Below, one piece after another: positions 1 to 64,000 of a stretch of DNA of 64,000 nt. Position 1 is the first letter of the stretch. Each line of letters opens with the position of its first letter. Made by a program: the position numbers and the translations under genes. The notes beneath the pieces are model-generated. The model searched no databases. It was not told the DNA's origin and saw nothing but the letters and a program-made list of their open reading frames with translations. The stretch is from Euzebya tangerina (GTDB lineage Bacteria; Actinomycetota; Nitriliruptoria; Euzebyales; Euzebyaceae): assembly GCF_003074135.1 (NCBI RefSeq), contig NZ_PPDK01000001.1, positions 3,381,265 through 3,445,264 on the forward strand, read 5' to 3'.

Positions 1-937
1 GCCGAACGCCAGGTCCGAGCGTGAGCAGCCAGCCGATCAGCTCGTCGGGATCCCAGGTGCGGATGGTGAAGCGGCGCCAGCTGCCGGCGCCACCCCCATC
101 GGGCGCCGGAACGCCGGCGCCATCCCGATCGGGCGCCGGAACGCCGGCGCCACTGCTGCGGCGCGCCACCTGCCACGCGGTCGCCTCATCCGCATCCACC
201 ACAGCATCGATGGGCTCACCTGTGGCACCAGGCACCACCTCGGCCGGATCCGGGGGGACGTCGGGGACGTCCACGACCCCAGGGTCGCCGGTGGGACGGA
301 CCTCGCCGTCGATCCGGTCCAGCCGGAAGGTCCGCTCCGCGGCCTTGTCGACGTCGACGCCCCGGAGATACCAGCGGCCACGCCAGTGCAGGAGGGCGTG
401 TGGCTCGACCAGCCGTGTGGTCGCCGTGGCTGCCGTCGCAGTCTGCGCCACCGACCGGTAGGCGAACCGGACACGCTGCTTGGCCAGCAACGCATCGGTC
501 AGCACCGCCCGGTTGGGGGCGTCCATGCCGAGTTCGAGCGGCACGCGCTGCTGGACGCGCTGCTCCCCGACCAGGTTCGCGTCCACGGCCAGCTTGTCGA
601 GGGCTGGCGCGGCCTCGTCTGCCAGGCCGGTGAGCTGCACCGACAACGCCAACGCCGTCAGCTCCGTCGGGTCCAGTGCGATCGGCGAGAGGTCGTAGTC
701 CTTCGGGTCGATCCGGTATCCCAGGGTCTCGTCGAAGCGGTCCAACTTCTCGGTCTCCAGCGGGATTCCCAGTGCACGCAGGTCGGCCTTGTCACGCTCG
801 AACATGCGTCGCCAGGCCGAGTCGCGCTCACCCTGGTAGCCGGCCACGCGCTGGTTGATCTGATCCACCGTCAGCGGTCGCCGAGTCTCACGCAGGGCAA
901 TCACAAGATTTACTAAGCGTTCAAGACGGTCAACCAC
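1..937 (-). CDS. WYL-domain transcriptional regulator, PafB-like (3' end outside window)
   Basis: Partial gene reading off the left edge. The start is taken as the GTG at 937, which gives an N-terminus (VVDRLERLVNLVIALRE) typical of PafB/PafC-type regulators with a winged-helix domain. The middle is the WYL ligand-binding fold: an EPHALLHWRGRWYLRG stretch followed by RTFRLDRIDG. Family members control the mycobacterial DNA-damage response (PafBC) or other stress genes; pafBC is often close to the proteasome genes, and pafA lies about 6 kb away here. A Pro/Gly/Ala linker, made by a 30-bp tandem duplication, splits the WYL part from the C-terminal extension. The gene is divergent from the penicillin-binding protein. 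Whether it is pafB, pafC or an unrelated WYL regulator cannot be decided from this fragment. Confidence 0.8.
   Translation of the reverse strand, partial: MVDRLERLVNLVIALRETRRPLTVDQINQRVAGYQGERDSAWRRMFERDKADLRALGIPLETEKLDRFDETLGYRIDPKDYDLSPIALDPTELTALALSVQLTGLADEAAPALDKLAVDANLVGEQRVQQRVPLELGMDAPNRAVLTDALLAKQRVRFAYRSVAQTATAATATTRLVEPHALLHWRGRWYLRGVDVDKAAERTFRLDRIDGEVRPTGDPGVVDVPDVPPDPAEVVPGATGEPIDAVVDADEATAWQVARRSSGAGVPAPDRDGAGVPAPDGGGAGSWRRFTIRTWDPDELIGWLLTLGPGVR
91..150. repeat. Two tandem 30-bp repeats inside the WYL regulator gene
   Basis: Positions 91-120 and 121-150 are near-identical 30-mers (shared core GGGCGCCGGAACGCCGGCGC, with small differences near the start of each unit). In the reading frame of the minus-strand regulator they encode a repeated GAGVPAPD-type linker, so the duplication is in frame and probably affects only an interdomain linker. 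Confidence 0.75.
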
Positions 938-1024
938 ATGGTGAAGGGTAGTCGCGGCGGTGGAAGGTTCCGACGTACCGTTGCACCATGGGGGCAGGAC
1001 CTGCCCGGAGAGTCAAGGGAAACC

Positions 1025-3616
1025 GTGACCACCGTCGATACTCGTGACCTTGCTACGCGCGCCGCCAAGGGCGGCGCGTTGATTCTGCTGCGGACGAGTG
1101 CACTCTTCGCCGGGCTGGTCGTCGGCTTCCTCATCCTCGGGTGGGTCGCAACGATGCTGCTCACCCCGGCGACGACGGGGTTCGCCAACAGCGTCGGGTA
1201 CGGCTTCCAGGTCCCCCCGGCGGTCCAGCTCGCCGGGCTCGACCAGACGTCCACGGTGTACGCCGCCGACGGCAGCATCATCGCCGTGCTCCACGACGAG
1301 GTCGACCGGACCATCGTCGACCTCGACTCCGTCCCACCCCACGTCCAGAACGCCGTCCTGGCGGCCGAGGACCGGCGCTTCTACCAGCACGAGGGCTACG
1401 ACGTCGAGGGCCTGGGCCGCGCCCTCTTCCAGAACGTCCGCAGTGGTGACATCAACCAGGGTGGGTCGACGATCACCCAACAGCTCGCCAAGAGCGAGGT
1501 CGGTGATGAGCTGTCGCTGCAGCGCAAGCTGACCGAGATCGCCTTCGCCCGTGCGCTGGAGGCACAGCTGACCAAGGAGGAGATCCTCGAGCGGTACCTC
1601 AACCAGGTCTACTTCGGCAGCGGCGCCTACGGCATCGCTGCGGCCGCGGAGGAGTTCTTCCGGGTGGACGTGGCGGACCTCACGCCATCGCAGGCCGCAA
1701 CCCTGGCCGGCCAGATCCGCTCACCCGGTGCAACGAACCCTCGCAGCTTCCCCGACATCGCCCTCCGTCGTCGTGACGAGATCCTGGTCGCGATGGTCGA
1801 GGAGGGGTGGCTCGAGGAGGGCCGTCTGGCCGCCGAGTTGGACACCCCCCTGGAGATCGCGCCGCAGATCATCGAGCAGCCCTCCGACCCCTACATCGCG
1901 GAGGCCGTCAAGCAGGAGTTCTACACCCTCGAGGCGTTCGGCGACAACCGGCTCGAGCGCAACGACGCGCTGCTCAACGGCGGCCTCGAGATCGAGACGT
2001 CCTTCGACCCCCGCCTGCAGGCCATCGCCCGCGACGCCGTCCTGCGCTACATGCCCGAGCAGAGCCCGACCGCAGCGCTCAGCTCCGTGGATCCCCGGAC
2101 CGGTCAGATCCGTGCCATCTTCGGCGGCACCGACTTCGAGCAGGAGCAGTTCAACTTCGCCACGCAGGGTCGGCGGCAGCCAGGGTCGGGCTGGAAGCCG
2201 TTCGTCATGGCGACGGCGCTCGAGATCGGCTTCTCCCCCTCCATGGCACTGCCGGGCACCAGCCCGATGACCTTCCCCACCGGGGACACCTGGGAGACGC
2301 GCGGCGTCAAGAACTTCGGCAACGCCAGCTACGGCAACCTGACCATGAGCAGCGCCCTCGTGCGATCGGTCAACACCGCGTTCGCCCAACTGATGCTGAT
2401 CGTCGGTCCGGAGAACGTGGTGTCGTTGACCGAGGAGCTCGGCGTCAACGTCGAAGCCGCACTTCGCAACCCCGACACCGGCGAGATGATCATCAATCCT
2501 TCCATCGCCCTGGGGGGCCTGAGCGTGGGCGTCACGACCTTGGAGATGGCCGGGGCGTACGGCGCGTTCGCCAACGCTGGCGCCTTCATCCGGCCGACCC
2601 TGATCGACCGCGTGACCGACCAGCAGGGCAACGTGTTGTACGAGCGGGACCTCACCCCTCAGCAGGTCCACGACCCCGTGGTCAATCAGATCATGGTCGA
2701 CACCATGCAAGGTGTGGTCTCCGGCGGGACGGCCACGCGGGCCAGCATCGCCAACCTTGGCTGGCGCGCAGCCGGCAAGACCGGCACCTCGCAGTCCAAC
2801 GCCGACGCCTGGTTCACCGGGTACACGCCGGTCCTGTCGACCTCGGTGTGGGTCGGCCGGCCCGAGGGTCAGATCGCCATGAGTGGGGTCTCCAGCGGCC
2901 GGCAGCCGGCCCAGATCTGGCACGACTTCATGGAGCAGGCCCTGGCCGGGGTCGAGCCGATCCCGTTCCCCACAGAGCCACCCGGCGGGTTCGAGCAGGC
3001 CGAGGCCGAAGAGGGGGAGGTCGAGGTCCCCGACGTTCGTCAGCTGCAGGAGTTCGACGCGCTGCGGGAGCTGGCCGACATCGGCTTGTCCGCCTCCACC
3101 ACTGAGGTGGACAGCGCGCGGCCGGCGGGCAGTGTGGTGTGGCAGCAGCCTCGTGGCGGGACCGTGGTGAACACCGGGGAGCAGGTCGTCCTCGGGATCT
3201 CCACCGGGCGGGCACCCCCGACCCCCGTCCCCGTCGCGGCAACCGAGGAGCCCACGGAGGAGCCGGAGGAGACCGAGGTCCCCGAACCGGTCGTCACGCC
3301 TCCCCCGGAGGCACCACCGGTCGACGCGGCACCACCACCTCCGCCGCCAGCGGACCCTGCACCACCACCGAACAACAACCCGCCACCGGGTGAGCAGGCG
3401 CCGGGCAACCCCGAGCCACCTCCGCCGGAGGAGCCGGCTCCGCTCCCACCGGAGCCCGAACCGCAGCCGGAGCCCGAGCCGCAGCCGGAGCCCGAACCGG
3501 CGCCTCCGCCCGAGGCCCCACCGGCCGCGCCACCTCCCGAGGCTCCGGCACCCGAGCCGCCACCGCCTGATCCGGCCGGGGCGGGCCGTGACGGTGCTGC
3601 CGGCGGCGGGGCTTGA
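1025..3616 (+). CDS. Bifunctional class A penicillin-binding protein with PASTA domain
   Basis: Peptidoglycan synthase of 863 residues. After a short cytoplasmic tail and one membrane helix comes a GT51 glycosyltransferase domain (AAEDRRFYQH near residue 113, GGSTITQQLAK, EEILERYLNQVYFG). The penicillin-binding transpeptidase domain has SGWK (Ser near 388), SVN (near 449) and KTGTS (near 585). A single PASTA domain spans about residues 667-730, and the last 130 residues are a Pro/Glu-rich tail that probably crosses or decorates the wall. GTG 1025 is preferred because a purine-rich GGAGAG/AAGGGA stretch precedes it; the upstream in-frame ATG at 938 abuts the divergent regulator start. The stop overlaps the next gene's start, indicating a two-gene operon. 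Confidence 0.9.
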   Translation: MTTVDTRDLATRAAKGGALILLRTSALFAGLVVGFLILGWVATMLLTPATTGFANSVGYGFQVPPAVQLAGLDQTSTVYAADGSIIAVLHDEVDRTIVDLDSVPPHVQNAVLAAEDRRFYQHEGYDVEGLGRALFQNVRSGDINQGGSTITQQLAKSEVGDELSLQRKLTEIAFARALEAQLTKEEILERYLNQVYFGSGAYGIAAAAEEFFRVDVADLTPSQAATLAGQIRSPGATNPRSFPDIALRRRDEILVAMVEEGWLEEGRLAAELDTPLEIAPQIIEQPSDPYIAEAVKQEFYTLEAFGDNRLERNDALLNGGLEIETSFDPRLQAIARDAVLRYMPEQSPTAALSSVDPRTGQIRAIFGGTDFEQEQFNFATQGRRQPGSGWKPFVMATALEIGFSPSMALPGTSPMTFPTGDTWETRGVKNFGNASYGNLTMSSALVRSVNTAFAQLMLIVGPENVVSLTEELGVNVEAALRNPDTGEMIINPSIALGGLSVGVTTLEMAGAYGAFANAGAFIRPTLIDRVTDQQGNVLYERDLTPQQVHDPVVNQIMVDTMQGVVSGGTATRASIANLGWRAAGKTGTSQSNADAWFTGYTPVLSTSVWVGRPEGQIAMSGVSSGRQPAQIWHDFMEQALAGVEPIPFPTEPPGGFEQAEAEEGEVEVPDVRQLQEFDALRELADIGLSASTTEVDSARPAGSVVWQQPRGGTVVNTGEQVVLGISTGRAPPTPVPVAATEEPTEEPEETEVPEPVVTPPPEAPPVDAAPPPPPPADPAPPPNNNPPPGEQAPGNPEPPPPEEPAPLPPEPEPQPEPEPQPEPEPAPPPEAPPAAPPPEAPAPEPPPPDPAGAGRDGAAGGGA

Positions 3617-4353
3617 GCCGCGCAAAGCCGGCTGCTGATCGGCGGATCCTGATGGTCGTGCCGACGCTCAACGAGGACGCGTCGGTCGAGAAGGTGCTCA
3701 GCGGGGTGCTGGACACCGGGGCCGATGTCCTGGTTGTGGATGATGGCTCGCAGGACCAGACCGTGCCGATCGTGGAGCGTGTGGCTGCCAGTCGGCCGGG
3801 GGTCCACCTGATGCAGCGGGGGCGGAAGCTGGGTCTGGGCTCGGCCTACCGCGACGGGTTCCGGTGGGGGATGCGGCGTGGCTACGACGTGTTCGGGGAG
3901 ATGGACGCCGACCTGTCCCACGACCCTGGCAGTCTGCCCGATCTGATCGCGGGGCTCGAGGTCGCGGACCTCGTCATCGGCTCGCGGTACGTGGCCGGCG
4001 GGGCAGTTGAGGCCTGGCCGGTCTCACGACGCTGGCTGTCGCAGGGTGGCAACGCCTACGTGCGGCTGTGGACCGGTCTGCCGGTGCGGGACTGCACCGC
4101 CGGGTTTCGGCTGTACCACCGCGAGGTCATCCAGGCGATCGACATGGCCTTGGTCCACTCCGAGGGGTACGCCTTCCAGATCGAGATGGGCCTGCGGACC
4201 TGGCGGCTGGGGTTCGACATCCTCGAGGTTCCGATCACCTTCACCGAACGGCAGGAGGGCGTGTCGAAGATGAGCAAGGCGATCGTGGCCGAAGCGCTCT
4301 GGCGGGTCCCGATGTGGGCCCGCCACCGTGGCGTCCGCCAGCGGCGTCGCTGA
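3613..4353 (+). CDS. Polyprenol-phosphate mannosyltransferase-like GT2 glycosyltransferase
   Basis: A 246-residue GT-A fold enzyme resembling dolichol/polyprenol monophosphomannose synthases. These transfer mannose from GDP-mannose to polyprenyl phosphate at the inner membrane face, supplying mannose for glycolipids and protein mannosylation. VVPTLNE at the N-terminus, DDGSQD near residue 42 and DADLSHDP near residue 98 (nucleotide and metal binding) are diagnostic, as is the GSRYVAGG segment. There is no C-terminal membrane domain, so this is the short single-domain form. The TTG start overlaps the stop of the penicillin-binding protein by four bases, consistent with translational coupling. 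The sugar specificity is inferred. Confidence 0.85.
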   Translation: MSRAKPAADRRILMVVPTLNEDASVEKVLSGVLDTGADVLVVDDGSQDQTVPIVERVAASRPGVHLMQRGRKLGLGSAYRDGFRWGMRRGYDVFGEMDADLSHDPGSLPDLIAGLEVADLVIGSRYVAGGAVEAWPVSRRWLSQGGNAYVRLWTGLPVRDCTAGFRLYHREVIQAIDMALVHSEGYAFQIEMGLRTWRLGFDILEVPITFTERQEGVSKMSKAIVAEALWRVPMWARHRGVRQRRR

Positions 4354-4368
4354 TCCGGGGGCCGCTCT

Positions 4369-4637
4369 ACTCCCGGTACACGGTCGCTGATCCGGGGCCC
4401 GCTCTACTTTCGGTACACGGTCTCGCCGGCCCACTCTCGGTACACGATCTCATCGGCCCACTTTCGGTACACGATCTCGCCGGCCCACTCTCGGTACACG
4501 ATCTCATCGGCCCCACTTTCGGTACGCAAGTGGCGGCGGCTCACGGCTCGGTGTGCTGAGAGTTCTCCCTGAGCCGCACCCTTCGAACTCTGGGAACACG
4601 CTGTGAGACGAGCAGCCGCCTGTCGTGTACCGAAAGT
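4369..4637. repeat. Left repeat array beside AbiEi/DUF559-like gene (ACTYTCGGTACACG family)
   Basis: This fills the gap between the glycosyltransferase and the AbiEi-like gene. Forward copies of ACTYTCGGTACACG begin at 4369, 4406, 4433, 4460, 4487 and 4515; the middle ones lie in a strict 27-28 bp tandem whose flanks alternate between CTCGCCGGCCC and CTCATCGGCCC. More diverged copies follow at 4551 (reverse), 4587 (forward) and 4625 (reverse, GTGTACCGAAAGT). No open reading frame or RNA gene was recognised here. Because the whole unit repeats, without unique spacers, this is not a CRISPR array. The same motif recurs on the other side of the gene. Confidence 0.85.
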
Positions 4638-4680
4638 CCTCGTCACCCCTGCCCGTCCGCTAGGTGGGGTGTGGGGTGCG

Positions 4681-5679
4681 CTACCCCGTCGGAGCCAACG
4701 TGTGGAGGTCGGTACGCCGAAGCTCGGACGCAGGGAGTGCCGGACAGACGAGTTCGCCTTTGAGGATCTGCTGTTCCCTCCAACGCCGGACTCCGTGGAT
4801 GAACTCAGCCAGGCCAGCTGGATCTTGGAGCATGGACTTCGTGACGACGATCACTCGGTACCCAAGGCGCTCGAGTGCGTAGCGTCGGGAGGCGTCCCGA
4901 TCCGCCGAACCGTCATGGGGGCTTCCGTCGTACTCGATGATCAAGCCCGCGGAGAGGAAGACGAAGTCCACCCGGAGCTTCCCGTGAACGGTGACCTGAC
5001 AGTCGGGCAGGGGCGGGAACGGCTCGAACACCTCGCGGAACAGTCGTCGTTCGCCCTCGCTCTCCTGGTTGAACGCCCCGGAGGACCAGAAGTCCAGCAG
5101 CCGTTTCGCTCCTGCTCCGGGGAGACTTCGCCAGTGCTCCACCGCCTCCTCGAGGCGAAGCACTCGCGCGCTGCGCAACGAGTCGACCGCTGAGCGGACC
5201 GCGGGGTCTGACAGTTGGCCGGGCAGCGCCGCGTCCGCCAACGCCCGGGCAGGACTCGCGAGCGGTAGCCCTCGGACTCGCCAGACATCTACGTCGTCCA
5301 TGCGGACCCTCCGGGGTCGGTACACCTCCGGCGCGGTGCGTGGACTTCGAGAACGGTCCACCAGGACCAGGGGTCTCATCGGAAGGGTGAAGCCGGCCGC
5401 GTCGAAGAGTGCCAGAGCGGCCCCGCCGGTGATCGCGACCGCATCCTTGCCCTCAACAGCTCGCTGGGAGAGGTAGCGGACCGGAACGTGGAGGCACTGA
5501 TCAGGTGGGCGGCGACCCTGAGCCAATCGGTAGATGCCGTGCAGGAGCCGCTCGGTGTCTCCGTCATGGGCCCACGAGGCCGCCACGAGTCGATTGACCC
5601 CCACCCGTCTCAGCTGTGCGGCGGAGAGGATGCGGCCGGGATCGGCCTTGAATGCGTCGATGACGTGCTTTGGAATCAT
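4681..5679 (-). CDS. AbiEi-antitoxin-like protein with C-terminal DUF559/Vsr-like nuclease domain
   Basis: A 332-residue protein. The N-terminal ~60 residues look like the winged-helix of type IV AbiEi-family antitoxins (ILSAAQLRRVGVNRLVAASWA followed by a LLHGIYRLA wing). The middle resembles the AbiEi C-terminal region (ITGGAALALFDAAG, SPARALADAAL). The last ~120 residues carry a PD-(D/E)xK-like core: an acidic residue in SEGERRLFRE, RVDFVF, then IIEYDG and a conserved YALERLGYRVIVVT strand. No AbiEii toxin partner lies next to it, so it is an orphan. Such solo genes are frequent in actinobacteria and their function is not established. What stands out here is the pair of flanking repeat arrays, which suggests the protein and repeats form a unit; a role in binding or cutting them is inference. 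Confidence 0.75.
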   Translation of the reverse strand: MIPKHVIDAFKADPGRILSAAQLRRVGVNRLVAASWAHDGDTERLLHGIYRLAQGRRPPDQCLHVPVRYLSQRAVEGKDAVAITGGAALALFDAAGFTLPMRPLVLVDRSRSPRTAPEVYRPRRVRMDDVDVWRVRGLPLASPARALADAALPGQLSDPAVRSAVDSLRSARVLRLEEAVEHWRSLPGAGAKRLLDFWSSGAFNQESEGERRLFREVFEPFPPLPDCQVTVHGKLRVDFVFLSAGLIIEYDGSPHDGSADRDASRRYALERLGYRVIVVTKSMLQDPAGLAEFIHGVRRWREQQILKGELVCPALPASELRRTDLHTLAPTG

Positions 5680-5789
5680 GCTGTCAGGGTGCGCGATCGC
5701 AGGCGACGTCCGAGGCGCCCTGTGGACAACCTGTGAATAACCGAGCCCACGCGGTCGCCGCAGGCGTTCTGGCGACTTGGCCCCATCTG

Positions 5790-6049
5790 ACTCTCAGTAC
5801 ACGATTCGACCCCACTCGCGCCCTGCCCGTGCACCCAGAGTCACAGATGAGCAGGTCAGAGGGGCCCTCTCGGTACAGGCACCGGTGATGTTGCAGACGT
5901 GGTGCACCGAGAGTCGGCAGCACGGCCACGATGTACCGAGAGTCGGCCCTGAAGGCCGCGATGTACTCAGAGTCGGCCACGGCGCACCGAAAGTCGGCAG
6001 CACGGCCAGTACCCAGAGTTGGCCCCGAAGACCACCGTGTACCGAGAGT
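5790..6049. repeat. Right repeat array upstream of the AbiEi/DUF559-like gene
   Basis: The 397-base gap between the AbiEi-like start and the SCO6745-like stop holds about nine more copies of the left-array motif. They are forward at 5790 and 5866 and reverse (GTGTACCGAGAGTCGGC type) at 5829, 5902, 5931, 5961, 5982, 6008 and 6037, spaced 21-39 bp. Most copies are inverted relative to the left array, so the gene lies between two arrays facing each other. Copies are more diverged than on the left. No other feature was seen in the gap. Confidence 0.8.
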
Positions 6050-6076
6050 CGGGATCAGGGCCCGGAGTGGACCGGC

Positions 6077-6928
6077 TCAGCCAGGCCGGCTGGGCAGCGG
6101 ATACGGACGGGGGTAGGCCTCCCCCTCGTTCAAGGCCGCCGCCAAGGGAGCGAGCAGGTCCCACAGCCGGAGCGAGTCCTCCTCCCCCAGCGCAGCCCAC
6201 GGCCGGGACGCGAGTTGGTCGGTCCGCTGTTCGATCTCCTCGCGTAGTGCCCGCCCGGCGTCGGTCAGACCATCGCCGTCGTGCAGAGCCCGGGCCTGCA
6301 GGGCCGCCACGGCGGCACCCCACGCCTCGTCGTCCCAGAAGCGCGACTTCTGCAGGAAGCGCTGTGACACCCGGTCCTGCCACCCCGTATAGAGAACCAG
6401 GGCCTCGACGGCCCCGACCCCCTCCCCCACCAGGGCGGCGATGTGCCCGTCGCCGCGGTACTCCCGCAGCATCGTCACCCGTTGGAAGAGGTCCGCGAAC
6501 GGCGTACCCGGCAACTCGACACCCGCATTGGCGGCCGCCAGCGGTCGGCCTTCGAAGCTGCAGGCGGCCACGGCTCGCCCGGCCAACTCGGTTGCCTCCT
6601 CCAGTCCATCCGTCGGTGCGTCCACCCGCTCATACACCGCCTCGATTCCCGCGGCGCGGGCGGTCAGCAGATCATCCGGCGAGGCCACGGACCACGTCGC
6701 GGGCAGCGCCTGCTGGAAGAGCAACGGGTTGAAGTTGTAGAAGGTCGCCGCTGCCACCTCCGGTCCCACGGGCCCCATCGGCGCTGCCCGACCGGCGATG
6801 TACCCCTGCCCGCGGGGCTCGAGTCCCATCACGGCGTACCGCTCCTGCACCTCCGCCGCGAAGTAGAGGATGGCGTGGACGGGTTCGATGACACCGTGCA
6901 TGGCACGGGCCAGCTCTGCGGGGGTCAC
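6077..6928 (-). CDS. SCO6745-family protein of unknown function
   Basis: A 283-residue soluble, mainly helical protein. The start (ARAMHGVIEPVHAILYFAAEV), the GYIAGRAAPMGPV segment and the FYNFNPLLFQQALP segment match the actinobacterial SCO6745-like family, which is annotated only as hypothetical (SalK-like). No signal peptide or membrane helix is visible. It lies 30 bp downstream of pafA on the same strand and could be the last gene of the proteasome-region transcript, but no functional link is known. Confidence 0.7.
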   Translation of the reverse strand: MTPAELARAMHGVIEPVHAILYFAAEVQERYAVMGLEPRGQGYIAGRAAPMGPVGPEVAAATFYNFNPLLFQQALPATWSVASPDDLLTARAAGIEAVYERVDAPTDGLEEATELAGRAVAACSFEGRPLAAANAGVELPGTPFADLFQRVTMLREYRGDGHIAALVGEGVGAVEALVLYTGWQDRVSQRFLQKSRFWDDEAWGAAVAALQARALHDGDGLTDAGRALREEIEQRTDQLASRPWAALGEEDSLRLWDLLAPLAAALNEGEAYPRPYPLPSRPG

Positions 6929-6957
6929 AGTGGCTCCTCAGATGGTGATGACTCGAC

Positions 6958-8313
6958 TCACATCGAGTTGATCAGCTTGGCGACCCGCTCGTCGGAGGAC
7001 TGGAACGGGTCCTTGCAGAGCACCGTCCGCTGCGCCTGGTCGTTCAGCTTCAGGTGCACCCAGTCCACGGTGAAGTCCCGCCGTTTTGCCTTGGCCTGCC
7101 GGATGAAGTCACCCCGGAGCTTCGCACGCGTGGTCTGTGGCGGCATGGACATCGCGGTGGAGATCTCGTGATCGTCCGTGACCCGGTCCACCTTGTTGTT
7201 CCGCTGGAGGACGTAGTACAGGCCCCTGCTGGTGTTCACGTCATGGAACTGCAGGTCGAGCATTGCGATCTTGGGATCCGACAGCTCCAACCCACGCTTG
7301 GTGCGGTAGTCCTGGATCAGCTGGTACTTGGTGACCCAGTCGACCTCTCTGGACAGCTTGAGCGGGTCGTCGGACAGCGTGTCCAGGATCCGACCCCACT
7401 CGGCCAGGACGTGGTCGGTCTCGGGATCCGACCCGGTGGACTGCACGAATTGGCTGACCCGCGCGTGGTACTCCCGCTGGATCTGCAGCGCCGACATCTC
7501 GCGCCCGCCCGCGAGCTTCACGCGGCGGCGACAGGTCATGTCGTGGGAGATCTCACGGATGGCCCGGATGGGGTTGTCGAGCGATAGGTCGCGCATCACC
7601 GCCCCCGACTCGATCATCCGCAGCACCAGGTCACAGGTCGCGACCTTCAACCAGGTGGTGTACTCCCCCATGTTGGAGTCGCCGACGATCACGTGGAGGC
7701 GGCGGAACCGCTCGGCGTCGGCGTGTGGCTCGTCGCGGGAGTTGATGATTGGGCGCGACCGCGTCGTGGCGGAGGACAACCCCTCCCAGATGTGCTCCGC
7801 GCGCTGGGAGATCGAGTAGACCGCGCCGCGGGGCGTCTGCAGGACCTTGCCGGCCCCGGCGAAGATCTGGCGGCTGACCAGGAACGGAATCAGCGTGTCG
7901 GCGAGCTTCTGGAACTCGCCGAAGCGGGCGACGAGGTAGTTCTCATGGCTGCCGTAGGAGTTCCCCGCGGAGTCGGTGTTGTTCTTGAAGAGGTAGATGG
8001 TTCCGGCGATCCCCTCCTCGTGCAGCCGCTCCTCCGCCTGGGCGACGAGCCCCTCGAGGATCCGCTCGCCGGCCTTGTCGTGGGCGACAACGGAGCGGAC
8101 GGTGTCGCACTCGGCCGTTGCGTACTCGGGGTGGGATCCGACATCGAGGTACAGGCGTGCACCGTTCTCGAGGAAGACGTTCGAGCTTCGACCCCATGAG
8201 ACGACGCGGCGGAAGAGGTACCGGGCGACCTCGTCGGGTGAGAGCCGCCGCTGTCCGCGGAACGTGCAGGTGACGCCGTACTCGCACTCGATGCCGAAGA
8301 TCCGACGGTGCAT
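6958..8313 (-). CDS. pafA: Pup--protein ligase
   Basis: PafA couples the C-terminal glutamate of the ubiquitin-like protein Pup to substrate lysines, using ATP, and so marks proteins for the proteasome. The 451-residue sequence starts with [11 protein letters not shown], the glutamine-synthetase-like ATP-binding motif, and has the conserved [42 protein letters not shown] and DMTCRRR segments. Length matches the family. In the common actinobacterial order pafA follows prcA; here a Ser/Thr kinase lies between them. Dop, its paralogue and antagonist, is encoded about 4 kb upstream. Confidence 0.96.
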
Positions 8314-8355
8314 GAGGGGAGAGGTCCTGACGTCGCTGCGGGTGGTGAGGAGATC

Positions 8356-10404
8356 CTACTGGCTGGGTGTCGGACTTGGCGTCGGCGTGGGCGTCGCCTC
8401 GGGGAGGATGAAGAAGGTGTCGAGCACCGTCTGCAAGGCGGCGTCGTCGCGAGGCTCGAGGCCTTGGAACTGCACCAGGAGGATGGTGTCCTGCTCCGGT
8501 GGTTCTGCGGCCACGATCACGTAATCAGCATCGGTGGCGCCGCAGTTGATGTAGTCATCACGGAATCCGGTGTAGGCCTGGTCCTCGTACGGGGTCCGAC
8601 CGGTGTACTCGCACTGGTTGGAGAAGTCGAGAGCGTCCAGGACCGCATTCGGGTCGAGGTTCGCTCGAAGTTGCTCGCTGACACCGAAGATGACGCCGGG
8701 CTCGGCCCAGGTGGTCCGGAACCGCTCCAGGTCGGTTGACGCCTCGATCTGCTGCCCGACCGGCTCGTCGTTGATGATCCAGGGACCGCCGTTCACGTCG
8801 GACCATGGCCGCGGCACGTCGACGGTGATGGCATCGGTGTCGTCGCGCAGCCGTTCGAACGCGGCGTACTCGGGGGCTGGCTCCGCGGTGGGCTCCTCGG
8901 TGACGGGGTCCGGATCACGGGTCTCTGCCGGCATCAGCGGCGCGGCCGGTGTCGTCTGGGTTGCCGGCGGGGTCGTGACCTCGGGCGCCGTGGTGACCTC
9001 GGGAGGGGTCGGATCACCCGCTACCACCGGGGTCGGATCATCATCGGGTTCGTCGTCCCCGCCAGCGAGGAAGAAGAGGCCCCCGATGATCACGATCGCG
9101 ACCGCTCCGACGCCCGCCAGGATCTTGGGGAGCGCGGAGGACTGGGCCGGTGGGGGTGGCTGGGCGGTTCGATTGCCGAAGGCGCCTTGTTGCGGGACGT
9201 AGCCCGCCGGTCCCGACGCGTACTGCGGCTGGTGCTGGCGTGGTTGGACGGCCGCTGGCTGGTGGGGCCCAGGGCCCTGGGCGCCAGGCGAGGTTGGCGT
9301 GCCGGGGCCCGGTGGGCGGGTGCCGGCGCCGGCCGCGGACCAGCCGGGCGGCGGCGCTTGATCGGCCGGTGGCGGCGAGGGTTGCGGTGGCGCGTGTTGC
9401 GGTGGCTGGCCCTTCGGTCCGATGTCGGTGGTGCCACGCTGATCGGCGCCGGCTCGCAGCGCGCTGATGCCCTCGATCGAGCGGGCGATGTCATCGGAGT
9501 GGATGGTCCGGGTCGACTCGCGAACCGCTGCGGCTTCGTCCTCTCGGACGGGCAACGGCGTCACCGGGTGTCCCATCCGCGTCTGCGCGTCACGGATGGC
9601 GTGCCCCATCTGGGCTGCCGAGCCGAAGCGCTGATCTTGCCGCTTGGCCATGGCTCGTTCAACCAGGGCGGCCACGTCGTCGGGGATGCCCTTGGCCCGC
9701 AGGTCGGGAACCGGGTCGTCCTTGATCCGGCTGAGCGCCGGCACGATCGACTGGTCCGTCGAGTGGACGAACGCCGCCTCGCCGATCAACAGCTTGTACA
9801 TCGTGGACCCGAGTGCGTACAGGTCGGTGGCCGCGTCCGGGGGCTTGGCCTCCAGCAACTCAGGCGCCACGTGTTCGATCGAGGCGGTGAGGCTGGAGGT
9901 CTGGGTCTCAGGCCCGCCCTTGAGGCGGGCGATGCCGAAGTCACCCAGCTTGGGCTCGCCGTACCCGCTGACCAGGATGTTCTCGGGCTTCAGGTCCCGA
10001 TGGAGGATGCCGGCTTGGTGCGCCGTCTCGAGTGCCCCGCAGACCTTGACCATCATGGTCAACACCTCGGCCGGGGGGATCGCCCCCGTCTTCTCCAGCC
10101 GGTCGCCCAAGGAGCCGCGCTCCATGAAGTCCATCAGGATGTAGGGCTTGCCCTGCTCGGTGAAGCCCGAGTCGTACACCGTGACGATGTTGGGGTGTCC
10201 CGAGAGCATCCCCATCGCCTGGATCTCCCGCTCGAAGCGGATGCGGACCTTGCGGTCCTTCACGGTGTTGGTGACGACCTTGACGGCCACGTCGCGGCGC
10301 AGTGACTCCTGCCGGGCCTTGTAGACCGTGCCGAACCCGCCTTCACCGACGACGACCGCGTCGGTGAGGTCGTCTATGCCCAGCTCTACAACGTCGTCAC
10401 TCAT
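8356..10404 (-). CDS. Membrane Ser/Thr protein kinase (PknB type)
   Basis: A 682-residue Hanks-type kinase. Residues ~12-275 are the kinase domain: GEGGFGTVYKA loop, VAVKVV lysine, HRDLKPEN catalytic loop, GDFGIA, then an activation loop rich in Ser/Thr. A 150-residue Pro/Gln-rich linker leads to one membrane helix at about residues 426-447. A Pro/Thr-rich stalk and an extracellular domain of roughly 150 residues with two Cys (NQCEYTG, YINCGATD) follow; it is not a PASTA array. It sits between prcA and pafA in the same direction, 24 bp from prcA. Control of proteasome or pupylation proteins by phosphorylation would be a natural hypothesis but is not shown by the sequence. Confidence 0.88.
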   Translation of the reverse strand: MSDDVVELGIDDLTDAVVVGEGGFGTVYKARQESLRRDVAVKVVTNTVKDRKVRIRFEREIQAMGMLSGHPNIVTVYDSGFTEQGKPYILMDFMERGSLGDRLEKTGAIPPAEVLTMMVKVCGALETAHQAGILHRDLKPENILVSGYGEPKLGDFGIARLKGGPETQTSSLTASIEHVAPELLEAKPPDAATDLYALGSTMYKLLIGEAAFVHSTDQSIVPALSRIKDDPVPDLRAKGIPDDVAALVERAMAKRQDQRFGSAAQMGHAIRDAQTRMGHPVTPLPVREDEAAAVRESTRTIHSDDIARSIEGISALRAGADQRGTTDIGPKGQPPQHAPPQPSPPPADQAPPPGWSAAGAGTRPPGPGTPTSPGAQGPGPHQPAAVQPRQHQPQYASGPAGYVPQQGAFGNRTAQPPPPAQSSALPKILAGVGAVAIVIIGGLFFLAGGDDEPDDDPTPVVAGDPTPPEVTTAPEVTTPPATQTTPAAPLMPAETRDPDPVTEEPTAEPAPEYAAFERLRDDTDAITVDVPRPWSDVNGGPWIINDEPVGQQIEASTDLERFRTTWAEPGVIFGVSEQLRANLDPNAVLDALDFSNQCEYTGRTPYEDQAYTGFRDDYINCGATDADYVIVAAEPPEQDTILLVQFQGLEPRDDAALQTVLDTFFILPEATPTPTPSPTPSQ

Positions 10405-10428
10405 GGCTGCTCACCCAGCCTACCGAGG

Positions 10429-11109
10429 TCACTCTGCGTCGAGGAGCTCCGCAACGCCGCGCTCATCCAATCGAAAGAACTTCCGCCGTCCCAGCGACCG
10501 GTCAAGACCCGCCACCTCCAGCCGGTCGGCGTCCATCGTCCGCTCCTCGACCTGCTCCAGAGCGGCCACCGTGGTGCGGAGCGCCGCAGCCCGGTCCATG
10601 TCGGGCTGGTAGGTCTGGCCCAGCGCCTCGTTGATCGCCTCGGCGCGGCCACCGATGGCGACGAAGCTGTCCTCGTCGGTGATCGAGCCGTCGAACAGGA
10701 TGTGGTACAGCTCGACGTGCTCGGCGGCGACCTCGGCGACGACCAGCTCCACCTCCAGCGGCTTGGGTGAGTCGGTGAACGTCGCCCCCATGGCGTTGGC
10801 GTAGGCGTTGGCCAGCGCCCGACCGGTCACGTCTTGCCGGGAGTACTGGTAGCCCTTCACGTCTGCCAGCCGGATGCCGGCGACGCGCAGCTGCTCAAAC
10901 TCGTTGTACTTACCGACGGCGGCGAAGGCGATGCAGTCGTAGATCTCGCTGACCTTGTGCAGCGTGGCGGAGGGGTTCTCGGCGACGAACAGGACCCCAC
11001 TGGCGGTGGTCAGCGCCACGACGGACCGGCCGCGACTGATGCCCTTGCGGGCGAAGTCGGCCTTGTCCTTCATCGCCTGCTCGGGCGAGACGTAGGGCAT
11101 CATCGGCAT
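10429..11109 (-). CDS. prcA: Proteasome subunit alpha
   Basis: The 226-residue alpha subunit forms the outer, gating rings of the 20S core particle. The YVSPEQAMKDKADFARKGI start, SRGRSVVAL and the SEIYDCIAFAAVGKYNE segment are typical of actinobacterial PrcA. The ATG at 11109 has an AAGGA ribosome site eight bases upstream. The protein ends in RGVAELLDAE. It directly follows prcB. Confidence 0.96.
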   Translation of the reverse strand: MPMMPYVSPEQAMKDKADFARKGISRGRSVVALTTASGVLFVAENPSATLHKVSEIYDCIAFAAVGKYNEFEQLRVAGIRLADVKGYQYSRQDVTGRALANAYANAMGATFTDSPKPLEVELVVAEVAAEHVELYHILFDGSITDEDSFVAIGGRAEAINEALGQTYQPDMDRAAALRTTVAALEQVEERTMDADRLEVAGLDRSLGRRKFFRLDERGVAELLDAE

Positions 11110-11153
11110 GTCGTGGGTCCTTGCGGGTTGGTGGTCGCGGGTGAGTCAAGCAC

Positions 11154-11996
11154 TCAGGCGGGCGCGTCGGGGCGGGGGTTGCGGTCGGCGATGGCGGACC
11201 CGGCCGACAACCGGTCGCCCCGGGCGTCGGCCACCTGACGGGCGCGCTCGGCCACCTCGTCCTCCTCACGCTCGGCGTATCCGTCGGCGTCGATCTGGGC
11301 GACGATCGGGTAGAGGCCGCGAACGGTGTCGGGTCCACCGGTGGCGGAGTCCTCGTCGGCCGCATCCCACAGGGCCGATATGGTCAGGTCGACGGCCTCA
11401 TCGGCGCCCATGCCGCGTTCCCAACGGGCCTTCAACGATGCGCGGGCGTGCAGTCCTCCCGAGCCGGTCGCCGAGAACCGGCGCTCCTCATACCGGCCGC
11501 CGGCCACGTCGAAGTCGAAGATCCGGCCCACCTCGGAGCGGCGGTCGTAGCCCGCGAAAAGCGGGACGATGACCAGACCCTGCATGGCCATCGGGAGGTT
11601 GCCGCGGACCATGCTCGCCAGCTTGTTGGCCTTGCCCTCCAGTGACAGCTCGCTGCCCTCGACCTTCTCATAGTGCTCGAGCTCCGTGGCGAACACCTTG
11701 GCCAGTTCGATCGCCGGGCCGGCTGAGCCGGAGATCCCGACCGCCGACACGCGGTCGGTCTGGAAGATCTTGCGCATGTCCCGCTTGGAGATCAGGTTGC
11801 CGGCGGTCGCCCGACGGTCACCGGCGATCACCACACCACCCTCGTAGACCGCGGCGACGATCGTCGTGCCCTCGACGTGCGGGAGGTGACCAGCCGGCTC
11901 ACCGGGCCAGTCGAGTGGGGAGATCCGGCGGATCAGGTCGCTGAAGGATGAGCCGGAGTAGTCGAACGGATCGGTGCGGGCCAGCCGGTCGGTCAT
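11154..11996 (-). CDS. prcB: Proteasome subunit beta (catalytic)
   Basis: The catalytic subunit of the 20S core, made as a 280-residue precursor. A 43-residue propeptide ends in HVEG, and autocleavage would expose Thr44 of TTIVAAVYEGG as the nucleophile. GDRRATAGNLIS (with the conserved Asp) and the lysine in KIFQTDRVSAVGISGSAGP complete the active site; GSGGLHARASLK is also conserved. It is located between pup and prcA in the usual order. Confidence 0.96.
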   Translation of the reverse strand: MTDRLARTDPFDYSGSSFSDLIRRISPLDWPGEPAGHLPHVEGTTIVAAVYEGGVVIAGDRRATAGNLISKRDMRKIFQTDRVSAVGISGSAGPAIELAKVFATELEHYEKVEGSELSLEGKANKLASMVRGNLPMAMQGLVIVPLFAGYDRRSEVGRIFDFDVAGGRYEERRFSATGSGGLHARASLKARWERGMGADEAVDLTISALWDAADEDSATGGPDTVRGLYPIVAQIDADGYAEREEDEVAERARQVADARGDRLSAGSAIADRNPRPDAPA

Positions 11997-12024
11997 AGAT
12001 GCCGAACGCTACCGCCGGGTTGAA

Positions 12025-12213
12025 CTACTCGCCGCCCTTCTGGACGTAGTTCTTGACGAACTCCTCGGCGTTCTCCTCGAGCACACCATCGATCTCATCG
12101 AGCAGGTCATCGACGTCGGAGGTGTCGACTTCGGGGCTCTCGCTGTCGACCGTGGCGTCCTGCTCCTCGGTCTGCTTGCCCTTCTGCTTGCGGACCTGAC
12201 CGCCGTCGCTCAT
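12025..12213 (-). CDS. pup: Prokaryotic ubiquitin-like protein Pup
   Basis: A 62-residue, mostly disordered acidic protein that is the covalent tag of the system. It ends in NYVQKGGE, that is with a C-terminal Gly-Gly-Glu: the glutamate form is directly usable by PafA, so Dop deamidation is not required for activation here (many actinobacterial Pups end in GGQ). The segment VDDLLDEIDGVLEENAEEFV is the helix that engages Mpa. A strong GAGGAG ribosome site precedes the ATG. Confidence 0.97.
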   Translation of the reverse strand: MSDGGQVRKQKGKQTEEQDATVDSESPEVDTSDVDDLLDEIDGVLEENAEEFVKNYVQKGGE

Positions 12214-12251
12214 GGGGTCTCCTCTGCGTCGTCGTCTGCTACACGACCAGT

Positions 12252-13751
12252 CTAGCCGCGGAGCCGGTCCAGGAGGTCTCTTGCCGTGTCGGCGTTGTCG
12301 ATCAGTTCACCCACCATGGCCTCGGTCCCACGGGTCGGGTCCATCATGGGGACGCGCTGGAGGGTCTCCCCGCCGACGTCGAAGATCATCGAGTCCCAGC
12401 CTGCGGCAGTCACGTTGTCGCGGTACTTCTCGAGGCAGCGACCGCGGAAGTAGGCGCGGGTATCGCGGGGTGGGTTGGCGATCGCGTGCTGGACGTCGTC
12501 CTCGCTGACCATGGTCTCGACCCGGCCGGTGGCGACGAGGCGGTTGTACAGGCCCTTGTCGCGCCGGACATCGGAGTACTGGATGTCGATCAGCTTGAGC
12601 TTCTGGTCGTCCCAGTTCAGGCCGTCCCGCTCGACGTAGCGCTGCATGATCCGGTACTTCGTGACCCAGTCGACCACGCCGTCCAGGCTCATGGGGTCGT
12701 CCTCGATGGCGGTGATGAGGCGGTCCCAGACCGACAGGACCTCATTCGCCCAGTCGGGGGCGTCGTGGCTCGCGACCCACTTCTGGGCCCACTCGAGGTA
12801 ATGCCACTGCAGTTCCATGGGTCGGACCTTGCGGCCGTCGACCAGACTGACCGTCTTGCGGCACGTGAGGTCGTGGGAGACGGCGTGCAGCGTCGTGACC
12901 GGACTCGAGATGGCCGGGGCGGCGGGGAGGAACCCGTCCTCGATCATCCCGAGGACCAGCGCGGTCTGACCAACCTTGAGGAAGGTGCAGATCTCGCTCA
13001 TGTTGGCGTCGCCGATGATCACGTGGAGGCGGCGGAAGCGGTCGGGGTCGGCGTGCGGCTCGTCGCGGGTGTTGATGATTGGCCGCTTGAGGGTCGTCTC
13101 CAGCCCGACCTCCACTTCGAAGAAGTCGGCACGCTGGGTGACCTGGTAGTCGACCTCCGCGCCGGGGAACTCGGTGCCGACACGGCCCGCCCCCACGAGG
13201 GCCTGGCGGGTGATGAACAGCGGGGTGAGCTGCCGGACGATCTCGCCGAACGGCGTCTCCCGGGCGACGATGTAGTTCTCGTGCATCCCGTAGGCGGCAC
13301 CCTTGCCATCGGTGTTGTTCTTGGTGATCAGGATCCGGCCGGGGTTGGCGTGGTCGTGGCCGGGGATGAGCGGGGCGGCCTTCTCGGCGGCGATCTCGAG
13401 GACCCGCTCACCGGCTTTGTCCCAGATGACGGCATCCCGCGGGTTGGTGACCTCGGGGGAGGAGTACTCCGGGTGGGCGTGGTCGACGTAGAACCGGGCG
13501 CCGTTGGTTAGGATCGAGTTGGCCAGCCCGATGTCGTCGTCGAGGGCTGGATCGTGGGCGTCCTGCTGGGTGTAGCCGCGGGCGTCCTGGAGGGGGTCTT
13601 CGTCCTCGTAGTCCCACTTGGCCCGGCTGCGGCCGTCGGCGTTGTAGGCGTTGACGACCAGTGATGAGGCCAGCACCGGGTTGAACTCGGGCCGCCCGAT
13701 GACGGAGATGCCGAACTCGGTCTCGATGCCGATGGTTGGGGGGAGGGCCAT
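12252..13751 (-). CDS. dop: Depupylase / Pup deamidase
   Basis: Dop removes Pup from substrates and, where Pup ends in Gln, deamidates it. The 499-residue protein shares the glutamine-synthetase-like fold with PafA (GIETEFGISV start, [49 protein letters not shown]). The Dop-specific loop after residue 40 (YEDEDPLQDARGYTQ) separates it from PafA. Because this genome's Pup already ends in Glu, depupylation is the likely main role. It is upstream of pup on the same strand. Confidence 0.95.
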   Translation of the reverse strand: MALPPTIGIETEFGISVIGRPEFNPVLASSLVVNAYNADGRSRAKWDYEDEDPLQDARGYTQQDAHDPALDDDIGLANSILTNGARFYVDHAHPEYSSPEVTNPRDAVIWDKAGERVLEIAAEKAAPLIPGHDHANPGRILITKNNTDGKGAAYGMHENYIVARETPFGEIVRQLTPLFITRQALVGAGRVGTEFPGAEVDYQVTQRADFFEVEVGLETTLKRPIINTRDEPHADPDRFRRLHVIIGDANMSEICTFLKVGQTALVLGMIEDGFLPAAPAISSPVTTLHAVSHDLTCRKTVSLVDGRKVRPMELQWHYLEWAQKWVASHDAPDWANEVLSVWDRLITAIEDDPMSLDGVVDWVTKYRIMQRYVERDGLNWDDQKLKLIDIQYSDVRRDKGLYNRLVATGRVETMVSEDDVQHAIANPPRDTRAYFRGRCLEKYRDNVTAAGWDSMIFDVGGETLQRVPMMDPTRGTEAMVGELIDNADTARDLLDRLRG

Positions 13752-13784
13752 AGATCGAGCCTACCGGCGCCCTGTGCCATTCCG

Positions 13785-13896
13785 GGTGTGTCGGCTCTGC
13801 GTGGGCCTCCACGCGGACCCGACACAGCTCCCATCGACTGGCCCGGCCACGGGGTGTGTCATGTCTGAGCGCCTGCGCACGCTGACCTGACACGCC
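13785..13896. repeat. Two palindromic elements left of the second AbiEi-like gene (GGTGTGTC family)
   Basis: Element A spans about 13785-13828: outer arms TGTGTCGG and CCGACACA, inner arms GCGTGG and CCACGC around a GCCT loop. Element B spans 13853-13896: outer arms GGTGTGTCA and TGACACGCC, with a short inner AGCG/CGCT stem. Both are nested hairpins of about 45 bp in the gap between dop and the AbiEi-like gene. Two relatives lie on the other side of that gene; the family differs in sequence from the arrays near 4.5 and 5.9 kb. Confidence 0.75.
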
Positions 13897-13985
13897 CACG
13901 ACTCGACACGACTTCGTCAACGGGTTGTCCACAGATCGGCAGAGAAAGCTCTCGCCGAGCCGCCCACATCCGGGACTCTGCTGCT

Positions 13986-14897
13986 GTGAACAAGGCTGAG
14001 CGAGACACGGTTGACCGACTCATGCGAACGCACCGCGGCGTGATCACACCTGAGGTGGCGCGTCGTGGTGGCCTGACGCGACACAAGCTCGTGAACGCGC
14101 ACGTTTCAGGCGAACTCGTCCGGGTCCGGCACCGCGTCTACACGACCAGGGGCGCGATAGTCAACTGGGACGACGAGCTCTTCGCCGACCTCGAGGCCTG
14201 CTGGCGCAACGCCTACGCCTCGCACTCCGCTGCTCTGGCGCTCCATGGGCTGCGACACCAGGAGCTCCCGCTTCGGCGAGAGCTCGTCGTCCACGGGAGT
14301 GCCCGTCCAACCGTCGCACAGAACGTGGTGGTCCACCGGACTCGCCGCCTCGAACGCTTCGACCTCACGAAGATCAACGGGATCCCGTGCACGACGGTGG
14401 AGCGGGCGCTCATCGATGTCGCAGGACGGCTGTCGGAGCGGGCGCGCCTCGAGCTGATGGACGATGCAGTGATGAAGGGCTTGGCTGACCGAGACCTGCT
14501 GCACGGCCGGTGCCTCGACCTCGTCAGTGGGCGTTCTGGCGTCAGAACGCTGCTGGAGGCAACTCGACCCGGGGCTGAGCTGGCATTCAAGTCCAGCTTG
14601 GAGAAGGCGGGCCTCGAGCTGCTTCACCGGGCGGGGGTGCGGGACATGCGCATCAACGTGATCCCCGAACGAGCGCCCGCCGCGGGGGTCACGGATGTGG
14701 TGTCGGAGACCGATCGACTGATCGTGGACTGGGACGGTCTGCGCTTCCACAGCTCCCGCCGTGCGCGCGAGCGCGACAACGAGAAGTCCAACCAGTGCGC
14801 TCTTGCCGGCTATACGTTGCTGCGTTTCACCTGGAACCACGTTCACCATCAGCCGGTCTACGTGATCGACCTGGCGCGGCGGACGGTGGATGCCTGA
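13986..14897 (+). CDS. AbiEi-like protein with DUF559/Vsr-like C-terminal domain (second copy)
   Basis: A 303-residue protein starting at GTG 13986, with the same architecture as the 4681-5679 gene. The N-terminal winged-helix contains RGVITPEVARRGGLTRHKLV; the central region contains YASHSAALALHGL and PCTTVERALIDVAG; the C-terminal domain resembles a PD-(D/E)xK nuclease. In the nuclease core the usual ExD is replaced by IVDWDG (Glu to Asp), while the upstream Asp (VTDVV) and the YTLLRFTW strand remain. Activity is therefore uncertain. It is orphan, faces opposite to the surrounding proteasome genes, and lies between two pairs of palindromic elements, which marks it as an insertion between dop and mpa. 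Confidence 0.72.
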   Translation: MNKAERDTVDRLMRTHRGVITPEVARRGGLTRHKLVNAHVSGELVRVRHRVYTTRGAIVNWDDELFADLEACWRNAYASHSAALALHGLRHQELPLRRELVVHGSARPTVAQNVVVHRTRRLERFDLTKINGIPCTTVERALIDVAGRLSERARLELMDDAVMKGLADRDLLHGRCLDLVSGRSGVRTLLEATRPGAELAFKSSLEKAGLELLHRAGVRDMRINVIPERAPAAGVTDVVSETDRLIVDWDGLRFHSSRRARERDNEKSNQCALAGYTLLRFTWNHVHHQPVYVIDLARRTVDA

Positions 14898-15053
14898 GGT
14901 GCCGGGCCCCATTCGAGAGGTGCCGGGCCCCCATTCGAGGTGTGTCGTCTCGGCGTGACAGCACACTCGGAGATGACACACCTGGGGCGTTTCACCAGCC
15001 AGCAGCGGAGGTGTGTCGGACGTTGGCGTGACAGCACGCGGAGTCGACACACC
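14896..15053. repeat. Direct repeats and two palindromic elements right of the second AbiEi-like gene
   Basis: Two direct repeats GAGGTGCCGGGCCCC(C)ATTCG (14896-14916 and 14917-14938) overlap or follow the stop codon. Element C (14938-14983) has 14-bp arms AGGTGTGTCGTCTC and GAGATGACACACCT with one mismatch. Element D (15010-15053) has arms GGTGTGTCG and CGACACACC and an inner stem GCGTG/CACGC closed by an ACAG loop. C and D share the core GGCGTGACAGCAC. They match the two elements on the other side of the gene in architecture and outer arm sequence. Confidence 0.78.
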
Positions 15054-15101
15054 CCACGTTCGACCGGCCACCGGCCGGCCAACCGGATCGAGCCTACTCA
15101 G

Positions 15102-15809
15102 CTAGACCGGAGCTGGGAGCGGGACCGCGACCCCGTCCGGAAAGCCCTCCCCTTTCGCGCCGGTGCCCGAGAGCAGGTAGACCCGTCCCGCCCCGTGCGA
15201 CCGCCACTCCCCCGTCCCCGGTTCCCAGACCACGGCGGTCTCCTCATCCACGCCCACGACCGCCACGCCGCTCGAGACCAACTGGGCTGCCAATCCCGCG
15301 AGCCGCTGCGCGAATCCGAACTTGTCGAAGTGCGGGATGGTGGTGATCGCTCCCGCCAGGCCCAACCCCTCCACCGTCCCACCACGCATGGACAGGGTCT
15401 GCGATCCCAGCGCCATCGCCCCCGCCGAGCACCCCGCCAGCGCGGCCCCAGCCGCCCATTGCTGCGCGATCGCCGCCGCCAGCGCCGTCCCCCGGAGCGT
15501 CTCGGCGAGGAACGCCGGATTCCCACCGGAGAGGTAGATCAGGCCACAGCCCTCCAGCGCCTCGACCGACTGATCCCCGTCGGCATCCTCGGCGGTCCGG
15601 ACGTCGACCTCGACGACCTCAGCCCCCAGCGCGTCGTAGTGGCGGTGAGCCAGGTCGAACCAGCGGCGGACACTGCGGTCACCCTCCGGGGCTGCGGCTG
15701 TCGGGATCACGGCCACACGGGCCGGCGCACCCTCGAGCAGGATCGTGTCCACCACCGACATGGCCGGGAGGAACTCGCCGCTCCCGACCAGGGCCAGTCG
15801 GCCACTCAT
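15102..15809 (-). CDS. Peptidase S51 / cyanophycinase-like protein
   Basis: A 235-residue protein of the S51 family (dipeptidase E / cyanophycinase type), which cleaves small acidic peptides or Asp-containing polymers. The start GRLALVGSGEF, the VAVIPTAAAPEGD segment, YLSGGNPAFL and the nucleophile elbow GCSAGAM (Ser) are characteristic. The ATG at 15809 begins the family fold; an upstream extension would be a low-complexity Gly/Ser stretch produced by a CCCGAACCCGACTGG duplication, so it was not used. It lies downstream of mpa in the same direction. Use of proteasome-derived peptides is conceivable but unproven. Confidence 0.8.
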   Translation of the reverse strand: MSGRLALVGSGEFLPAMSVVDTILLEGAPARVAVIPTAAAPEGDRSVRRWFDLAHRHYDALGAEVVEVDVRTAEDADGDQSVEALEGCGLIYLSGGNPAFLAETLRGTALAAAIAQQWAAGAALAGCSAGAMALGSQTLSMRGGTVEGLGLAGAITTIPHFDKFGFAQRLAGLAAQLVSSGVAVVGVDEETAVVWEPGTGEWRSHGAGRVYLLSGTGAKGEGFPDGVAVPLPAPV

Positions 15810-15879
15810 GCCATCGGACTCGCCCGAACCCGACTGGCCCGAACCCGACGAGACGGAACTCGGGCCGGCGGCGAGAGGA

Positions 15880-17688
15880 TCACAGGTACTGACCGGTCTG
15901 GACGCTCTCGATGGATTTGCCCGGCTCGGCGCCATCGCCGATCAGCGTGCGGACGTAGACGATCCGCTCGCCCTTCTTCCCGCTGATCCGCGCCCAGTCG
16001 TCGGGGTTGGTGGTGTTGGGGAGGTCCTCGTTCTCCTTGAACTCGTCGCGAATGGCCACCCGCAGGTCCTCCTCCCGGATGCCCTTCTGCCCCTCGTCAA
16101 GGAAGCGCTTGATGGCGAGCTTCTTCGCCCGGGCGACGACGTTCTCGATCATGGCGCCGGAGTTGAAGTCCTTGAAGTACAGGACCTCCTTGTCCCCGTT
16201 GGCGTAGGTGACCTCGAGGAAGCGGTTGGACTCGTCGTCGGCGTACATCCGCTCGACCGTGGCATCCACCAGGGCGTCGCAGGCCCGCGACTCCTCCCCC
16301 TCGTGCTGCTTCACCAGATCGGGGTGGAGGGGCAGTCCCTCGTGGAGGTAGATGCGGAAGATCTCGCGGGCGGCCTCCTTGTCGGGTCGCTCGATCTTGA
16401 TCTTCACGTCCAGCCGGCCGGGCCGCAGGATGGCGGGATCGATCATGTCCTCGCGGTTGGAGGCCCCGATCACGATGACGTCCTTCAGGGTCTCGACGCC
16501 GTCGATCTCGCTGAGCAGCTGCGGCACGATCGTCGTCTCGACGTCGGAGGACACACCCGACCCTCGGGTCCGGAAGATCGAGTCCATCTCGTCGAAGAAC
16601 ACGATGACGGGGTGGCCCTCGGCGACCTTCTCGCGTGCGCGGTGGAAGATCATCCGGATCTGCCGCTCGGTCTCCCCCACGTACTTGTTGAGGAGTTCGG
16701 GACCCTTGATGTTGAGGAAGTAGCTCTTGGGCGGGATGGGGTCACCGTTCTCGTCACGATCGTCGACCCGGCCCTCCTTCTCGGCCACCCGCTTGGCCAG
16801 CGAGTTGGCGACCGCCTTGGCGATCATCGTCTTCCCGCAGCCGGGCGGCCCGTACAGCAGGATCCCCTTGGGCGGGCGCAGCTCGTGCTCGATGAAGAGG
16901 TCGGCGTGCAGGAAGGGCAGTTCCACCGCGTCCTGGATGGCTTCGATCTGCGGCCCGAGGCCACCGATGTCGGTGTAGTCGATGTCGGGAACCTCCTCCA
17001 GCACCAGCTCCTCGACCTCGGGCCGCACCATCTTCTCCAGGGCATACCCCGACCGGCCATCGACCAGCACGTGGTCACCCGCGCGGAGCGGCACGTCCAC
17101 GAGCGTGTCGGCCATGCGCACGACCTGCTCGTCGTCGGTGTGGCCGATGACCACCACACGGCCGTCGATCATGACATCCTTGACGGACATGACTTCGCCG
17201 ACGACCTCGAAGGTGGCGGCCTCCACGACGTTCATCGCCTCGTTGAGCACGACCTCCTGACCCTGGCGGAGGGCACTTCGATCGACCTCGGGACTCAGGT
17301 TGACCCGCAGCTTGCGGTTCTGGCTGAAGATCTCCACCGTGTCGTCGTCGGGCCCGACACCGAGGTAGACGCCGTAGCCACTCGGCGGACTGGCAAGCTT
17401 TTCCACTTGCTCTCGGAGACCGATGATCTGCTCTCTGGCCTCCCGCAACGTGTCAGCGAGCTTGGCATTCTGAGCGGCGGTTCCGGTGGCCTGCGCCTTG
17501 GCCTCCATGAGGCGTTCCTCCAGCACCCGAACGCGACTGGGAGAATCTTCCAGTCGACGTCGTAGGGTGGCCGCCTCATCCTCCAGCAATTGGATCTTCT
17601 GCTGCAACTGGGTCGCGTCGACACCCACGTCCTCGGCCGCAGCACGTTCCCGTGACTCACCGCCACTTGATGACGATCCGGTCGACAT
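15880..17688 (-). CDS. mpa: Proteasome-associated AAA ATPase (Mpa/ARC)
   Basis: A 602-residue hexameric unfoldase that recruits pupylated proteins and threads them into the 20S core. It has an N-terminal coiled coil (about residues 20-90) that binds Pup, a double OB interdomain, and an AAA module with Walker A GPPGCGKT, Walker B VFFDEMDS and the Arg-finger region ILRPGRLD. The C-terminus QTGQYL carries the penultimate-Tyr motif that docks onto the alpha ring. In most actinobacteria dop directly follows; here the S51 gene and the opposite-strand AbiEi-like gene intervene. Confidence 0.96.
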
Positions 17689-17752
17689 GCTGATCGCGCC
17701 TCCTCAAAGACTCATCTGGGAGACCGACAGTACGTCGACCGATCAACTCTGA

Positions 17753-20323
17753 CTAGCAGCCCGTGCCGGCCAGGACATCGCCCGCGGCCAGCGCACCGGC
17801 GTCGGTGACCACGTCCCGGCCGCCGACCACGATGAGGGGTCCGCCGAAGTCGCAGAAGGCCTGCTGGACGGCAGGAGTGACGATCGAGCCGTCCTCCCCC
17901 TCCAGCGGCAGGAAGAGGCTCCGGTTGCCGCCGAGGAGCGATGCGGCAAGCACATCGTTGAAGTTGTTGCGCAAGTTGACGGCCACGACGTTGGGCCGCC
18001 CACTGGGCCCGGCCGCGCTGATGTCGCTGACCTGCTCGTCCACGTAGAGGCTGGCGATCTGGATGGCGGTGTCGACCCGCGATCCGCCCGCCGCCCGCTC
18101 GACCGCGTACCCGCGCTGTGCGATCTCCTGGACGATGGCGTCACTCACCACGGCGGTGCCACCGAGGACGATCACGCGGTCTGGCTGCAGGCGAGCCAGC
18201 TCGGTCACCGTCTCCGGGTGCAGCGGGGCCTGGGTGTTGGTCAGCAGGACCGGGATGCCGTAGTAGGCCGACATCTGGCCGGCAGCCACCGCGTCGGCAA
18301 AGCCCCGTCCGTAGGCCACGAACGCGTAGTTCCTGGTGATGCGGGCCGAGGTCTGCGTGAGGCGCTCGATCTCCGCGGAGGCCAGTGCCGCCGTCTGCTC
18401 CCGACCCGTCCCGGCCAGTCGGACCACCCGGGCGCCCAGTGCCTCGAGCTCCCCGTCAACGCCAGCGGGGATGGCCGAGACGCCCCCCATCACGTACACG
18501 GTGGGCGGCGCCCCGCTGAAGTCGAGAACGCGACGGAGCTCGGCGGCCGTCGCCGGGTCCAGCGAGCCCGTGCTGGAGGTGTACAGCAGTGGTCCGAGGC
18601 CGAACCCAAGACCTGACCCCGCCAGCGCGTCGGCGAAGTCGTCCACCCGCGCGAGGACCGCCTGGGGCGCGGCGCCGGCGGGGATGACGGCCTGCGAGAT
18701 GGCGACCGCCTGCGTCACGGGAGCCGTCGTGTCGCCACCGGCGGCCGCGACCCGGATGATCTCGACGCCGGGCCCGCTACCGCGGCACGTTCCTGTCCCG
18801 ATCGGGGCATCGACCTCCGGCGTCGGGCGTGAGCCGCTCTGCACGGCCGCCATGGCCGCCGGGAGGTCCAGCAGCCCCCAGCCGAAGCTGCAGTCGCGAC
18901 CGGGATCGCCGAGATCGGTGGCGGTCTGCTCCAGCACCCCCTCGACCTGGTCGACGCTCAGCGCGTTCCCGGCATCGGCGGCCACCTGGCGCAGCAGCCC
19001 CACCGCCGCCGTCACGTAGGGCGCGGCGAAGGAGGTGCCGGTGATGCCGCGCAGTCGGTGGCTGGTGGGGTCGGTCTGGGAGCAGCCCGGGACCAGCTGG
19101 GTGGAGTTGTCCAGCCCGACGGTGACGACGGTCTCGGCCACGAGTTGCTCGAATGTGGGGCACGACGTCGCCGTCAGGTTCCCTCCGGGTGCCACCAGGT
19201 CCACCTGCGGGTTGCGTTGTGAGTAACCAGCGAGGTCGCGGGTCAGGTCGGTGGCTCCGACGGAGATGACCCCGTCGCAGGACGCCGGGATGGAGGTGCC
19301 CGAGGAGCCGTCGTTGCCCGCCGCCGCGACCACGACGATCCCTGCGGCTCGCGCGCGGTCCACGGCGGTCTGGTAGCCGATGCTGCAGCCCGGTCGGGTC
19401 GAACCCAGGCTCAGGTTGAGTGCCAGCGGCGGCTCGGGCAGCGAGCTGACGTAGTTGATCGCGGCGATCGTGTCCGCGTCGCTGGGGCCGGGCGGGCAGT
19501 TGTTCTCCGGCGACGTGAGGGCGACGTCGATCACCCGTGAGGACCACAGGACCCCGGCCACCCCGTAGCCGTTGTCGCCCTCCGCGGCGGCAACCCCGCC
19601 GACCGCGGTGCCGTGTCCGATGCCGCAGGGGTCGTTGCTCGCGGCGCCCTGGATGATCTGGCCGTTGGCGGATCGCAGGGAGGAGATGACGACGTCGTCG
19701 AGGTCGGGGTGGGTGGCGTCGATCCCCGAGTCGAGAATGGCGATCAGCGGCCGCGTTGTCTGGCCCGTCGCGATGTCCCAGGCCTGCTCGATCCCGGTCT
19801 GCTGGTGTGCCCACTGCAGGTCGTAGCTGGTGTCGTTCGGGACGGCCAGGTAGCGGCGGCGGACGTTCGGCTCGACGGCAACGACGCCTTCGTCACCTCG
19901 CAGCGCGGCGGTCACTCGGTCCGCGTCGTCGTCGCTCACCGAGATCAAGGCCGCGTGACCACCCAACTCGGTGACCTCCTGAACGCCTGCCGCAGCCCAG
20001 GCAGGTGCGCCCAGGAACCCGTTTTGCGCCTCTGCGCTCAGGGTCACGATCAGCTCGCCCGGAATGACTTCGTCGGTCTCCGCGTCGGCGTCAGAGGTCC
20101 ACGCACGGTCCGCCAGGCTCCCGCTGCGGACGACGCCTCCATCACGAGCGAGCGGCTCGTCGGAGTCGCCCGTCTCGGCCACCGCCACCGTCGGCACGAG
20201 TGACGCCAGCACCGCGATGACACCACATCCGGCGATCAGCAGGCGGTGCCATCGGGGTGAACGGAGCCATCGGGGTGAACGGAGCCATCGAGGAGGGCGG
20301 ACGAGAGGGGGAAGGGGGCGCAT
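17753..20323 (-). CDS. Secreted subtilase (S8) with C-terminal cell-wall-binding repeats
   Basis: An 856-residue exported protease. A basic N-terminus with a duplicated RWLRSP segment (18-bp DNA repeats at ~20249-20290) precedes a signal-peptide helix (LLIAGCGVIAVLASLVPTVAVA) and an inhibitor-type prodomain. The S8 triad is visible as AILDSGID (Asp near 197), GIGHGTAVGG (His near 238) and GITGTSFAAP (Ser near 431). The last ~300 residues contain three CWB2-type repeats (YVMGGVSAI, VIVLGGTAVVSD, LIVVGGRDVV), which attach proteins non-covalently to secondary wall polymers. It is likely a wall-bound protease; substrates are unknown. Confidence 0.88.
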   Translation of the reverse strand: MRPLPPLVRPPRWLRSPRWLRSPRWHRLLIAGCGVIAVLASLVPTVAVAETGDSDEPLARDGGVVRSGSLADRAWTSDADAETDEVIPGELIVTLSAEAQNGFLGAPAWAAAGVQEVTELGGHAALISVSDDDADRVTAALRGDEGVVAVEPNVRRRYLAVPNDTSYDLQWAHQQTGIEQAWDIATGQTTRPLIAILDSGIDATHPDLDDVVISSLRSANGQIIQGAASNDPCGIGHGTAVGGVAAAEGDNGYGVAGVLWSSRVIDVALTSPENNCPPGPSDADTIAAINYVSSLPEPPLALNLSLGSTRPGCSIGYQTAVDRARAAGIVVVAAAGNDGSSGTSIPASCDGVISVGATDLTRDLAGYSQRNPQVDLVAPGGNLTATSCPTFEQLVAETVVTVGLDNSTQLVPGCSQTDPTSHRLRGITGTSFAAPYVTAAVGLLRQVAADAGNALSVDQVEGVLEQTATDLGDPGRDCSFGWGLLDLPAAMAAVQSGSRPTPEVDAPIGTGTCRGSGPGVEIIRVAAAGGDTTAPVTQAVAISQAVIPAGAAPQAVLARVDDFADALAGSGLGFGLGPLLYTSSTGSLDPATAAELRRVLDFSGAPPTVYVMGGVSAIPAGVDGELEALGARVVRLAGTGREQTAALASAEIERLTQTSARITRNYAFVAYGRGFADAVAAGQMSAYYGIPVLLTNTQAPLHPETVTELARLQPDRVIVLGGTAVVSDAIVQEIAQRGYAVERAAGGSRVDTAIQIASLYVDEQVSDISAAGPSGRPNVVAVNLRNNFNDVLAASLLGGNRSLFLPLEGEDGSIVTPAVQQAFCDFGGPLIVVGGRDVVTDAGALAAGDVLAGTGC

Positions 20324-20434
20324 CGAGTTGGACCTCTGGGCGAGAGACTGCGAGTGTGACGATCGGGTTCGACTGCGGAGGTGCGATGCTTTAGTCGGGA
20401 CGGCGTGCGCCCGGCGTGCAAGGCCCTCCAGGCT

Positions 20435-21241
20435 CTATCCCTGCGGCACCATCCGGCGGGCGGTGGTGATGAAGGCGGTGTGGGCCACCATGCGGTGGTC
20501 GGGGCGGACGGAGAGGCCGTCGACGTTCCAGGTGCGATGCAGGGTCTCGCTGGTGGAGGTGAGGCCGAACCGCTCGTCCGCGGCCATCGCCTCGCGCAGC
20601 CGCATGACCTGGGTGATCGTCGGGGTGTAGGCGATCACCAGACCGCCGGGGTTGACGGCCTGGGCGGCGCTCTCCAGGTGGGACCACGGATCAAGCATGT
20701 CCAGCACCAGCCGGTCACAGGTCAGTCCGGCCAGTCCGTCCGCCAGATCGCCGACCGTGAGGGTCCAGTTGGCGGGCTCCTCCCCCATCCGGCGGACCAC
20801 GTTCTTGCGGGCGACGGCGGCGTGGTCCTCGCGGATCTCGAAGGACAGGACCTGACCTCCCGTCCCGACGGCCCGGAGCAGCGCACACGTCAGCGCCCCC
20901 GAGCCGGCGCCGGCCTCTACGACGGTGCTCCCGGGCACGACGTCGCCCAGGGTGACGATCATGGCCTGGTCCTTGGGGTAGACGACCTGGGCGCCCCGGG
21001 GCGCCTTCAACGTCCAATCGGTCGTCGTCGGACGGACCGCCGTCAACTTGGCTCCCATGGTCGAGGCGACGGTCGACCCCTCCGGCAGACCGATCAGCTG
21101 GTCGTGGTGGACGATGCCGCGGTGGAAGTGGTAGTCCTCGCCAGCCGTCAACTCGAGCATGAACCGTCGGCCCTTGCGGTCCATGAGGATCACGGTGTCG
21201 CCGACGCTGAGGGGATCGGGGTGGCCGGCGTGACGGGTCAT
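20435..21241 (-). CDS. trmI: tRNA (adenine(58)-N1)-methyltransferase
   Basis: A 268-residue SAM-dependent enzyme that methylates A58 in the T-loop of tRNAs. The N-terminal beta domain contains VGDTVILMDRKGRRF and HHDQLIG; the Rossmann domain contains VVEAGAGSGALTCALLRAVG, FEIREDHAAVARKN and LDMLDPW. ATG 21241 is chosen because it begins the family fold. In mycobacteria the homologue (Rv2118c) is also next to the proteasome ATPase, and here it is two genes upstream of mpa. Confidence 0.9.
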   Translation of the reverse strand: MTRHAGHPDPLSVGDTVILMDRKGRRFMLELTAGEDYHFHRGIVHHDQLIGLPEGSTVASTMGAKLTAVRPTTTDWTLKAPRGAQVVYPKDQAMIVTLGDVVPGSTVVEAGAGSGALTCALLRAVGTGGQVLSFEIREDHAAVARKNVVRRMGEEPANWTLTVGDLADGLAGLTCDRLVLDMLDPWSHLESAAQAVNPGGLVIAYTPTITQVMRLREAMAADERFGLTSTSETLHRTWNVDGLSVRPDHRMVAHTAFITTARRMVPQG

Positions 21242-21276
21242 GAGCGGATGGTAGCCAGGGAACCTAGCGTTGAGTT

Positions 21277-21873
21277 GTGACATCTTTGAGGCAACCGGAA
21301 CGGTCGACGGACACACCCGCCATCAGGCGTTTGGCCCTGAAGGAGTGGTCGGCCGCGGTGCACGCGCTGCTGCAGGGGCGCCAGCAGATCCTGCTCCGCA
21401 AGGGCGGCATCCACGAGAAGGCCTTCGAGACCCCTGACCACGACGGCGGGTTCCTGCTGTTCCCAACCGTGGCCCACGCCCATGCCGAGCGGACGAGAGC
21501 AGAGCACCAGGACCTGATCGCCCTCGGCGCCGCGGACGTCACCGACGACGCCGTGGTCATTCGCGCTGGCGTCCACCTGGTCGGCACGGTGGAGGTGCAG
21601 GATCCCACCCGGCTCCCGGACCTGGAGGACCTGCACATCTGGACCTCGGAGTCGATCCAGCGCGACCGCGTGGCGTTCCGACCGACGAAGCCGTTGACGG
21701 TGATGGTGGTGCAGGTGACCGCCCTGCCGACACCGCTCACGCTGCCGCGGCGGGACAGCTACGGGGGCTGCACCTCCTGGCTCGACCTCCACACCGACGC
21801 CGACCTCCCTCCACTAGAGCCGAGCCAGGATCTGCTGGATGTGCTCGAGCGCGTTCAGACAACGCTCAGATGA
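21277..21873 (+). CDS. DUF1802 family protein
   Basis: A 198-residue cytoplasmic protein with GTG start, divergent from trmI by 35 bp. ALKEWSAAVHALLQGRQQILLRKGGIHE and the FLLFPTVAHAHAE segment are hallmarks of DUF1802, whose biochemical role is unknown. Conserved basic and acidic residues suggest a nucleic-acid or nucleotide ligand, but this is speculation. Confidence 0.75.
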   Translation: MTSLRQPERSTDTPAIRRLALKEWSAAVHALLQGRQQILLRKGGIHEKAFETPDHDGGFLLFPTVAHAHAERTRAEHQDLIALGAADVTDDAVVIRAGVHLVGTVEVQDPTRLPDLEDLHIWTSESIQRDRVAFRPTKPLTVMVVQVTALPTPLTLPRRDSYGGCTSWLDLHTDADLPPLEPSQDLLDVLERVQTTLR

Positions 21874-21972
21874 GCCGATAGGGGTGACGGATCGGTCACG
21901 CGGACACCCCATCGACCGAGACGGCCCACACACGGCGATACAGTTGCCGGAGGTCACCTGACCAGCGGATCC

Positions 21973-23580
21973 ATGCCACCTTCCAACCCTTCCCGAGACC
22001 GACCGGCGCGTCCTGCGATCGCCGTCTGCTCGGCTGTGCTCGCGGTGCTGACCGTGCTGGGTACGGCGCCGGTCGGGACCATCGATCAGGTCTCGGTCCC
22101 CACGCCCGTCGGCGATGTCGACCTGGACTCGGCCACCTTCGCCGAACTGTTCGAGGAGATGCGTGCGCCCGAGACGGCCGGTGAGGGCGTCGGGGCCGTG
22201 GCGGTGGCCGCTGCGCCGCCGGAGCTGCCCGCCGGGCCAGCCGTGGCGGGGGCCGCAGACGAGGGAGTGGCTGATGGCTCCGACTCGGCGGCGGAGGCGA
22301 CGACGCCCACGGACGAGGCGAACCCCGGTGGCGCGGACCCTGGCAGCGCGGACCCGGCCGCCGAGGATGGTGCCGCAGCGGCGCCCGGCCTCCCGGAGGA
22401 GACACCCGAGCCGGCGGCCGCGACGGTCCAGCCGGTCCAGCCCCGAGTCGTGGTCCGCGGCGTGGACCCGGCGATGGTCGGACAGATCGCGCAGGCGGAG
22501 GGGGTGGCGGCTGCCGCCTCGGCAACGGTGGGGGCCGTGACCGTCGAGGCGCCCGACGGGCCCAGGGAGGTGACGGTCGCGGCGGTTGATCCGGTGGCCT
22601 TCCGGCCGCTGACGCCAGAGATCACGGCCGCCGAGGCCGGCGTGTGGGACCGGATCGCTGCCGGGGACGCGGCGTTCACGCACGATGCGGGCAACCGGCT
22701 GGCCGTGCCGCTGGGCGCCACGGTGACTGCCGAGGACGGCGAGGGTGCCGAGGCCGACCCCCTGGGTACGACGGCGGGGACCGGCACCGTCTCCTCCAGC
22801 AGCGTCCTGACCGGTGCCGCCATCCAGAGCGAGACGGCACCCGTGAGTGATGGACTGGCGCTGCGGATCGGGGCCCTGGCATCCAATGGGATCCCACCTG
22901 TGGCCGACGCGCTCGTGTCGACCCAGACCGGCGCGGCGCTCGGTGTGGACGGGCCGGCCGACGTGTACGTGGCGTTGGCCGACGGCGCGGACTCCGTCGC
23001 CGTCGAGCAGGAGTTGGCGGCGCTGACCGGGGCTGCCGTCGAAGCGCTCGAGATGCCCGAGACCCAGACCAACACCTTCGGCGCGTTCCTGGTCGGGGCG
23101 GACGCACGCAACTTCTTCGAGCCGTTCGACTACATCGACCACGGTGACGGCCTGATCACCATCGACCCCGACTGGGTCAGCCGGAACATCGCGTCAACCC
23201 GGATGATGCCGGTGCTGAACGGGACGGTGACGTGTCACCGGCAGATGCTCATCCAGATGTATGGGGCGCTGTCGGAGGTCGAGGCGGCGGGGCTGAGCGA
23301 TCTGATCGACACCTCGCAGTACGGCGGGTGCTGGGTGGCTCGGCACATCGACTTCAACCCGAGCAAGCCGATCTCGATGCACGGCTGGGGCCTCGCCGTG
23401 GACCTCAACGTCTCGACCAACGGGCTGGGGCAGCCGCCGACGATGGACCCGCGGATCGTGGAGATCTTCGACCGGTGGGGCTTCGTCTGGGGCGGCCGCT
23501 GGTCCCGCCCCGACGGCATGCACTTCGAGATCGGGGCCGTCGTGGACGTCCCCGTGCCGGACGGCTTCTTCGCCGGGTAG
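21973..23580 (+). CDS. M15-family peptidoglycan carboxypeptidase-like protein
   Basis: A 535-residue exported protein: signal helix (AIAVCSAVLAVLTVLG), about 130 residues of Ala/Glu/Pro-rich spacer, a middle domain without clear family, and a C-terminal M15 (VanY/D-Ala-D-Ala carboxypeptidase-like) domain. The zinc ligands are seen in SMHGWGLAVDLN (His near 469 and Asp) and DGMHFEIG (His near 516), with RWGFVWGG between them. It would trim peptidoglycan stem peptides outside the membrane. Three Cys residues near the domain (TCHRQ, GGCWVA) may form a disulfide. It precedes the tRNA gene. Confidence 0.82.
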   Translation: MPPSNPSRDRPARPAIAVCSAVLAVLTVLGTAPVGTIDQVSVPTPVGDVDLDSATFAELFEEMRAPETAGEGVGAVAVAAAPPELPAGPAVAGAADEGVADGSDSAAEATTPTDEANPGGADPGSADPAAEDGAAAAPGLPEETPEPAAATVQPVQPRVVVRGVDPAMVGQIAQAEGVAAAASATVGAVTVEAPDGPREVTVAAVDPVAFRPLTPEITAAEAGVWDRIAAGDAAFTHDAGNRLAVPLGATVTAEDGEGAEADPLGTTAGTGTVSSSSVLTGAAIQSETAPVSDGLALRIGALASNGIPPVADALVSTQTGAALGVDGPADVYVALADGADSVAVEQELAALTGAAVEALEMPETQTNTFGAFLVGADARNFFEPFDYIDHGDGLITIDPDWVSRNIASTRMMPVLNGTVTCHRQMLIQMYGALSEVEAAGLSDLIDTSQYGGCWVARHIDFNPSKPISMHGWGLAVDLNVSTNGLGQPPTMDPRIVEIFDRWGFVWGGRWSRPDGMHFEIGAVVDVPVPDGFFAG

Positions 23581-23647
23581 GCGTGGGAGGCTGGCCCGGT
23601 GGCCTGGTGGCCCGGCGCTGGCCCCTCCGCTACACTGCCCGTTCCCT

Positions 23648-23730
23648 GTCGGCGTGGCGGAATTGGTAGACGCGTACGGTTGAGGGCCGTATGAGCTTTG
23701 CTCGTGGAGGTTCAAGTCCTCTCGCCGACA
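23648..23730 (+). tRNA. tRNA-Leu (anticodon GAG)
   Basis: Acceptor stem GTCGGCG (23648-23654) pairs with CGCCGAC (23723-23729), followed by discriminator A; CCA is not encoded. The anticodon arm TACGG-TTGAGGG-CCGTA gives anticodon GAG. A long class II variable arm (GAGCTTTGCTC) and a T-arm GGTTCAAGTCC are present, as expected for tRNA-Leu. A TACACT -10-like hexamer lies 12 bases upstream. Confidence 0.95.
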
Positions 23731-23751
23731 CTCTCCCCCACATCGCACCAC

Positions 23752-24561
23752 TCAAGTGCGGCTCAAGTGTGCGAGGCCGTAGGAGGCCGACAGGTCCACG
23801 CCATGTGCCGCAGGCGTGGGGAACCGATCGACGTGCTCGATGAGTGCCTGCTGCCCAGCTTCCTCTGTCCCGTGTCCGGCAAGCGCCTCGAACAGCATCA
23901 TCCAGCCGCATGACAGCGCGCGCATCTGCGAGACCGCGTCATCCACGGAGGGGAACGGCATGTCGACGGTGCGAATCTCCACCCCATGGAGGCGCACGTC
24001 CATCTGCGGGTCCCGCTCCTGCAGTTCCGCGAGGATGGACGCCAGCCCCGACGTCGTGGCCCACCGGCCCCGATCCGGCCCCTCGCCCATCGGTGGCAGC
24101 AGCCCTTCGATGCCCGGGAAGGGAAACCCCAGGAGGCCCTCGGGGTGCCAGGATGCGATCACGGCCCTGCCGCCGGGACGGAGCGTTCGCATTACCTCTC
24201 CGGCCATGGCCGCCTGATCCTCCGCGAACATCACCCCGAATGCGGACGTCGCCACATCGAAGTCACGGTAGGCGGCGAGGTCGGTGAACGAGCCCTCGGC
24301 GAACCGGATCTCCACACCAGCAAGCCGTGCCCGCTGGCTCGCCTCCTCCAGCATGCGCGGCGTGATGTCGAGGGCCGTCACCTCCGCGCCTCGCCCTGCG
24401 GCCTCGATAGCTACGGCTCCCGTCCCACACGCGATGTCCAGGACCTTGCGACCGGTGAGCTCCATTCCGGTGAGACAGGACCGCGATGCCTCACCAAACC
24501 AGTCCCCGACGATCCCGTAGTCGCCACGACTCCACATCGACGCGATCGCTTCGTTGTCCAC
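23752..24561 (-). CDS. Class I SAM-dependent methyltransferase
   Basis: A 269-residue Rossmann-fold methyltransferase. Motif I is VLDIACGTGAVAIEAA (near residue 40), motif II is ALDITPRML, motif III is DVATSAFGVMFAED and post-motif III is LRPGGRAVIASWH. This is the UbiE-like small-molecule subgroup; the substrate cannot be inferred. It ends 22 bp after the tRNA and converges on it. It starts 25 bp below the zinc permease stop on the same strand, so it may share that operon. Confidence 0.82.
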   Translation of the reverse strand: MDNEAIASMWSRGDYGIVGDWFGEASRSCLTGMELTGRKVLDIACGTGAVAIEAAGRGAEVTALDITPRMLEEASQRARLAGVEIRFAEGSFTDLAAYRDFDVATSAFGVMFAEDQAAMAGEVMRTLRPGGRAVIASWHPEGLLGFPFPGIEGLLPPMGEGPDRGRWATTSGLASILAELQERDPQMDVRLHGVEIRTVDMPFPSVDDAVSQMRALSCGWMMLFEALAGHGTEEAGQQALIEHVDRFPTPAAHGVDLSASYGLAHLSRT

Positions 24562-24586
24562 TTCATCCTCCTCTGACGTGACACGG

Positions 24587-25456
24587 TCACGTCTGCATCA
24601 TCGGTCGGTGATCCCGTCCGCGGCGTGCCCGCAGGTTCAGCGCCACCTTGGTCATCATGAACTGGCCGACCGCCCAGAGCGCGATCGCGCCACCGGCGGC
24701 CAGGTCGGCGTGATAGCTCAAGAACAACCCCGCCACCACCGACGTCCACGCCAACAGCACCGCCGCTGTCATCATCCGCACCACACTCCCGGTGATGAGC
24801 GCGGCAGTGGCGGCCGGCGCGATCAGGAGCGCGAAGACCAACAGCGCCCCAACGGTCTGGAACGACGACACCACCGCCAGGGCAACCAGGGCCAGCAGAA
24901 CCGTTGCTGTCACCCCGGGCCGCAGACCGAGGAGTTCAGCCTGGCGGGGATCCATGGCCATGGCGAGGAGCGGCCGGTAGGCCACGACGGAGATCATGAC
25001 CACGACGACGGCAGCGACTGCCGCAAGGACCAGGTCGGCATCCTCCACGCCGAGAACCGCCCCGAACAGCAGCGCCGTCACATCGACGGCGAAGGTGCCG
25101 GATCGGGAGATGATGATCACGCCGAGGGCCAGCAAGCCGACGAACCACAGCCCGATCCCGGTGTCCTCGCCCACTCGTTCGTCCCGCGCCAACACGCTTA
25201 TCCCGACGACCATGAGCGCAGCAGCGACGGCGGCACCGAGGGTCGGTGACACACCGAGCAGGACGGCAACCGCCACACCCGGCACGATGCCGTGACCCAG
25301 GGCGTCACCCAGGAACGCGATGCGTCGTAGGACGACCCAGGTGCCCACGATTCCGCACACCAGACCCGCCAGCACTCCCCCCACCAGCGCCCGGCGCAGG
25401 AACGAGAAGCTCAGCGGCTCGAGGGCAACCTGCACCCAGTTGCTGATGACATCCAT
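24587..25456 (-). CDS. Zinc ABC transporter permease (ZnuB/AztB type)
   Basis: A 289-residue, polytopic ABC-3 permease. GGVLAGLVCGIVGTWVVLRRIAFLGDALGHGIVPGVA at the N-terminus is the conserved coupling and signature region of ZnuB/MntB/TroC permeases, and about eight membrane helices follow. The ATG at 25456 is chosen over an upstream TTG. It is divergent, with only 25 bp between start codons, from aztD-aztC-aztA, which encode the other parts of the same importer. A Zur-box-like palindrome overlaps its start. Confidence 0.88.
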   Translation of the reverse strand: MDVISNWVQVALEPLSFSFLRRALVGGVLAGLVCGIVGTWVVLRRIAFLGDALGHGIVPGVAVAVLLGVSPTLGAAVAAALMVVGISVLARDERVGEDTGIGLWFVGLLALGVIIISRSGTFAVDVTALLFGAVLGVEDADLVLAAVAAVVVVMISVVAYRPLLAMAMDPRQAELLGLRPGVTATVLLALVALAVVSSFQTVGALLVFALLIAPAATAALITGSVVRMMTAAVLLAWTSVVAGLFLSYHADLAAGGAIALWAVGQFMMTKVALNLRARRGRDHRPMMQT

Positions 25457-25461
25457 TCTCA
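25447..25461. promoter_or_regulatory. Zur-box-like palindrome
   Basis: TGACATCCATTCTCA is a 15-bp imperfect palindrome over the permease start and just upstream of aztD. It fits the TGACAAN...NTTGTCA pattern that recurs at five other promoter positions of this zinc island. Binding by the locally encoded Zur in zinc-replete cells is inferred. Confidence 0.5.
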
Positions 25462-25481
25462 ATCAGGCTAGCCTGCTCGAC

Positions 25482-26942
25482 ATGAACACGCGAACTCGAT
25501 CGCCGCAACTCATCCTGTCCCTCGTCCTTGCTCTGGCTCTCCTCGCGACGGCTTGCGCAGGAACGTCCGAGGACGACACCGCCGAAGCAGATCCAACCGC
25601 CGCCATTGAAGCGTCTGAGGAGCCTGCCGCCTCCTCCAGCCCTTCCCCAACCGAGACCCCCTCCCCCGACGACGAGGCGACGGATGCCGACGAGGAGGAG
25701 GCACACGACGCAGATGATCACGCCGAGGACGGGCAGCCCGACTCCGATGATCACGACGACCATGACCACGACGAGGACGATCCCAGCCACGACCATGAGG
25801 GCGAAGAGCTCCCCGAGGGTGAGACGGTGGAGGAGGTTGACAACCCGCAACCACGGCTCGCCATCGCCGACGCGGAGGCCGGCATCGTCCGCATCCTCGA
25901 CCTGGCCAGCGAAGAGATCCTGGCCGAGGTCCAGACCACCGGACCGGCTCGCCTGACGGAGACCGATGGCGGCCGCTATCTGGTGGCGTCGATGTACGAC
26001 GACGACGAGGTGGCATTCATCGATGGTGGCGCGTGGGGCGTCGACCATGGCGACCACGTGCACTACTACACCGCCAACCCCGAACCAGTCGGTCAACCGG
26101 TCGAACTGGCGAGCCCCGCCCACGTCGTCGTGACGGACGAGTCGGTCGCCATCTTCGCCGACGGCGATGGCCGCGCAGCTCTCTTCGACGAGGCAGATCT
26201 GCAGGAGGGAGACATCGAGGAGGTCGACAGCGTCGAGACCGGCACCCCCCACCACGGCGTCATCGCGGACTTCGGTCAGACCCGGATCGCGACGGTGCCA
26301 CACGACGACATCGATGGCGGACTACCCAACGCCATCGGCGTCGCCGACGGCGATGAGGTGACCCAGCTCGCCGAGTGCCCCGCGATGCACGGCGAACACA
26401 TCACCTCAGACGGCATCGTCATCGCCTGCGAGGACCGCATCGTGGACATCGACGTCACCTCCACCGGCGCGGAGGCACGGACGATCAACTATCCCGACAC
26501 CTTCGCAGCTGAGCGAGTCTGGACCCTGACTGCCGCACATGAGAGCGATCTGATTGCTGCGGTCAACGAGACCGGCCTCCTGTTGCTCGACACCGACGGG
26601 GGCGAGCCGACCGCGCTGGAGCTGCCGGCCGATGCCGTGACCATGGCTCCAGGTCCCGACGACACCGCCGTCCTGCTGACCGCCGACGGCAGCGTGCACC
26701 TGATCGACCTCGCGGAAGGAGCCATCACGGCGACCGCACCCGCCGGCCCCGCCGTCGACCTCGAGGACGAAGATGCCATCCGTCCGACGATCGCCGTCGG
26801 GGACGACCGGGCCTACCTGACCGACCCGGCCGCTGGCACCGTGCTCGAGCTGGCAACCAACGACAACTTCCGGGTTGCTCGCACCATCACGGTAGACGGG
26901 GTCCCAGGATCGATGCTGCACCTGGGCGACGACCCCCGCTGA
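25482..26942 (+). CDS. aztD: Zinc metallochaperone lipoprotein AztD
   Basis: A 486-residue lipoprotein that in the characterised Azt system is a beta-propeller chaperone passing zinc to the binding protein AztC. The signal peptide ends in LLATACAG (lipobox Cys). A low-complexity Asp/Glu/His tract (about residues 60-115, e.g. HDDHDHDEDDPSHDHE) gives a metal-binding arm. The propeller part has AztD signatures: RILDLAS, WGVDHGDHVHYY, SPAHVVVTDESVAIFADG, GTPHHGV and CPAMHGEHI. It is followed after two bases by aztC. Confidence 0.85.
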   Translation: MNTRTRSPQLILSLVLALALLATACAGTSEDDTAEADPTAAIEASEEPAASSSPSPTETPSPDDEATDADEEEAHDADDHAEDGQPDSDDHDDHDHDEDDPSHDHEGEELPEGETVEEVDNPQPRLAIADAEAGIVRILDLASEEILAEVQTTGPARLTETDGGRYLVASMYDDDEVAFIDGGAWGVDHGDHVHYYTANPEPVGQPVELASPAHVVVTDESVAIFADGDGRAALFDEADLQEGDIEEVDSVETGTPHHGVIADFGQTRIATVPHDDIDGGLPNAIGVADGDEVTQLAECPAMHGEHITSDGIVIACEDRIVDIDVTSTGAEARTINYPDTFAAERVWTLTAAHESDLIAAVNETGLLLLDTDGGEPTALELPADAVTMAPGPDDTAVLLTADGSVHLIDLAEGAITATAPAGPAVDLEDEDAIRPTIAVGDDRAYLTDPAAGTVLELATNDNFRVARTITVDGVPGSMLHLGDDPR

Positions 26943-26944
26943 GG

Positions 26945-27934
26945 TTGGCAGGTGCAATCCGGTCGGCCCGGCTGCTCGTCGCAGTCGGGCTGGCCGCCCT
27001 CATCCTCCTCGGGTGTTCCGGTCAGACCGGCACTGCAGTTGGCCCCGAGCCGACAGGAGGACGACCGCCCGCAACGGAGAACGCCGCTGAACGGCCGACC
27101 GTGGTGGCCACCACCAACGTGATCGGCTCGGTGCTGCGTGAGGGCCTCGGCGCACACGTCGACGTCATCGACGTCATGCCGCGTGTGTCCGACCCGCACA
27201 GTTTCGAGGTCTCCGCCGCCACGACGGTGGAGATGGCCCAGGCCGACCTGGTCGTCGCCAACGGCCTGGGCCTGGAGGCTGGTCTCTCCCCGGTCCTCGA
27301 ATCCATCGCTGATGAGGTGAACGTGATCGAGATCGCCCCGCAACTCGACCCGCAGACATACGGCGAGGTCAGCACCGAGGCGGAGACGGGCACGGCGGAT
27401 CCTCATGTCTGGACCGACCCGTCTCGGATGGCCGACGTGCCTGCGCTGGTCGTGGAGGCGCTTTCAGCTGACACCACACTCGACCTGGACCTCGACACGC
27501 TTCGCGGCGCCGCCGACGATGCACGCGAGGCGTTGGAGGCCCTGGACAGCGAGGTGGCCGGACAGCTGGGGGAGCTACCCCCCGACCGTCGACAGCTGGT
27601 GACCAGCCACCACGGGCTGGCCTACTACGCCGACCGGTACGACCTGACCGTTCTGGGCGTCGTGTTGCCGTCTGGCGCCGCCCTTGCCGCCCCGAGTGCT
27701 GCCGACCTGGCTGACCTCACCACGGCCCTAGAGACCGCTGACGTGGACGCGATCTTCGCCGACCCGACCCATCCGGCCCCGCTGGCGGAGGCGCTGGCCA
27801 GGGAGCGTGGCGGGCAGGTCCAGATCGTCGACCTGCCAGTCGAGTCTCTCGGCGAGGATGGCAGTTCCGCCGACTCCTATCCCGACATGATCCGAACCAT
27901 CACCGAGAGGATCGTCGATGCACTATCCGCGTGA
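26945..27934 (+). CDS. aztC: Zinc ABC transporter substrate-binding lipoprotein
   Basis: A 329-residue cluster A-I (TroA/ZnuA) binding protein. The signal peptide ends in LILLGCSG (lipobox). The zinc ligands are expected in VSDPHSFEVS, DPHVWTDPSRMA and TSHHGLAYYADRYDL, with a C-terminal acidic position (FADPTHPAPLAE). Unlike the second binding protein of the island it has no His-rich loop, which fits pairing with AztD. The TTG start lies two bases after the aztD stop, and the 3' end overlaps the ATPase gene. Confidence 0.88.
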   Translation: MAGAIRSARLLVAVGLAALILLGCSGQTGTAVGPEPTGGRPPATENAAERPTVVATTNVIGSVLREGLGAHVDVIDVMPRVSDPHSFEVSAATTVEMAQADLVVANGLGLEAGLSPVLESIADEVNVIEIAPQLDPQTYGEVSTEAETGTADPHVWTDPSRMADVPALVVEALSADTTLDLDLDTLRGAADDAREALEALDSEVAGQLGELPPDRRQLVTSHHGLAYYADRYDLTVLGVVLPSGAALAAPSAADLADLTTALETADVDAIFADPTHPAPLAEALARERGGQVQIVDLPVESLGEDGSSADSYPDMIRTITERIVDALSA

Positions 27935-28616
27935 CGCAGCCAGGCATGCGGCGGCCGCCGTTGTCCTCAAGGACGTCGAACTCGGATACGCCAGCCACCC
28001 GCCGGTCCTGACCATCCCATCACTCGAGCTGCCCGGCCATGGCCTGGTGGCGCTGGTCGGGCCGAATGGCGGCGGCAAGTCAACGCTCCTCGCGGCGATC
28101 GCGGGGCTTCACCCCCCACGTCGCGGCACGATCACCCGGAGCGCAGCGGTCGCCTGTGCGTTCCAGCAGCAGCCCGCCCAGGATGCCCTGCCCCTGACCG
28201 TCGCGGGCCTGGTCGGCATGGGACGTTGGGGCCGAATCGGCTTGGTGCACCGCCCTGGCCAGGCTGACCGACGGGCCGTCGAGACGGCGATGGAGCAACT
28301 CGGCATCCTCGACCTTCGTCGGTCCCAACTCCGGGAGTTGTCGGTCGGCCAACGCCGTCGCGCCCACATCGCGATGGCACTGGCGCAGGACACGCCGATC
28401 CTCCTCCTCGATGAACCGACCGCCGGGCTTGATGCTGACTCCAGAGAGCGAGTTGCCGTTGTCCTAGTCGAGGAAGCTCGCCACCGACTCGTCGTGGTGG
28501 CGACTCACGACCAGGCCGAGGGGGACCTCGCCGACATGGTCGTGACCGTCGCCGACAGCACCTGCACCCTCCACACGACGCCGGTTCTGCCGACGGGCGA
28601 TCTCACTGCGTCCTGA
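27918..28616 (+). CDS. aztA: Zinc ABC transporter ATP-binding protein
   Basis: A 232-residue ABC ATPase. Walker A is GPNGGGKST, the signature LSVGQRRR is slightly degenerate from LSGGQ, Walker B is ILLLDEPTAGLD, and the H-loop is VATHDQ. It overlaps aztC by 17 bases. With the divergent permease and aztDC it completes importer 1 of the island. Confidence 0.9.
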   Translation: MHYPRDAARHAAAAVVLKDVELGYASHPPVLTIPSLELPGHGLVALVGPNGGGKSTLLAAIAGLHPPRRGTITRSAAVACAFQQQPAQDALPLTVAGLVGMGRWGRIGLVHRPGQADRRAVETAMEQLGILDLRRSQLRELSVGQRRRAHIAMALAQDTPILLLDEPTAGLDADSRERVAVVLVEEARHRLVVVATHDQAEGDLADMVVTVADSTCTLHTTPVLPTGDLTAS

Positions 28617-28625
28617 GGGCCCGCG

Positions 28626-28979
28626 TCACGCTTCGGCGGATTCGGACGCCGGCGCCCCGGCGCGCACGAACGGGACCTGAAGCGCGGCCAGATCCGGATC
28701 GCGCGGAGCCGGTGCCCCGCCCAGCAGGAGCCAGTCGGCCAGGAGATCGACCTGATCCCGTGTGGTGATGGGCCAGAAGGCCTCCGCCCCGCCGGACTGC
28801 CCAGACCGAGGATCGTGCTCGGCGACCACGACCAGGCCGCTGGGGCCCTCCGCTGACACCAACACCCCTCCACGACTTCGGCGGACGACCGGACGCAGCA
28901 CATCCATCGTCGTGTGGGCAGGCCCATCCGGATCGTCATGATCGCCGTAGACCACGGCCAGGAACCCAGGCGTCTTCAT
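28626..28979 (-). CDS. Hypothetical 117-residue protein in the zinc island
   Basis: No family was recognised. The protein starts KTPGFLAVVYGDHDDPDGPAH and is soluble, with no signal peptide or helix; the N-terminal GDHDDPDGPAH tract has acidic and His residues that could bind metal. A Trp-containing FWPITTRDQVDLLADWLLLGG segment looks like a small domain core. A perfect 15-bp Zur-type palindrome lies directly upstream with a TATAAT -10 element, so it is probably induced by zinc limitation. It follows the second importer operon on the same strand and converges on aztA. Confidence 0.55.
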   Translation of the reverse strand: MKTPGFLAVVYGDHDDPDGPAHTTMDVLRPVVRRSRGGVLVSAEGPSGLVVVAEHDPRSGQSGGAEAFWPITTRDQVDLLADWLLLGGAPAPRDPDLAALQVPFVRAGAPASESAEA

Positions 28980-28993
28980 CGTCTGCCATTATA

Positions 28994-29008
28994 TGACAAC
29001 AGTTGTCA
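28994..29008. promoter_or_regulatory. Perfect Zur-box-like palindrome with adjacent -10
   Basis: TGACAACAGTTGTCA is a perfect 15-bp palindrome. On the minus strand it abuts TATAAT (28988-28993), whose predicted start site is only about two bases before the ATG at 28979, so the transcript of the hypothetical gene would be almost leaderless. A bound repressor would cover the -35/-10 spacer. Confidence 0.7.
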
Positions 29009-29055
29009 TTATCGCAATCCGTCTCGTCGGGTGTGCACTTCCCGGAGGGCGGCGG

Positions 29056-29904
29056 TCAGGCTGACGCAGCCGCCACGCGCCGTGTCCGCCACGCCTCGCG
29101 GACCGTGCGCCATGCCAGGACGATGAAGAAGAGCGCCACGGACGTGGCCGACATGCTCGCCGCCCCCGCCAGGTCGAGGTGGTAGCTGAGTTCAAGACCG
29201 ATGACCACGGCCGTGATCCCGAATCCGAGGCTCACGGCCATGATGACGGGGATACGGCGGGCGACCAGGGTTGCGGCAGCCGGTGGTGCCACCAGCATCC
29301 CGAAGATCAGCAAGGTACCGACGGTGCGAAACGATGTGACGACGGTCATGCCCACCAGGCCAAGCAGCACAGCACGGGCCAAGCGCGGCCGCAGGCCCAG
29401 GAGAGCCGCTTTGTCCTCGTCGAATGAGAGCGTCAGGAACGCGCGATACCCCACCACGGACACGAGGATCGCAACGACGGCTGCGACGCCCTGCACGAGG
29501 AGGTCGTCACTGGTCACACCGAGCACATCACCGAACAGGAATCCGGTCACGTCGACGGCGAACGATCCAGAGCGGGAGATGATGAGGATGCCCAGCGAGA
29601 GCATCCCCACGAACAAGAGGCCCGTACTGGTGTCCTCGGGCAGACCTGACCTGTTGGTGACCCACGACACGCCACCGACCGTCACCAACGCCGCGAGCGC
29701 CGCCCCGATGGAGGGGTCGAAGCCGACCAAGGCTGCGATGGCGATACCCGGGATCACGCCATGAGCCAGCGCATCCCCCATGAAGGCCAGCGACCGCAAC
29801 ACGACCCACACCCCGACCGTGGAGCAGGTGATCGCCACCAGCACCCCAGCGATGAGTGCTCGCTGGGTGAAGCCGGCCGCGAACGGTTCGAGGAGGAAGT
29901 CCAC
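29056..29904 (-). CDS. Zinc ABC transporter permease, second system
   Basis: A 282-residue ABC-3 family permease similar in architecture to the 24587-25456 protein (LRSLAFMGDALAHGVIPGIA, LLFVGMLSLGILIISRSGSFAVD, TSFRTVGTLLIFGMLVAPPAAA). The GTG start lies 13 bp after the stop of the binding protein, indicating an operon. The matching ATPase is encoded divergently at 31461. Confidence 0.88.
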   Translation of the reverse strand: MDFLLEPFAAGFTQRALIAGVLVAITCSTVGVWVVLRSLAFMGDALAHGVIPGIAIAALVGFDPSIGAALAALVTVGGVSWVTNRSGLPEDTSTGLLFVGMLSLGILIISRSGSFAVDVTGFLFGDVLGVTSDDLLVQGVAAVVAILVSVVGYRAFLTLSFDEDKAALLGLRPRLARAVLLGLVGMTVVTSFRTVGTLLIFGMLVAPPAAATLVARRIPVIMAVSLGFGITAVVIGLELSYHLDLAGAASMSATSVALFFIVLAWRTVREAWRTRRVAAASA

Positions 29905-29917
29905 CGAGGAGTTTGCG

Positions 29918-31309
29918 TCAGCTCAGGGCGTCAGCGATCCGCTCCGTATTGGTTCGCATGAACTCGGCGTAGGTGGCCGCGGGACCGTCTTCCTCGGACA
30001 GCGAGCCGGTGTAGAGGTCAACGACGGTGATGTCCTGTCCGGCCTCTTCGGCCACGACCTCGGCCAGCCGAGAGTTCTCGATCGTCTCAGCGAATACCGC
30101 GGGTGTGCTCGTGTCCTGCACGGTCTCGATCAACTCCTCGAGGTCCGCCGCGCTGGGCTCGGCCAGCGTGCTTCCGCCCGGGATGACGGTGCCGACGACC
30201 TCGAAGTCATAGGCGTCGGCGAAGTAGCCCAACGCATCGTGGTTGGTGACAAGGAGGCGCTGCTCGTCGGGGACGGCTGAGAGGGTCTCAGCCACCTCGC
30301 CATCGAGGGCAACCAGGTCCTCGCGCATGGACTCGGCACGCGCCGTCCACTCCTCGTCGTCGATGGTGTCGTCGATCGTGGCCAACTCCTCAGCCAGAGC
30401 GTCGACGACGTCGGCAACGCGCATCGGATCGAACCAGAAGTGCGGGTCCGCGCCACTGTGGTCGTGGTCGTGTCCCTCCTCGTGGGAGTGCTCCTCATCC
30501 GAGTGCTCCTCGTCAGAGTGCTCCTCGTCAGAGTGCTCCTCGTCCTCCGAGTGGTCCTCATCCTCCTCTGTTCCGGCTACCAGCCGGACGGGCTTGGCGG
30601 CGTCCTCGTCGTCGGAGTGCTCCTCCTCGTCATGGGAGTGCTCCTCCTCATCGGAGTGCCCCTCCTCATCATGAGAGTGCTCCTCCTCATCGTGGGAGTG
30701 CTCCTCCTCATCGGAGTGCCCCTCCTCATCATGAGAGTGCTCCTCCTCATCGGAGTGACCTTCCTCCTCATCGGAGTGCTCCTCATCGTGGGAGTGCTCC
30801 TCCTCGTCCGAGTGCCCCTCCTCATCGGAGTGCCCCTCGTCTGAGTGGTCGTGCGAGGCCTCCCCGCCGAACTCGATCGTCTCCACGGCGGAGGTTGCCT
30901 CGAAGACGGTCACCCCGTCCTCCTCGGCGGCCTCGAGTGCGTCGATCAGCCCCTCCTCCAGGCCCTCACCGTTGGCTACGACGAGGTCCGCCGTGCGCAT
31001 CGACTCCGCTTGACCGGCAGACAGCTGGTACTCGTGCGGGTCCGCCAGGGGTGGGAGGATCACCTCGACATCGACGGCGCCGTCCGCGAGCGACGTGACC
31101 AGATCCCCCAGGATGGTCGTCGTCGCCACAACGCTCACGGCCTCCGCCGACGACTCCTCCGTGGAGCCCTCTGCGGTGGAGGACTCTTCCGTGGATACCT
31201 CGTCGTCACTTCCCCCGTCCTCCGCGGAACCGCTCTCGGTCGACGAATCGCTGGCGCAGGCGGACACCACCAGCATGACAGCGAAGAGCAGGGCAAGAAG
31301 TCGTCTCAC
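29918..31309 (-). CDS. Zinc-binding lipoprotein with long His/Asp/Glu-rich loop
   Basis: A 463-residue ZnuA-type substrate-binding protein. GTG 31309 is preferred (AGGAGA ribosome site); the signal peptide ends in LVVSACAS (lipobox). After the LPPLADPHEYQLS ligand segment, about residues 155-280 are an extended loop of HSDEEE / HSHDEE repeats, far longer than in typical ZnuA, followed by GADPHFWFDPMR and TNHDALGYFADAYDF with the remaining zinc ligands. Such loops are thought to buffer or sense zinc. Paired with the downstream permease and the divergent ATPase it forms importer 2. Confidence 0.9.
   Translation of the reverse strand: MRRLLALLFAVMLVVSACASDSSTESGSAEDGGSDDEVSTEESSTAEGSTEESSAEAVSVVATTTILGDLVTSLADGAVDVEVILPPLADPHEYQLSAGQAESMRTADLVVANGEGLEEGLIDALEAAEEDGVTVFEATSAVETIEFGGEASHDHSDEGHSDEEGHSDEEEHSHDEEHSDEEEGHSDEEEHSHDEEGHSDEEEHSHDEEEHSHDEEGHSDEEEHSHDEEEHSDDEDAAKPVRLVAGTEEDEDHSEDEEHSDEEHSDEEHSDEEHSHEEGHDHDHSGADPHFWFDPMRVADVVDALAEELATIDDTIDDEEWTARAESMREDLVALDGEVAETLSAVPDEQRLLVTNHDALGYFADAYDFEVVGTVIPGGSTLAEPSAADLEELIETVQDTSTPAVFAETIENSRLAEVVAEEAGQDITVVDLYTGSLSEEDGPAATYAEFMRTNTERIADALS
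30470..30842. repeat. Coding repeat tract (His/Asp/Glu loop)
   Basis: Imperfect repeats built from GAGTGCTCCTC and CTCATCGGAGTG-type units within the zinc-binding lipoprotein gene. They encode repeated HSDEEE and HSHDEE blocks, interrupted by one non-repetitive segment (KPVRLVAGTEE). Unequal recombination could change loop length in frame. Confidence 0.8.
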
Positions 31310-31372
31310 GGGTCGGTCTCCTGATTGGGAGGAACATCGGTCGAACTGCGGTCGCAACATCGTAGGTCGCAA

Positions 31373-31387
31373 CGACAATGACTGTCA
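31373..31387. promoter_or_regulatory. Zur-box-like palindrome
   Basis: CGACAATGACTGTCA, a 15-bp imperfect palindrome between the divergent binding-protein and ATPase genes of importer 2. It is the site nearer the binding-protein gene. Confidence 0.55.
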
Positions 31388-31416
31388 TGCTAGGACGCTG
31401 ACGCGCTCCCCTCAAA

Positions 31417-31431
31417 TGATTATGACTGTCA
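31417..31431. promoter_or_regulatory. Zur-box-like palindrome
   Basis: TGATTATGACTGTCA, the second 15-mer in the same divergent promoter region, 30 bp upstream of the ATPase start. Two sites in one intergenic region would allow both directions to be repressed. Confidence 0.5.
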
Positions 31432-31460
31432 GAACACGAAGCGGCTAGACTGCCACCGAT

Positions 31461-32225
31461 ATGGGCGCAATCAACCTGGATCACGTCGACCTCGGCTACG
31501 GCGACAAGGTGGTCATGCGCGACGTGACGCTGGATCTGCCCGCGGCGGCACTGACGACCGTGATCGGTCCCAACGGGTCCGGCAAGTCGACGCTGCTGCG
31601 AGCGATCTCCGGATTGATGTCCCCCTTGCGTGGCACGATCTCGATCGACCGCGACCCGGCCGGCCGACGAGCGGCGTGTGCCCACGTGCTGCAGCAGACC
31701 GCCAATGCCCCGCTCCTCCCCCTGACGGTCCGGGAAGCCGTGACGATGGGGAGGTACCCCCGGACCGGGATGCTGCGGCGACTGTCAGCGGAGGATCGCG
31801 AGGCCGTCGACCGCTCACTCGAGCGGCTCGGCGTCACCGACCTCGCCACGCGACAACTGCGCGAGCTGTCCGGCGGCCAGCGGCAGCGGGTGCTCGTTGC
31901 GCAGGGACTGGCCCAGGAGGCGCCTGTTCTGCTTCTCGACGAACCCGTGACCGGCCTCGACCTCGTGTCGCAGCGCCACATCGTCCGTGCGATCGCGGAA
32001 GAGGTTGAGGCCGGCCGTACGGTCCTCCTGACGACACACGACCTGAACGAAGCGGGACAGGCCGACGTCGTCATCCTCGTGGCCGGCCGCGTGGTGGCCG
32101 CTGGCATGCCGTCCGAGGTCCTCTCCCCCGAGAATCTCCGTGAGGCCTACGGACCGCAGCTCATCGACACCGGGAAGGGAACGGCACTGCTACCCGACGT
32201 GTCACACGACCACGTCCACGGCTAG
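31461..32225 (+). CDS. Zinc ABC transporter ATP-binding protein, second system
   Basis: A 254-residue ABC ATPase with Walker A GPNGSGKST, signature LSGGQRQR, Walker B VLLLDEPVTGLD and H-loop TTHDLN. The C-terminus ends in HDHVHG, a small metal-binding tail not common in this family. It is divergent from its presumed binding protein and permease, and its stop codon overlaps the end of zur by four bases. Confidence 0.9.
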   Translation: MGAINLDHVDLGYGDKVVMRDVTLDLPAAALTTVIGPNGSGKSTLLRAISGLMSPLRGTISIDRDPAGRRAACAHVLQQTANAPLLPLTVREAVTMGRYPRTGMLRRLSAEDREAVDRSLERLGVTDLATRQLRELSGGQRQRVLVAQGLAQEAPVLLLDEPVTGLDLVSQRHIVRAIAEEVEAGRTVLLTTHDLNEAGQADVVILVAGRVVAAGMPSEVLSPENLREAYGPQLIDTGKGTALLPDVSHDHVHG

Positions 32226-32626
32226 GCAGCGCAGGCGATGCACCGGCCGTAGATGTCCGCGCGATGGCCGGTGACCTCGAAGTCATGGACGTTGGACACA
32301 CTCGCCACCCAATCCTCGACGAGGGTGGCCTCCAGCTCCTCCACCCGACTGCAGTCGATGCAGATCAGGTGGTGGTGATGCTTCGGCGAGCAGCGCCGAT
32401 AGACCTGCTCCCCCTCCCGAGGGAAGCTGTCCAGCAGCCCCGCCTCGTCGAGCGACTCGAGCGCCCGGTAGACCGTGGACAAGCCGATGCTGTCGCCCGC
32501 GTTGCGGAACTCCGTGTACAGCTCCTGGGCGGAGACCGCCTCAGGACGGTCGGCGAGCGCATCAAGCACCGCCGTCCGCTGCCGGGTCACTCGCAAGCCG
32601 ACATCGCGCAGCAATTGCACGGGCAT
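32222..32626 (-). CDS. zur: Fur-family zinc uptake regulator Zur
   Basis: A 134-residue Fur-type repressor. The N-terminal winged helix contains LRVTRQRTAVLDAL and SIGLSTVYRALESLDEAGLLD; the C-terminal dimer domain has HHHHLICIDC and YGRCIACAA, giving the CxxC structural zinc pairs. The His/Cys pattern and the surrounding zinc importers support Zur rather than Fur or PerR. ATG 32626 is preferred because GGAGGAGG precedes it at optimal spacing. Two Zur-type boxes upstream suggest autoregulation. Confidence 0.88.
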   Translation of the reverse strand: MPVQLLRDVGLRVTRQRTAVLDALADRPEAVSAQELYTEFRNAGDSIGLSTVYRALESLDEAGLLDSFPREGEQVYRRCSPKHHHHLICIDCSRVEELEATLVEDWVASVSNVHDFEVTGHRADIYGRCIACAA

Positions 32627-32640
32627 GACCTCCTCCATCT

Positions 32641-32655
32641 GACTATCGTTATCAC
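32641..32655. promoter_or_regulatory. Zur-box-like palindrome upstream of zur
   Basis: TGACTATCGTTATCA, 15 bases before the zur start codon; four of seven arm positions are symmetric. Confidence 0.45.
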
Positions 32656-32713
32656 CATTCAGACTGTACCACTTGCGACGCTCGAGACGTACCGCGCACG
32701 ACGTCTGGTTGAA

Positions 32714-32728
32714 TGACAACGAATGCCA
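32714..32728. promoter_or_regulatory. Zur-box-like palindrome upstream of zur
   Basis: TGACAACGAATGCCA; the left arm is identical to the perfect box at 28994. It lies between the exporter stop and zur and would act on zur together with the 32641 site. Confidence 0.45.
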
Positions 32729-32747
32729 TTCCCGAGACGGGCACGGA

Positions 32748-33413
32748 TCAGCAGCAGGTGTCCGCCAGCGACTCGGCGTGCCACGCATTCCGGGCCTCCC
32801 AGGCAGCCAGTGCCGCGACGCCCAGAGCGGCCACCGGGTCGGCCCACCACCACCCGGCCAGCGCATGCGCGCTCAGCCCGATCAGGAGCGCACCCGAGAG
32901 GTAGGCACAGATCATCGTCTGGCTGCTCTCGGCCTCGACCGCCCGCGACCCGAGCACCGGTGCCAGGCGGCGCTTGGACAACGCCAGCCAGGGCATCACG
33001 ACGACGGAGAGCCCGGTGAGGACGATCCCGACGACCGAGACCTGCGGCGCGTCACCGGTCAGGAGTTGCCGAGAGGCCTCCAGTGCAACGAGAATGCTCA
33101 GCGCCAGCAGTGACACCGCGATCGCCCGACTGGCCCGCCTGTCGTCGACCTGGCTGCAGCCTGGTTTCGACTCCGCGGCCAGCCGCCAGAGCAGCACGAT
33201 CGACGCCGCAGACTCCACGCCGGAGTCAACGGCGAACCCGACGAGCGCAGCGGATGATGCTGCCAAGCCTGCGATCATCGCGACCACCAACTCGATGCTG
33301 TTCCACACCAAGGTCAGCACCACCAGGGCGCGGGACCGCTGCACCGCGCGGCCGCGCTCGAGACCGTCCGGTTCACGGAGAACCGGCGGCGTGGTCGTCG
33401 GGGTGACTGCCAT
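32748..33413 (-). CDS. Cation diffusion facilitator-like transporter
   Basis: A 221-residue membrane protein with five to six helices, resembling the transmembrane domain of cation diffusion facilitators (VVLTLVWNSIELVVAMIAGLAASSAALVGFAVDSGVESAAS: the D in FAVDSGVE is the usual metal-site Asp). The cytoplasmic C-terminal domain of larger CDF proteins is missing, so it is the short form; it ends in two Cys. ATG 33413 is used. It is divergent from an ArsR-type regulator 37 bp away, a common arrangement for Zn/Cd/Co efflux. Confidence 0.75.
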   Translation of the reverse strand: MAVTPTTTPPVLREPDGLERGRAVQRSRALVVLTLVWNSIELVVAMIAGLAASSAALVGFAVDSGVESAASIVLLWRLAAESKPGCSQVDDRRASRAIAVSLLALSILVALEASRQLLTGDAPQVSVVGIVLTGLSVVVMPWLALSKRRLAPVLGSRAVEAESSQTMICAYLSGALLIGLSAHALAGWWWADPVAALGVAALAAWEARNAWHAESLADTCC

Positions 33414-33430
33414 GCCCAAACCGTACACCC

Positions 33431-33447
33431 TATACTGAAATATTCAG
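33431..33447. promoter_or_regulatory. ArsR-type operator and -10 element between exporter and regulator
   Basis: TATACT (33431-33436) is a good plus-strand -10 hexamer and overlaps the palindrome CTGAA-ATA-TTCAG (33435-33447). It is only about 15 bases before the regulator ATG, so the regulator mRNA would have almost no leader. The likely ligand of the operator is the ArsR protein encoded next to it. Confidence 0.55.
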
Positions 33448-33450
33448 CGC

Positions 33451-33777
33451 ATGATGAATGAACTGTCGGATGTTGACGTCCCTCGCGACGGGCTGGCTCG
33501 GCTCGGTACCGCACTGGCCGATCACACCCGCCGAGAGATCATCCACCGACTCCTCGACGGCCCGGCCTACCCGGCCCAACTTGCGCAGGACCTCGGCACG
33601 AGCCCTGCGAACATCAGCAACCACCTTGCGTGCCTTCGGGGCTGCGGTGTCGTCCAGGCCACTGCTCAAGGACGCCGGGTTCGCTACGACCTCGTCGACC
33701 CGACGATCGGAGGCCACCTGGCCGCCATCCTCGAGGGACTTGCCGAGCCCGACCCGGCCCACGATCACCTGGCGTAG
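33451..33777 (+). CDS. ArsR/CmtR-like metal-responsive repressor
   Basis: A 108-residue winged-helix protein (ALADHTRREIIHRLLDGPAYPAQLAQDLGTSPANISNHLACLRGCGVV). The Cys in HLACLRGCGVV lies in the recognition helix as in CmtR-type sensors, where it helps bind Cd or Pb; the C-terminus DPAHDHLA has further candidate ligands. It is divergent from the CDF-like exporter and most likely represses it until metal binds. Confidence 0.8.
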   Translation: MMNELSDVDVPRDGLARLGTALADHTRREIIHRLLDGPAYPAQLAQDLGTSPANISNHLACLRGCGVVQATAQGRRVRYDLVDPTIGGHLAAILEGLAEPDPAHDHLA

Positions 33778-33783
33778 GCGATC

Positions 33784-34125
33784 TCAGCCCACCTCGACGG
33801 CGTGGTCGATCGCGCTGCGGAGCAGGGCAACCACGTGGTCGTCGGTCAAGCGGTAGTAGATGTGCTTGCCCTCCCGTCTGGTCCGGACCAGGTCGTGATC
33901 ACGGAGGAGGCGCAGCCGCTGCGACACCGTCGTCGACCGGGCTCCGGTCGTCTCGACCAGGTCGCTGACGCAGATCTCCCCGGGCGCGATCAGCTGGAGC
34001 AGCCGCAGGCGTTCGGGGTCACCGAGCGCACTCAGGATCCTGGCACCACGATGCAACTCCTCATCGCTCGACACCGGCCACTCCCCCGCCCGTGGAGGAT
34101 GATCGTGCGTGTCGTGGTCGGTCAC
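33784..34125 (-). CDS. ArsR/SmtB-family metal sensor
   Basis: A 113-residue repressor with a His/Asp N-terminus (MTDHDTHDHPP), the HTH segment ICVSDLVETTGARSTTVSQRLRLLRDHDLV and a C-terminal helix DDHVVALLRSAIDHAVE. The last helix carries the D..H..H pattern of alpha5-type zinc/cobalt sensors. It converges with the CmtR-like gene. A role in sensing zinc excess is inferred from family and context. Confidence 0.8.
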   Translation of the reverse strand: MTDHDTHDHPPRAGEWPVSSDEELHRGARILSALGDPERLRLLQLIAPGEICVSDLVETTGARSTTVSQRLRLLRDHDLVRTRREGKHIYYRLTDDHVVALLRSAIDHAVEVG

Positions 34126-34152
34126 GAGCTCATCATGTCATGGATCGACTGC

Positions 34153-34749
34153 TCAGCCGTCGAGCAGGCCCGATGCCGCGTCCAGGTCGGCCTGGACGGG
34201 CCACGACTGGGCCTCGCACTGGGTTTCGTCGCGCGGGGGCAGGGCCATCACCGGCAACGGGCCACCGGGCCCCGGACATGGCGGGTGCCTGCGCAGCCCC
34301 ACCATGTGCCCGATCTCATGGTTGACCGCGCGTCGGCGGTAGTCGTCAACAGAGCCCTCCCACCATGGCGGTGGCTCATCCCACCAGGGCTGGTAGATCA
34401 TTGCGACAGGACCAGCTTGGCAACCGAAACGTCCTGCGGTCGGCCAGGGGGCACACGACGCAGCCATGGTCGCTGCTGTCGCAACGCCCAGGCGGTACGT
34501 GGTTGACTCGCCCACCTCCACACGAATGCCGATCTGCGACCAGCCTCGTGGGTCGGCGTCCACCTCCCGCACCACCTCCGCGAGTGCCGCCCGGTCAAAG
34601 CCCTCGGGCACATCCAGCTCGACGACCAGGGTCTGGTCGACGTCGCCACGCGGGACTTCGCTGCGGCGTTCCTGCGAGGTGTTCGGCAGGGCGGCGAAGA
34701 GGATCACCAACAGGATCGCCGCAATGAGCCCGCTGATCCGAAGCACCAC
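34153..34749 (-). CDS. DUF3152 protein with metallopeptidase-like HExxH motif
   Basis: A 198-residue protein with an N-terminal membrane anchor (ISGLIAAILLVILFAAL) and an extracytoplasmic DUF3152 domain. NHEIGHMVGLRRH has the HExxHxxxxxH pattern of metzincin-like zinc peptidases, and four Cys (CAPW, GCQAG, PPCPG, TQCEAQ) may form disulfides. Members are actinobacterial and uncharacterised. Its place next to zinc genes may be coincidental. Confidence 0.75.
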   Translation of the reverse strand: MVLRISGLIAAILLVILFAALPNTSQERRSEVPRGDVDQTLVVELDVPEGFDRAALAEVVREVDADPRGWSQIGIRVEVGESTTYRLGVATAATMAASCAPWPTAGRFGCQAGPVAMIYQPWWDEPPPWWEGSVDDYRRRAVNHEIGHMVGLRRHPPCPGPGGPLPVMALPPRDETQCEAQSWPVQADLDAASGLLDG

Positions 34750-34831
34750 GCGAGACTAAGCCCCCTGCACGGGAGCCCAGGGGGCCGAAATGGGAGTGTA
34801 AGGCGGTGTGTGAAGGCTGGACCGGTGTCGG

Positions 34832-35161
34832 TCAGGCGGCGATGCGGCCGTGGTAGTCGCAGTGACCCTCGTGGGGGTGGTGGAGGTGGCCGTCGACCAG
34901 GTAGCCCACGTGGTCGCCGTGCGGGACCGCCGCGTGGCCGCAATCGGTGCCATGGGTGTGTCCGGAGTCGTGTGCGTCGCAGTTGTGCTCTGGCGTGCAC
35001 GCGGCTGGATTGGTGTCATCCACGCCCAGTGTGTGCTCCTCCAGTCCGGATGCGCCGACGTGATGGAGGTGCCCGTCGTGCAGGTAGTCGTGATGGTCAT
35101 CGTGGGCGACAGCCTTGTGCTGGCAGTCGGGTGAGTGCGTGTGGTCATGAGAGCTGTGCAT
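34832..35161 (-). CDS. His/Cys-rich small metal-binding protein
   Basis: A ~109-residue hydrophilic protein with about 25% His. Two repeats of a C-x-H-x-A-V-x-H-x-D-H-x-x-Y-L-x-D-G-H-L-H-H module are visible (CQHKAVAHDDHHDYLHDGHLHH and CGHAAVPHGDHVGYLVDGHLHH), plus HSSHDHTHSPDC at the start. Similar short proteins in actinobacteria are sometimes mislabelled zinc transporter permease, but there is no membrane helix here. A zinc buffer or chaperone role is inferred from ligand density and neighbours. ATG 35161 is chosen over 35188 because the -10-like TATGAT overlaps the latter. Confidence 0.65.
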   Translation of the reverse strand: MHSSHDHTHSPDCQHKAVAHDDHHDYLHDGHLHHVGASGLEEHTLGVDDTNPAACTPEHNCDAHDSGHTHGTDCGHAAVPHGDHVGYLVDGHLHHPHEGHCDYHGRIAA

Positions 35162-35183
35162 GCCCACTACACTACTACAATCC

Positions 35184-35198
35184 ATCATATATGCATAT
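35184..35198 (-). promoter_or_regulatory. AT-rich promoter/operator upstream of the His-rich protein
   Basis: An AT island in GC-rich DNA: the perfect palindrome ATATGCATAT (35189-35198) sits next to TATGAT (35184-35189 on the minus strand), a plausible -10. An ArsR-type operator is possible because two ArsR regulators are encoded within 2 kb; this is inference. Confidence 0.4.
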
Positions 35199-35239
35199 GT
35201 AACTATGAGGAGACGGTCTGAGCCGTCGCGACGGTCACG

Positions 35240-36130
35240 TCAGTCGGCGTCGAAGTCCCCTCCGCCATCGTCGTCGTAGCCACCACCGTCGTCATCGGGT
35301 ACAGGGGCAGGGGCCGGAGCGGGCGGGGCTGGAGCGGGAGCCGGCGGGGCTGGAGCGGGAGCCGGCGGGGCTGGAGCAGGAGTCGGGGCAGGCAGCGCAC
35401 CAGCATCGTCATCCAGTCCGGAATCGTCATCCAGTCCGCCGTCGTCATCTAGCCCCGCGTCATCATCGAACCCCGCGTCATCGTCGAACCCGGCGTCGTC
35501 ATCCAGGCCGGAATCATCATCCAGGCCCGCGTCGTCATCGAACCCGGCGTCATCACCAAACCCGGCGTCGTCATCATCCAGCCTGCTGTCATCGTCGAAC
35601 CCGTCGTCGTCATCCAGGCCGGAATCGTCATCCAGTCCGCCGTCGTCATCTAGCCCCGCGTCATCATCGAACCCCGCGTCATCATCTGGTGAGCGCTGTA
35701 TGGGGTCCTCCACCTCGTCCATGGCAACCCAGCCCAGCGCATCGTCGAGCACGGCGTCGCAGACCGCGGCCTCTCCGCCGACCGTGACGACCCTCGTCGG
35801 CGCCAGACGATTCAGTTCGGCCCCAACGGCTTCGCTGATGGGTTGGCAGGGTTCCACGGTGAAGACTGGGCCGCTCTCGAGGGCAGCACTGCTCAGTTGG
35901 GTCGGATCGTCGGTAGCGGTGAGGTAGACGGTCTGTGCACCGTCCGGCCACCCCTCCTGGCTGATCAGGACGGCCGTCTCGACGCGATCGGCGCCCGCCA
36001 GTCGAATGGCCTCTGGTGTTGTCGTGTCTGCGTCAGTTGCGATACTCGCGCCGACGATCAGGACGATCGCGAGGGCCGCAGAGGCGGCCAGTGCAGCGAC
36101 CAGTCCGGTTGGGATGCTCTTCCAGTTCAT
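35240..36130 (-). CDS. Exported Asp-rich repeat protein with CWB2-like domain
   Basis: A 296-residue protein: signal/anchor helix (GLVAALAASAALAIVLIVGASIA), then a CWB2-like domain of about 120 residues (IRLAGADRVETAVLISQEGWPDGAQTVYL, TRVVTVGGEAAVCDAVLDD). About 90 residues of DDDAGLDDD/DDDGGLDDD repeats follow, then a PAPAPPAPAP stretch and a second short acidic end. The acidic repeats could bind divalent cations outside the cell. ATG 36130 is preceded by AAAGGAG. It directly follows the zinc island, but no Zur box was found. Confidence 0.72.
   Translation of the reverse strand: MNWKSIPTGLVAALAASAALAIVLIVGASIATDADTTTPEAIRLAGADRVETAVLISQEGWPDGAQTVYLTATDDPTQLSSAALESGPVFTVEPCQPISEAVGAELNRLAPTRVVTVGGEAAVCDAVLDDALGWVAMDEVEDPIQRSPDDDAGFDDDAGLDDDGGLDDDSGLDDDDGFDDDSRLDDDDAGFGDDAGFDDDAGLDDDSGLDDDAGFDDDAGFDDDAGLDDDGGLDDDSGLDDDAGALPAPTPAPAPPAPAPAPPAPAPAPPAPAPAPVPDDDGGGYDDDGGGDFDAD
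35405..35690. repeat. Coding repeats encoding DDDxGxDDD blocks
   Basis: Degenerate 12-24 bp units such as CATCATCGAACCCGCGTC and CGTCATCCAGTCCG repeat through this interval in the acidic cell-wall protein gene. They encode alternating DDDAGF, DDDAGL, DDDGGL and DDDSGL blocks. The tract is likely to vary in length between strains. Confidence 0.8.
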
Positions 36131-36257
36131 CTCGCGCTCCTTTGCGAGGTATCCAGCGGTTGATGAGACCAGCGTCCGTGGCCCGCATGAAGTGGGCCTG
36201 AGCGGGACGTGAGACATCTCTCACCTCCACACCCGAGATCAGCGGCCGCAGGAGCGG

Positions 36258-37688
36258 TCAGCGAGCGAGTTGCTCGTCGGGGTGTGGCATCACGGCGTCC
36301 TGCGGATCGCCCAGGTCGAGCAGGTCCACGCTGGTGTCGATCAGGGGGACCGCAGGGCGACCGTTCAGGGACACGACGGCGTTGGCATAGACCACGGGCT
36401 CCGCGATGCCTCGGTCCCGAGCGTCGGAGCCGAGGTGCTGAGCGAAGCGGACGATCATCCCAGGGTCGGCGGCCACTCGCACCCGTTGCCATGGCTGGAG
36501 GTACTCGTTCAGGTCAGGCACCCACACGTCATCGTGCGACGGATCCGTGACCGTGTACGCGATGTCCGCGTCCTTGTCCCGCAACTTCATGTGCCACGCA
36601 AAGGTGTGACCGGCCTCGGTCCAACTCGGATCGCCCGGGAGGACGAGGTGGCGAAGGGGGACCACCACCTGGATAGCCGCGTACAGACCGACCAGACCGA
36701 GCAACAGCGCTGAGACGGGCTGATCGGGGCGTCCTGGGATCTCCGGTTGCGGCCCCTGGGCCCGGTCGACCACCCCGCCTGACCAGGCCCGTGCGAGCCT
36801 GCTCCGGACTCCTCGAGCGGTCGTAGCCGGCCAGTCGGGCGGCAGGAGGACCGTTGTGGCGGCCATGGCAAGCGGGGGAAACACCCCGATCTGGAACAGC
36901 TTGGAGTTGAGCAGGTGGAACGCGCCGGCGGCGACCAGAGCCGCCACCCTGGTGGGTCGCCAGAAGAGGGCCGGCACGATCAGCAGGTCCAGGCCCAGGC
37001 CCGCCCAGGCGAACACGCGCCCGGCCCACACCTCGTCGAGCAACGGACCGACGAGCGCGAGATCCGTGTTCGAGGCCAACCACTGGTCCAGCGGGCGACC
37101 CGCCAGCCAGTCTCCGTTCAGCTTCGCGACCGCGCCGCCCACGTACATCACCGCGACTTGGAAACGGACCAACCACAGAGCCCAGGTGGGGACCGTCCGG
37201 ATCCCAGACGACTTGCCCACCGACCACACGCGATCGGCCGGGACGACCGCAAGGATCCCTGCCAGCAGGATCATCAGGTAGAAGTGGTTGAGGTACCGGG
37301 TGCGTTCGAGCAGGAAGACGTAGCCGAACAGCAGCACGAGCACGGCGGCTGCCGGGCGATAGGCGCGTCCTGCGGCGATCAGTGCCCCACACACTGCGAT
37401 GCCGAGCCAGACCCCGTACAACCCGTGGCCTGGCAGGGGCGCGAGCCACGTGAACCCGTCGTAGGGAACGTGGTAGGCAGGTGTGAGCCAGATCGACTCG
37501 ATCCAGCCGTTGACCCAATACCGGTACGCCTCCCAGACGATCACCAGGCCGAAGGCAATTCTCACGACGGCCAGCGAGCGCGCGTCGACGGGGCGGCCGG
37601 CTCGGTGCTGAAGGTCGGTGAGGCCCATGCCACGACCGTGAGACAGCCGGGAGAGAGCGACATGAGACCAGGATGAGAGGTTCCTCAT
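36258..37688 (-). CDS. HTTM-domain membrane protein (vitamin K-dependent gamma-carboxylase-like)
   Basis: A 476-residue integral membrane protein with about eight helices. RSLAVVRIAFGLVIVWEAYRYW, LERTRYLNHFYLMILLAGIL and QVAVMYVGGAVAKLNGDWLAGRPL are typical of bacterial HTTM proteins, which share the membrane domain of vitamin K-dependent gamma-glutamyl carboxylase but whose activity is unknown. The C-terminal ~130 residues form an extracytoplasmic domain (HTFAWHMKLRDKDADIAYTV). A later start at ATG 37628 is possible. Gene order gives no clear hint of function. Confidence 0.8.
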   Translation of the reverse strand: MRNLSSWSHVALSRLSHGRGMGLTDLQHRAGRPVDARSLAVVRIAFGLVIVWEAYRYWVNGWIESIWLTPAYHVPYDGFTWLAPLPGHGLYGVWLGIAVCGALIAAGRAYRPAAAVLVLLFGYVFLLERTRYLNHFYLMILLAGILAVVPADRVWSVGKSSGIRTVPTWALWLVRFQVAVMYVGGAVAKLNGDWLAGRPLDQWLASNTDLALVGPLLDEVWAGRVFAWAGLGLDLLIVPALFWRPTRVAALVAAGAFHLLNSKLFQIGVFPPLAMAATTVLLPPDWPATTARGVRSRLARAWSGGVVDRAQGPQPEIPGRPDQPVSALLLGLVGLYAAIQVVVPLRHLVLPGDPSWTEAGHTFAWHMKLRDKDADIAYTVTDPSHDDVWVPDLNEYLQPWQRVRVAADPGMIVRFAQHLGSDARDRGIAEPVVYANAVVSLNGRPAVPLIDTSVDLLDLGDPQDAVMPHPDEQLAR

Positions 37689-37809
37689 TCCGCCAGCACG
37701 TGCGTCGCCGGGCTAGGCCGTCCGGCCTGCGGCCGGGATCAGTGGGGCTCGCCGACCGGTCGTCGTGACGCGCGCTTCAGGACGACCGCATCGCGGGTAT
37801 GAGGGGCAC

Positions 37810-38088
37810 ATGAGTGACATCAGCAACGTCGTCCGTGACCACCTTCCGACGCTGGCCGGCGTGGCCAGCGCGGTGGTGGTCAAGCGGGTCATCTCGGAGC
37901 GCTACATGGCCACGCACGGCACCGAGCCGCCCGTCGACCCAGGAGCGCCGGGATCGAACTGGTCCCAGGCCATCCTGTGGACCGCCATCCTGGCTGCCGG
38001 TGGAGCGATCGGCCGGCTCCTGGGGCGCTACCTGATGGCCGAGCAGATCGGAAAGCGGGTCCAGCGACCGACGCTCGAGAAGGCGTAG
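37810..38088 (+). CDS. DUF4235 membrane protein
   Basis: A 92-residue small membrane protein with a first helix around LAGVASAVVVKRVIS and a second at ILWTAILAAGGAIGRLLGRYL, matching DUF4235 (the WxxALLWAxLxGAxxGLxRLL-like second helix). GAGGGG lies five bases before the ATG. Function unknown. Confidence 0.72.
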   Translation: MSDISNVVRDHLPTLAGVASAVVVKRVISERYMATHGTEPPVDPGAPGSNWSQAILWTAILAAGGAIGRLLGRYLMAEQIGKRVQRPTLEKA

Positions 38089-38121
38089 GCACCACCCCCG
38101 AATCGCTCAGACGCCGGCGTC

Positions 38122-38673
38122 TCAGACCACGGTCACCGGATCACCAGGGCGGACCGTTCCGGGTGAGACGACCGTGGCGTTCACACCCCGGTAGTTGGCC
38201 TCCTTGCCCTCGCCCGTGTTCACGAACCGCAGGGCATCGACCCCGTAGCGATCGGCGAACTTCGCGCAGCCGGTGTGCGGCTTGGACGTGATCTCGACGA
38301 CTGCCTCACCGATCTGCAACCGCGTCCCCGGCGGGACGTTGTCGGGATGCAGGTTGAAGTCGACGTAGAGCTGGTCACCAGCCAGTGCCCAACGCGTCCG
38401 GTCGCCTGCGCTGATGGCGTCGACCACGCGGGTGTTCATGAGGGTCAGCTGGCGCTCGGGATCTGATGAGCCGTCAGGGGTCTTGGCGCTCCCCCGGGTC
38501 TTCCAGTTGTCGCCGATCAAGCCGATCTCCCCGTCGAGGCGGCCAGACTCCAACTCCTTGCGCCGGTCGCCGTCAGGCCGGGCGACGACCATGTCGAGCC
38601 TGCCGACCTCCGAGGGTGCGCTGTCGATCTCGGCGCGGCTGCGGTCCAGTTCCTGGGCGGTGGGAAAGTCCAT
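38122..38673 (-). CDS. MOSC-domain protein
   Basis: A 183-residue MOSC (molybdenum cofactor sulfurase C-terminal) protein. The conserved Cys is in SKPHTGCAKFADRYGVDAL, with LNTRVVDAI (here MNTRVVDAIS) and FNLHPDNVPPGTRLQIGEAVVEI upstream. MOSC domains deliver sulfur to or handle metal-sulfur clusters. The gene is isolated, so the partner enzyme is unknown. Confidence 0.82.
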   Translation of the reverse strand: MDFPTAQELDRSRAEIDSAPSEVGRLDMVVARPDGDRRKELESGRLDGEIGLIGDNWKTRGSAKTPDGSSDPERQLTLMNTRVVDAISAGDRTRWALAGDQLYVDFNLHPDNVPPGTRLQIGEAVVEITSKPHTGCAKFADRYGVDALRFVNTGEGKEANYRGVNATVVSPGTVRPGDPVTVV

Positions 38674-38758
38674 TGGGGCTCAGATTAGGAGCTGCAGCAG
38701 GCGCCAATCTGAACGCCACCCGTCCGCACGCTGAACGAGGCACGCGGTATGCAGCCCC

Positions 38759-40120
38759 CTACTCCGCCTCCAGCAGCGCGTTCTCGACCACCTCTGTCAG
38801 CGCCGGATGCGGCCACACCATCTCGGTCGCCACCTGATCTGCCGTCTGGCCGAACGTCATGGCCTGCACCAAGGGCTGCAGCAGGATCGACGCCATCGGG
38901 CCGATGATGTGCGCGCCGAGGATCAGACGGGTCTCGGCGTCCACCACGACCTTGGCGAAGGACGTCTCGTCCTCCAAGGCCCACCCATACGCGGTACCGC
39001 CGTACTCCCGGCGCCCCACGACGACGTGGTGGCCGGCCTCGCGAGCCTCGGCCTCGAGCAGGCCGACACTGGCGACCTCGGGGTCCGTGAAGGTCGCCCG
39101 CGGCTGATTGGGCACCACCGGGGCGATCAGGTCGTCGGGGTGCAGCAGGTTGTGGCTGATCGACTTGGCGTGGGCGTTGGCGATGTGCTTGAGGTCCTGG
39201 TGATGACTCTCCAGATCGCCGAGCGCCCAGACATCACCCGCGCTGGTCCGCATGTACTCATCGACGATCGGCCGGTTGGTCGCATCGACCGCCACACCGC
39301 CGATGTCCAGGCTCATGCCGTCGCCGTTGCTGGTCCGACCGGCGGCCAGCAACAGGACGTCGGTCCGGATGGTCGAGCCATCGGAGAGGGTCAACTCGAC
39401 CTCGTCGTCCACGTTCCGCGCGGCGGAGGCAGTGACGTTGCTCCGAACGTCCAGCCCACGCGCCCTGAAGGACTCGGTGAGCGCCCGACCGATCTCCGGC
39501 TCCTCCGAGGTCAGCAGCCGGTCGCTGCGCAGCAGCATCGTCACCCTGCTACCGAGCGCATCGAAGACGTGGCCCATCTCCGACGCCACCGCCCCGCCTC
39601 CTATGACGACCAGCCGCGGTGGCAGGTCGTCAAGCCGCATGATCGTGTCGGACGTGTGATGCGCCACGTCCTCGATGCCGTCGATCGGTGGGATGAAGGG
39701 CCGAGAGCCGGCTGCGAGGACGATGCGATCGGCGGTGAAGATGTCCTCCCCCGACTGCAGCGTCGAGGGCGCGACGAACCGGGCGGGCTGATCGAAGACG
39801 GTGACGTTCTCCTGCCCGCGTCGGTACGCCTCGCCGCTGGCAGCGATCGGGTCGATTCGCCCGAACACCCGGTCACGGAGCGCGGGGAAGTTCGACCCGT
39901 TGAAGGTGGCGTCGATGTTGAACGTCGACGCCGTCTTGACGGCACGCGCCACGTCCGCGGCGTGGACGAACATCTTCGACGGGATGCACCCGCGGTTCAG
40001 ACAGGTTCCACCGAACACGTCGGGCTCGACGATGGCGATGGACCACGAGGCCATCCCGTCGGTCGGAATCGAGTTGCCGGAGCCGGTGCCGAGCACGGCC
40101 AGGTCGAAGTGACGGGTCAT
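38759..40120 (-). CDS. mtr: Mycothione reductase
   Basis: A 453-residue flavoprotein disulfide reductase that regenerates mycothiol from mycothione with NADPH. FAD-binding LAVLGTGSGNS, redox pair GGTCLNRGCIPSK, NAD(P)-binding VVIGGGAVASEMG and the C-terminal WPHPALTEVVENALL (His-Glu pair) match mycothione reductases better than lipoamide dehydrogenases, which usually have HAHPTLSE. Its presence implies mycothiol as the main thiol. Confidence 0.88.
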   Translation of the reverse strand: MTRHFDLAVLGTGSGNSIPTDGMASWSIAIVEPDVFGGTCLNRGCIPSKMFVHAADVARAVKTASTFNIDATFNGSNFPALRDRVFGRIDPIAASGEAYRRGQENVTVFDQPARFVAPSTLQSGEDIFTADRIVLAAGSRPFIPPIDGIEDVAHHTSDTIMRLDDLPPRLVVIGGGAVASEMGHVFDALGSRVTMLLRSDRLLTSEEPEIGRALTESFRARGLDVRSNVTASAARNVDDEVELTLSDGSTIRTDVLLLAAGRTSNGDGMSLDIGGVAVDATNRPIVDEYMRTSAGDVWALGDLESHHQDLKHIANAHAKSISHNLLHPDDLIAPVVPNQPRATFTDPEVASVGLLEAEAREAGHHVVVGRREYGGTAYGWALEDETSFAKVVVDAETRLILGAHIIGPMASILLQPLVQAMTFGQTADQVATEMVWPHPALTEVVENALLEAE

Positions 40121-40263
40121 CGTTAACAGGTCCAGGTGTCGGGAGCGAGTCCGCTCATGGGAAACGGTGGGGCGCCAGTCTGCACGGCACGACCACCAAG
40201 AACCCGGTGGGCACGCAGGCCATTCCGCACATCATCTGCACCCCCGTGTCGTACCGTGCAGCC

Positions 40264-41076
40264 ATGGGCCCGATCGTGACCGCCGCCACCTATGCCGCAC
40301 TCCCGAAGGATGTCATCATCCTGCACGTCGAGAGCGGCCCCCGACCGCAGGCCGAGGACGCCTTTGCGGCCGGACATCTGCCCGGTGCCCGACTGGTGGA
40401 TCGGGACACGCTCACCTCCGCACCGATGGGTCCGGGCGACGGCCGACACCCGCTCCCAACCCCCGATGCCTTCGCCGCCGCTCTGGCCGAGGCCGGCGTG
40501 GGGCCGGATGCCACGGTCCTGGCCTACGACCGGTGCGCGGGCGTGGACGCCGCGCGACTCGTCTACCTCCTGCGGGTGCTGGGACAACGCGCTGCTCTCC
40601 TCGACGGCGGTCTCCAGGGCTACACAGACACGCTCGAGACCGGCCCCTCCCCTGCCGTCGAGCCGGTTGAGCGCGCTCCGATCCCGTGGCCTGACGACCT
40701 GGTGGAGGCTGCGGTCGTCGCCGCACACATCGCGGAGGCCGGCGTGGTCCTCGACGCCCGGTCCGGGGAGCGCTACCGCGGCGAGGATGAGCCACTGGAC
40801 CCGGTCGCCGGGCACATCCCCGGTGCGGTGAACGCGCCCTTCGCGCAGAACCTGGATGCCGAGGGACACTTCCGTGCACCGCCGAAGCTCCACGCGCGTT
40901 TCAGCGACCTCGGGGTCGACCAGGACACCATCGTCTACTGCGGGTCCGGTGTGACCGCCGCCCACGAACTCCTGGCCATCGAACACGCCGGTCTCGGACT
41001 GCCGCGGCTGTACGTGGGCTCGTGGAGCCAGTGGTGCCGCTCTGATCGACCGATCGCCACCGGCGAGCAGCCGTAG
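40264..41076 (+). CDS. Two-domain rhodanese-type sulfurtransferase
   Basis: A 270-residue protein with two rhodanese domains. The second carries the catalytic Cys in VYCGSGVTA; the first has an inactive loop AYDRCAGVDAA. GHLPGARLVD and AGHIPGAVNAP mark the domain starts. Thiosulfate or 3-mercaptopyruvate is the likely sulfur donor. The ATG at 40264 begins the first domain. Confidence 0.88.
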   Translation: MGPIVTAATYAALPKDVIILHVESGPRPQAEDAFAAGHLPGARLVDRDTLTSAPMGPGDGRHPLPTPDAFAAALAEAGVGPDATVLAYDRCAGVDAARLVYLLRVLGQRAALLDGGLQGYTDTLETGPSPAVEPVERAPIPWPDDLVEAAVVAAHIAEAGVVLDARSGERYRGEDEPLDPVAGHIPGAVNAPFAQNLDAEGHFRAPPKLHARFSDLGVDQDTIVYCGSGVTAAHELLAIEHAGLGLPRLYVGSWSQWCRSDRPIATGEQP

Positions 41077-41097
41077 CCCCGTCGATCAGTGACGAAA

Positions 41098-41158
41098 TTG
41101 ATCGACTGATCAAATCCATGCTAGAGTTTTGATCGTTCGATCAAATCGATCGATCAAG
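41098..41158 (+). promoter_or_regulatory. Promoter with TTGATCG/CGATCAA operators
   Basis: A -35 TTGATC (41098-41103) and -10 TAGAGT (41122-41127) with an 18-bp spacer. Operator 1, TTGATCGACTGATCAA (41098-41113), covers the -35; operator 2, TTGATCGTTCGATCAA (41129-41144), is a perfect palindrome just after the -10; a third, less complete ATCGATCGATCAAG follows. The arrangement suits repression by the TetR-type protein encoded at the end of the same operon. Confidence 0.75.
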
Positions 41159-41180
41159 GAAGCTGGAGGAGTGAACACAC

Positions 41181-41618
41181 ATGTTGCTGTGGAGCTATCT
41201 GATCTACGTCGTCGTGGCCGTCGTCCTGACCGTGTGGCTGGCGTCGACCCTGTTTCGGAACGGGACGGTGTTCCTGTCCGATGTCTTCGAGAACCGGCAG
41301 GACATGGCACAGGCGGTGAACCGGCTCCTCGTCGTCGGGTTCTACATGCTGAACCTGGGCTGGGCGCTGTTGATCATCCGCACCAGCGAACCAACGACCA
41401 GCGCGGAGGCCGTCGAGCTCCTCGCCGTCAAGCTCGGCCAACTGCTGTTCACGCTCGGCATCATCCACTTCGCGAACCTGCTGGTGTTCTCCTGGTTCCG
41501 TCGTCGGAGCCAGGTCGACAGCAACGTTCCACCCGTGACCCCGACGTACGCCGTCCCGCCGCCGACCGACGCCCCGTTCCCGCCTCAGGGCGCTTCGGCC
41601 GCTCCCGGCTACCGATGA
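41181..41618 (+). CDS. Small integral membrane protein
   Basis: A 145-residue protein with three to four helices (LIYVVVAVVLTVWLASTLF, LLVVGFYMLNLGWALLII, LGQLLFTLGIIHFANLLVFSWF) and a Pro-rich cytoplasmic tail. No named family was recognised. GGAGGAG lies about ten bases before the ATG. Its stop overlaps the start of the DCC gene (ATGA), so the two are translationally coupled under the palindromic operators upstream. Confidence 0.75.
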   Translation: MLLWSYLIYVVVAVVLTVWLASTLFRNGTVFLSDVFENRQDMAQAVNRLLVVGFYMLNLGWALLIIRTSEPTTSAEAVELLAVKLGQLLFTLGIIHFANLLVFSWFRRRSQVDSNVPPVTPTYAVPPPTDAPFPPQGASAAPGYR

Positions 41619-42058
41619 CCGGCGCAGCGCCGGTGGGGTCGGGCGAGATCCAGGCGCGGCCCCTCCCGCAGCCGAGCCTGATCCCCACACACATGACCAT
41701 CGTCTTCGACGCCGGGTGCTCGTTCTGTCGGCGCTGCGCCGGGTGGTTGGCCGATCAGGAGGCCGCCATCCCCACGCTGCTGACGGCGAGCGCGGATCCC
41801 GAGATCGCTGCCCGCTACGGGCACCTCCCCGAGTTCGGCGATGAGCTCATGGTGGTGGCCGACACCGGGCAGATCTGGGCCGGCCCGGACGCCTTCATCG
41901 TCGTGATGTGGTGCCTGGCACGGTACCGCTCGACAGCGATGCGCCTGACCGGCCCTGTGGGGCAGGCCGCGGCCCGCCGGTTCTTCCACGCCGTCTCCGC
42001 GAACCGTGAGTGGCTGTCGGGAATCATGCCCGATTCAGACTGTGCGACGGAGTGTTGA
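41615..42058 (+). CDS. DCC-family thiol-disulfide oxidoreductase-like protein
   Basis: A 147-residue protein of the DCC family (DUF393): the VFDAGCSFCRRCAGWL motif contains the DxxCxxC redox-like signature, followed by PEFGDELMVVADTGQIWAGPDAF. ATG 41615 is used because it forms an ATGA overlap with the preceding stop; ATG 41693 is possible. Cys residues at the end (DCATEC) may contribute. Confidence 0.78.
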   Translation: MTGAAPVGSGEIQARPLPQPSLIPTHMTIVFDAGCSFCRRCAGWLADQEAAIPTLLTASADPEIAARYGHLPEFGDELMVVADTGQIWAGPDAFIVVMWCLARYRSTAMRLTGPVGQAAARRFFHAVSANREWLSGIMPDSDCATEC

Positions 42059-42060
42059 TC

Positions 42061-42186
42061 ATGAGCACGCTGACCCACGCAACCACGATGCCCTTGCCGC
42101 CGTCCCGGCGGGACGTCCAGAACCGTGGGAGGGCGGTGGGCCTGATCGGCACGTTGAGCCGGACCTGTCATGCTGGGCACCCGTGA
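42061..42186 (+). CDS. Possible 41-residue peptide inside the TetR operon
   Basis: The ATG lies two bases after the DCC stop with GGAG nine bases upstream, and the TGA overlaps the GTG of the TetR gene (GTGA). This is the spacing expected of a translationally coupled operon gene. The peptide is basic (RRDVQNRGRAVG) with one Cys and no membrane helix. No family recognised; it may be only a leader that couples translation. Confidence 0.35.
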   Translation: MSTLTHATTMPLPPSRRDVQNRGRAVGLIGTLSRTCHAGHP

Positions 42187-42899
42187 GCGCAGAGACCCGA
42201 GCCCGCATCCTCGACGCCACCCTGGAGACCCTCAGGTCCCAGGGTGCGGCGGGCACCTCCGCGCGGGCGATCGCCAAGGCCGGTGGGTTCAACACCTCGC
42301 TGCTCTTCTACCACTTCGGGTCGGTCGAGGGCGCTCTGCTGGAGGCGGCGAAGCAGGACACCGCCAGGCGCGTCGAGCGGTACGCCGAGCGGTTGGGCGA
42401 GGTGCAGACCCTGCAGGACCTGGTGGCCTTCAGCCGGGAGATGCACAAGGAGAACGTTGACGCGGGCCACGTCACGGTCTTGGTCCAGATGTTGGCCGCC
42501 ACCTCGGCCCACCCCGACATGCGCGATCAACTGGCCGGCGTCTTCGACCCCTGGATCGACCTGGTGCGGGACACCCTCGACCGGATCGTCGGCGATGATG
42601 GGATCGCGGGGATCAGCACCACGGACGTCGCGGTCGGGGTGACCAGCCTCTTCCTCGGCCTCGAGCTGCTCACCCATCTGGGTGACTCCTTCGGCCGTGC
42701 GCCATCCCTGCTCAACGCACTGGAGGAGGCGGCGGAGCTGCTGGTCGCCGTCGATCTGCTGGACTCCGGGAGCGCCGGCTTCGCCAACGTCGCCGCCCTG
42801 GTCGGCAACCGTCGGGCCCCGCAGAGCCAGTTGGACGGCCTTCCCGGTGCGCCTGCCGTCAATCCGCCGGCGGCGGGGGCCCCGCCCCCAAGCGACTGA
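42183..42899 (+). CDS. TetR-family transcriptional regulator
   Basis: A 238-residue regulator; GTG 42183 starts PVSAETRARILDATLETLRSQGAAGTSARAIAKAGGFNTSLLFYHFGSVEGALL-type HTH (TetR_N) directly. The C-terminal ligand domain ends in a Pro/Ala tail. As last gene of the operon it probably autoregulates through the TTGATCG palindromes. Its 3' end overlaps the convergent glycosyltransferase by 41 bp. Confidence 0.85.
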   Translation: MSAETRARILDATLETLRSQGAAGTSARAIAKAGGFNTSLLFYHFGSVEGALLEAAKQDTARRVERYAERLGEVQTLQDLVAFSREMHKENVDAGHVTVLVQMLAATSAHPDMRDQLAGVFDPWIDLVRDTLDRIVGDDGIAGISTTDVAVGVTSLFLGLELLTHLGDSFGRAPSLLNALEEAAELLVAVDLLDSGSAGFANVAALVGNRRAPQSQLDGLPGAPAVNPPAAGAPPPSD

Positions 42900-43623
42900 G
42901 CGCTGCGGCCTGCCGGCGCAGACCGATCCAGCCGCGGACGTGTGGCAGGTCCCGTATGGCCCACTCGGCCGGCTGGACGGTCTTCTGCCGAGACCAGCGC
43001 CGGTAGACGGCCACGTCCTGATCGACCCACCAGCCCGGGTGCTGGTCGCTGAACCAGGCCAGCAGCGCCGCATCCGCTGACCGGACCAGGGCGGGCCAGC
43101 CACCAGCGGCCAGCAACTCGGTTCGACGATAGGCCGCCATCGCCGCCGGAAAGGGGAAGTCGTCGTGGGCCAGGAAGTGGTCGGTCACCCTTCCCACCGG
43201 GACGGGGCCGGGACCCAGGACGTCGGCCTTGGTCCAGGTTGAGCCGTCCTCCATCTCCCAGCGGACCCGCCCACACGACCAGGCGATGAGCGGCCGGGCG
43301 ATGAGCGGCCGGAGCAGCGCTCCCAGCCCTCCGGGGTCGTACCGGTCGTCGTGATCGAGTCCTGCCACAGCCGACCCCCGCGCCCGAGCCAGCGCGTGGT
43401 TGCGAGTCGCGGGTGCCCCCGCCTGCACACCCAGCGCGTCGTATCTCACCCGGTCATCCGCCGGCAGCCGTTCCCGCAGGCACGGGGCCAGGCCGTCCTC
43501 CTGGACCAACCACTCGAACTCCCACTCCCCCGGCAGCTCCTGACCGGCGATCGACGTCCACGCAGCCAGGAGGTGCTCGGCGTTGTGCGCCTGCGTCGGT
43601 GTGATGACCGACACCAACGGCAT
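42859..43623 (-). CDS. GT2-family glycosyltransferase-like protein
   Basis: A 254-residue GT-A fold protein. SVITPTQAHNAEHLLAAWTSI at the start, QEDGLAP, PATRNHALARARGSAVAGLDHDDRY (the DHDD metal motif) and DVAVYRRW support a glycosyltransferase 2 assignment. No membrane segment is visible. Acceptor unknown. Confidence 0.78.
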   Translation of the reverse strand: MPLVSVITPTQAHNAEHLLAAWTSIAGQELPGEWEFEWLVQEDGLAPCLRERLPADDRVRYDALGVQAGAPATRNHALARARGSAVAGLDHDDRYDPGGLGALLRPLIARPLIAWSCGRVRWEMEDGSTWTKADVLGPGPVPVGRVTDHFLAHDDFPFPAAMAAYRRTELLAAGGWPALVRSADAALLAWFSDQHPGWWVDQDVAVYRRWSRQKTVQPAEWAIRDLPHVRGWIGLRRQAAALSRLGAGPPPPAD

Positions 43624-43639
43624 GGTGACGGCGTCCCGA

Positions 43640-44296
43640 TCAGACCAGCTTGCGGTCGGTTGCCCAGCGCGTCAGCTCGTAGCGGCTGGACAGCTGGAGC
43701 TTGCGGAGCACCGCCGAGACATGGCTCTCCACGGTCTTGATCGAGATGTGCAGCCGGCGTGCCACCTGCTTGTAGGCGTACCCACGCGCGATGTAGCGCA
43801 GGACCTCGCGCTCACGAGGAGTGAGCTGGTCGAGGTCCGACTCGTCCGGCGCGCCCTCTGCTGCGGGTGCCGAGCCGCTGAAGGCGTCCAGGACGAAGCC
43901 GGCCAGACGCGGACTGAACACGGCGTCGCCACCTCGCACCCGCTCGATCCCCTCCACGAGTTCGTCGGCCGAAACGGTCTTGGTGAGGTATCCGCGGGCG
44001 CCGGCGCGGACGATGGCGATGACGTCCTCGGCTGCGTCGGACACCGAGAGGGCCAGGAACTGCACGTCAGGGTGGTCCTTGCGGACGGTGGTGATGACAG
44101 CCAAGCCACCACCGTCGGGCATGTGCACATCCAGGAGCACGACGTCGGGCGTGGTCTCGATGATCCCGGCGACGGCCGCGTCGACGGTCTGGGCCTCACC
44201 AACCACGTCCACGCGTCCGCCGATCTCGGCCTGCACGCCGGTCAGGAACATGCGGTGGTCATCGACCATGAACACGCGGGGGATCTGCTCGCTCAT
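43640..44296 (-). CDS. LuxR/NarL-family response regulator
   Basis: A 218-residue regulator: receiver domain with DDHRMF and phosphoacceptor VVLLDVHMPDGGG, then a LuxR HTH (LTPREREVLRYIARGYAYKQVARRLHISIKTVESHV). The start codon overlaps the kinase stop (ATGA) so the pair is co-translated. The likely partner is the PspC-domain kinase upstream. Confidence 0.9.
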   Translation of the reverse strand: MSEQIPRVFMVDDHRMFLTGVQAEIGGRVDVVGEAQTVDAAVAGIIETTPDVVLLDVHMPDGGGLAVITTVRKDHPDVQFLALSVSDAAEDVIAIVRAGARGYLTKTVSADELVEGIERVRGGDAVFSPRLAGFVLDAFSGSAPAAEGAPDESDLDQLTPREREVLRYIARGYAYKQVARRLHISIKTVESHVSAVLRKLQLSSRYELTRWATDRKLV

Positions 44297-45459
44297 CGGT
44301 TGTCCTGTTCTTCCGGGGGTGTGCGGCCGCCGCCGCTCGGTTCCTGCAGTGGCAGCGTGAGCTCCACCTCGGTGCCTTCGCCGGGGTCGGAGATGATGGT
44401 GGCCTTCCCGCCGTGCCGGGCCATGCGATCCTCGATCGAGTACACCAGACCGCGGCGATCGCTGGCAACGGTGTCGACATCGAAGCCGACACCCTCGTCG
44501 CGGACGAAGATCGCCACCGTCTCGGGTTCCACCTCGACGAAGACGTCCACCCGGGCCGCGCCGGAGTGCTTGGCCGCGTTGGTCATCGCCTCGCCGGCGG
44601 CTTCGGTCATGGCGATGAGGTGGTCGTCCAGGGTCAACTCGCCGGCCCGCACGACATCGACGGAGACGCCATAGCGGTCCTCGACCCGGCCCGCCATGTC
44701 CATGATGGCCTCGCCCAGGGTGGTGGGTGCGTCGTCGGGGCGGCGCCCGAACAGCCACGAGCGCAGCTCCCGCTCCTGCCCTCGGGCGAGGCGGGTGATC
44801 TCCTCACGCGTGTCGGCTCGTTGGATCAACGCGAGTGTCTGCAGCACCGAGTCGTGCAGGTGGGCGGCCATCTCAGCCCGCTCCTCCGACCGGATCCGCT
44901 CGCGACGCTCGGCCGAGAGCTGGCTGCCCTGCCGCTGGAGCCAGGGCGCGATCACCAGCGCCACACCGACCAGCGTCACGACGGAGGCGAGGATCGCGTC
45001 CGTCAGCGCGCCGAGTCCGGTGACGAGATCGGAGGAGATGAAGAAGGCGATGATGCCGGCCGCGACCAGGCAGCCACCCACGGCCAGCCGGATGGTCCCG
45101 AAGGAGCGGCTGTCGGGCAGTTCGCGATCGCCGATGGCCTTGGTGAGGGTGCTCTGCCACACGGCACGTTCGTCGTCGGACGCGCGGACCCACACCAGCC
45201 CGGACCCGATGGCAGCCAGGCCCACGGGAACCGACAGGGCGTCGGTGAGATACACGCCGGCACTTCCGAACAGCAGCATCAGTCCCTGCGTGACCAGCGC
45301 CACGGCCACCGCGTGCCTGACGGTGGGCTCGTTGCGCGGGACCGGGTTGGCGGGGTCCTCCGCCGGCAACCACACCCGCAGGAAGAGGTAGATCAGCACA
45401 CCAGCCCCCGCAGCGGTGCTCAGGACGACGAACGCCAACCGGACGATGAGCGGGTCCAC
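44293..45459 (-). CDS. PspC-domain sensor histidine kinase (LiaS/DesK type); start codon unresolved
   Basis: From the first canonical start (GTG 45459) the protein has 388 residues: the second half of a PspC domain, several membrane helices, a HisKA_3 box (AEMAAHLHDSVLQTLALIQR) and a HATPase domain (AAGEAMTNAAKHSG, VRDEGVGFD). The frame stays open upstream and encodes the missing N-terminal half of PspC (GLVRLEDDGVTGGVAAGIGAWLG) after a Pro/Ala linker, but has no ATG, GTG or TTG there. An ATC at 45621, preceding SSPPAPAAAG, is where the homologous PspC protein would start. Either a rare start codon, or a sequence error, or truncation applies. It would phosphorylate the LuxR regulator encoded next. 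Confidence 0.85.
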   Translation of the reverse strand: MDPLIVRLAFVVLSTAAGAGVLIYLFLRVWLPAEDPANPVPRNEPTVRHAVAVALVTQGLMLLFGSAGVYLTDALSVPVGLAAIGSGLVWVRASDDERAVWQSTLTKAIGDRELPDSRSFGTIRLAVGGCLVAAGIIAFFISSDLVTGLGALTDAILASVVTLVGVALVIAPWLQRQGSQLSAERRERIRSEERAEMAAHLHDSVLQTLALIQRADTREEITRLARGQERELRSWLFGRRPDDAPTTLGEAIMDMAGRVEDRYGVSVDVVRAGELTLDDHLIAMTEAAGEAMTNAAKHSGAARVDVFVEVEPETVAIFVRDEGVGFDVDTVASDRRGLVYSIEDRMARHGGKATIISDPGEGTEVELTLPLQEPSGGGRTPPEEQDNR

Positions 45460-45733
45460 GCCGAGCCAGGCCCCGATGCCGGCAGCAACACCGCCGGTGA
45501 CCCCGTCGTCCTCCAGACGGACCAGCCCGGCGCTGCGCGGAAGCAGGCGGGACCCGGCGGCACCGGAGGATTCCGCCGAGGGGGGTGGTCCTGCTGCGGC
45601 AGGCGCGGGTGGTGAGCTGATGTCACTACTGTTCCACGTCGGGCACGCCAGACCATGGGGAAGCTCCCTGTCAGGGGTCTGTCAGGGTCATCCCTGATCG
45701 ACAGGACAGGTCAGTCCCGCCAAGGTGAAGACC

Positions 45734-47173
45734 ATGAGCACCACCGGAATCCCAGCTCCGCCACCACCTGCACCCACACCGGGCGCCGGCGGGCCGCCCA
45801 AGCGACTGGTCCGCTTGACCGACCAGGGCAAGGTCGCCGGTGTGGCCGCCGGGATCGGCTGGTATCTCGGAATCGACCCGACGCTCATCCGCATCGGGCT
45901 GATCGTGCTCACGCTGACCACTGGGATCGGCATTCCGCTGTACGCGGTGGCCTGGTGGCTCATGCCAGCCTCCACGGCAACGCAGACGACGCTGAGCGCC
46001 CCCACTCGTGCTCGCGACGGCCGCTCGCTGCTGATCGCGGCCGTCGCGATCATCGCCGTCACCGGCCTGTTGGGCCAGATCGACGTGTTCGGCGGACGCA
46101 CCGTTCTGGCCGCGACCCTGATCGGCCTCGGGATCCTGCTGTTCAACGACGACAAGCCACGACACCAGCCTCGCCAGCCGCACGCCAACCAGCCCGGCGT
46201 GCCCGTCGCAAACCCCTGGACCACACCACCACCGGCGCCTCCCCCATCCCCAGCACTCCCCGTTGCAGGCCCTCACTCCTCCACTCGACCCGCGACGCCG
46301 CCGCAACCCGTCGCCCCGCCGCCCGCGGCCGGACCCGGCGGACCAGCCACGCCACCGCAACCGCAGTCGGCCTATGAGCCCTACGCCGGTGCGTGGACCA
46401 AGGACGCGAAGACGCACCGGGACGGATCGAAGCGGCCGAAGTCGTATCTCGGCCGGCTCACGTTCGGCGTCTGGATCGTCGCGGTCAGCTTGGCGGTGCT
46501 GCTGTGGAGCCTCGGTGTCATCACACTCGGAGCACGCGGCCTGCTCGGCATCACCATCGCCGTCGCGGGTGTCGGACTCCTCGTCGGAACCTTCTTCGGT
46601 CGGGCCCGTGGGCTGATCGTCGTGGGGCTGCTGGCCAGTGGCGCCCTGCTCATCTCGAATGCAATTGCGGCGAGCGACATCACGCTCGGCTCGGGCGTGG
46701 GTGAGACCCGCGCAGCCGCCGCCGACGTCAGCGAACTGCAACCCAGCTACAACTGGACAATCGGTGAGAACCGGCTCGACCTCAGCGATCTCGAGCTCGA
46801 CGGTGCGGAGGCTGACGTCATGGCCAGCATCGTGGTCGGAGAGCTGCGGGTCACCGTGCCCGACGACGTGACCGTGTTCGTCAACGGCTCGCTCGGTGCT
46901 GGCCAGGTGTCGGTCCTCGGCGAGCAGTACGAGGGCACGGACCTCGAGATCGACGCCGACGACGAGGTCCCGAGCGCCGACGGGATCCTGCGACTGGACG
47001 TCAGCGGCCTGATCGGCGAGATCACGGTCGATCGGCAGAGCCAGGGAACCCTGGTCGAGCCCCAGACGTCTGGCTCCGCTGACGTCCCCGAACCGCCGGG
47101 CGCGGAAGGTGCGGAGCCGCGCGACGCCCCTGAGCCACCAGCGGCCCCGGCCGCACCCGGCGCCACCCAGTAG
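45734..47173 (+). CDS. PspC-domain membrane protein with LiaF-like C-terminal domain
   Basis: A 479-residue protein: Pro-rich start, PspC domain (KRLVRLTDQGKVAGVAAGIGWYLGIDP), a second membrane cluster, a Pro-rich linker, then TM helices and an extracytoplasmic domain (ENRLDLSDLELDGAEADV...VGELRVTVPDDVTVFVNGSLGAGQVSVLG) matching the toast-rack/LiaF C-terminal domain of cell-envelope stress systems. It is divergent from the PspC kinase, so kinase, regulator and this protein probably form a LiaFSR-like envelope stress module. Confidence 0.82.
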   Translation: MSTTGIPAPPPPAPTPGAGGPPKRLVRLTDQGKVAGVAAGIGWYLGIDPTLIRIGLIVLTLTTGIGIPLYAVAWWLMPASTATQTTLSAPTRARDGRSLLIAAVAIIAVTGLLGQIDVFGGRTVLAATLIGLGILLFNDDKPRHQPRQPHANQPGVPVANPWTTPPPAPPPSPALPVAGPHSSTRPATPPQPVAPPPAAGPGGPATPPQPQSAYEPYAGAWTKDAKTHRDGSKRPKSYLGRLTFGVWIVAVSLAVLLWSLGVITLGARGLLGITIAVAGVGLLVGTFFGRARGLIVVGLLASGALLISNAIAASDITLGSGVGETRAAAADVSELQPSYNWTIGENRLDLSDLELDGAEADVMASIVVGELRVTVPDDVTVFVNGSLGAGQVSVLGEQYEGTDLEIDADDEVPSADGILRLDVSGLIGEITVDRQSQGTLVEPQTSGSADVPEPPGAEGAEPRDAPEPPAAPAAPGATQ

Positions 47174-47203
47174 CCGACACGACCCACGCCTGAGGACCAG
47201 CAC

Positions 47204-47593
47204 ATGTACCGCCACCGCCCCGACGTCATCAGCTTCGTCTTCGGTCTGCTCTTCACCGTCGTCGGCGTCCTCACCATCGCCGATCCGGTCTTCAACCTGC
47301 AGCCACAGCTCCTGCTCCCGCTCGTCGGGGTGGCACTCGGGCTGGGTGTCATCGGCTCGCTCATCACGGGGACTCGACGGCCGACGCCGGCACCCCGAGC
47401 CGCCCCCGCGCCGACGCTCGAACCGCCGCCCTCGATGCAGCCGAACGACCCGTTCTTCGACTCGCCGATCGACCCGGAGCTCCTGGAGGAGGCCTACCGG
47501 GAGGTGTTCGGCGACGACGAGCCCGACATCGCAGCGGCACGCGACCGCGAGCGCGGGTCAACACCGGCCACGCCGGAGGACGGCACCACCTGA
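47204..47593 (+). CDS. Small membrane protein downstream of the PspC gene
   Basis: A 129-residue protein with two N-terminal helices (VISFVFGLLFTVVGVLTIA, LLLPLVGVALGLGVIGSLI) and a Pro/Asp-rich cytoplasmic tail. It follows the PspC gene after 30 bp and is probably cotranscribed with it. Family not recognised. Confidence 0.65.
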   Translation: MYRHRPDVISFVFGLLFTVVGVLTIADPVFNLQPQLLLPLVGVALGLGVIGSLITGTRRPTPAPRAAPAPTLEPPPSMQPNDPFFDSPIDPELLEEAYREVFGDDEPDIAAARDRERGSTPATPEDGTT

Positions 47594-47646
47594 TCGAGTG
47601 ACCCGGATCAAACTTCGGTGAGCCGGCTCTCGCCGTCCGACACTGG

Positions 47647-49164
47647 ATGGCCATGCTCGTCGTCCTCGCCCTGCTCGCCGGAACGGTCGTCGGCGCTCTG
47701 GTCCTGCTGCTGGCAGGCCCGCCGCTCGCCGCCGTCGCCGTGATCGTCATGGTGGCCGCCGGCATCGCCGCACAGCGAACTTCAGGCCCTCCGCGCAGGC
47801 TCATCGGCCTCACCCTGCTGGTGGCGCTGCTCGCCGGCGGCGGGTTCCTGGCCCTCACCGCCCTCGACCTCATCGACGCCGTCACGACGACGACCGGTGA
47901 GGTGGAGCAGGCCGATGCCGTCCAGTTGGCGGCCGCCGAGGACAAGCTGGAGGGATTGGACCCGGCAGCGTCCTTCCGCCTGGAGCTGACCGAGCCCCAG
48001 CTGCAGGCCGTCATCCAGGACGGCATCGCCGCCAGCGGTGACCTTCCCATCCGCCGTCTGGATCTCGACCTTCGCAGCCCGGCGACCAGCGGCATCCCGA
48101 CCGGCGACGTGGCGTTCACCACGACCTTCAAGAGCGGGGACGTGCAGGCGTCCGGGTCAGCCGTCGTGACCACGACCGCCGACGGGGTGGCGCTCGAACT
48201 GGGTGACTTGGACTTCGGCCCCGTGCGTGTGCCCGCGCTCGCCAGCGACGCAGTCCAAGAGGTGGTCGGCGCGGTCACCGACCTCAACGCCGCGTTGGCC
48301 GACCAGCAGACCGTGGTCCAGTCCATCGAGATCACCGACGACCTGCTCGTCGTCGTCGGGGTGCGAGCGGGCCAGGCGTTGACCGGCGGCGAGTTGCTTG
48401 CCGCAATCCGCGCCCAAGCTGAGTTGGCCACCGGCGCCGTCGTCGCACCGCCGGAGGTCCTCGGCCCGGGCTCGGTCGACGGTCGTCAGGCCCCCGGCGA
48501 CCCCGTTGTCCTGGCGTTGGGCGACTCGCTCGCCGCCGGGGTGGGGGTCGACCGGCAGGCCGACGGGTACGTATCGCGATTCCACCGGGCCGTCAGTGAG
48601 CGGGATGGGGTGCCGTACGGCCTGGAGAACCTGGGGGAGACCGGGGCCACCTCGACCTCGCTGGTCACCGGCCAGCAACTGGCGCAGGCCGAGGCCATCC
48701 TGGCCACGCGACCCGCCAGCTACATCACCCTCAACATCGGCGCGAACGACCTGCTCGGCCACCTGGAGTCGGATGACTGCGGCGTCGACCTGGCCAGCCC
48801 CGGCTGTCAGGACCGGGTCAATCGGTCCCTGGCGACCTACCGGACCAACCTGACCGTGATACTCGACCGGCTCGTTGCAGCACGTGGCGCGGCCCAGGTG
48901 GTGTTCCTGCAGATCTACGACCCGTTCAGCCTCGGCCTCGGCGGCAGCGACCTGGCGGCCGAGTCCTCCGCCATCATCAGCCGCCTGAACGGCATCGCGG
49001 CCGAGTTGGCAGACGCCCGTGGGATCGTCGTGGCCGATGGCTTCACGCCGCTGCAGAACACCACGGCAGCGACGACCCACATGTTGGACGCGGTCCCTGA
49101 CATCCACCCGAACGCCGCCGGCTACGACGTGCTGGCGAGCGCCCTGGTCCAGGCCACCCAGTAG
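47647..49164 (+). CDS. Membrane-anchored SGNH/GDSL hydrolase with LmeA-like domain
   Basis: A 505-residue protein: two N-terminal helices, a ~180-residue extracytoplasmic domain resembling LmeA/DUF2993 lipid-binding proteins (SFRLELTEPQLQAVIQDG, LDLDLRSPATSGIPTGD), then an SGNH hydrolase. Block I is LALGDSLAAGVGVD, block II GETGAT, block III GANDL and block V DIHPNAAGY. It may act on a lipid or cell-wall ester outside the membrane. The LmeA-like call is weaker than the SGNH call. Confidence 0.78.
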   Translation: MAMLVVLALLAGTVVGALVLLLAGPPLAAVAVIVMVAAGIAAQRTSGPPRRLIGLTLLVALLAGGGFLALTALDLIDAVTTTTGEVEQADAVQLAAAEDKLEGLDPAASFRLELTEPQLQAVIQDGIAASGDLPIRRLDLDLRSPATSGIPTGDVAFTTTFKSGDVQASGSAVVTTTADGVALELGDLDFGPVRVPALASDAVQEVVGAVTDLNAALADQQTVVQSIEITDDLLVVVGVRAGQALTGGELLAAIRAQAELATGAVVAPPEVLGPGSVDGRQAPGDPVVLALGDSLAAGVGVDRQADGYVSRFHRAVSERDGVPYGLENLGETGATSTSLVTGQQLAQAEAILATRPASYITLNIGANDLLGHLESDDCGVDLASPGCQDRVNRSLATYRTNLTVILDRLVAARGAAQVVFLQIYDPFSLGLGGSDLAAESSAIISRLNGIAAELADARGIVVADGFTPLQNTTAATTHMLDAVPDIHPNAAGYDVLASALVQATQ

Positions 49165-49188
49165 CCCCAGTTCAGGCCAACCCGTCGT

Positions 49189-50271
49189 TCAGGGGCCGTC
49201 GTCGAGCTCGACGAGGCCTGCCCAGGCGCAGATCTCCGCCAGTCCATCGATGCCGAACACGCCGATCGGGTCGGTGGCACCGGTCGGCAGGTCGCGCAGG
49301 TCCCGCTGGGCCAGTCGGTCCGCTGTGGCGGCGGCCAGACGGGCGGCGAGCACGATGGCGTTGCCGGCGACCGCCTCCCGCCGGGTGATGACGCGGCCCC
49401 GTTCGTCCCGGCAGCGTGCCACGAACCGGCTGGTCCCCTCCGCCAGCCCCTCCTCCGGACCGTCACCGAGCAGTGCCAAGGCCCGGTCCAGCACCCAGTC
49501 GCCCCGCACCAGGCGCAGTGGCCGGGTCAGTTGCCCACCCACGGTGACCGCCGGCCCGAGGGGACCGAACCAGCCGCTGTGCACGTCGATCGCCGTCAGC
49601 TCGGGGAAGTGCTGCCGCAGCGTCCAGACCTCCGCGCCGCCGATCGAGACCGTCGATCGGCGTCCCGCCGTGGTGCGGAACGACGACCGGCGCTCCCCCA
49701 CCGGCTCCCGGCGGACCATGCCGTCCCGGAAGGTGCGCGTCGAGCGGGTCATCGCTCGAACCAACGAGCGCCGTCCCGAGGCGCTTCCGGCCTGCAGACC
49801 GCCGTCAGCCAGGTAGGCGATCTCCACCGTCCGGGCGTCCCCACGAGCCGCGGTAGCCGCCCGGTGCGCCAGGAGGTGACCGGGCACGAACTCATAGCCC
49901 GCAGCCGGCAGCAGCATCACACCGTGTCGGCCGGCCTCCGGACCGTGATCGTCATAGATGCGCTCCAGGAAGCGAGGCTCACCGGTCACGTCCACGTAGG
50001 TGCAGGCCGACGCGATGGCGGCGGTGACGACCTGGTCCCCGACGAGGTCGTAGGGACCAACTGTGGAGACGACGACGTCCCCCGGCTCGAGGACGCCGCC
50101 CAGCTCCTCCAACCGGGCCACCTGGACGGGACAGTCGAGCTCGCGGCCGAGGGCGCCGAGCGACTCCGGTGAGCGGCCCACGAGCAGCAATCGGCCCTCG
50201 CCTGCGAGCTCACGGCTGACCATGCGCCCGGTCCTGCCGGTCGCGCCGATCACCACGATCCGTCGCCGCAC
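49189..50271 (-). CDS. Saccharopine-dehydrogenase-like NAD(P)-binding protein
   Basis: A 360-residue protein. VVIGATGRTGRMVSRELAGEGRLLLVGRS is the Rossmann dinucleotide site and STVGPYDLVGDQVVTAAIASACTYVDVTGEP the saccharopine-dehydrogenase family motif; these proteins in actinobacteria include trans-acting enoyl reductases. GTG 50271 starts the fold directly. Substrate unknown. Confidence 0.8.
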   Translation of the reverse strand: MRRRIVVIGATGRTGRMVSRELAGEGRLLLVGRSPESLGALGRELDCPVQVARLEELGGVLEPGDVVVSTVGPYDLVGDQVVTAAIASACTYVDVTGEPRFLERIYDDHGPEAGRHGVMLLPAAGYEFVPGHLLAHRAATAARGDARTVEIAYLADGGLQAGSASGRRSLVRAMTRSTRTFRDGMVRREPVGERRSSFRTTAGRRSTVSIGGAEVWTLRQHFPELTAIDVHSGWFGPLGPAVTVGGQLTRPLRLVRGDWVLDRALALLGDGPEEGLAEGTSRFVARCRDERGRVITRREAVAGNAIVLAARLAAATADRLAQRDLRDLPTGATDPIGVFGIDGLAEICAWAGLVELDDGP

Positions 50272-50433
50272 GCCGTCAGCCTGCCAGGTCGGCTGATGCG
50301 AACACGAACTCACGCAGGGTCGGAAATTGAACCGACGTTCTTCCTTTCCCTACACGGCGTAATGGGGCAGGCTACTGTTTGTAGAAAGAGCCTGCGCTCT
50401 GTAGCGCAGCACCACACCGAGTACGGAGCACGT

Positions 50434-52470
50434 ATGGCATCCAAGCAGTCACCGAATGCGCACGCGGACCAGAGCTCGGAGACGGGCGCCACGACCCCAT
50501 CCGGCCCGACGTTCGCCGCCGCTGGGACGTTGGCTGCGACCCTCGGGGGTGGACTGCTCAACTCCCATCAGGCGGACGTGGGGGCCTCCCGGGAGCGGGC
50601 CCGCATCCGCCGGCTGAAGCTCTTGGCGGCCGGCCTCTCCGGTCCATTGCTGTTCCTGTGGTGGCGGATCATCGACGGCCGCGGCCTGAACTTCTTCCAA
50701 GTGCCGACCCTGACCGAGGACGCCGTCATCTGGGTCCTGCCGATCGTGATCATCCTGGCGATCGGCATCATGGTCGCCATGCCGCTGATGAGCGGCCGAT
50801 CGCCGCACGCCAGGGTTGCACCCGATCAGATCGAGACCGGCTTCTCTGACGTGGTCGGCCTGGACAATGTGGTCGATGAGGTCACCCGGACGCTCAACAC
50901 GTTCATGGCCCACAAGGTCTATCGGAGCCAGTTGGGCGGCACCCCTCGCCGCGGGGTGATGTTCGAGGGGCCTCCTGGCACGGGCAAGACCTACCTGGCC
51001 AAGGCCATGGCTCACGAGGCCGGCGTCCCCTTCCTGTTCGTCTCCGCAACCTCGTTCCAGTCGATGTGGTACGGCGCGACGGCCCGGAAGGTCCGCAGCT
51101 ACTTCGCGGCGCTGCGCAAGGCGGCACGCGAGGAGGGTGGGGCCATCGGGTTCATCGAGGAGATCGATGCGATCGCCCAGGCTCGTGGCGGCATGCGGGC
51201 CACCAGCCAGCCACTTGCCGCGAACGCGATGAGCGGCGGCTGCCTGCACAGCTCTGCCGAGGCCTTCGGTTCGAACCTCGGCAGCGTCGGTGGACCATCG
51301 TCCGGTGGCGGCATGATCACCAACGCCTTCGGCTCCAGCGAGGGCGCATCGGGGGTTGTCAACGAGCTCCTGGTCCAGCTGCAGAGCTTCGACACCCCGC
51401 CACGTGGGGTCCGGGTGCGCAATTGGTTCACGGAGAAGCTCAACGCCTTCCTGCCCCACGACCGGCAGATCGCGGCCAAGCCGTCGCCGTACCACAACAT
51501 CCTGGTCATCGCCGCGACCAATCGTGCCGACGATCTGGACGCCGCGTTGCTGCGGCCCGGCCGCTTCGACAAGCGACTGGCCTTCGAACCGCCGGCCCGA
51601 CCGCAGCGTCGCGCCCTGCTCGACTACTACCTGGCGAAGAAGGCGCACTCGCCCGACCTCGACACCGAGGAGGCGCGTGAGATGATCACGAGCCAGACCC
51701 TCGGCTACACGCCGGTCATGATCGAGAACCTGCTCGACGAGGCACTGGTCGTGTCGCTCAAGGGCGGTCACGACGGCATGACCTTCGACGACCTCCAGCA
51801 GGCCCGGCTCGACATCGAGGTGGGGTTGCCGACCCCTGCCCCCTACACCCAGCGGGAACGGCTCCGCGTCGCAACCCACGAGGCCGGGCACGCGGTGATG
51901 GCCCACCTCTCCGGCCACCGCCGCCTGGAGATCCTGACGATCGTCAAGCGCAAGTCAGCCCTGGGCCTGCTGGCACACGGGGACACCGAGGAGATCTTCA
52001 CGCGCACCCGCAAGGAGATGTACGACATGGTCGACATCGCCATGGGTGGGAAGGCCGCAGAGGACATCTGGTTCGGCTCCAGCTCCACCGGTCCGGGCAG
52101 CGACCTGGCGGCAGCGACGAAGCTGGCCTGCGAGATCGTCGGGATGCACGGTCTGGGCGACTCGCTGGTAAGCCTGGCTGCGGTGCAGCAGTCATCGCTG
52201 TCGGGCACCAACATCGTGGGGCGCGCCCTGAACGACACCGTGGCCCGACCCGAGGTCGACCGCGTGCTGCGCGATGCCTACGACCGCACCCACGCGACCC
52301 TGGAGGCCAACCGGCACATCCTGGAGGCCCTGCGGGACGCCCTGCTGGAGCGCGAGGAGCTGATCGGCCGACAGATCACCGACGTGATCACCGCAGCCGG
52401 TCCACCCGTGCTCGACGACCTGCGCATCGAGCACAGCCTCGAGACGGAGACACGGCCCGCAGAGGCCTGA
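50434..52470 (+). CDS. FtsH-like AAA zinc metalloprotease with atypical insertions
   Basis: A 678-residue membrane protease. Two closely spaced helices (about residues 65-85 and 90-115) leave almost no periplasmic domain, unlike canonical FtsH. The AAA module has Walker A GPPGTGKT (near 179) and a Walker B FIEEIDA with Glu replacing the usual first Asp, then Arg-finger LLRPGRFDK. Two insertions interrupt the AAA core: a Gly/Ser-rich segment after RGGM and a second before NILVIAATNRAD. The M41 peptidase domain has HEAGHAVMAHLSG (near 482) and the SDLAAATKLA third-ligand region. GGAG precedes the ATG. Confidence 0.85.
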   Translation: MASKQSPNAHADQSSETGATTPSGPTFAAAGTLAATLGGGLLNSHQADVGASRERARIRRLKLLAAGLSGPLLFLWWRIIDGRGLNFFQVPTLTEDAVIWVLPIVIILAIGIMVAMPLMSGRSPHARVAPDQIETGFSDVVGLDNVVDEVTRTLNTFMAHKVYRSQLGGTPRRGVMFEGPPGTGKTYLAKAMAHEAGVPFLFVSATSFQSMWYGATARKVRSYFAALRKAAREEGGAIGFIEEIDAIAQARGGMRATSQPLAANAMSGGCLHSSAEAFGSNLGSVGGPSSGGGMITNAFGSSEGASGVVNELLVQLQSFDTPPRGVRVRNWFTEKLNAFLPHDRQIAAKPSPYHNILVIAATNRADDLDAALLRPGRFDKRLAFEPPARPQRRALLDYYLAKKAHSPDLDTEEAREMITSQTLGYTPVMIENLLDEALVVSLKGGHDGMTFDDLQQARLDIEVGLPTPAPYTQRERLRVATHEAGHAVMAHLSGHRRLEILTIVKRKSALGLLAHGDTEEIFTRTRKEMYDMVDIAMGGKAAEDIWFGSSSTGPGSDLAAATKLACEIVGMHGLGDSLVSLAAVQQSSLSGTNIVGRALNDTVARPEVDRVLRDAYDRTHATLEANRHILEALRDALLEREELIGRQITDVITAAGPPVLDDLRIEHSLETETRPAEA

Positions 52471-52497
52471 GGCGCGTCCGTCGAACGGAACCCCCGG

Positions 52498-53703
52498 TCA
52501 GCTGAGGTAGCGCTTGAACTCGCCCTTGGCGATCGAGCGCTTGTGGACTTCGTCCGGACCATCAGCCAGTCGAAGTGAACGAGCGCCCGCGTAGGCGCGC
52601 GCGAGGAAGGTGTCCTGGCACACGCCCATCCCACCATGTGCCTGGATGGCCCGGTCGATCACCCGGCAGGCCATCGACGGGGCGATGACCTTGATGGCCG
52701 CGATCTCGGTCCGGGCGGCCTTGTTGCCGACCTCGTCCATCATCCATGCGGCCTTGAGCGTCAGCAGGCGCGCCTGCTCGATCTCGCACCGGCTCTCGGC
52801 GATCCAGTTCTGGACGACACCGTGCTCGGAGATCTTGCGGCCGAACGTCTCCCGCTGGGCCACTCGCGTGACCATGGCCAGCAGGGCCCGCTCCGCCAGG
52901 CCGATCAGCCGCATGCAGTGATGGATCCGCCCCGGCCCAAGCCGCCCCTGCGCGATGCGGAAGCCATCACCTTCCTCTTGCAGCAGGTTCTCGGCTGGGA
53001 CTCGGACGTCCTCGAAGGACATCTCCATGTGGCCCTCCGGGTCCACGAACCCGAAGACCTCGAGGTTTCGGTGGATGGTGATGCCCGGCGTGTCGAGCGG
53101 GACGATGATCATGGACTGCTGCCGATGGGGGTCGGCGTCAGCGTCGGTGATGCCCATGAAGATGGAGACCTCGCAGTTGTGCCGCCCGGCGTTCGAGGTC
53201 CACCACTTGCGGCCGTTGATGACGTAGCTGTCACCGTCACGAGTGATCTCGGACTGGATGTTGCGCGCGTCGGAGGAGGCGACGGCCGGCTCGGTCATCG
53301 AGAAGCAGGAGCGGATCTGCCCCTCGAGCAGCGGCATCAGCCAGCGCTCCTGCTGCGCCCGGGTGCCGTACTTGGCCAGCACCTCCATGTTGCCCGTGTC
53401 GGGCGCGTTGCAGTTGAAGACCTCGGGCGCCCAGGACACCCGGCCCATCAGCTCGGCCAACGGCGCGTACTCGAGGTTGGTCAGGCCGGCACCGAACTCG
53501 CTCTCGGGGAGGAAGAGGTTCCACAGGTCAGCTGCCCTGGCCTTGGCCTTGAGGTCCTCCATGATCTGCGGGTGGTGGTGCGGGTCGCCTGACTCCGCGA
53601 TCTGTTCGTAGAACAGGCTCTCGTTCGGGAAGACGAACTCGTCCATGAAGTCCGAGATCTGGCCCTGCAGATCCCGCACGCGGTCGGTGGTGCCAAAGTC
53701 CAT
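52498..53703 (-). CDS. Acyl-CoA dehydrogenase family protein
   Basis: A 401-residue FAD enzyme: [31 protein letters not shown] (FAD binding), [28 protein letters not shown] and [36 protein letters not shown] are the class motifs. The catalytic base position follows the short-chain-type Glu placement less clearly, so the acyl substrate cannot be named. ATG 53703 is used. Confidence 0.88.
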
Positions 53704-53760
53704 GGCGGTCACCCTACCCCCGCGACATCGCCCGACGACAACCGGCGACGTGCGGACCGT

Positions 53761-56289
53761 CTAGATCGTCTTGCGCTGCAGTCGGGTGACGTTGCCGTTG
53801 AGGGTGGCCTCGAGTTCCGCGACGGCTCGCGGCAGTTCACTGGCCGGCTGGGGCCGCTCGAACAGGTACCCCTGGCCGACATCGCAGGCCATGTCCTGCA
53901 GGAGTGCCAGGGCAGCTTCGTCCTCAACACCCTCCGCGACGACGCGGAGGCCCAACTCCCGGGCCATGGAGATCATGGCGCTGGTGAGCGAGCGATCGAC
54001 GGCATCCACACCCATGTTGGTCACGAAGGCCCGGTCAATCTTCAGCTCCTGCACCTCGAGTCGCTTCATGTGGGCCAGCGAGGAGTACCCGGTGCCGAAG
54101 TCGTCGACGGAGAGTTGGATGCCAGCCGCGTTGAAGACCGACAGCGCACCGGACTGTCCGTCCAACTCATCCAGGATCTGCGACTCCGTGATCTCCATGA
54201 TCACCGCACCCGGGGGCAGGTCGTACTCCTCGACGATGTTGACGATCTCCCACGGCAGGTCAGACCCCTGCAGCGCGGCGTTGGAGAGGTTGATGGCCAC
54301 GCTGATGTCCATGCCGTCCTCGCGCCACTTGGCGCACTGCTCCACGGCCGTGCGGGTGGCCCACAGCGTCAGGGGTCGGATCAGACCCGTGCGCTCGGCG
54401 ATGTCGATGAACTCCAGCGGACTGATGAAGCCACGCTGCGCGTGCGGCCAGCGGGCCAGCGCCTCGACACCGACGACGCGGCCGGTCGCCAGCTCCACCT
54501 TCGGTTGGTAGGCCAGCCGCAGGTGCTCGTTCTCGATGGCGACGCGCAGCTCGCTGGCAAGCTCAAGGCGGCGGGTGGTCTCGCGGTCACGTTCGAACTC
54601 GAACCAGCCTGTGGCCAACTCCTCACGGTAGGCCTCGGTCAGCGCACGATCGGACGCGCGCAGCAGGTCCCGCATGTTCGTGCCGTGTTGTGGCGCCAGG
54701 GCGACACCCACGCGGACGCCGGCGTTGATCTCGACATCGCCCGTCTCGACCGGACCGGAGGCGGTGCGGACGATGCGTCGGGCCCAGGCGTCGGCCTCGG
54801 CGGGGTCGCAGGCACCCGAGACGGTGACCGCGAACTGGGCGGAGCTGATGCGGGCGACCCGGACGCCGTCCTCGCGGAGGTCGTCCAGTCGCTTGGCGAC
54901 GGCGATGGCGACGGCTTCAGACACCTCGTGGCCGAAGCTGGTCCCGAAGGCACGAAGGTCGTTGATGCCGACGGCGAAGACGGCACCCTCACGGAGCGTC
55001 GGCAGGTCCTCCAGCAGGCCGTTGCGGTTGCGCAGCCCGGTTGAGGCATCGTGCAGCGCCAGGCGCTCGCGGCGCGCGGACTCACGCTGCACCACATCGA
55101 AGAGGTGCGTGCTGCCCAGCGTCGTGCCGGCGTGGCCGGCCAGGGCGACCGCCAACTCGATGTCATCGGTGTGGAACAGCGGCTGGTCGCTGACGCGGTC
55201 GACCAGTGCGATCGCGCCGCGAATCTGACTGCCGTTGAACGGACCGACCAGCACCTGGCTGAACGGTGCGCCCAGGACACCCCGAACCGACACGTCGATG
55301 ACGTCGTCGTGCTCGAAGAGGGCCCCGTGCTGGGCGGCATGTAGGAACGCGGCTCCTGACAGTGCGTCGAGCGGCTCCCGCACGACCTGGTCGTCCTCCA
55401 GTCGCCACTTGATCGCCGTGGTGTCCTGCAGGGTGACCAGCCAGGCGTCCGTGGCGCCGGAGATCTGCTTCCCCTGGATGAGCGAGTTGCGGACGACCTC
55501 CTCTACCGATTTCGCCGTCGACAGAGCGCTGATGAATCCGTACAGGCCCTTGACGTCCCGCAGGTTGTCCTGCAGCAGGTGCCGCTGCCGGTTCGTCGTC
55601 GCGAGCAAGTACACGAAGGGACCGAGCAGGACCACGGTCGCGAAATTCAGCTCGATCATGGCGACGGCCAGGACGGACAGCGGGACCTCGATGACGGCGT
55701 TGATGGAGACTCCGGTGAAGACCTGGCTAAGCGCACCGTCCTGCAGCGGACCGACCGAGAGCCGGATCGCCGCAACGACGACCAACGCGCTGGACAGCCC
55801 ACCGACGATGCCGGCGCCACCGATCGCCAGCCATCCCCCGGGCTCCAGGAGGCGGTCGCCGAACGATCCGAACAGCGACAGCACGGCCGCGGTCACCCAC
55901 ACCTCGAGCACCGCAGCGGAGCCGTTCACGATCACCTTGATGACGGGCTGCCGGCGGCGTACGCCGAAGTACGCCAGGGTGCTGATGATCCGCCCCACGG
56001 TGGTCACTACGGGTCCCAGGAAGACCAGGCCGATCATGATCGGGACCATGGAGAGCGTGGAAGCCACGTTCTGGTCGCGATACTGAATCGTGAGCTTGAA
56101 GGCCTCCGCGGCATACAGCAGCGCCCCCATCCCGACTACGCCCGCCGCCGCCTGCTCGACCGAGAGATCGAGTGCTGGCCCGGTTGTGGCCAGGGCCAAC
56201 GCGGCCGACAGCCCCAGCGCCAGACCGGCAAGACCCACCAGGCGCAGGTCGCGCCGGCGGTCCTCGGTGGTGGGTTCTGTGGGGGTCAA
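53761..56289 (-). CDS. Membrane GGDEF-EAL protein with degenerate GGDEF
   Basis: An 842-residue protein: eight or so N-terminal helices (a MASE-like sensor), a GAF-like domain (about 270-400), a GGDEF domain in which the active-site motif is replaced by ISSAQFAVTVSG, and a complete EAL domain (VEALARWPH, AVIMEITES, DDFGTGYSSLAHMKRL, VVAEGVED). It should hydrolyse c-di-GMP rather than make it; the degenerate GGDEF may bind GTP as a regulator. The TTG start at 56289 is uncertain. It is divergent from the structured RNA and GTSWG peptide. Confidence 0.88.
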   Translation of the reverse strand: MTPTEPTTEDRRRDLRLVGLAGLALGLSAALALATTGPALDLSVEQAAAGVVGMGALLYAAEAFKLTIQYRDQNVASTLSMVPIMIGLVFLGPVVTTVGRIISTLAYFGVRRRQPVIKVIVNGSAAVLEVWVTAAVLSLFGSFGDRLLEPGGWLAIGGAGIVGGLSSALVVVAAIRLSVGPLQDGALSQVFTGVSINAVIEVPLSVLAVAMIELNFATVVLLGPFVYLLATTNRQRHLLQDNLRDVKGLYGFISALSTAKSVEEVVRNSLIQGKQISGATDAWLVTLQDTTAIKWRLEDDQVVREPLDALSGAAFLHAAQHGALFEHDDVIDVSVRGVLGAPFSQVLVGPFNGSQIRGAIALVDRVSDQPLFHTDDIELAVALAGHAGTTLGSTHLFDVVQRESARRERLALHDASTGLRNRNGLLEDLPTLREGAVFAVGINDLRAFGTSFGHEVSEAVAIAVAKRLDDLREDGVRVARISSAQFAVTVSGACDPAEADAWARRIVRTASGPVETGDVEINAGVRVGVALAPQHGTNMRDLLRASDRALTEAYREELATGWFEFERDRETTRRLELASELRVAIENEHLRLAYQPKVELATGRVVGVEALARWPHAQRGFISPLEFIDIAERTGLIRPLTLWATRTAVEQCAKWREDGMDISVAINLSNAALQGSDLPWEIVNIVEEYDLPPGAVIMEITESQILDELDGQSGALSVFNAAGIQLSVDDFGTGYSSLAHMKRLEVQELKIDRAFVTNMGVDAVDRSLTSAMISMARELGLRVVAEGVEDEAALALLQDMACDVGQGYLFERPQPASELPRAVAELEATLNGNVTRLQRKTI

Positions 56290-56307
56290 TGTCTGGCCAT
56301 TTGGACA

Positions 56308-56415
56308 GGAGAAAGTCGGACTCGGTGCTTCACATTGCGTAAGTACCGTGCTACAACAGGACTAGGCACAGCGAGCTATATGCAAAGTGCTCGCTGTAAC
56401 AAGTCCACCTTCTCC
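56308..56415 (+). ncRNA. Predicted three-way-junction RNA with complementary loops (candidate riboswitch-like leader)
   Basis: Hand folding gives P1 (56308-56313 with 56410-56415, and 56318-56322 with 56402-56406, around an internal loop), P2 (CGGTGCTT 56323-56330 with AAGTACCG 56341-56348, one G-U pair) and P3 (ACAGCGAGC 56368-56376 with GCTCGCTGT 56389-56397). P2 stacks on P1 without junction bases; J2/3 is 19 nt. Loop bases TTGCGT (56335-56340) can pair with ATGCAA (56380-56385), a possible kissing interaction. The 3' strand of P1 contains CTCC (56412-56415), complementary to the GGAG at 56455-56458 before the peptide start, so folding could free the ribosome site. It matches no riboswitch class I know. 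Confidence 0.55.
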
Positions 56416-56469
56416 GCGTTGCAGCGCGGGCAAGGCTCGTATCTACATCAATTGGGAGTTATCAACATC

Positions 56470-56595
56470 ATGAACAAGCTTGGCACATCCTGGGGCATCA
56501 CCGACGGCACCTCGTGGGGCATTGCGGACGGCACGTCCTGGGGCTTCACCGATGGGACCTCCTGGGGCATCACCGCAGGAACCTCCTGGGGCTAG
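56470..56595 (+). CDS. 41-residue GTSWG repeat peptide
   Basis: After MNKL the peptide is five GTSWG units spaced by three residues (ITD, IAD, FTD, ITA), an exact 8-residue, 24-bp period; codons vary at third positions, so the protein repeat is under selection rather than a recent DNA duplication. It has no signal peptide or membrane helix and is not a known family. GGAG lies 11 bases before the ATG; a TTG six codons upstream is an alternative. The Thr-Ser-Trp-Gly pattern with Asp/Thr could be a substrate for modification (RiPP-like) or a surface/adhesion repeat, but no modifying enzyme lies next to it. A structured RNA precedes it. Confidence 0.65.
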   Translation: MNKLGTSWGITDGTSWGIADGTSWGFTDGTSWGITAGTSWG

Positions 56596-56732
56596 GCCAG
56601 CTTCATATCGTTCGTGGTACCTACCTCTCCTCGTGTTGACTGCGTGACTGCAGCCTGAGGAATCGGCAGACACACCACCGGACTTTAGAGGCAGTCCCCA
56701 AAAACTTCGAGAACTCAAGAAAGGATGGTCAG

Positions 56733-56918
56733 ATGGCATACATCGTTGACGAGTCGATCGCCGGCGGAAGGCCCGATCGAGTCATCGCGCGGCATCGACC
56801 ACAACGTCTGAGTCTCATCAGCGCGGCACGCCGGATCCCGGCACGTGTCACGCAGGCAGTCACCGCAGTCATTGGACGACGTGTGCGCAGCACGGACGTC
56901 GATCCACTTCCCACCTAG
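56733..56918 (+). CDS. 61-residue basic small protein
   Basis: Starts at ATG with a GGATGG ribosome site six bases upstream. Sequence AYIVDESIAGGRPDRVIARHRPQRLSLISAARRIPARV is Arg-rich (about 11 Arg), with a possible amphipathic helix at RLSLISAARRIPARVTQAVTAVIG. It lies 137 bp after the GTSWG peptide on the same strand and is followed by a strong hairpin. Not recognised; the amphipathic helix could bind membrane or nucleic acid. Confidence 0.5.
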   Translation: MAYIVDESIAGGRPDRVIARHRPQRLSLISAARRIPARVTQAVTAVIGRRVRSTDVDPLPT

Positions 56919-56943
56919 CGGTCGCCACGACCGGACAGTCTTC

Positions 56944-56971
56944 GGCCACGCTGCCCCAGGGCAGCGTGGCC
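56944..56971 (+). terminator. Strong hairpin terminator between convergent genes
   Basis: GGCCACGCTGCC (56944-56955) and GGCAGCGTGGCC (56960-56971) form a perfect 12-bp stem with a CCAG loop. It lies between the small-protein gene and the convergent molybdopterin gene, so it can terminate both directions. No T-run follows. Confidence 0.75.
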
Positions 56972-57002
56972 GACTGCTGTGCAGTGGTGAGCGGACAGGC
57001 GA

Positions 57003-58589
57003 TCAGGCGACCCGTACAACGCGGGTGTGGTAGCCCTCAGCCCCATCGGGAGCAACCGGGACGCGGTCCTCGCTCTGGGTCTCCCCGGTCGCATCGGTTG
57101 CCCGGACGCGGATCTGGTGTTCACCCGGAGCAGCGTCCCAGCGGTAGACCCACTGCCGCCAGGTGTCGATGTTCACGGCATCGGCCAGCTCGGCCTCCCG
57201 CCACTGACCGCCGTCGATGGACACCTCGACGCGATCGACTCCCCGCTGCTGGGCCCAGGCGACCCCGGCGATGGCGACCTCTCCGGCCGACACCTGAGCA
57301 CCGCCGCGAGGCACGTCGATCCGAGACTGCGTCTTGATCGGACCCTCCTTGGCCCAACCCCGCGGGATCCAGTACCCATCGAACTGCTCCCACGTGGTGA
57401 GCTCGATCTCGGACAGCCACTTGGTTGCGGACACGTACCCGTAGATGCCGGGGACGATGAGTCGGGCCGGGAATCCGTGATCGACCGGCAGCGGCTCGCC
57501 GTTCATGGCGACGGCGACCATGGCGTTCCGCCCGTCGAAGGCCAGTTCGGTTGGGAACCCCGCCGTCCAGCCGTCGACTGACCGACCCACGATCTGCGTG
57601 GCCTGCTCCGCGTCGACGCCGGCCAGGTCGAGCACCTCCGACAGGCGCACGCCCTGCCAGCGCGCGGTGCCGATGAGATCCCCACCGACCTCGTTCGAGA
57701 CACAGGCGATGGTCACATCGCCCTCGAACTGATCCATGGCCAGCAGATCGTCGTAGGTCAACTCGACCCCCCGATCGACCAATCCGTGGATGCGCAGCGA
57801 CCACGTCTCGACGTCCACGGTGGGTGACATCAGCGCCGTGTCGATGCGGTAGAACTGCTCGTTCGGCGTGAACAACGGGGAGATGCCGTCGACGTCGAGG
57901 GACGTGCTGGCCTCCGCAACCGGTGCCGGGACAGCCTCGGGCAGGATCACGGTGCTGCGGACAGCCGAGGTCTGGCTTCGGCCGGTCAGGCTGCGCCCGA
58001 GGGCGCCCAGGACGCCCCCGACCGCTGCCAGGCCGACCGCGACGCGCAGGAAGTCACGCCGTCCACGGTCCGCGCGGGCCTTAGCCTCGGGTGAGGTGGC
58101 ACGACTGCCGGCCACCCGCACCCGCTGATCCAACTGCAGCAGGTAACGCAGTAGCGCCACACCGCTCACGACCGCGACGGCTGCCGGCAGGATGGCCCAA
58201 GCGGCAGAGTCGAGCGGACTGGCGAACGTGGCTCCGAGCCCCAGCAGAGCAAACGCGGTGAACCCGACCGTGGCGGGGACCAGTGAGTGACGGGACGCCA
58301 GGCCAAGACCGGTGCCGAAGAGCAGCGCCAGGATTACGGTCCCGATCACCAACGCGCTCTTCTCGTTCGTGCCGAACAACGCGATGGCGATGTCCTTGAC
58401 GGGTGTCCCGGCCCCCAGATCGATGACCCCGTTCCCGACGGCCTGGACCAGCGACGGAACGGGCGCTACCACACCCGCAAGAACCTCGGTCGCGCCCAGC
58501 GCCACCGCGGTCGCGACCAGCCCGGAGATCGCAAGCGGCCACCGTCGTCGATCGGTGGGCGCAGGGGCATCGACTGCGGTTGCGGTCAT
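57003..58589 (-). CDS. Membrane-anchored molybdopterin oxidoreductase (sulfite oxidase family)
   Basis: A 528-residue protein: four or five N-terminal helices, then a twin-Arg-like RRDFLRVAVGLAAVGG segment and an extracytoplasmic Mo-binding domain. VTIACVSNEVGGDLIG carries the Mo-ligating Cys, followed by ARWQGVRLSEVLDLAG and DHGFPARLIVPGIYGYVSATKWLSEIEL, and a C-terminal Mo-cofactor dimerisation domain (VRATDATGETQ). The combined TM + YedY/SorA-like arrangement is common in actinobacteria; the substrate is unknown. ATG 58589 is used. Confidence 0.85.
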   Translation of the reverse strand: MTATAVDAPAPTDRRRWPLAISGLVATAVALGATEVLAGVVAPVPSLVQAVGNGVIDLGAGTPVKDIAIALFGTNEKSALVIGTVILALLFGTGLGLASRHSLVPATVGFTAFALLGLGATFASPLDSAAWAILPAAVAVVSGVALLRYLLQLDQRVRVAGSRATSPEAKARADRGRRDFLRVAVGLAAVGGVLGALGRSLTGRSQTSAVRSTVILPEAVPAPVAEASTSLDVDGISPLFTPNEQFYRIDTALMSPTVDVETWSLRIHGLVDRGVELTYDDLLAMDQFEGDVTIACVSNEVGGDLIGTARWQGVRLSEVLDLAGVDAEQATQIVGRSVDGWTAGFPTELAFDGRNAMVAVAMNGEPLPVDHGFPARLIVPGIYGYVSATKWLSEIELTTWEQFDGYWIPRGWAKEGPIKTQSRIDVPRGGAQVSAGEVAIAGVAWAQQRGVDRVEVSIDGGQWREAELADAVNIDTWRQWVYRWDAAPGEHQIRVRATDATGETQSEDRVPVAPDGAEGYHTRVVRVA

Positions 58590-58699
58590 CACGTCACACA
58601 ATGCCGTACGAGGGGACTTCGGTGCCCCCTGACCGGGGCTGTCAGCGGACTGTAAGAATTGCAGCAGACCATCACCCGTCCACTAGCCTGAGCCGCACC

Positions 58700-60835
58700 G
58701 TGTCGTCCCCGTCCAGCACCCGCCCGCCCCAACCTCGTGGGCCGGATGGCCGGTTCCGTCGGCGACCCGTGGTCGACCTGGACGACCCGTCGCTCTTCAC
58801 CAATCGGGAGCTGTCCTGGCTCGAGTTCAACCGCCGGGTCCTGGCCCAGGGCATGGATGCCGACGTACCGCTGCTCGAGCGCCTCCGGTTCATCGCGATC
58901 TTCTCCTCCAATCTGGACGAGTTCTTCATGGTCCGGGTCGCCGGCCTCCAGGATCAGGTTGCCGCCGGACTGCGCAAGCGCACGCCGGACGGACTGACGG
59001 CGCTCGAGCAACTGGAGGCCATCTCCCGTCGCGTCCGGCCGATGGTGGACCAGTCCACGGTGGCCCTGCACGAGCAGGTCCTCCCCCTGCTCGCCCGACG
59101 CGGCGTCGGCGTGGTGCATGCCGCCGATCTGGACGAGCGGGCCCTCAACCGGCTGCGTGAGCAGTTCGAGGAGAAGATCTTCCCGGTGCTCACCCCGCTG
59201 GCGGTGGACCCGGGCCACCCGTTCCCCTACATCTCCAACCTGGCGACATCCCTCGCCGTCACCGTGCGGGACCGCAAGACGGGCTTGACGAAGCTGGCCC
59301 GCGTGAAGATCCCGGCCGTCCTGCCTCGGTTCTGGCAGGTGCCAGGCTCGACCCGCGCGTGGGTGCCGCTGGAGGACATCATCCAGTGGCAACTCGAAGC
59401 GCTGTTCCCCGGCATGGACGTGACCGAGTCCCACCTGTTCCGGGTGACCCGGAACGCCGACGTCGAGGTGGACGAGGATGACGCGGAGGATCTGCTGCTG
59501 GCCATCCAACAGCAGCTGAATCGGAGACGGTTCGGCGCTGTGGTCCGGCTCGAGGTGGCCGCCGACATGCCCAAGCAGACGGTCAAGCGACTCCAGGAGG
59601 AGCTCGACGTCTCCGGGACCCACACCTACGAGGTGCGGGGGCTCATGGGCCGGGCCGACCTGGCGCAGCTGGCCGACATCGACCAGCCAACCCTCCGCTA
59701 CGACCACTGGACGCCCAGTCCACACCCGCGTCTGCAGCCCCGCGAGGACGGGACGGCCATGGCCGTCGAGCGGATGTACGACGAGATCGCACGGGCGGAC
59801 ATCCTGCTGCGGCATCCCTACCAGTCGTTCGAGTCGACGACGGAGCACCTCATCACCTCCGCGGCTGCCGACCCGTCCGTGCTGGCCATCAAGCAGACCC
59901 TCTACCGGACCTCCGGGGACTCGCCGATCGTCGCGGCGCTCACCAGGGCAGCGGAGGATGGCAAGCAGGTGGTTGCGCTGGTCGAGCTGAAGGCCCGCTT
60001 CGACGAGGAGGCCAACATCGGCTGGGCCCGCGTGCTGGAACGGGCCGGCGTCCACGTCGTGTACGGCCTGGTGGGCCTCAAGACCCATGCCAAGCTCTCC
60101 CTGATCGTCCGTCAGGAGACCGACGGCCTGCGCCGCTACGTCCACATCGGCACCGGGAACTACCATCCCAAGACCGCCCGGCTCTACACCGATCTGGCGC
60201 TGCTCACCTGTGACGACGCCATCGCCGAGGACGTCACCCACCTCTTCAACTACCTGACCGGATACGCACGTCACGACGACTACGAGCGGCTGCTGGTCGC
60301 GCCGGTTGCGCTCCGTCGGCACCTGACCGAGATGATCGCCGAACAGACCAAGCTCGGCAGCGCAGGACGCATCCGGCTGAAGCTCAACTCCCTCCACGAC
60401 CGCGAGCTGATCTTCCAGCTGTACGAGGCCAGCCGAGCCGGGGTGCAGATCGACTTGATCGTCCGTGGCATCTGCGGGGTGCGCCCCGGCGTGCCGGGCA
60501 TCTCCGACAACATCCGGGTGATCTCCGTCGTCGGCCGTCTGCTGGAACACGAACGGATCCTGCAGTTCGGCGAGGAGTACTACATCGGTTCGGCCGACTG
60601 GCTGGTTCGCAACCTCGATCGTCGGGTCGAGGCGATGGTGCCCATCCTCGACCCGCAGCTCAAACAGGAACTCAACGATATCCTGGACCTCACCTGGCAG
60701 GACGACCGGCAGGCGTGGCATCTGCGGTCCGACGGATCATGGTCGCGGCCGACTGCCGAGGAGGGACTGTCCAGCCAGCAGGCGTTCATGGACGCCGGTC
60801 GGGACGCCCTCGACGGCGGGCTCAGCGCTGGATGA
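58700..60835 (+). CDS. ppk1: Polyphosphate kinase 1
   Basis: A 711-residue enzyme making polyphosphate from ATP. ELSWLEFNRRVLAQG at the N-terminal domain, FFMVRVAGLQDQ, and the two HKD-like motifs of the C-terminal half (YGLVGLKTHAKLSLIVR and RYVHIGTGNYHPKTARLYTD with the autophosphorylated His region) define PPK1. GTG 58700 gives the family length. It converges on and slightly overlaps (14 bp) the next gene. Confidence 0.93.
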   Translation: MSSPSSTRPPQPRGPDGRFRRRPVVDLDDPSLFTNRELSWLEFNRRVLAQGMDADVPLLERLRFIAIFSSNLDEFFMVRVAGLQDQVAAGLRKRTPDGLTALEQLEAISRRVRPMVDQSTVALHEQVLPLLARRGVGVVHAADLDERALNRLREQFEEKIFPVLTPLAVDPGHPFPYISNLATSLAVTVRDRKTGLTKLARVKIPAVLPRFWQVPGSTRAWVPLEDIIQWQLEALFPGMDVTESHLFRVTRNADVEVDEDDAEDLLLAIQQQLNRRRFGAVVRLEVAADMPKQTVKRLQEELDVSGTHTYEVRGLMGRADLAQLADIDQPTLRYDHWTPSPHPRLQPREDGTAMAVERMYDEIARADILLRHPYQSFESTTEHLITSAAADPSVLAIKQTLYRTSGDSPIVAALTRAAEDGKQVVALVELKARFDEEANIGWARVLERAGVHVVYGLVGLKTHAKLSLIVRQETDGLRRYVHIGTGNYHPKTARLYTDLALLTCDDAIAEDVTHLFNYLTGYARHDDYERLLVAPVALRRHLTEMIAEQTKLGSAGRIRLKLNSLHDRELIFQLYEASRAGVQIDLIVRGICGVRPGVPGISDNIRVISVVGRLLEHERILQFGEEYYIGSADWLVRNLDRRVEAMVPILDPQLKQELNDILDLTWQDDRQAWHLRSDGSWSRPTAEEGLSSQQAFMDAGRDALDGGLSAG

Positions 60836-62465
60836 CGAGTTCAGTCAGGTTGACCAGGCCGTGGGGGTCGTAGCGCAAGCCGCGGATCTCCGCGGAGGCC
60901 ACCATCGAGTGCTGGGTGCTGAAGACCGGCATCACCACCTGGTCGACGTTGACCGCCCGGTCCACCACCCGGTCGAGTAGCGACTCTCGCGACTCGTCGT
61001 CCAGGGTTCTGGCCGCCTGCTCGAGCAGGGAGTCAACCGTTGCGTTGGTGTAGCGCATGTAGTTCATCCCGCCCCGCTCGGGGACCTGCGTGCTGTGCAG
61101 CAGCGGGAACAGCACCGACAGCGACGAGGGAACATCGGCGACCAGTGGGAAGCGGAAGATGCCGACGGTGCCGGCCAGCAGTTGGTCCTGGTACTCGGGG
61201 AGCGGCGGGGCCGGACCACGTCCATTGGAGACCAGTGCGACACCCGCCCGGCTGAGCCCGCCACGCAGCTCGTCCCTGACGGCTTCGTGCCCGCCTCCCG
61301 CATTGAAGGCGAAGCCGAGCTGCTGGACGCCGGCCTCCTGCAGCAATCGGCGCGCTGCGGGGATGTCGAGCGTGCAGCGATCACACTGGTCGATCTGCGT
61401 GCCGGGGAGCGCTGGCGGCAGCAGCGATGTCGCGGGTGCCAGGTTGCCGTTCTGCAACGAGTCGGCCAGCGCCTCGCGGTCCAACGCCAGTGAGATGGCC
61501 TGTCGGACATCGACTTGGTCATACGGCGGGGTCTGGGTGTTGACACCGAGGACATAGGACTCGGGCCGGCCACCGACGATCAGACCCGGTCCGCTCCAGG
61601 CGCCGCCGCGTGATGGGAAGTCCTCCGCCGCCACCGCCAGCGCCTCGGGCGGCACGGCCGTCAGGTCACGCCGTCCCTGTGTGAAGGCGAGGTAGTTGAT
61701 GTCGAGGTCACCGATCCGGAAGACCACCTCCGTCGGACTCCCCGCCACGCGCAGCCCGTTGGCCCAGGTGTCGACGGCACTGGCACGGATGAAGTCGGCG
61801 TCGGTGTAGGGCTCGGTCACGGCGAACGGGCCGTTGCCGGCAGGCTGCTGGACCCACGAGACAGGATCGGCGGCGCGCTGGGTCAGATTGGTCGGTCCGA
61901 GCGCCGGATGGCCGACGACGGCAGCGAGGTCGGAGCGGGGCCGGCGAAGTAACACGGTGAGGGTGAACTCGTCATCGATCCGGACCCCGGACAGCACCGG
62001 GACCTCCCCGCGCGCGACGGCCCCGTGGCCGATCACGTCTGCCAGCAGGTAGCCGAAGGGCCCGCCGGCGCTCAGCGTCGACCAGGCTGTACGGAATGCC
62101 TCAGCCGTGACCGGCGCCCCATCGCTGAAGGTGCTGCCCGGCCGCAGCGTGAATGTCCACTCGGTCGCGTCGTCCGACACCTCCCACGAACTCGCGGCCG
62201 ACGGCACCGCCCGGCCCCGGGCATCCCACGCCGTCAGCGAGTCGAAGAGCGCATCGACGACGGCGAGATCATCGCCGCTCTGGGCCAGGGTCGGCGTGAT
62301 CGCTCGTGGCGGGCCGATCCCGTAGCGAAAGGACCCACCGGACTGCTCGACCGAGGTCACGCCCGGCGCCACCGTCGGCCCCAGCGGGACATCCGGTCCG
62401 TCCGGGTCGCAGGCGACCAGGAGCAGCACCAGCCCCAGGATCAGGAGGACGCGACGAGGGCGCAC
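60822..62465 (-). CDS. Peptide/opine-type ABC transporter binding lipoprotein (SBP family 5)
   Basis: A 547-residue extracytoplasmic solute-binding protein. The signal peptide ends in LLLVACDP (lipobox). WTFTLRPGSTFSDGAPVTAEAF and VRQAISLALDREAL are the family 5 hallmarks (DppA/OppA type). No permease or ATPase is adjacent, so it is an orphan. It has three Cys near DQCDRCTLD. Confidence 0.88.
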   Translation of the reverse strand: MRPRRVLLILGLVLLLVACDPDGPDVPLGPTVAPGVTSVEQSGGSFRYGIGPPRAITPTLAQSGDDLAVVDALFDSLTAWDARGRAVPSAASSWEVSDDATEWTFTLRPGSTFSDGAPVTAEAFRTAWSTLSAGGPFGYLLADVIGHGAVARGEVPVLSGVRIDDEFTLTVLLRRPRSDLAAVVGHPALGPTNLTQRAADPVSWVQQPAGNGPFAVTEPYTDADFIRASAVDTWANGLRVAGSPTEVVFRIGDLDINYLAFTQGRRDLTAVPPEALAVAAEDFPSRGGAWSGPGLIVGGRPESYVLGVNTQTPPYDQVDVRQAISLALDREALADSLQNGNLAPATSLLPPALPGTQIDQCDRCTLDIPAARRLLQEAGVQQLGFAFNAGGGHEAVRDELRGGLSRAGVALVSNGRGPAPPLPEYQDQLLAGTVGIFRFPLVADVPSSLSVLFPLLHSTQVPERGGMNYMRYTNATVDSLLEQAARTLDDESRESLLDRVVDRAVNVDQVVMPVFSTQHSMVASAEIRGLRYDPHGLVNLTELVIQR

Positions 62466-62516
62466 CGGCCAGTACTGCGGGGACCCGATCAGCGAGGATC
62501 CGATCAGAGGCGTCTG

Positions 62517-62753
62517 TCAGACCAGCCGCAGCGCCAACACCACGGTCGTGACGGCGAAGACGACCGCCGTCAGCACCGTCAGACGGTCCAGGTTCTTCTC
62601 AGCGATGGTCGAGCCTCCACCACCGCCGACGGCGCCACCGCCGAACATGTCCGACAGGCCGCCGCCCTTACCGGACTTGAGCAGGATGAACAGGATCAGC
62701 AGGATCGACACCAACACGTGGAGGACGACCAGAACGATGTTGAACACGCCCAC
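62517..62753 (-). CDS. secG: Preprotein translocase subunit SecG
   Basis: A 78-residue membrane protein with two helices (VFNIVLVVLHVLVSILLILFILL and LTVLTAVVFAVTTVVLALRLV) around the cytoplasmic loop KSGKGGGLSDMFGGGAVGGGGGS, which is the SecG signature. Two GTG starts (62753, 62747) are possible; the first is closer to a GAGG. It supports SecYEG. Confidence 0.9.
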   Translation of the reverse strand: MGVFNIVLVVLHVLVSILLILFILLKSGKGGGLSDMFGGGAVGGGGGSTIAEKNLDRLTVLTAVVFAVTTVVLALRLV

Positions 62754-62776
62754 GATCGTATCGCAGCCTCGACGGA

Positions 62777-64000
62777 CTACCCCTGGGAGCTGTCCACGAG
62801 GTAGATGCCGACCCGGCCGCGATCCGAGTCCACACCCCATAGCGGTCTGGCGCTGGGCGGGGTCGGCGCGACCGTGTCCGGTGCCTCCCAGGGCCAACCA
62901 CCTGCCTGCCAGCCCCCCGACCGGAGCGGCAGCATGGGCGAGATGCCGGTACGCCACTCGTGACCCGACTCGACCGGCAGGCAGCCCGTGCACCTCGTCT
63001 CCGTGGCCGCGAGCGCGTCGGAGTGGTCATCGGTCGCCGTGGTCACAGCCGTCGCGACAGCGCCCGAGCTGGCCATGGTCCGGAACGTCGTCAGCGCCGG
63101 TGACTCAACCGGCTGAGCCAACGGTCGGCGCCACTGCCCCAGCAGCAGCTCACCCTCGACCTGTCCGGGGAGGACGACGGTGACGGCGGTTGCCAGCATC
63201 ACCATCACCATGGCGACGGTGAACTCGAGCCGCTGGCGACGGAGCGTGATCGGCGCCGCGCGCTCGATCAGCCGAACCACCCGTTCGGCGATCTGTCGTG
63301 CACCACCGGAGAGGCTTCCCTGCCGCAGCAGCCGGGTTGGCAGCCCGCCCGGCACCGGCAGAGAGTGCGATGGCACCATCGTGGCGCACGCCATGGCCGT
63401 AACCCGGGTGCCGGCTCGATCGGCTCCCTCCCAGACCTTCAGGATCGAGGATGCCAGGGCCGCAGGACGACCCGTGGAGTCGGATGCCAGATCGTCGGCC
63501 GAGTGCTCCTGCTCGTGGCGCAACCAGCGGGTCGCCAGATACATCGGCGGGACGAAGAACGTCAGGTCGCGGATGATGCCGACGACGGCGTTCACGGTCA
63601 CGTCACGGCGAGCGATGTGGGCCAGCTCGTGGGCCAGCAGGCCTTCGACCTCACCCGGGTCCAGCGTCTCGAGCAGCTCCGGGTCGATGGCGATCGTGGG
63701 ACGACGGACACCGGTCGTGAACGCCCCTCCGGGACAGCGGCGAACCAGCAGCAGAGGTGGCGCCTCGATCTGCAGCTTGGTCGCGAGACGACGGACGATC
63801 GCGCGGAGCTCGTGGTCGGCCGACGGCTGCGCGGCAGCGACGTAGCGGTGGATGGCCCAGTGGGACAGGGCACGCCGGCTGAGCAGCAGGGCGGCAACTA
63901 CCCCGTAGGCCACGAGTAGCCACTCCAGCCGACGGATCGCGAAGGTGGACCCGAAGACCTCGAAGGGCTGGCCGTCCGCGACACTGACCACCAGTGATGG
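62777..64000 (-). CDS. M56-family (BlaR1-like) metallopeptidase, 5' end outside window
   Basis: The frame runs off the right edge, so the N-terminal helices are not visible. The seen part has one helix (LEWLLVAYGVVAALLL), the M56 motif LLAHELAHIARRD with third ligand EHSADDLA, a C-terminal helix and an extracytoplasmic domain with a Cys pair (RCTGCLP). BlaR1/MecR1-type proteins sense ligands and cleave a cognate repressor; no BlaI-like gene is in view. A complete membrane M56 protein would have more helices upstream. Confidence 0.82.
   Translation of the reverse strand, partial: PSLVVSVADGQPFEVFGSTFAIRRLEWLLVAYGVVAALLLSRRALSHWAIHRYVAAAQPSADHELRAIVRRLATKLQIEAPPLLLVRRCPGGAFTTGVRRPTIAIDPELLETLDPGEVEGLLAHELAHIARRDVTVNAVVGIIRDLTFFVPPMYLATRWLRHEQEHSADDLASDSTGRPAALASSILKVWEGADRAGTRVTAMACATMVPSHSLPVPGGLPTRLLRQGSLSGGARQIAERVVRLIERAAPITLRRQRLEFTVAMVMVMLATAVTVVLPGQVEGELLLGQWRRPLAQPVESPALTTFRTMASSGAVATAVTTATDDHSDALAATETRCTGCLPVESGHEWRTGISPMLPLRSGGWQAGGWPWEAPDTVAPTPPSARPLWGVDSDRGRVGIYLVDSSQG

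Follow-up and report, generated by a model that had tools for sequence, protein, structure and literature searches.

Two genes of like architecture lie within the window, the 64-kb stretch of DNA analysed here. Gene A (4681..5679) encodes a protein of 332 aa, in which an AbiEi-like N-terminal half is followed by a DUF559/Vsr-type nuclease C-terminal half; it is carried on the minus strand, a correction to the initial annotation. Gene B (13986..14897, plus strand) encodes 303 aa with the same two-part architecture. Pfam detects DUF559 (PF04480) in both proteins, at 36.6 bits in A and 26.6 bits in B, with only a weak match to AbiEi, and structure models of the two match the antitoxin AbiEi together with Vsr/I-Bth0305I. 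Judging from these modelled folds, each protein joins an AbiEi-antitoxin-like part to a predicted Vsr/EDxHD-type nuclease part. Comparison of homologues points to candidate catalytic residues, with E206, D238 and H255 invariant and D262 nearly invariant in protein A, and E206, D237, H255 and D264 invariant in protein B. The genes are located in and beside the Pup-proteasome gene region: the direct neighbours of gene A are genes for a glycosyltransferase and an HTH_67 protein, and those of gene B encode a Pup_ligase protein and a peptidase S51. Both are intact reading frames flanked by ordinary genes. Gene A had no match among phages and gene B none among plasmids; in the VIA-align comparison a missing row was not counted as absence.

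Each gene is bracketed by its own repeats. On the left of gene A, nine copies of ACTYTCGGTACACG at no more than 3 mismatches occupy 4369..4637, and eight more at the same threshold occupy 5790..6049 on the right, which bears out the count of about nine per side given in the initial annotation; in both clusters the outermost copies face inward. The repeats are not confined to such brackets: eight further copies of ACTYTCGGTACACG (up to 3 mismatches) occur elsewhere in the window, and the form ACTYTCGGTACAC at up to 1 mismatch is found in 62 places of the 4.78-Mb genome, against 3 for a reversed-pattern control. When up to 2 mismatches are allowed, these places resolve into 14 clusters of at least two copies, two of which are the brackets of gene A. 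All 14 are inward-facing, and all 77 clustered copies fall outside genes as called with our own simple gene caller. Adjacent convergent pairs are spaced 36–39 nt apart in 15 of 19 cases. Singletons occupy four places, three of them inside genes and with one mismatch, and these three are probably due to chance. Conservation is limited to a 13-nt word and the spacers between copies are random, which led us to reject the idea that one long element of fixed sequence is copied. A candidate second bracket in the same genome (L010) proved to be two ordinary dispersed clusters around two genes; by eye, the enclosed genes resemble an ArsR/low-molecular-weight phosphatase pair.

The repeats of gene B are 44-nt palindromic elements, at 13785..13828 and 13853..13896 on the left and at 14939..14982 and 15010..15053 on the right. 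Both arms of the two right-hand elements are GGTGTGTC, and each left-hand element has one imperfect arm, the inner of the two having been read from the sequence. The initial annotation was right in seeing two palindromes per side; they are not nested, however, and form tandem pairs with members 68 and 71 nt apart. Genome-wide there are 10 palindromes with full 8-nt arms, including two at gene B, and 14 with 7-nt arms; the control gave 0 for either form. Seven of the eight dispersed full-arm elements lie outside called genes, at most 20 nt past a stop codon; the eighth lies inside a called frame. The initial annotation had held that repeats occurring away from such genes would speak against the pairing. 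Repeats of both families do occur there, yet we do not count them against it, because dispersal is what a REP-like family predicts.

Is this layout a peculiarity of two loci? Searches across 66 genomes of the class (probably Nitriliruptoria, judging by the names Euzebya and Egibacteraceae among protein matches) returned a match to protein A in 23 genomes and to protein B in 55. Loci were scored if both flanks offered at least 300 nt, the flank score being the best ungapped match between left and right flanks in either orientation; left and right flanks drawn from different loci served as controls. The first set comprised 44 loci, namely the 59 loci L031–L089 less L046, which gave no tblastn match, and less 14 with flanks under 300 nt. 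Of these, 35 scored at or above the 95% level of the controls and 31 at or above the 99% level, while 19 surpassed all 528 controls. The set was enlarged to 63 by the gene B locus of the window and 18 further loci (L029, L030 and 16 chosen from the protein A and B match tables before their flanks were seen, these tables holding more matches than were fetched for scoring). Twelve of the 18 score at least 20. The enrichment of repeats around homologues envisaged at the outset is thus borne out, with a locus-specific shared flank repeat above 95% of mismatched controls at 50 of the 63 loci and above 99% at 44; 13 loci have no clear shared repeat. One of 756 controls reached 140, a score that no locus exceeded and that we attribute to related loci with common sequence. 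The gene A locus of the window obtains a score of no more than 15, its repeat word being short; the score therefore misses real cases. The words differ between loci, examples being ACTCTCGGTGCACC (L032), CACGGATCGACTCCG (L054), GACGGATTCGCCTCA (L033), GGATCTTGACCCA (L034), CTCAGATCTGAG (L125) and ACGCATGCGTGAC (L030). At 12 of the 44 loci where the match is clear, no more than 5 nt separate the stop codon from the start of the downstream repeat; at 20 of them the distance is at most 20 nt.

A blind control used 90 other genes from the fetched parts of the same genome. The two highest scores, 53 and 40, belong to its two remaining PF04480 genes; among the other 88 genes no score is above 26, with five genes reaching 17 and one reaching 20. 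A fifth relative in this genome (L055) has a flank score of 31. At 50 of 71 loci, as against 10 of 86 control genes, both flanks carry repeated inverted 8-mers. Beyond the class, PF04480 matches occur in 29 of 60 genomes of a phylum sample. We took 28 such loci and kept 22, dropping six with short flanks or very long frames. Among frames of AbiEi-DUF559 length, 6 of 15 exceed the maximum of 220 mismatched controls, compared with none of seven short or other frames; this small sample suggests that bracketing extends beyond a single class. A contig scan of named relatives returned only two distant loci.

The presence of a repeat follows the presence of a close homologue. The exact repeat A pattern ACTYTCGGTRCAC occurs in two of the 66 class genomes, 28 times in G000 and nine times in the sister genome G024, and these are the two in which protein A is present at an identity of at least 55% (55% in G024). 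It is absent from G022 and G023 of the same genus, where the homologues, at 34% and 33% identity, are accompanied by different repeats. Other words behave similarly: CACGGATYGACTYCG has 37 copies in G024, a single copy in each of five other genomes and none in the remaining 60, and GAACCACYGGATACGGGGGTT (up to 1 mismatch) has 20 copies in G045, most of them in doublets 61–73 nt apart, and none in the other 65. In these two families (L054 and L039) the repeat is dispersed and its abundance tracks the cognate enzyme gene. The repeat B palindrome GTGTGTCN20-40GACACAC occurs 5 to 20 times in seven genomes, once in six and never in 53, and six of the seven carry a B homologue of at least 34% identity. 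The seventh, G024, has five palindromes, yet no B homologue above 26% identity, and several genomes with homologues of 34–36% (e.g. G002, G003, G007 and G018) have no such palindromes. The link between repeat and homologue is therefore looser for B, and tight for three families.

Finer correspondence between protein and repeat is less apparent. Overall, repeat similarity between loci scarcely tracks protein identity (rho 0.07). Locus pairs scoring at least 20 make up 29 of 142 at 40% protein identity or more and 49 of 2486 below it, the former count being inflated by shared neighbour genes. The N-terminal part of the protein predicts repeat similarity no better than the rest, a comparison confounded by the same shared neighbours. 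Covariation between hairpin arms is significant in G012 only (5 of 2000 shuffles); it does not reach significance in the five other sets examined, and a candidate case in G023 did not hold on counting. The count left out seven G022 elements, four identical G023 copies and one G000 element of another length.

Empty sites in a sister genome, which the initial annotation had proposed to look for, were found in G024. There the orthologues of gene A's two flanking genes (71% and 54% identity) adjoin, with 29 nt between their stop codons, where our genome has a block of 1,723 nt (4354..6076) that comprises gene A and both of its clusters. No repeat A is present at the orthologous G024 site, and G024's own relative of gene A is located elsewhere, with a variant repeat. 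Gene order around gene A is not kept in G022 and G023, which are therefore uninformative on this point. Of 21 dispersed repeat sites, two have an identifiable counterpart in 1.13 Mb of G024, and in neither counterpart is the repeat present: a gap of 295 nt with six A copies corresponds to 20 nt, and a B palindrome site of 89 nt corresponds to 29 nt. With two genomes compared, the empty sites may reflect either gain or loss.

What known systems do these loci resemble? The textbook case of an enzyme that has a dispersed repeat family to itself is the RAYT. Papers on RAYTs (PMC2817692, PMC3116915, PMC3733652) describe this layout for an HUH transposase. The REP/REPIN-RAYT systems agree with ours in that the enzyme gene has short inverted repeats on both sides, each enzyme has its own repeat, the repeats are scattered over intergenic sites, frequently in doublets or clusters, and repeat number tracks the presence of the gene (loosely so for B). 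The initial suggestion of a REP-RAYT likeness is thus upheld by the bracketing, the separate repeat of each gene, the intergenic dispersal, the co-occurrence, looser for B, and the empty site in the sister genome. The differences lie in the enzyme, an AbiEi-like protein with a predicted Vsr/EDxHD-type nuclease and not an HUH/Y1 tyrosine transposase; in the lack of the GTAG/CGTC tag from the repeat A consensus and the repeat B arms; in the lower copy number, which ranges from 9 to 62 per genome over the families that were counted; and in the unconserved spacers of repeat A. Because the HUH/Y1 domain defines the family, we do not place these enzymes within REP-RAYT. By analogy, the logic is one already known from REP-RAYT and what is new is the enzyme class; in the parts of the open-access literature available to us we found no description of a DUF559/AbiEi/Vsr nuclease paired with its own repeats or palindromes, in agreement with the initial annotation.

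The two halves of the protein have precedents of their own. In the models, the first two thirds adopt the AbiEi fold (S. agalactiae 6y8q; Rv2827c 1zel) of AbiE type IV toxin-antitoxin systems. AbiEi proteins bind inverted repeats, according to published work, and the half-site spacing of Rv2827c is similar to that of the repeats here. Unlike AbiE, proteins A and B have an extra nuclease domain, no AbiEii (DUF1814) toxin gene is found among their direct neighbours, and the repeats lie on both sides and genome-wide, not at a promoter only. The modelled nuclease part shares its fold with Vsr and the EDxHD homing endonuclease I-Bth0305I, and its conserved residues are compatible with them. In contrast to these enzymes, A and B carry an AbiEi-like DNA-binding half; they are also associated with many short dispersed repeats in place of one homing site, and no intron or intein is apparent at either locus.

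We consider it probable that these genes form a family of predicted nucleases, most examined members of which are bracketed by their own inverted repeats, and that each would bind, nick or cut, and spread its repeats in the manner of a RAYT. The AbiEi-like half would bind the repeats, as expected of proteins published as binders of inverted repeats. The nuclease half would nick or cut DNA at the bound repeats, a role suggested by its Vsr/I-Bth0305I-like fold, on which acidic residues and a histidine are conserved. The repeats might thereby spread to further intergenic sites, as has been proposed for REPs and their RAYT transposases; the co-occurrence of repeat and homologue and the existence of empty sites point in this direction. 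Since the spacers of repeat A are not conserved, such spreading would not be the copy-and-paste of one long element; a better fit would be that short sites are cut and repaired, or that old copies have decayed until the bound sites are all that is left. Weighing against this reading are the 13 of 63 loci that have no clear shared repeat, the loose link for B, arm covariation confined to G012, the weak relation between repeat similarity and protein identity, the random spacers of repeat A, and empty sites that fit gain and loss alike. For A and B we infer recognition, cutting and mobility from sequence and modelled folds.

Another possibility is that the repeats are operator arrays, the binding sites of an AbiEi-type regulator at its own and target genes, with a nuclease that is otherwise used or inert and nothing mobilised. 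Autoregulation through inverted-repeat binding is described for AbiEi and Rv2827c in PMC7319586, and both the restriction of repeat A conservation to its 13-nt word and the regular half-site spacing are what binding sites would display. We nevertheless regard this account as unlikely, given that the repeats lie downstream as well as upstream of the gene, down to 5 nt or less from the stop codon in the 12 of 44 loci mentioned, that seven of the eight dispersed B elements follow stop codons closely and are not at starts, and that gene and both clusters are present or absent as a whole block. Less likely still is that the repeats are older and were spread by something else, the nuclease gene being a homing-type parasite that inserts into them. 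Its nuclease half does resemble a homing endonuclease, but the orthologous G024 site is without any repeat, so that gene A did not enter an ancient cluster common to both genomes, and each gene has its own word, which co-occurs with the close homologue. That ordinary intergenic palindromes, such as terminators, RNA hairpins or the REPs of an ordinary RAYT elsewhere, lie near these genes by chance is suggested by the palindromic form of repeat B and its frequent position closely behind stop codons, but is already disfavoured as highly improbable by the different repeat of each gene in step with its close homologue, by the rarity of such bracketing at other genes of the genome and by the Rfam search, which found no known RNA family over the repeats and one sub-threshold match elsewhere.

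Enzyme-driven spreading, the reading we prefer, might extend further. We tentatively hypothesize, stopping a little short of calling it probable, a second and independent invention of the REP-RAYT strategy, in which AbiEi-Vsr nucleases write and maintain their own paired inverted sites across the genome, in a large actinobacterial group and with dozens of unrelated repeat families of similar half-site geometry. If true, a second, non-homologous enzyme class would make enzyme-repeat pairing a recurrent route to intergenic palindromes in bacteria. A function would also be suggested for many DUF559/AbiEi orphans that now resemble defence genes or unknowns, and the loci would offer natural protein-motif pairs from which the choice of sequence by the AbiEi-like DNA-binding fold may be learned.

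Dispersed clusters of repeat A, the family that brackets nuclease gene A, can also bracket other genes by chance, because two of them flank a two-gene unit in the E. tangerina genome (locus L010, 3000-4714; contig C1 near 2166400-2168100), one on each side, and this unit resembles ArsR/low-molecular-weight phosphatase genes and has no relation to the DUF559 family. Between the two nuclease genes of the window lie two Pup_ligase-family genes (6958-8313 and 12252-13751), and by eye we took the stretch 6958-13751 as an ordinary Pup-proteasome region.

At five places (C6:54224, C26:26283, C29:28776, C38:37421 and C66:30725) the sister genome G024 has a nearly perfect palindrome of 43 nt whose arms are GTGTGTCGG. 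Its best homologue of nuclease gene B is only 26% identical, and no cognate gene for the palindromes was found there. L061 and L062, the B homologues in G022 and G023, lie next to the same genes on the left, which by eye are efp and nusB; their right-hand neighbours differ, as do their repeat words.

Two short DUF559-only genes from two genomes of the same genus (L145 and L146) are flanked on either side by a CCCCTCCCTTGAGGGGAGGGG-like inverted repeat, with a flank-repeat score slightly under the best left-right match among flanks taken from different loci. Several A-like homologues within one family of the class (L039, L044, L051 and L057) have flanking repeats that resemble hairpins in which the loop is GGAT and the stem varies, as in GAACGCGCggatGCGCGCGTTC, a pattern suggesting compensatory change between loci.
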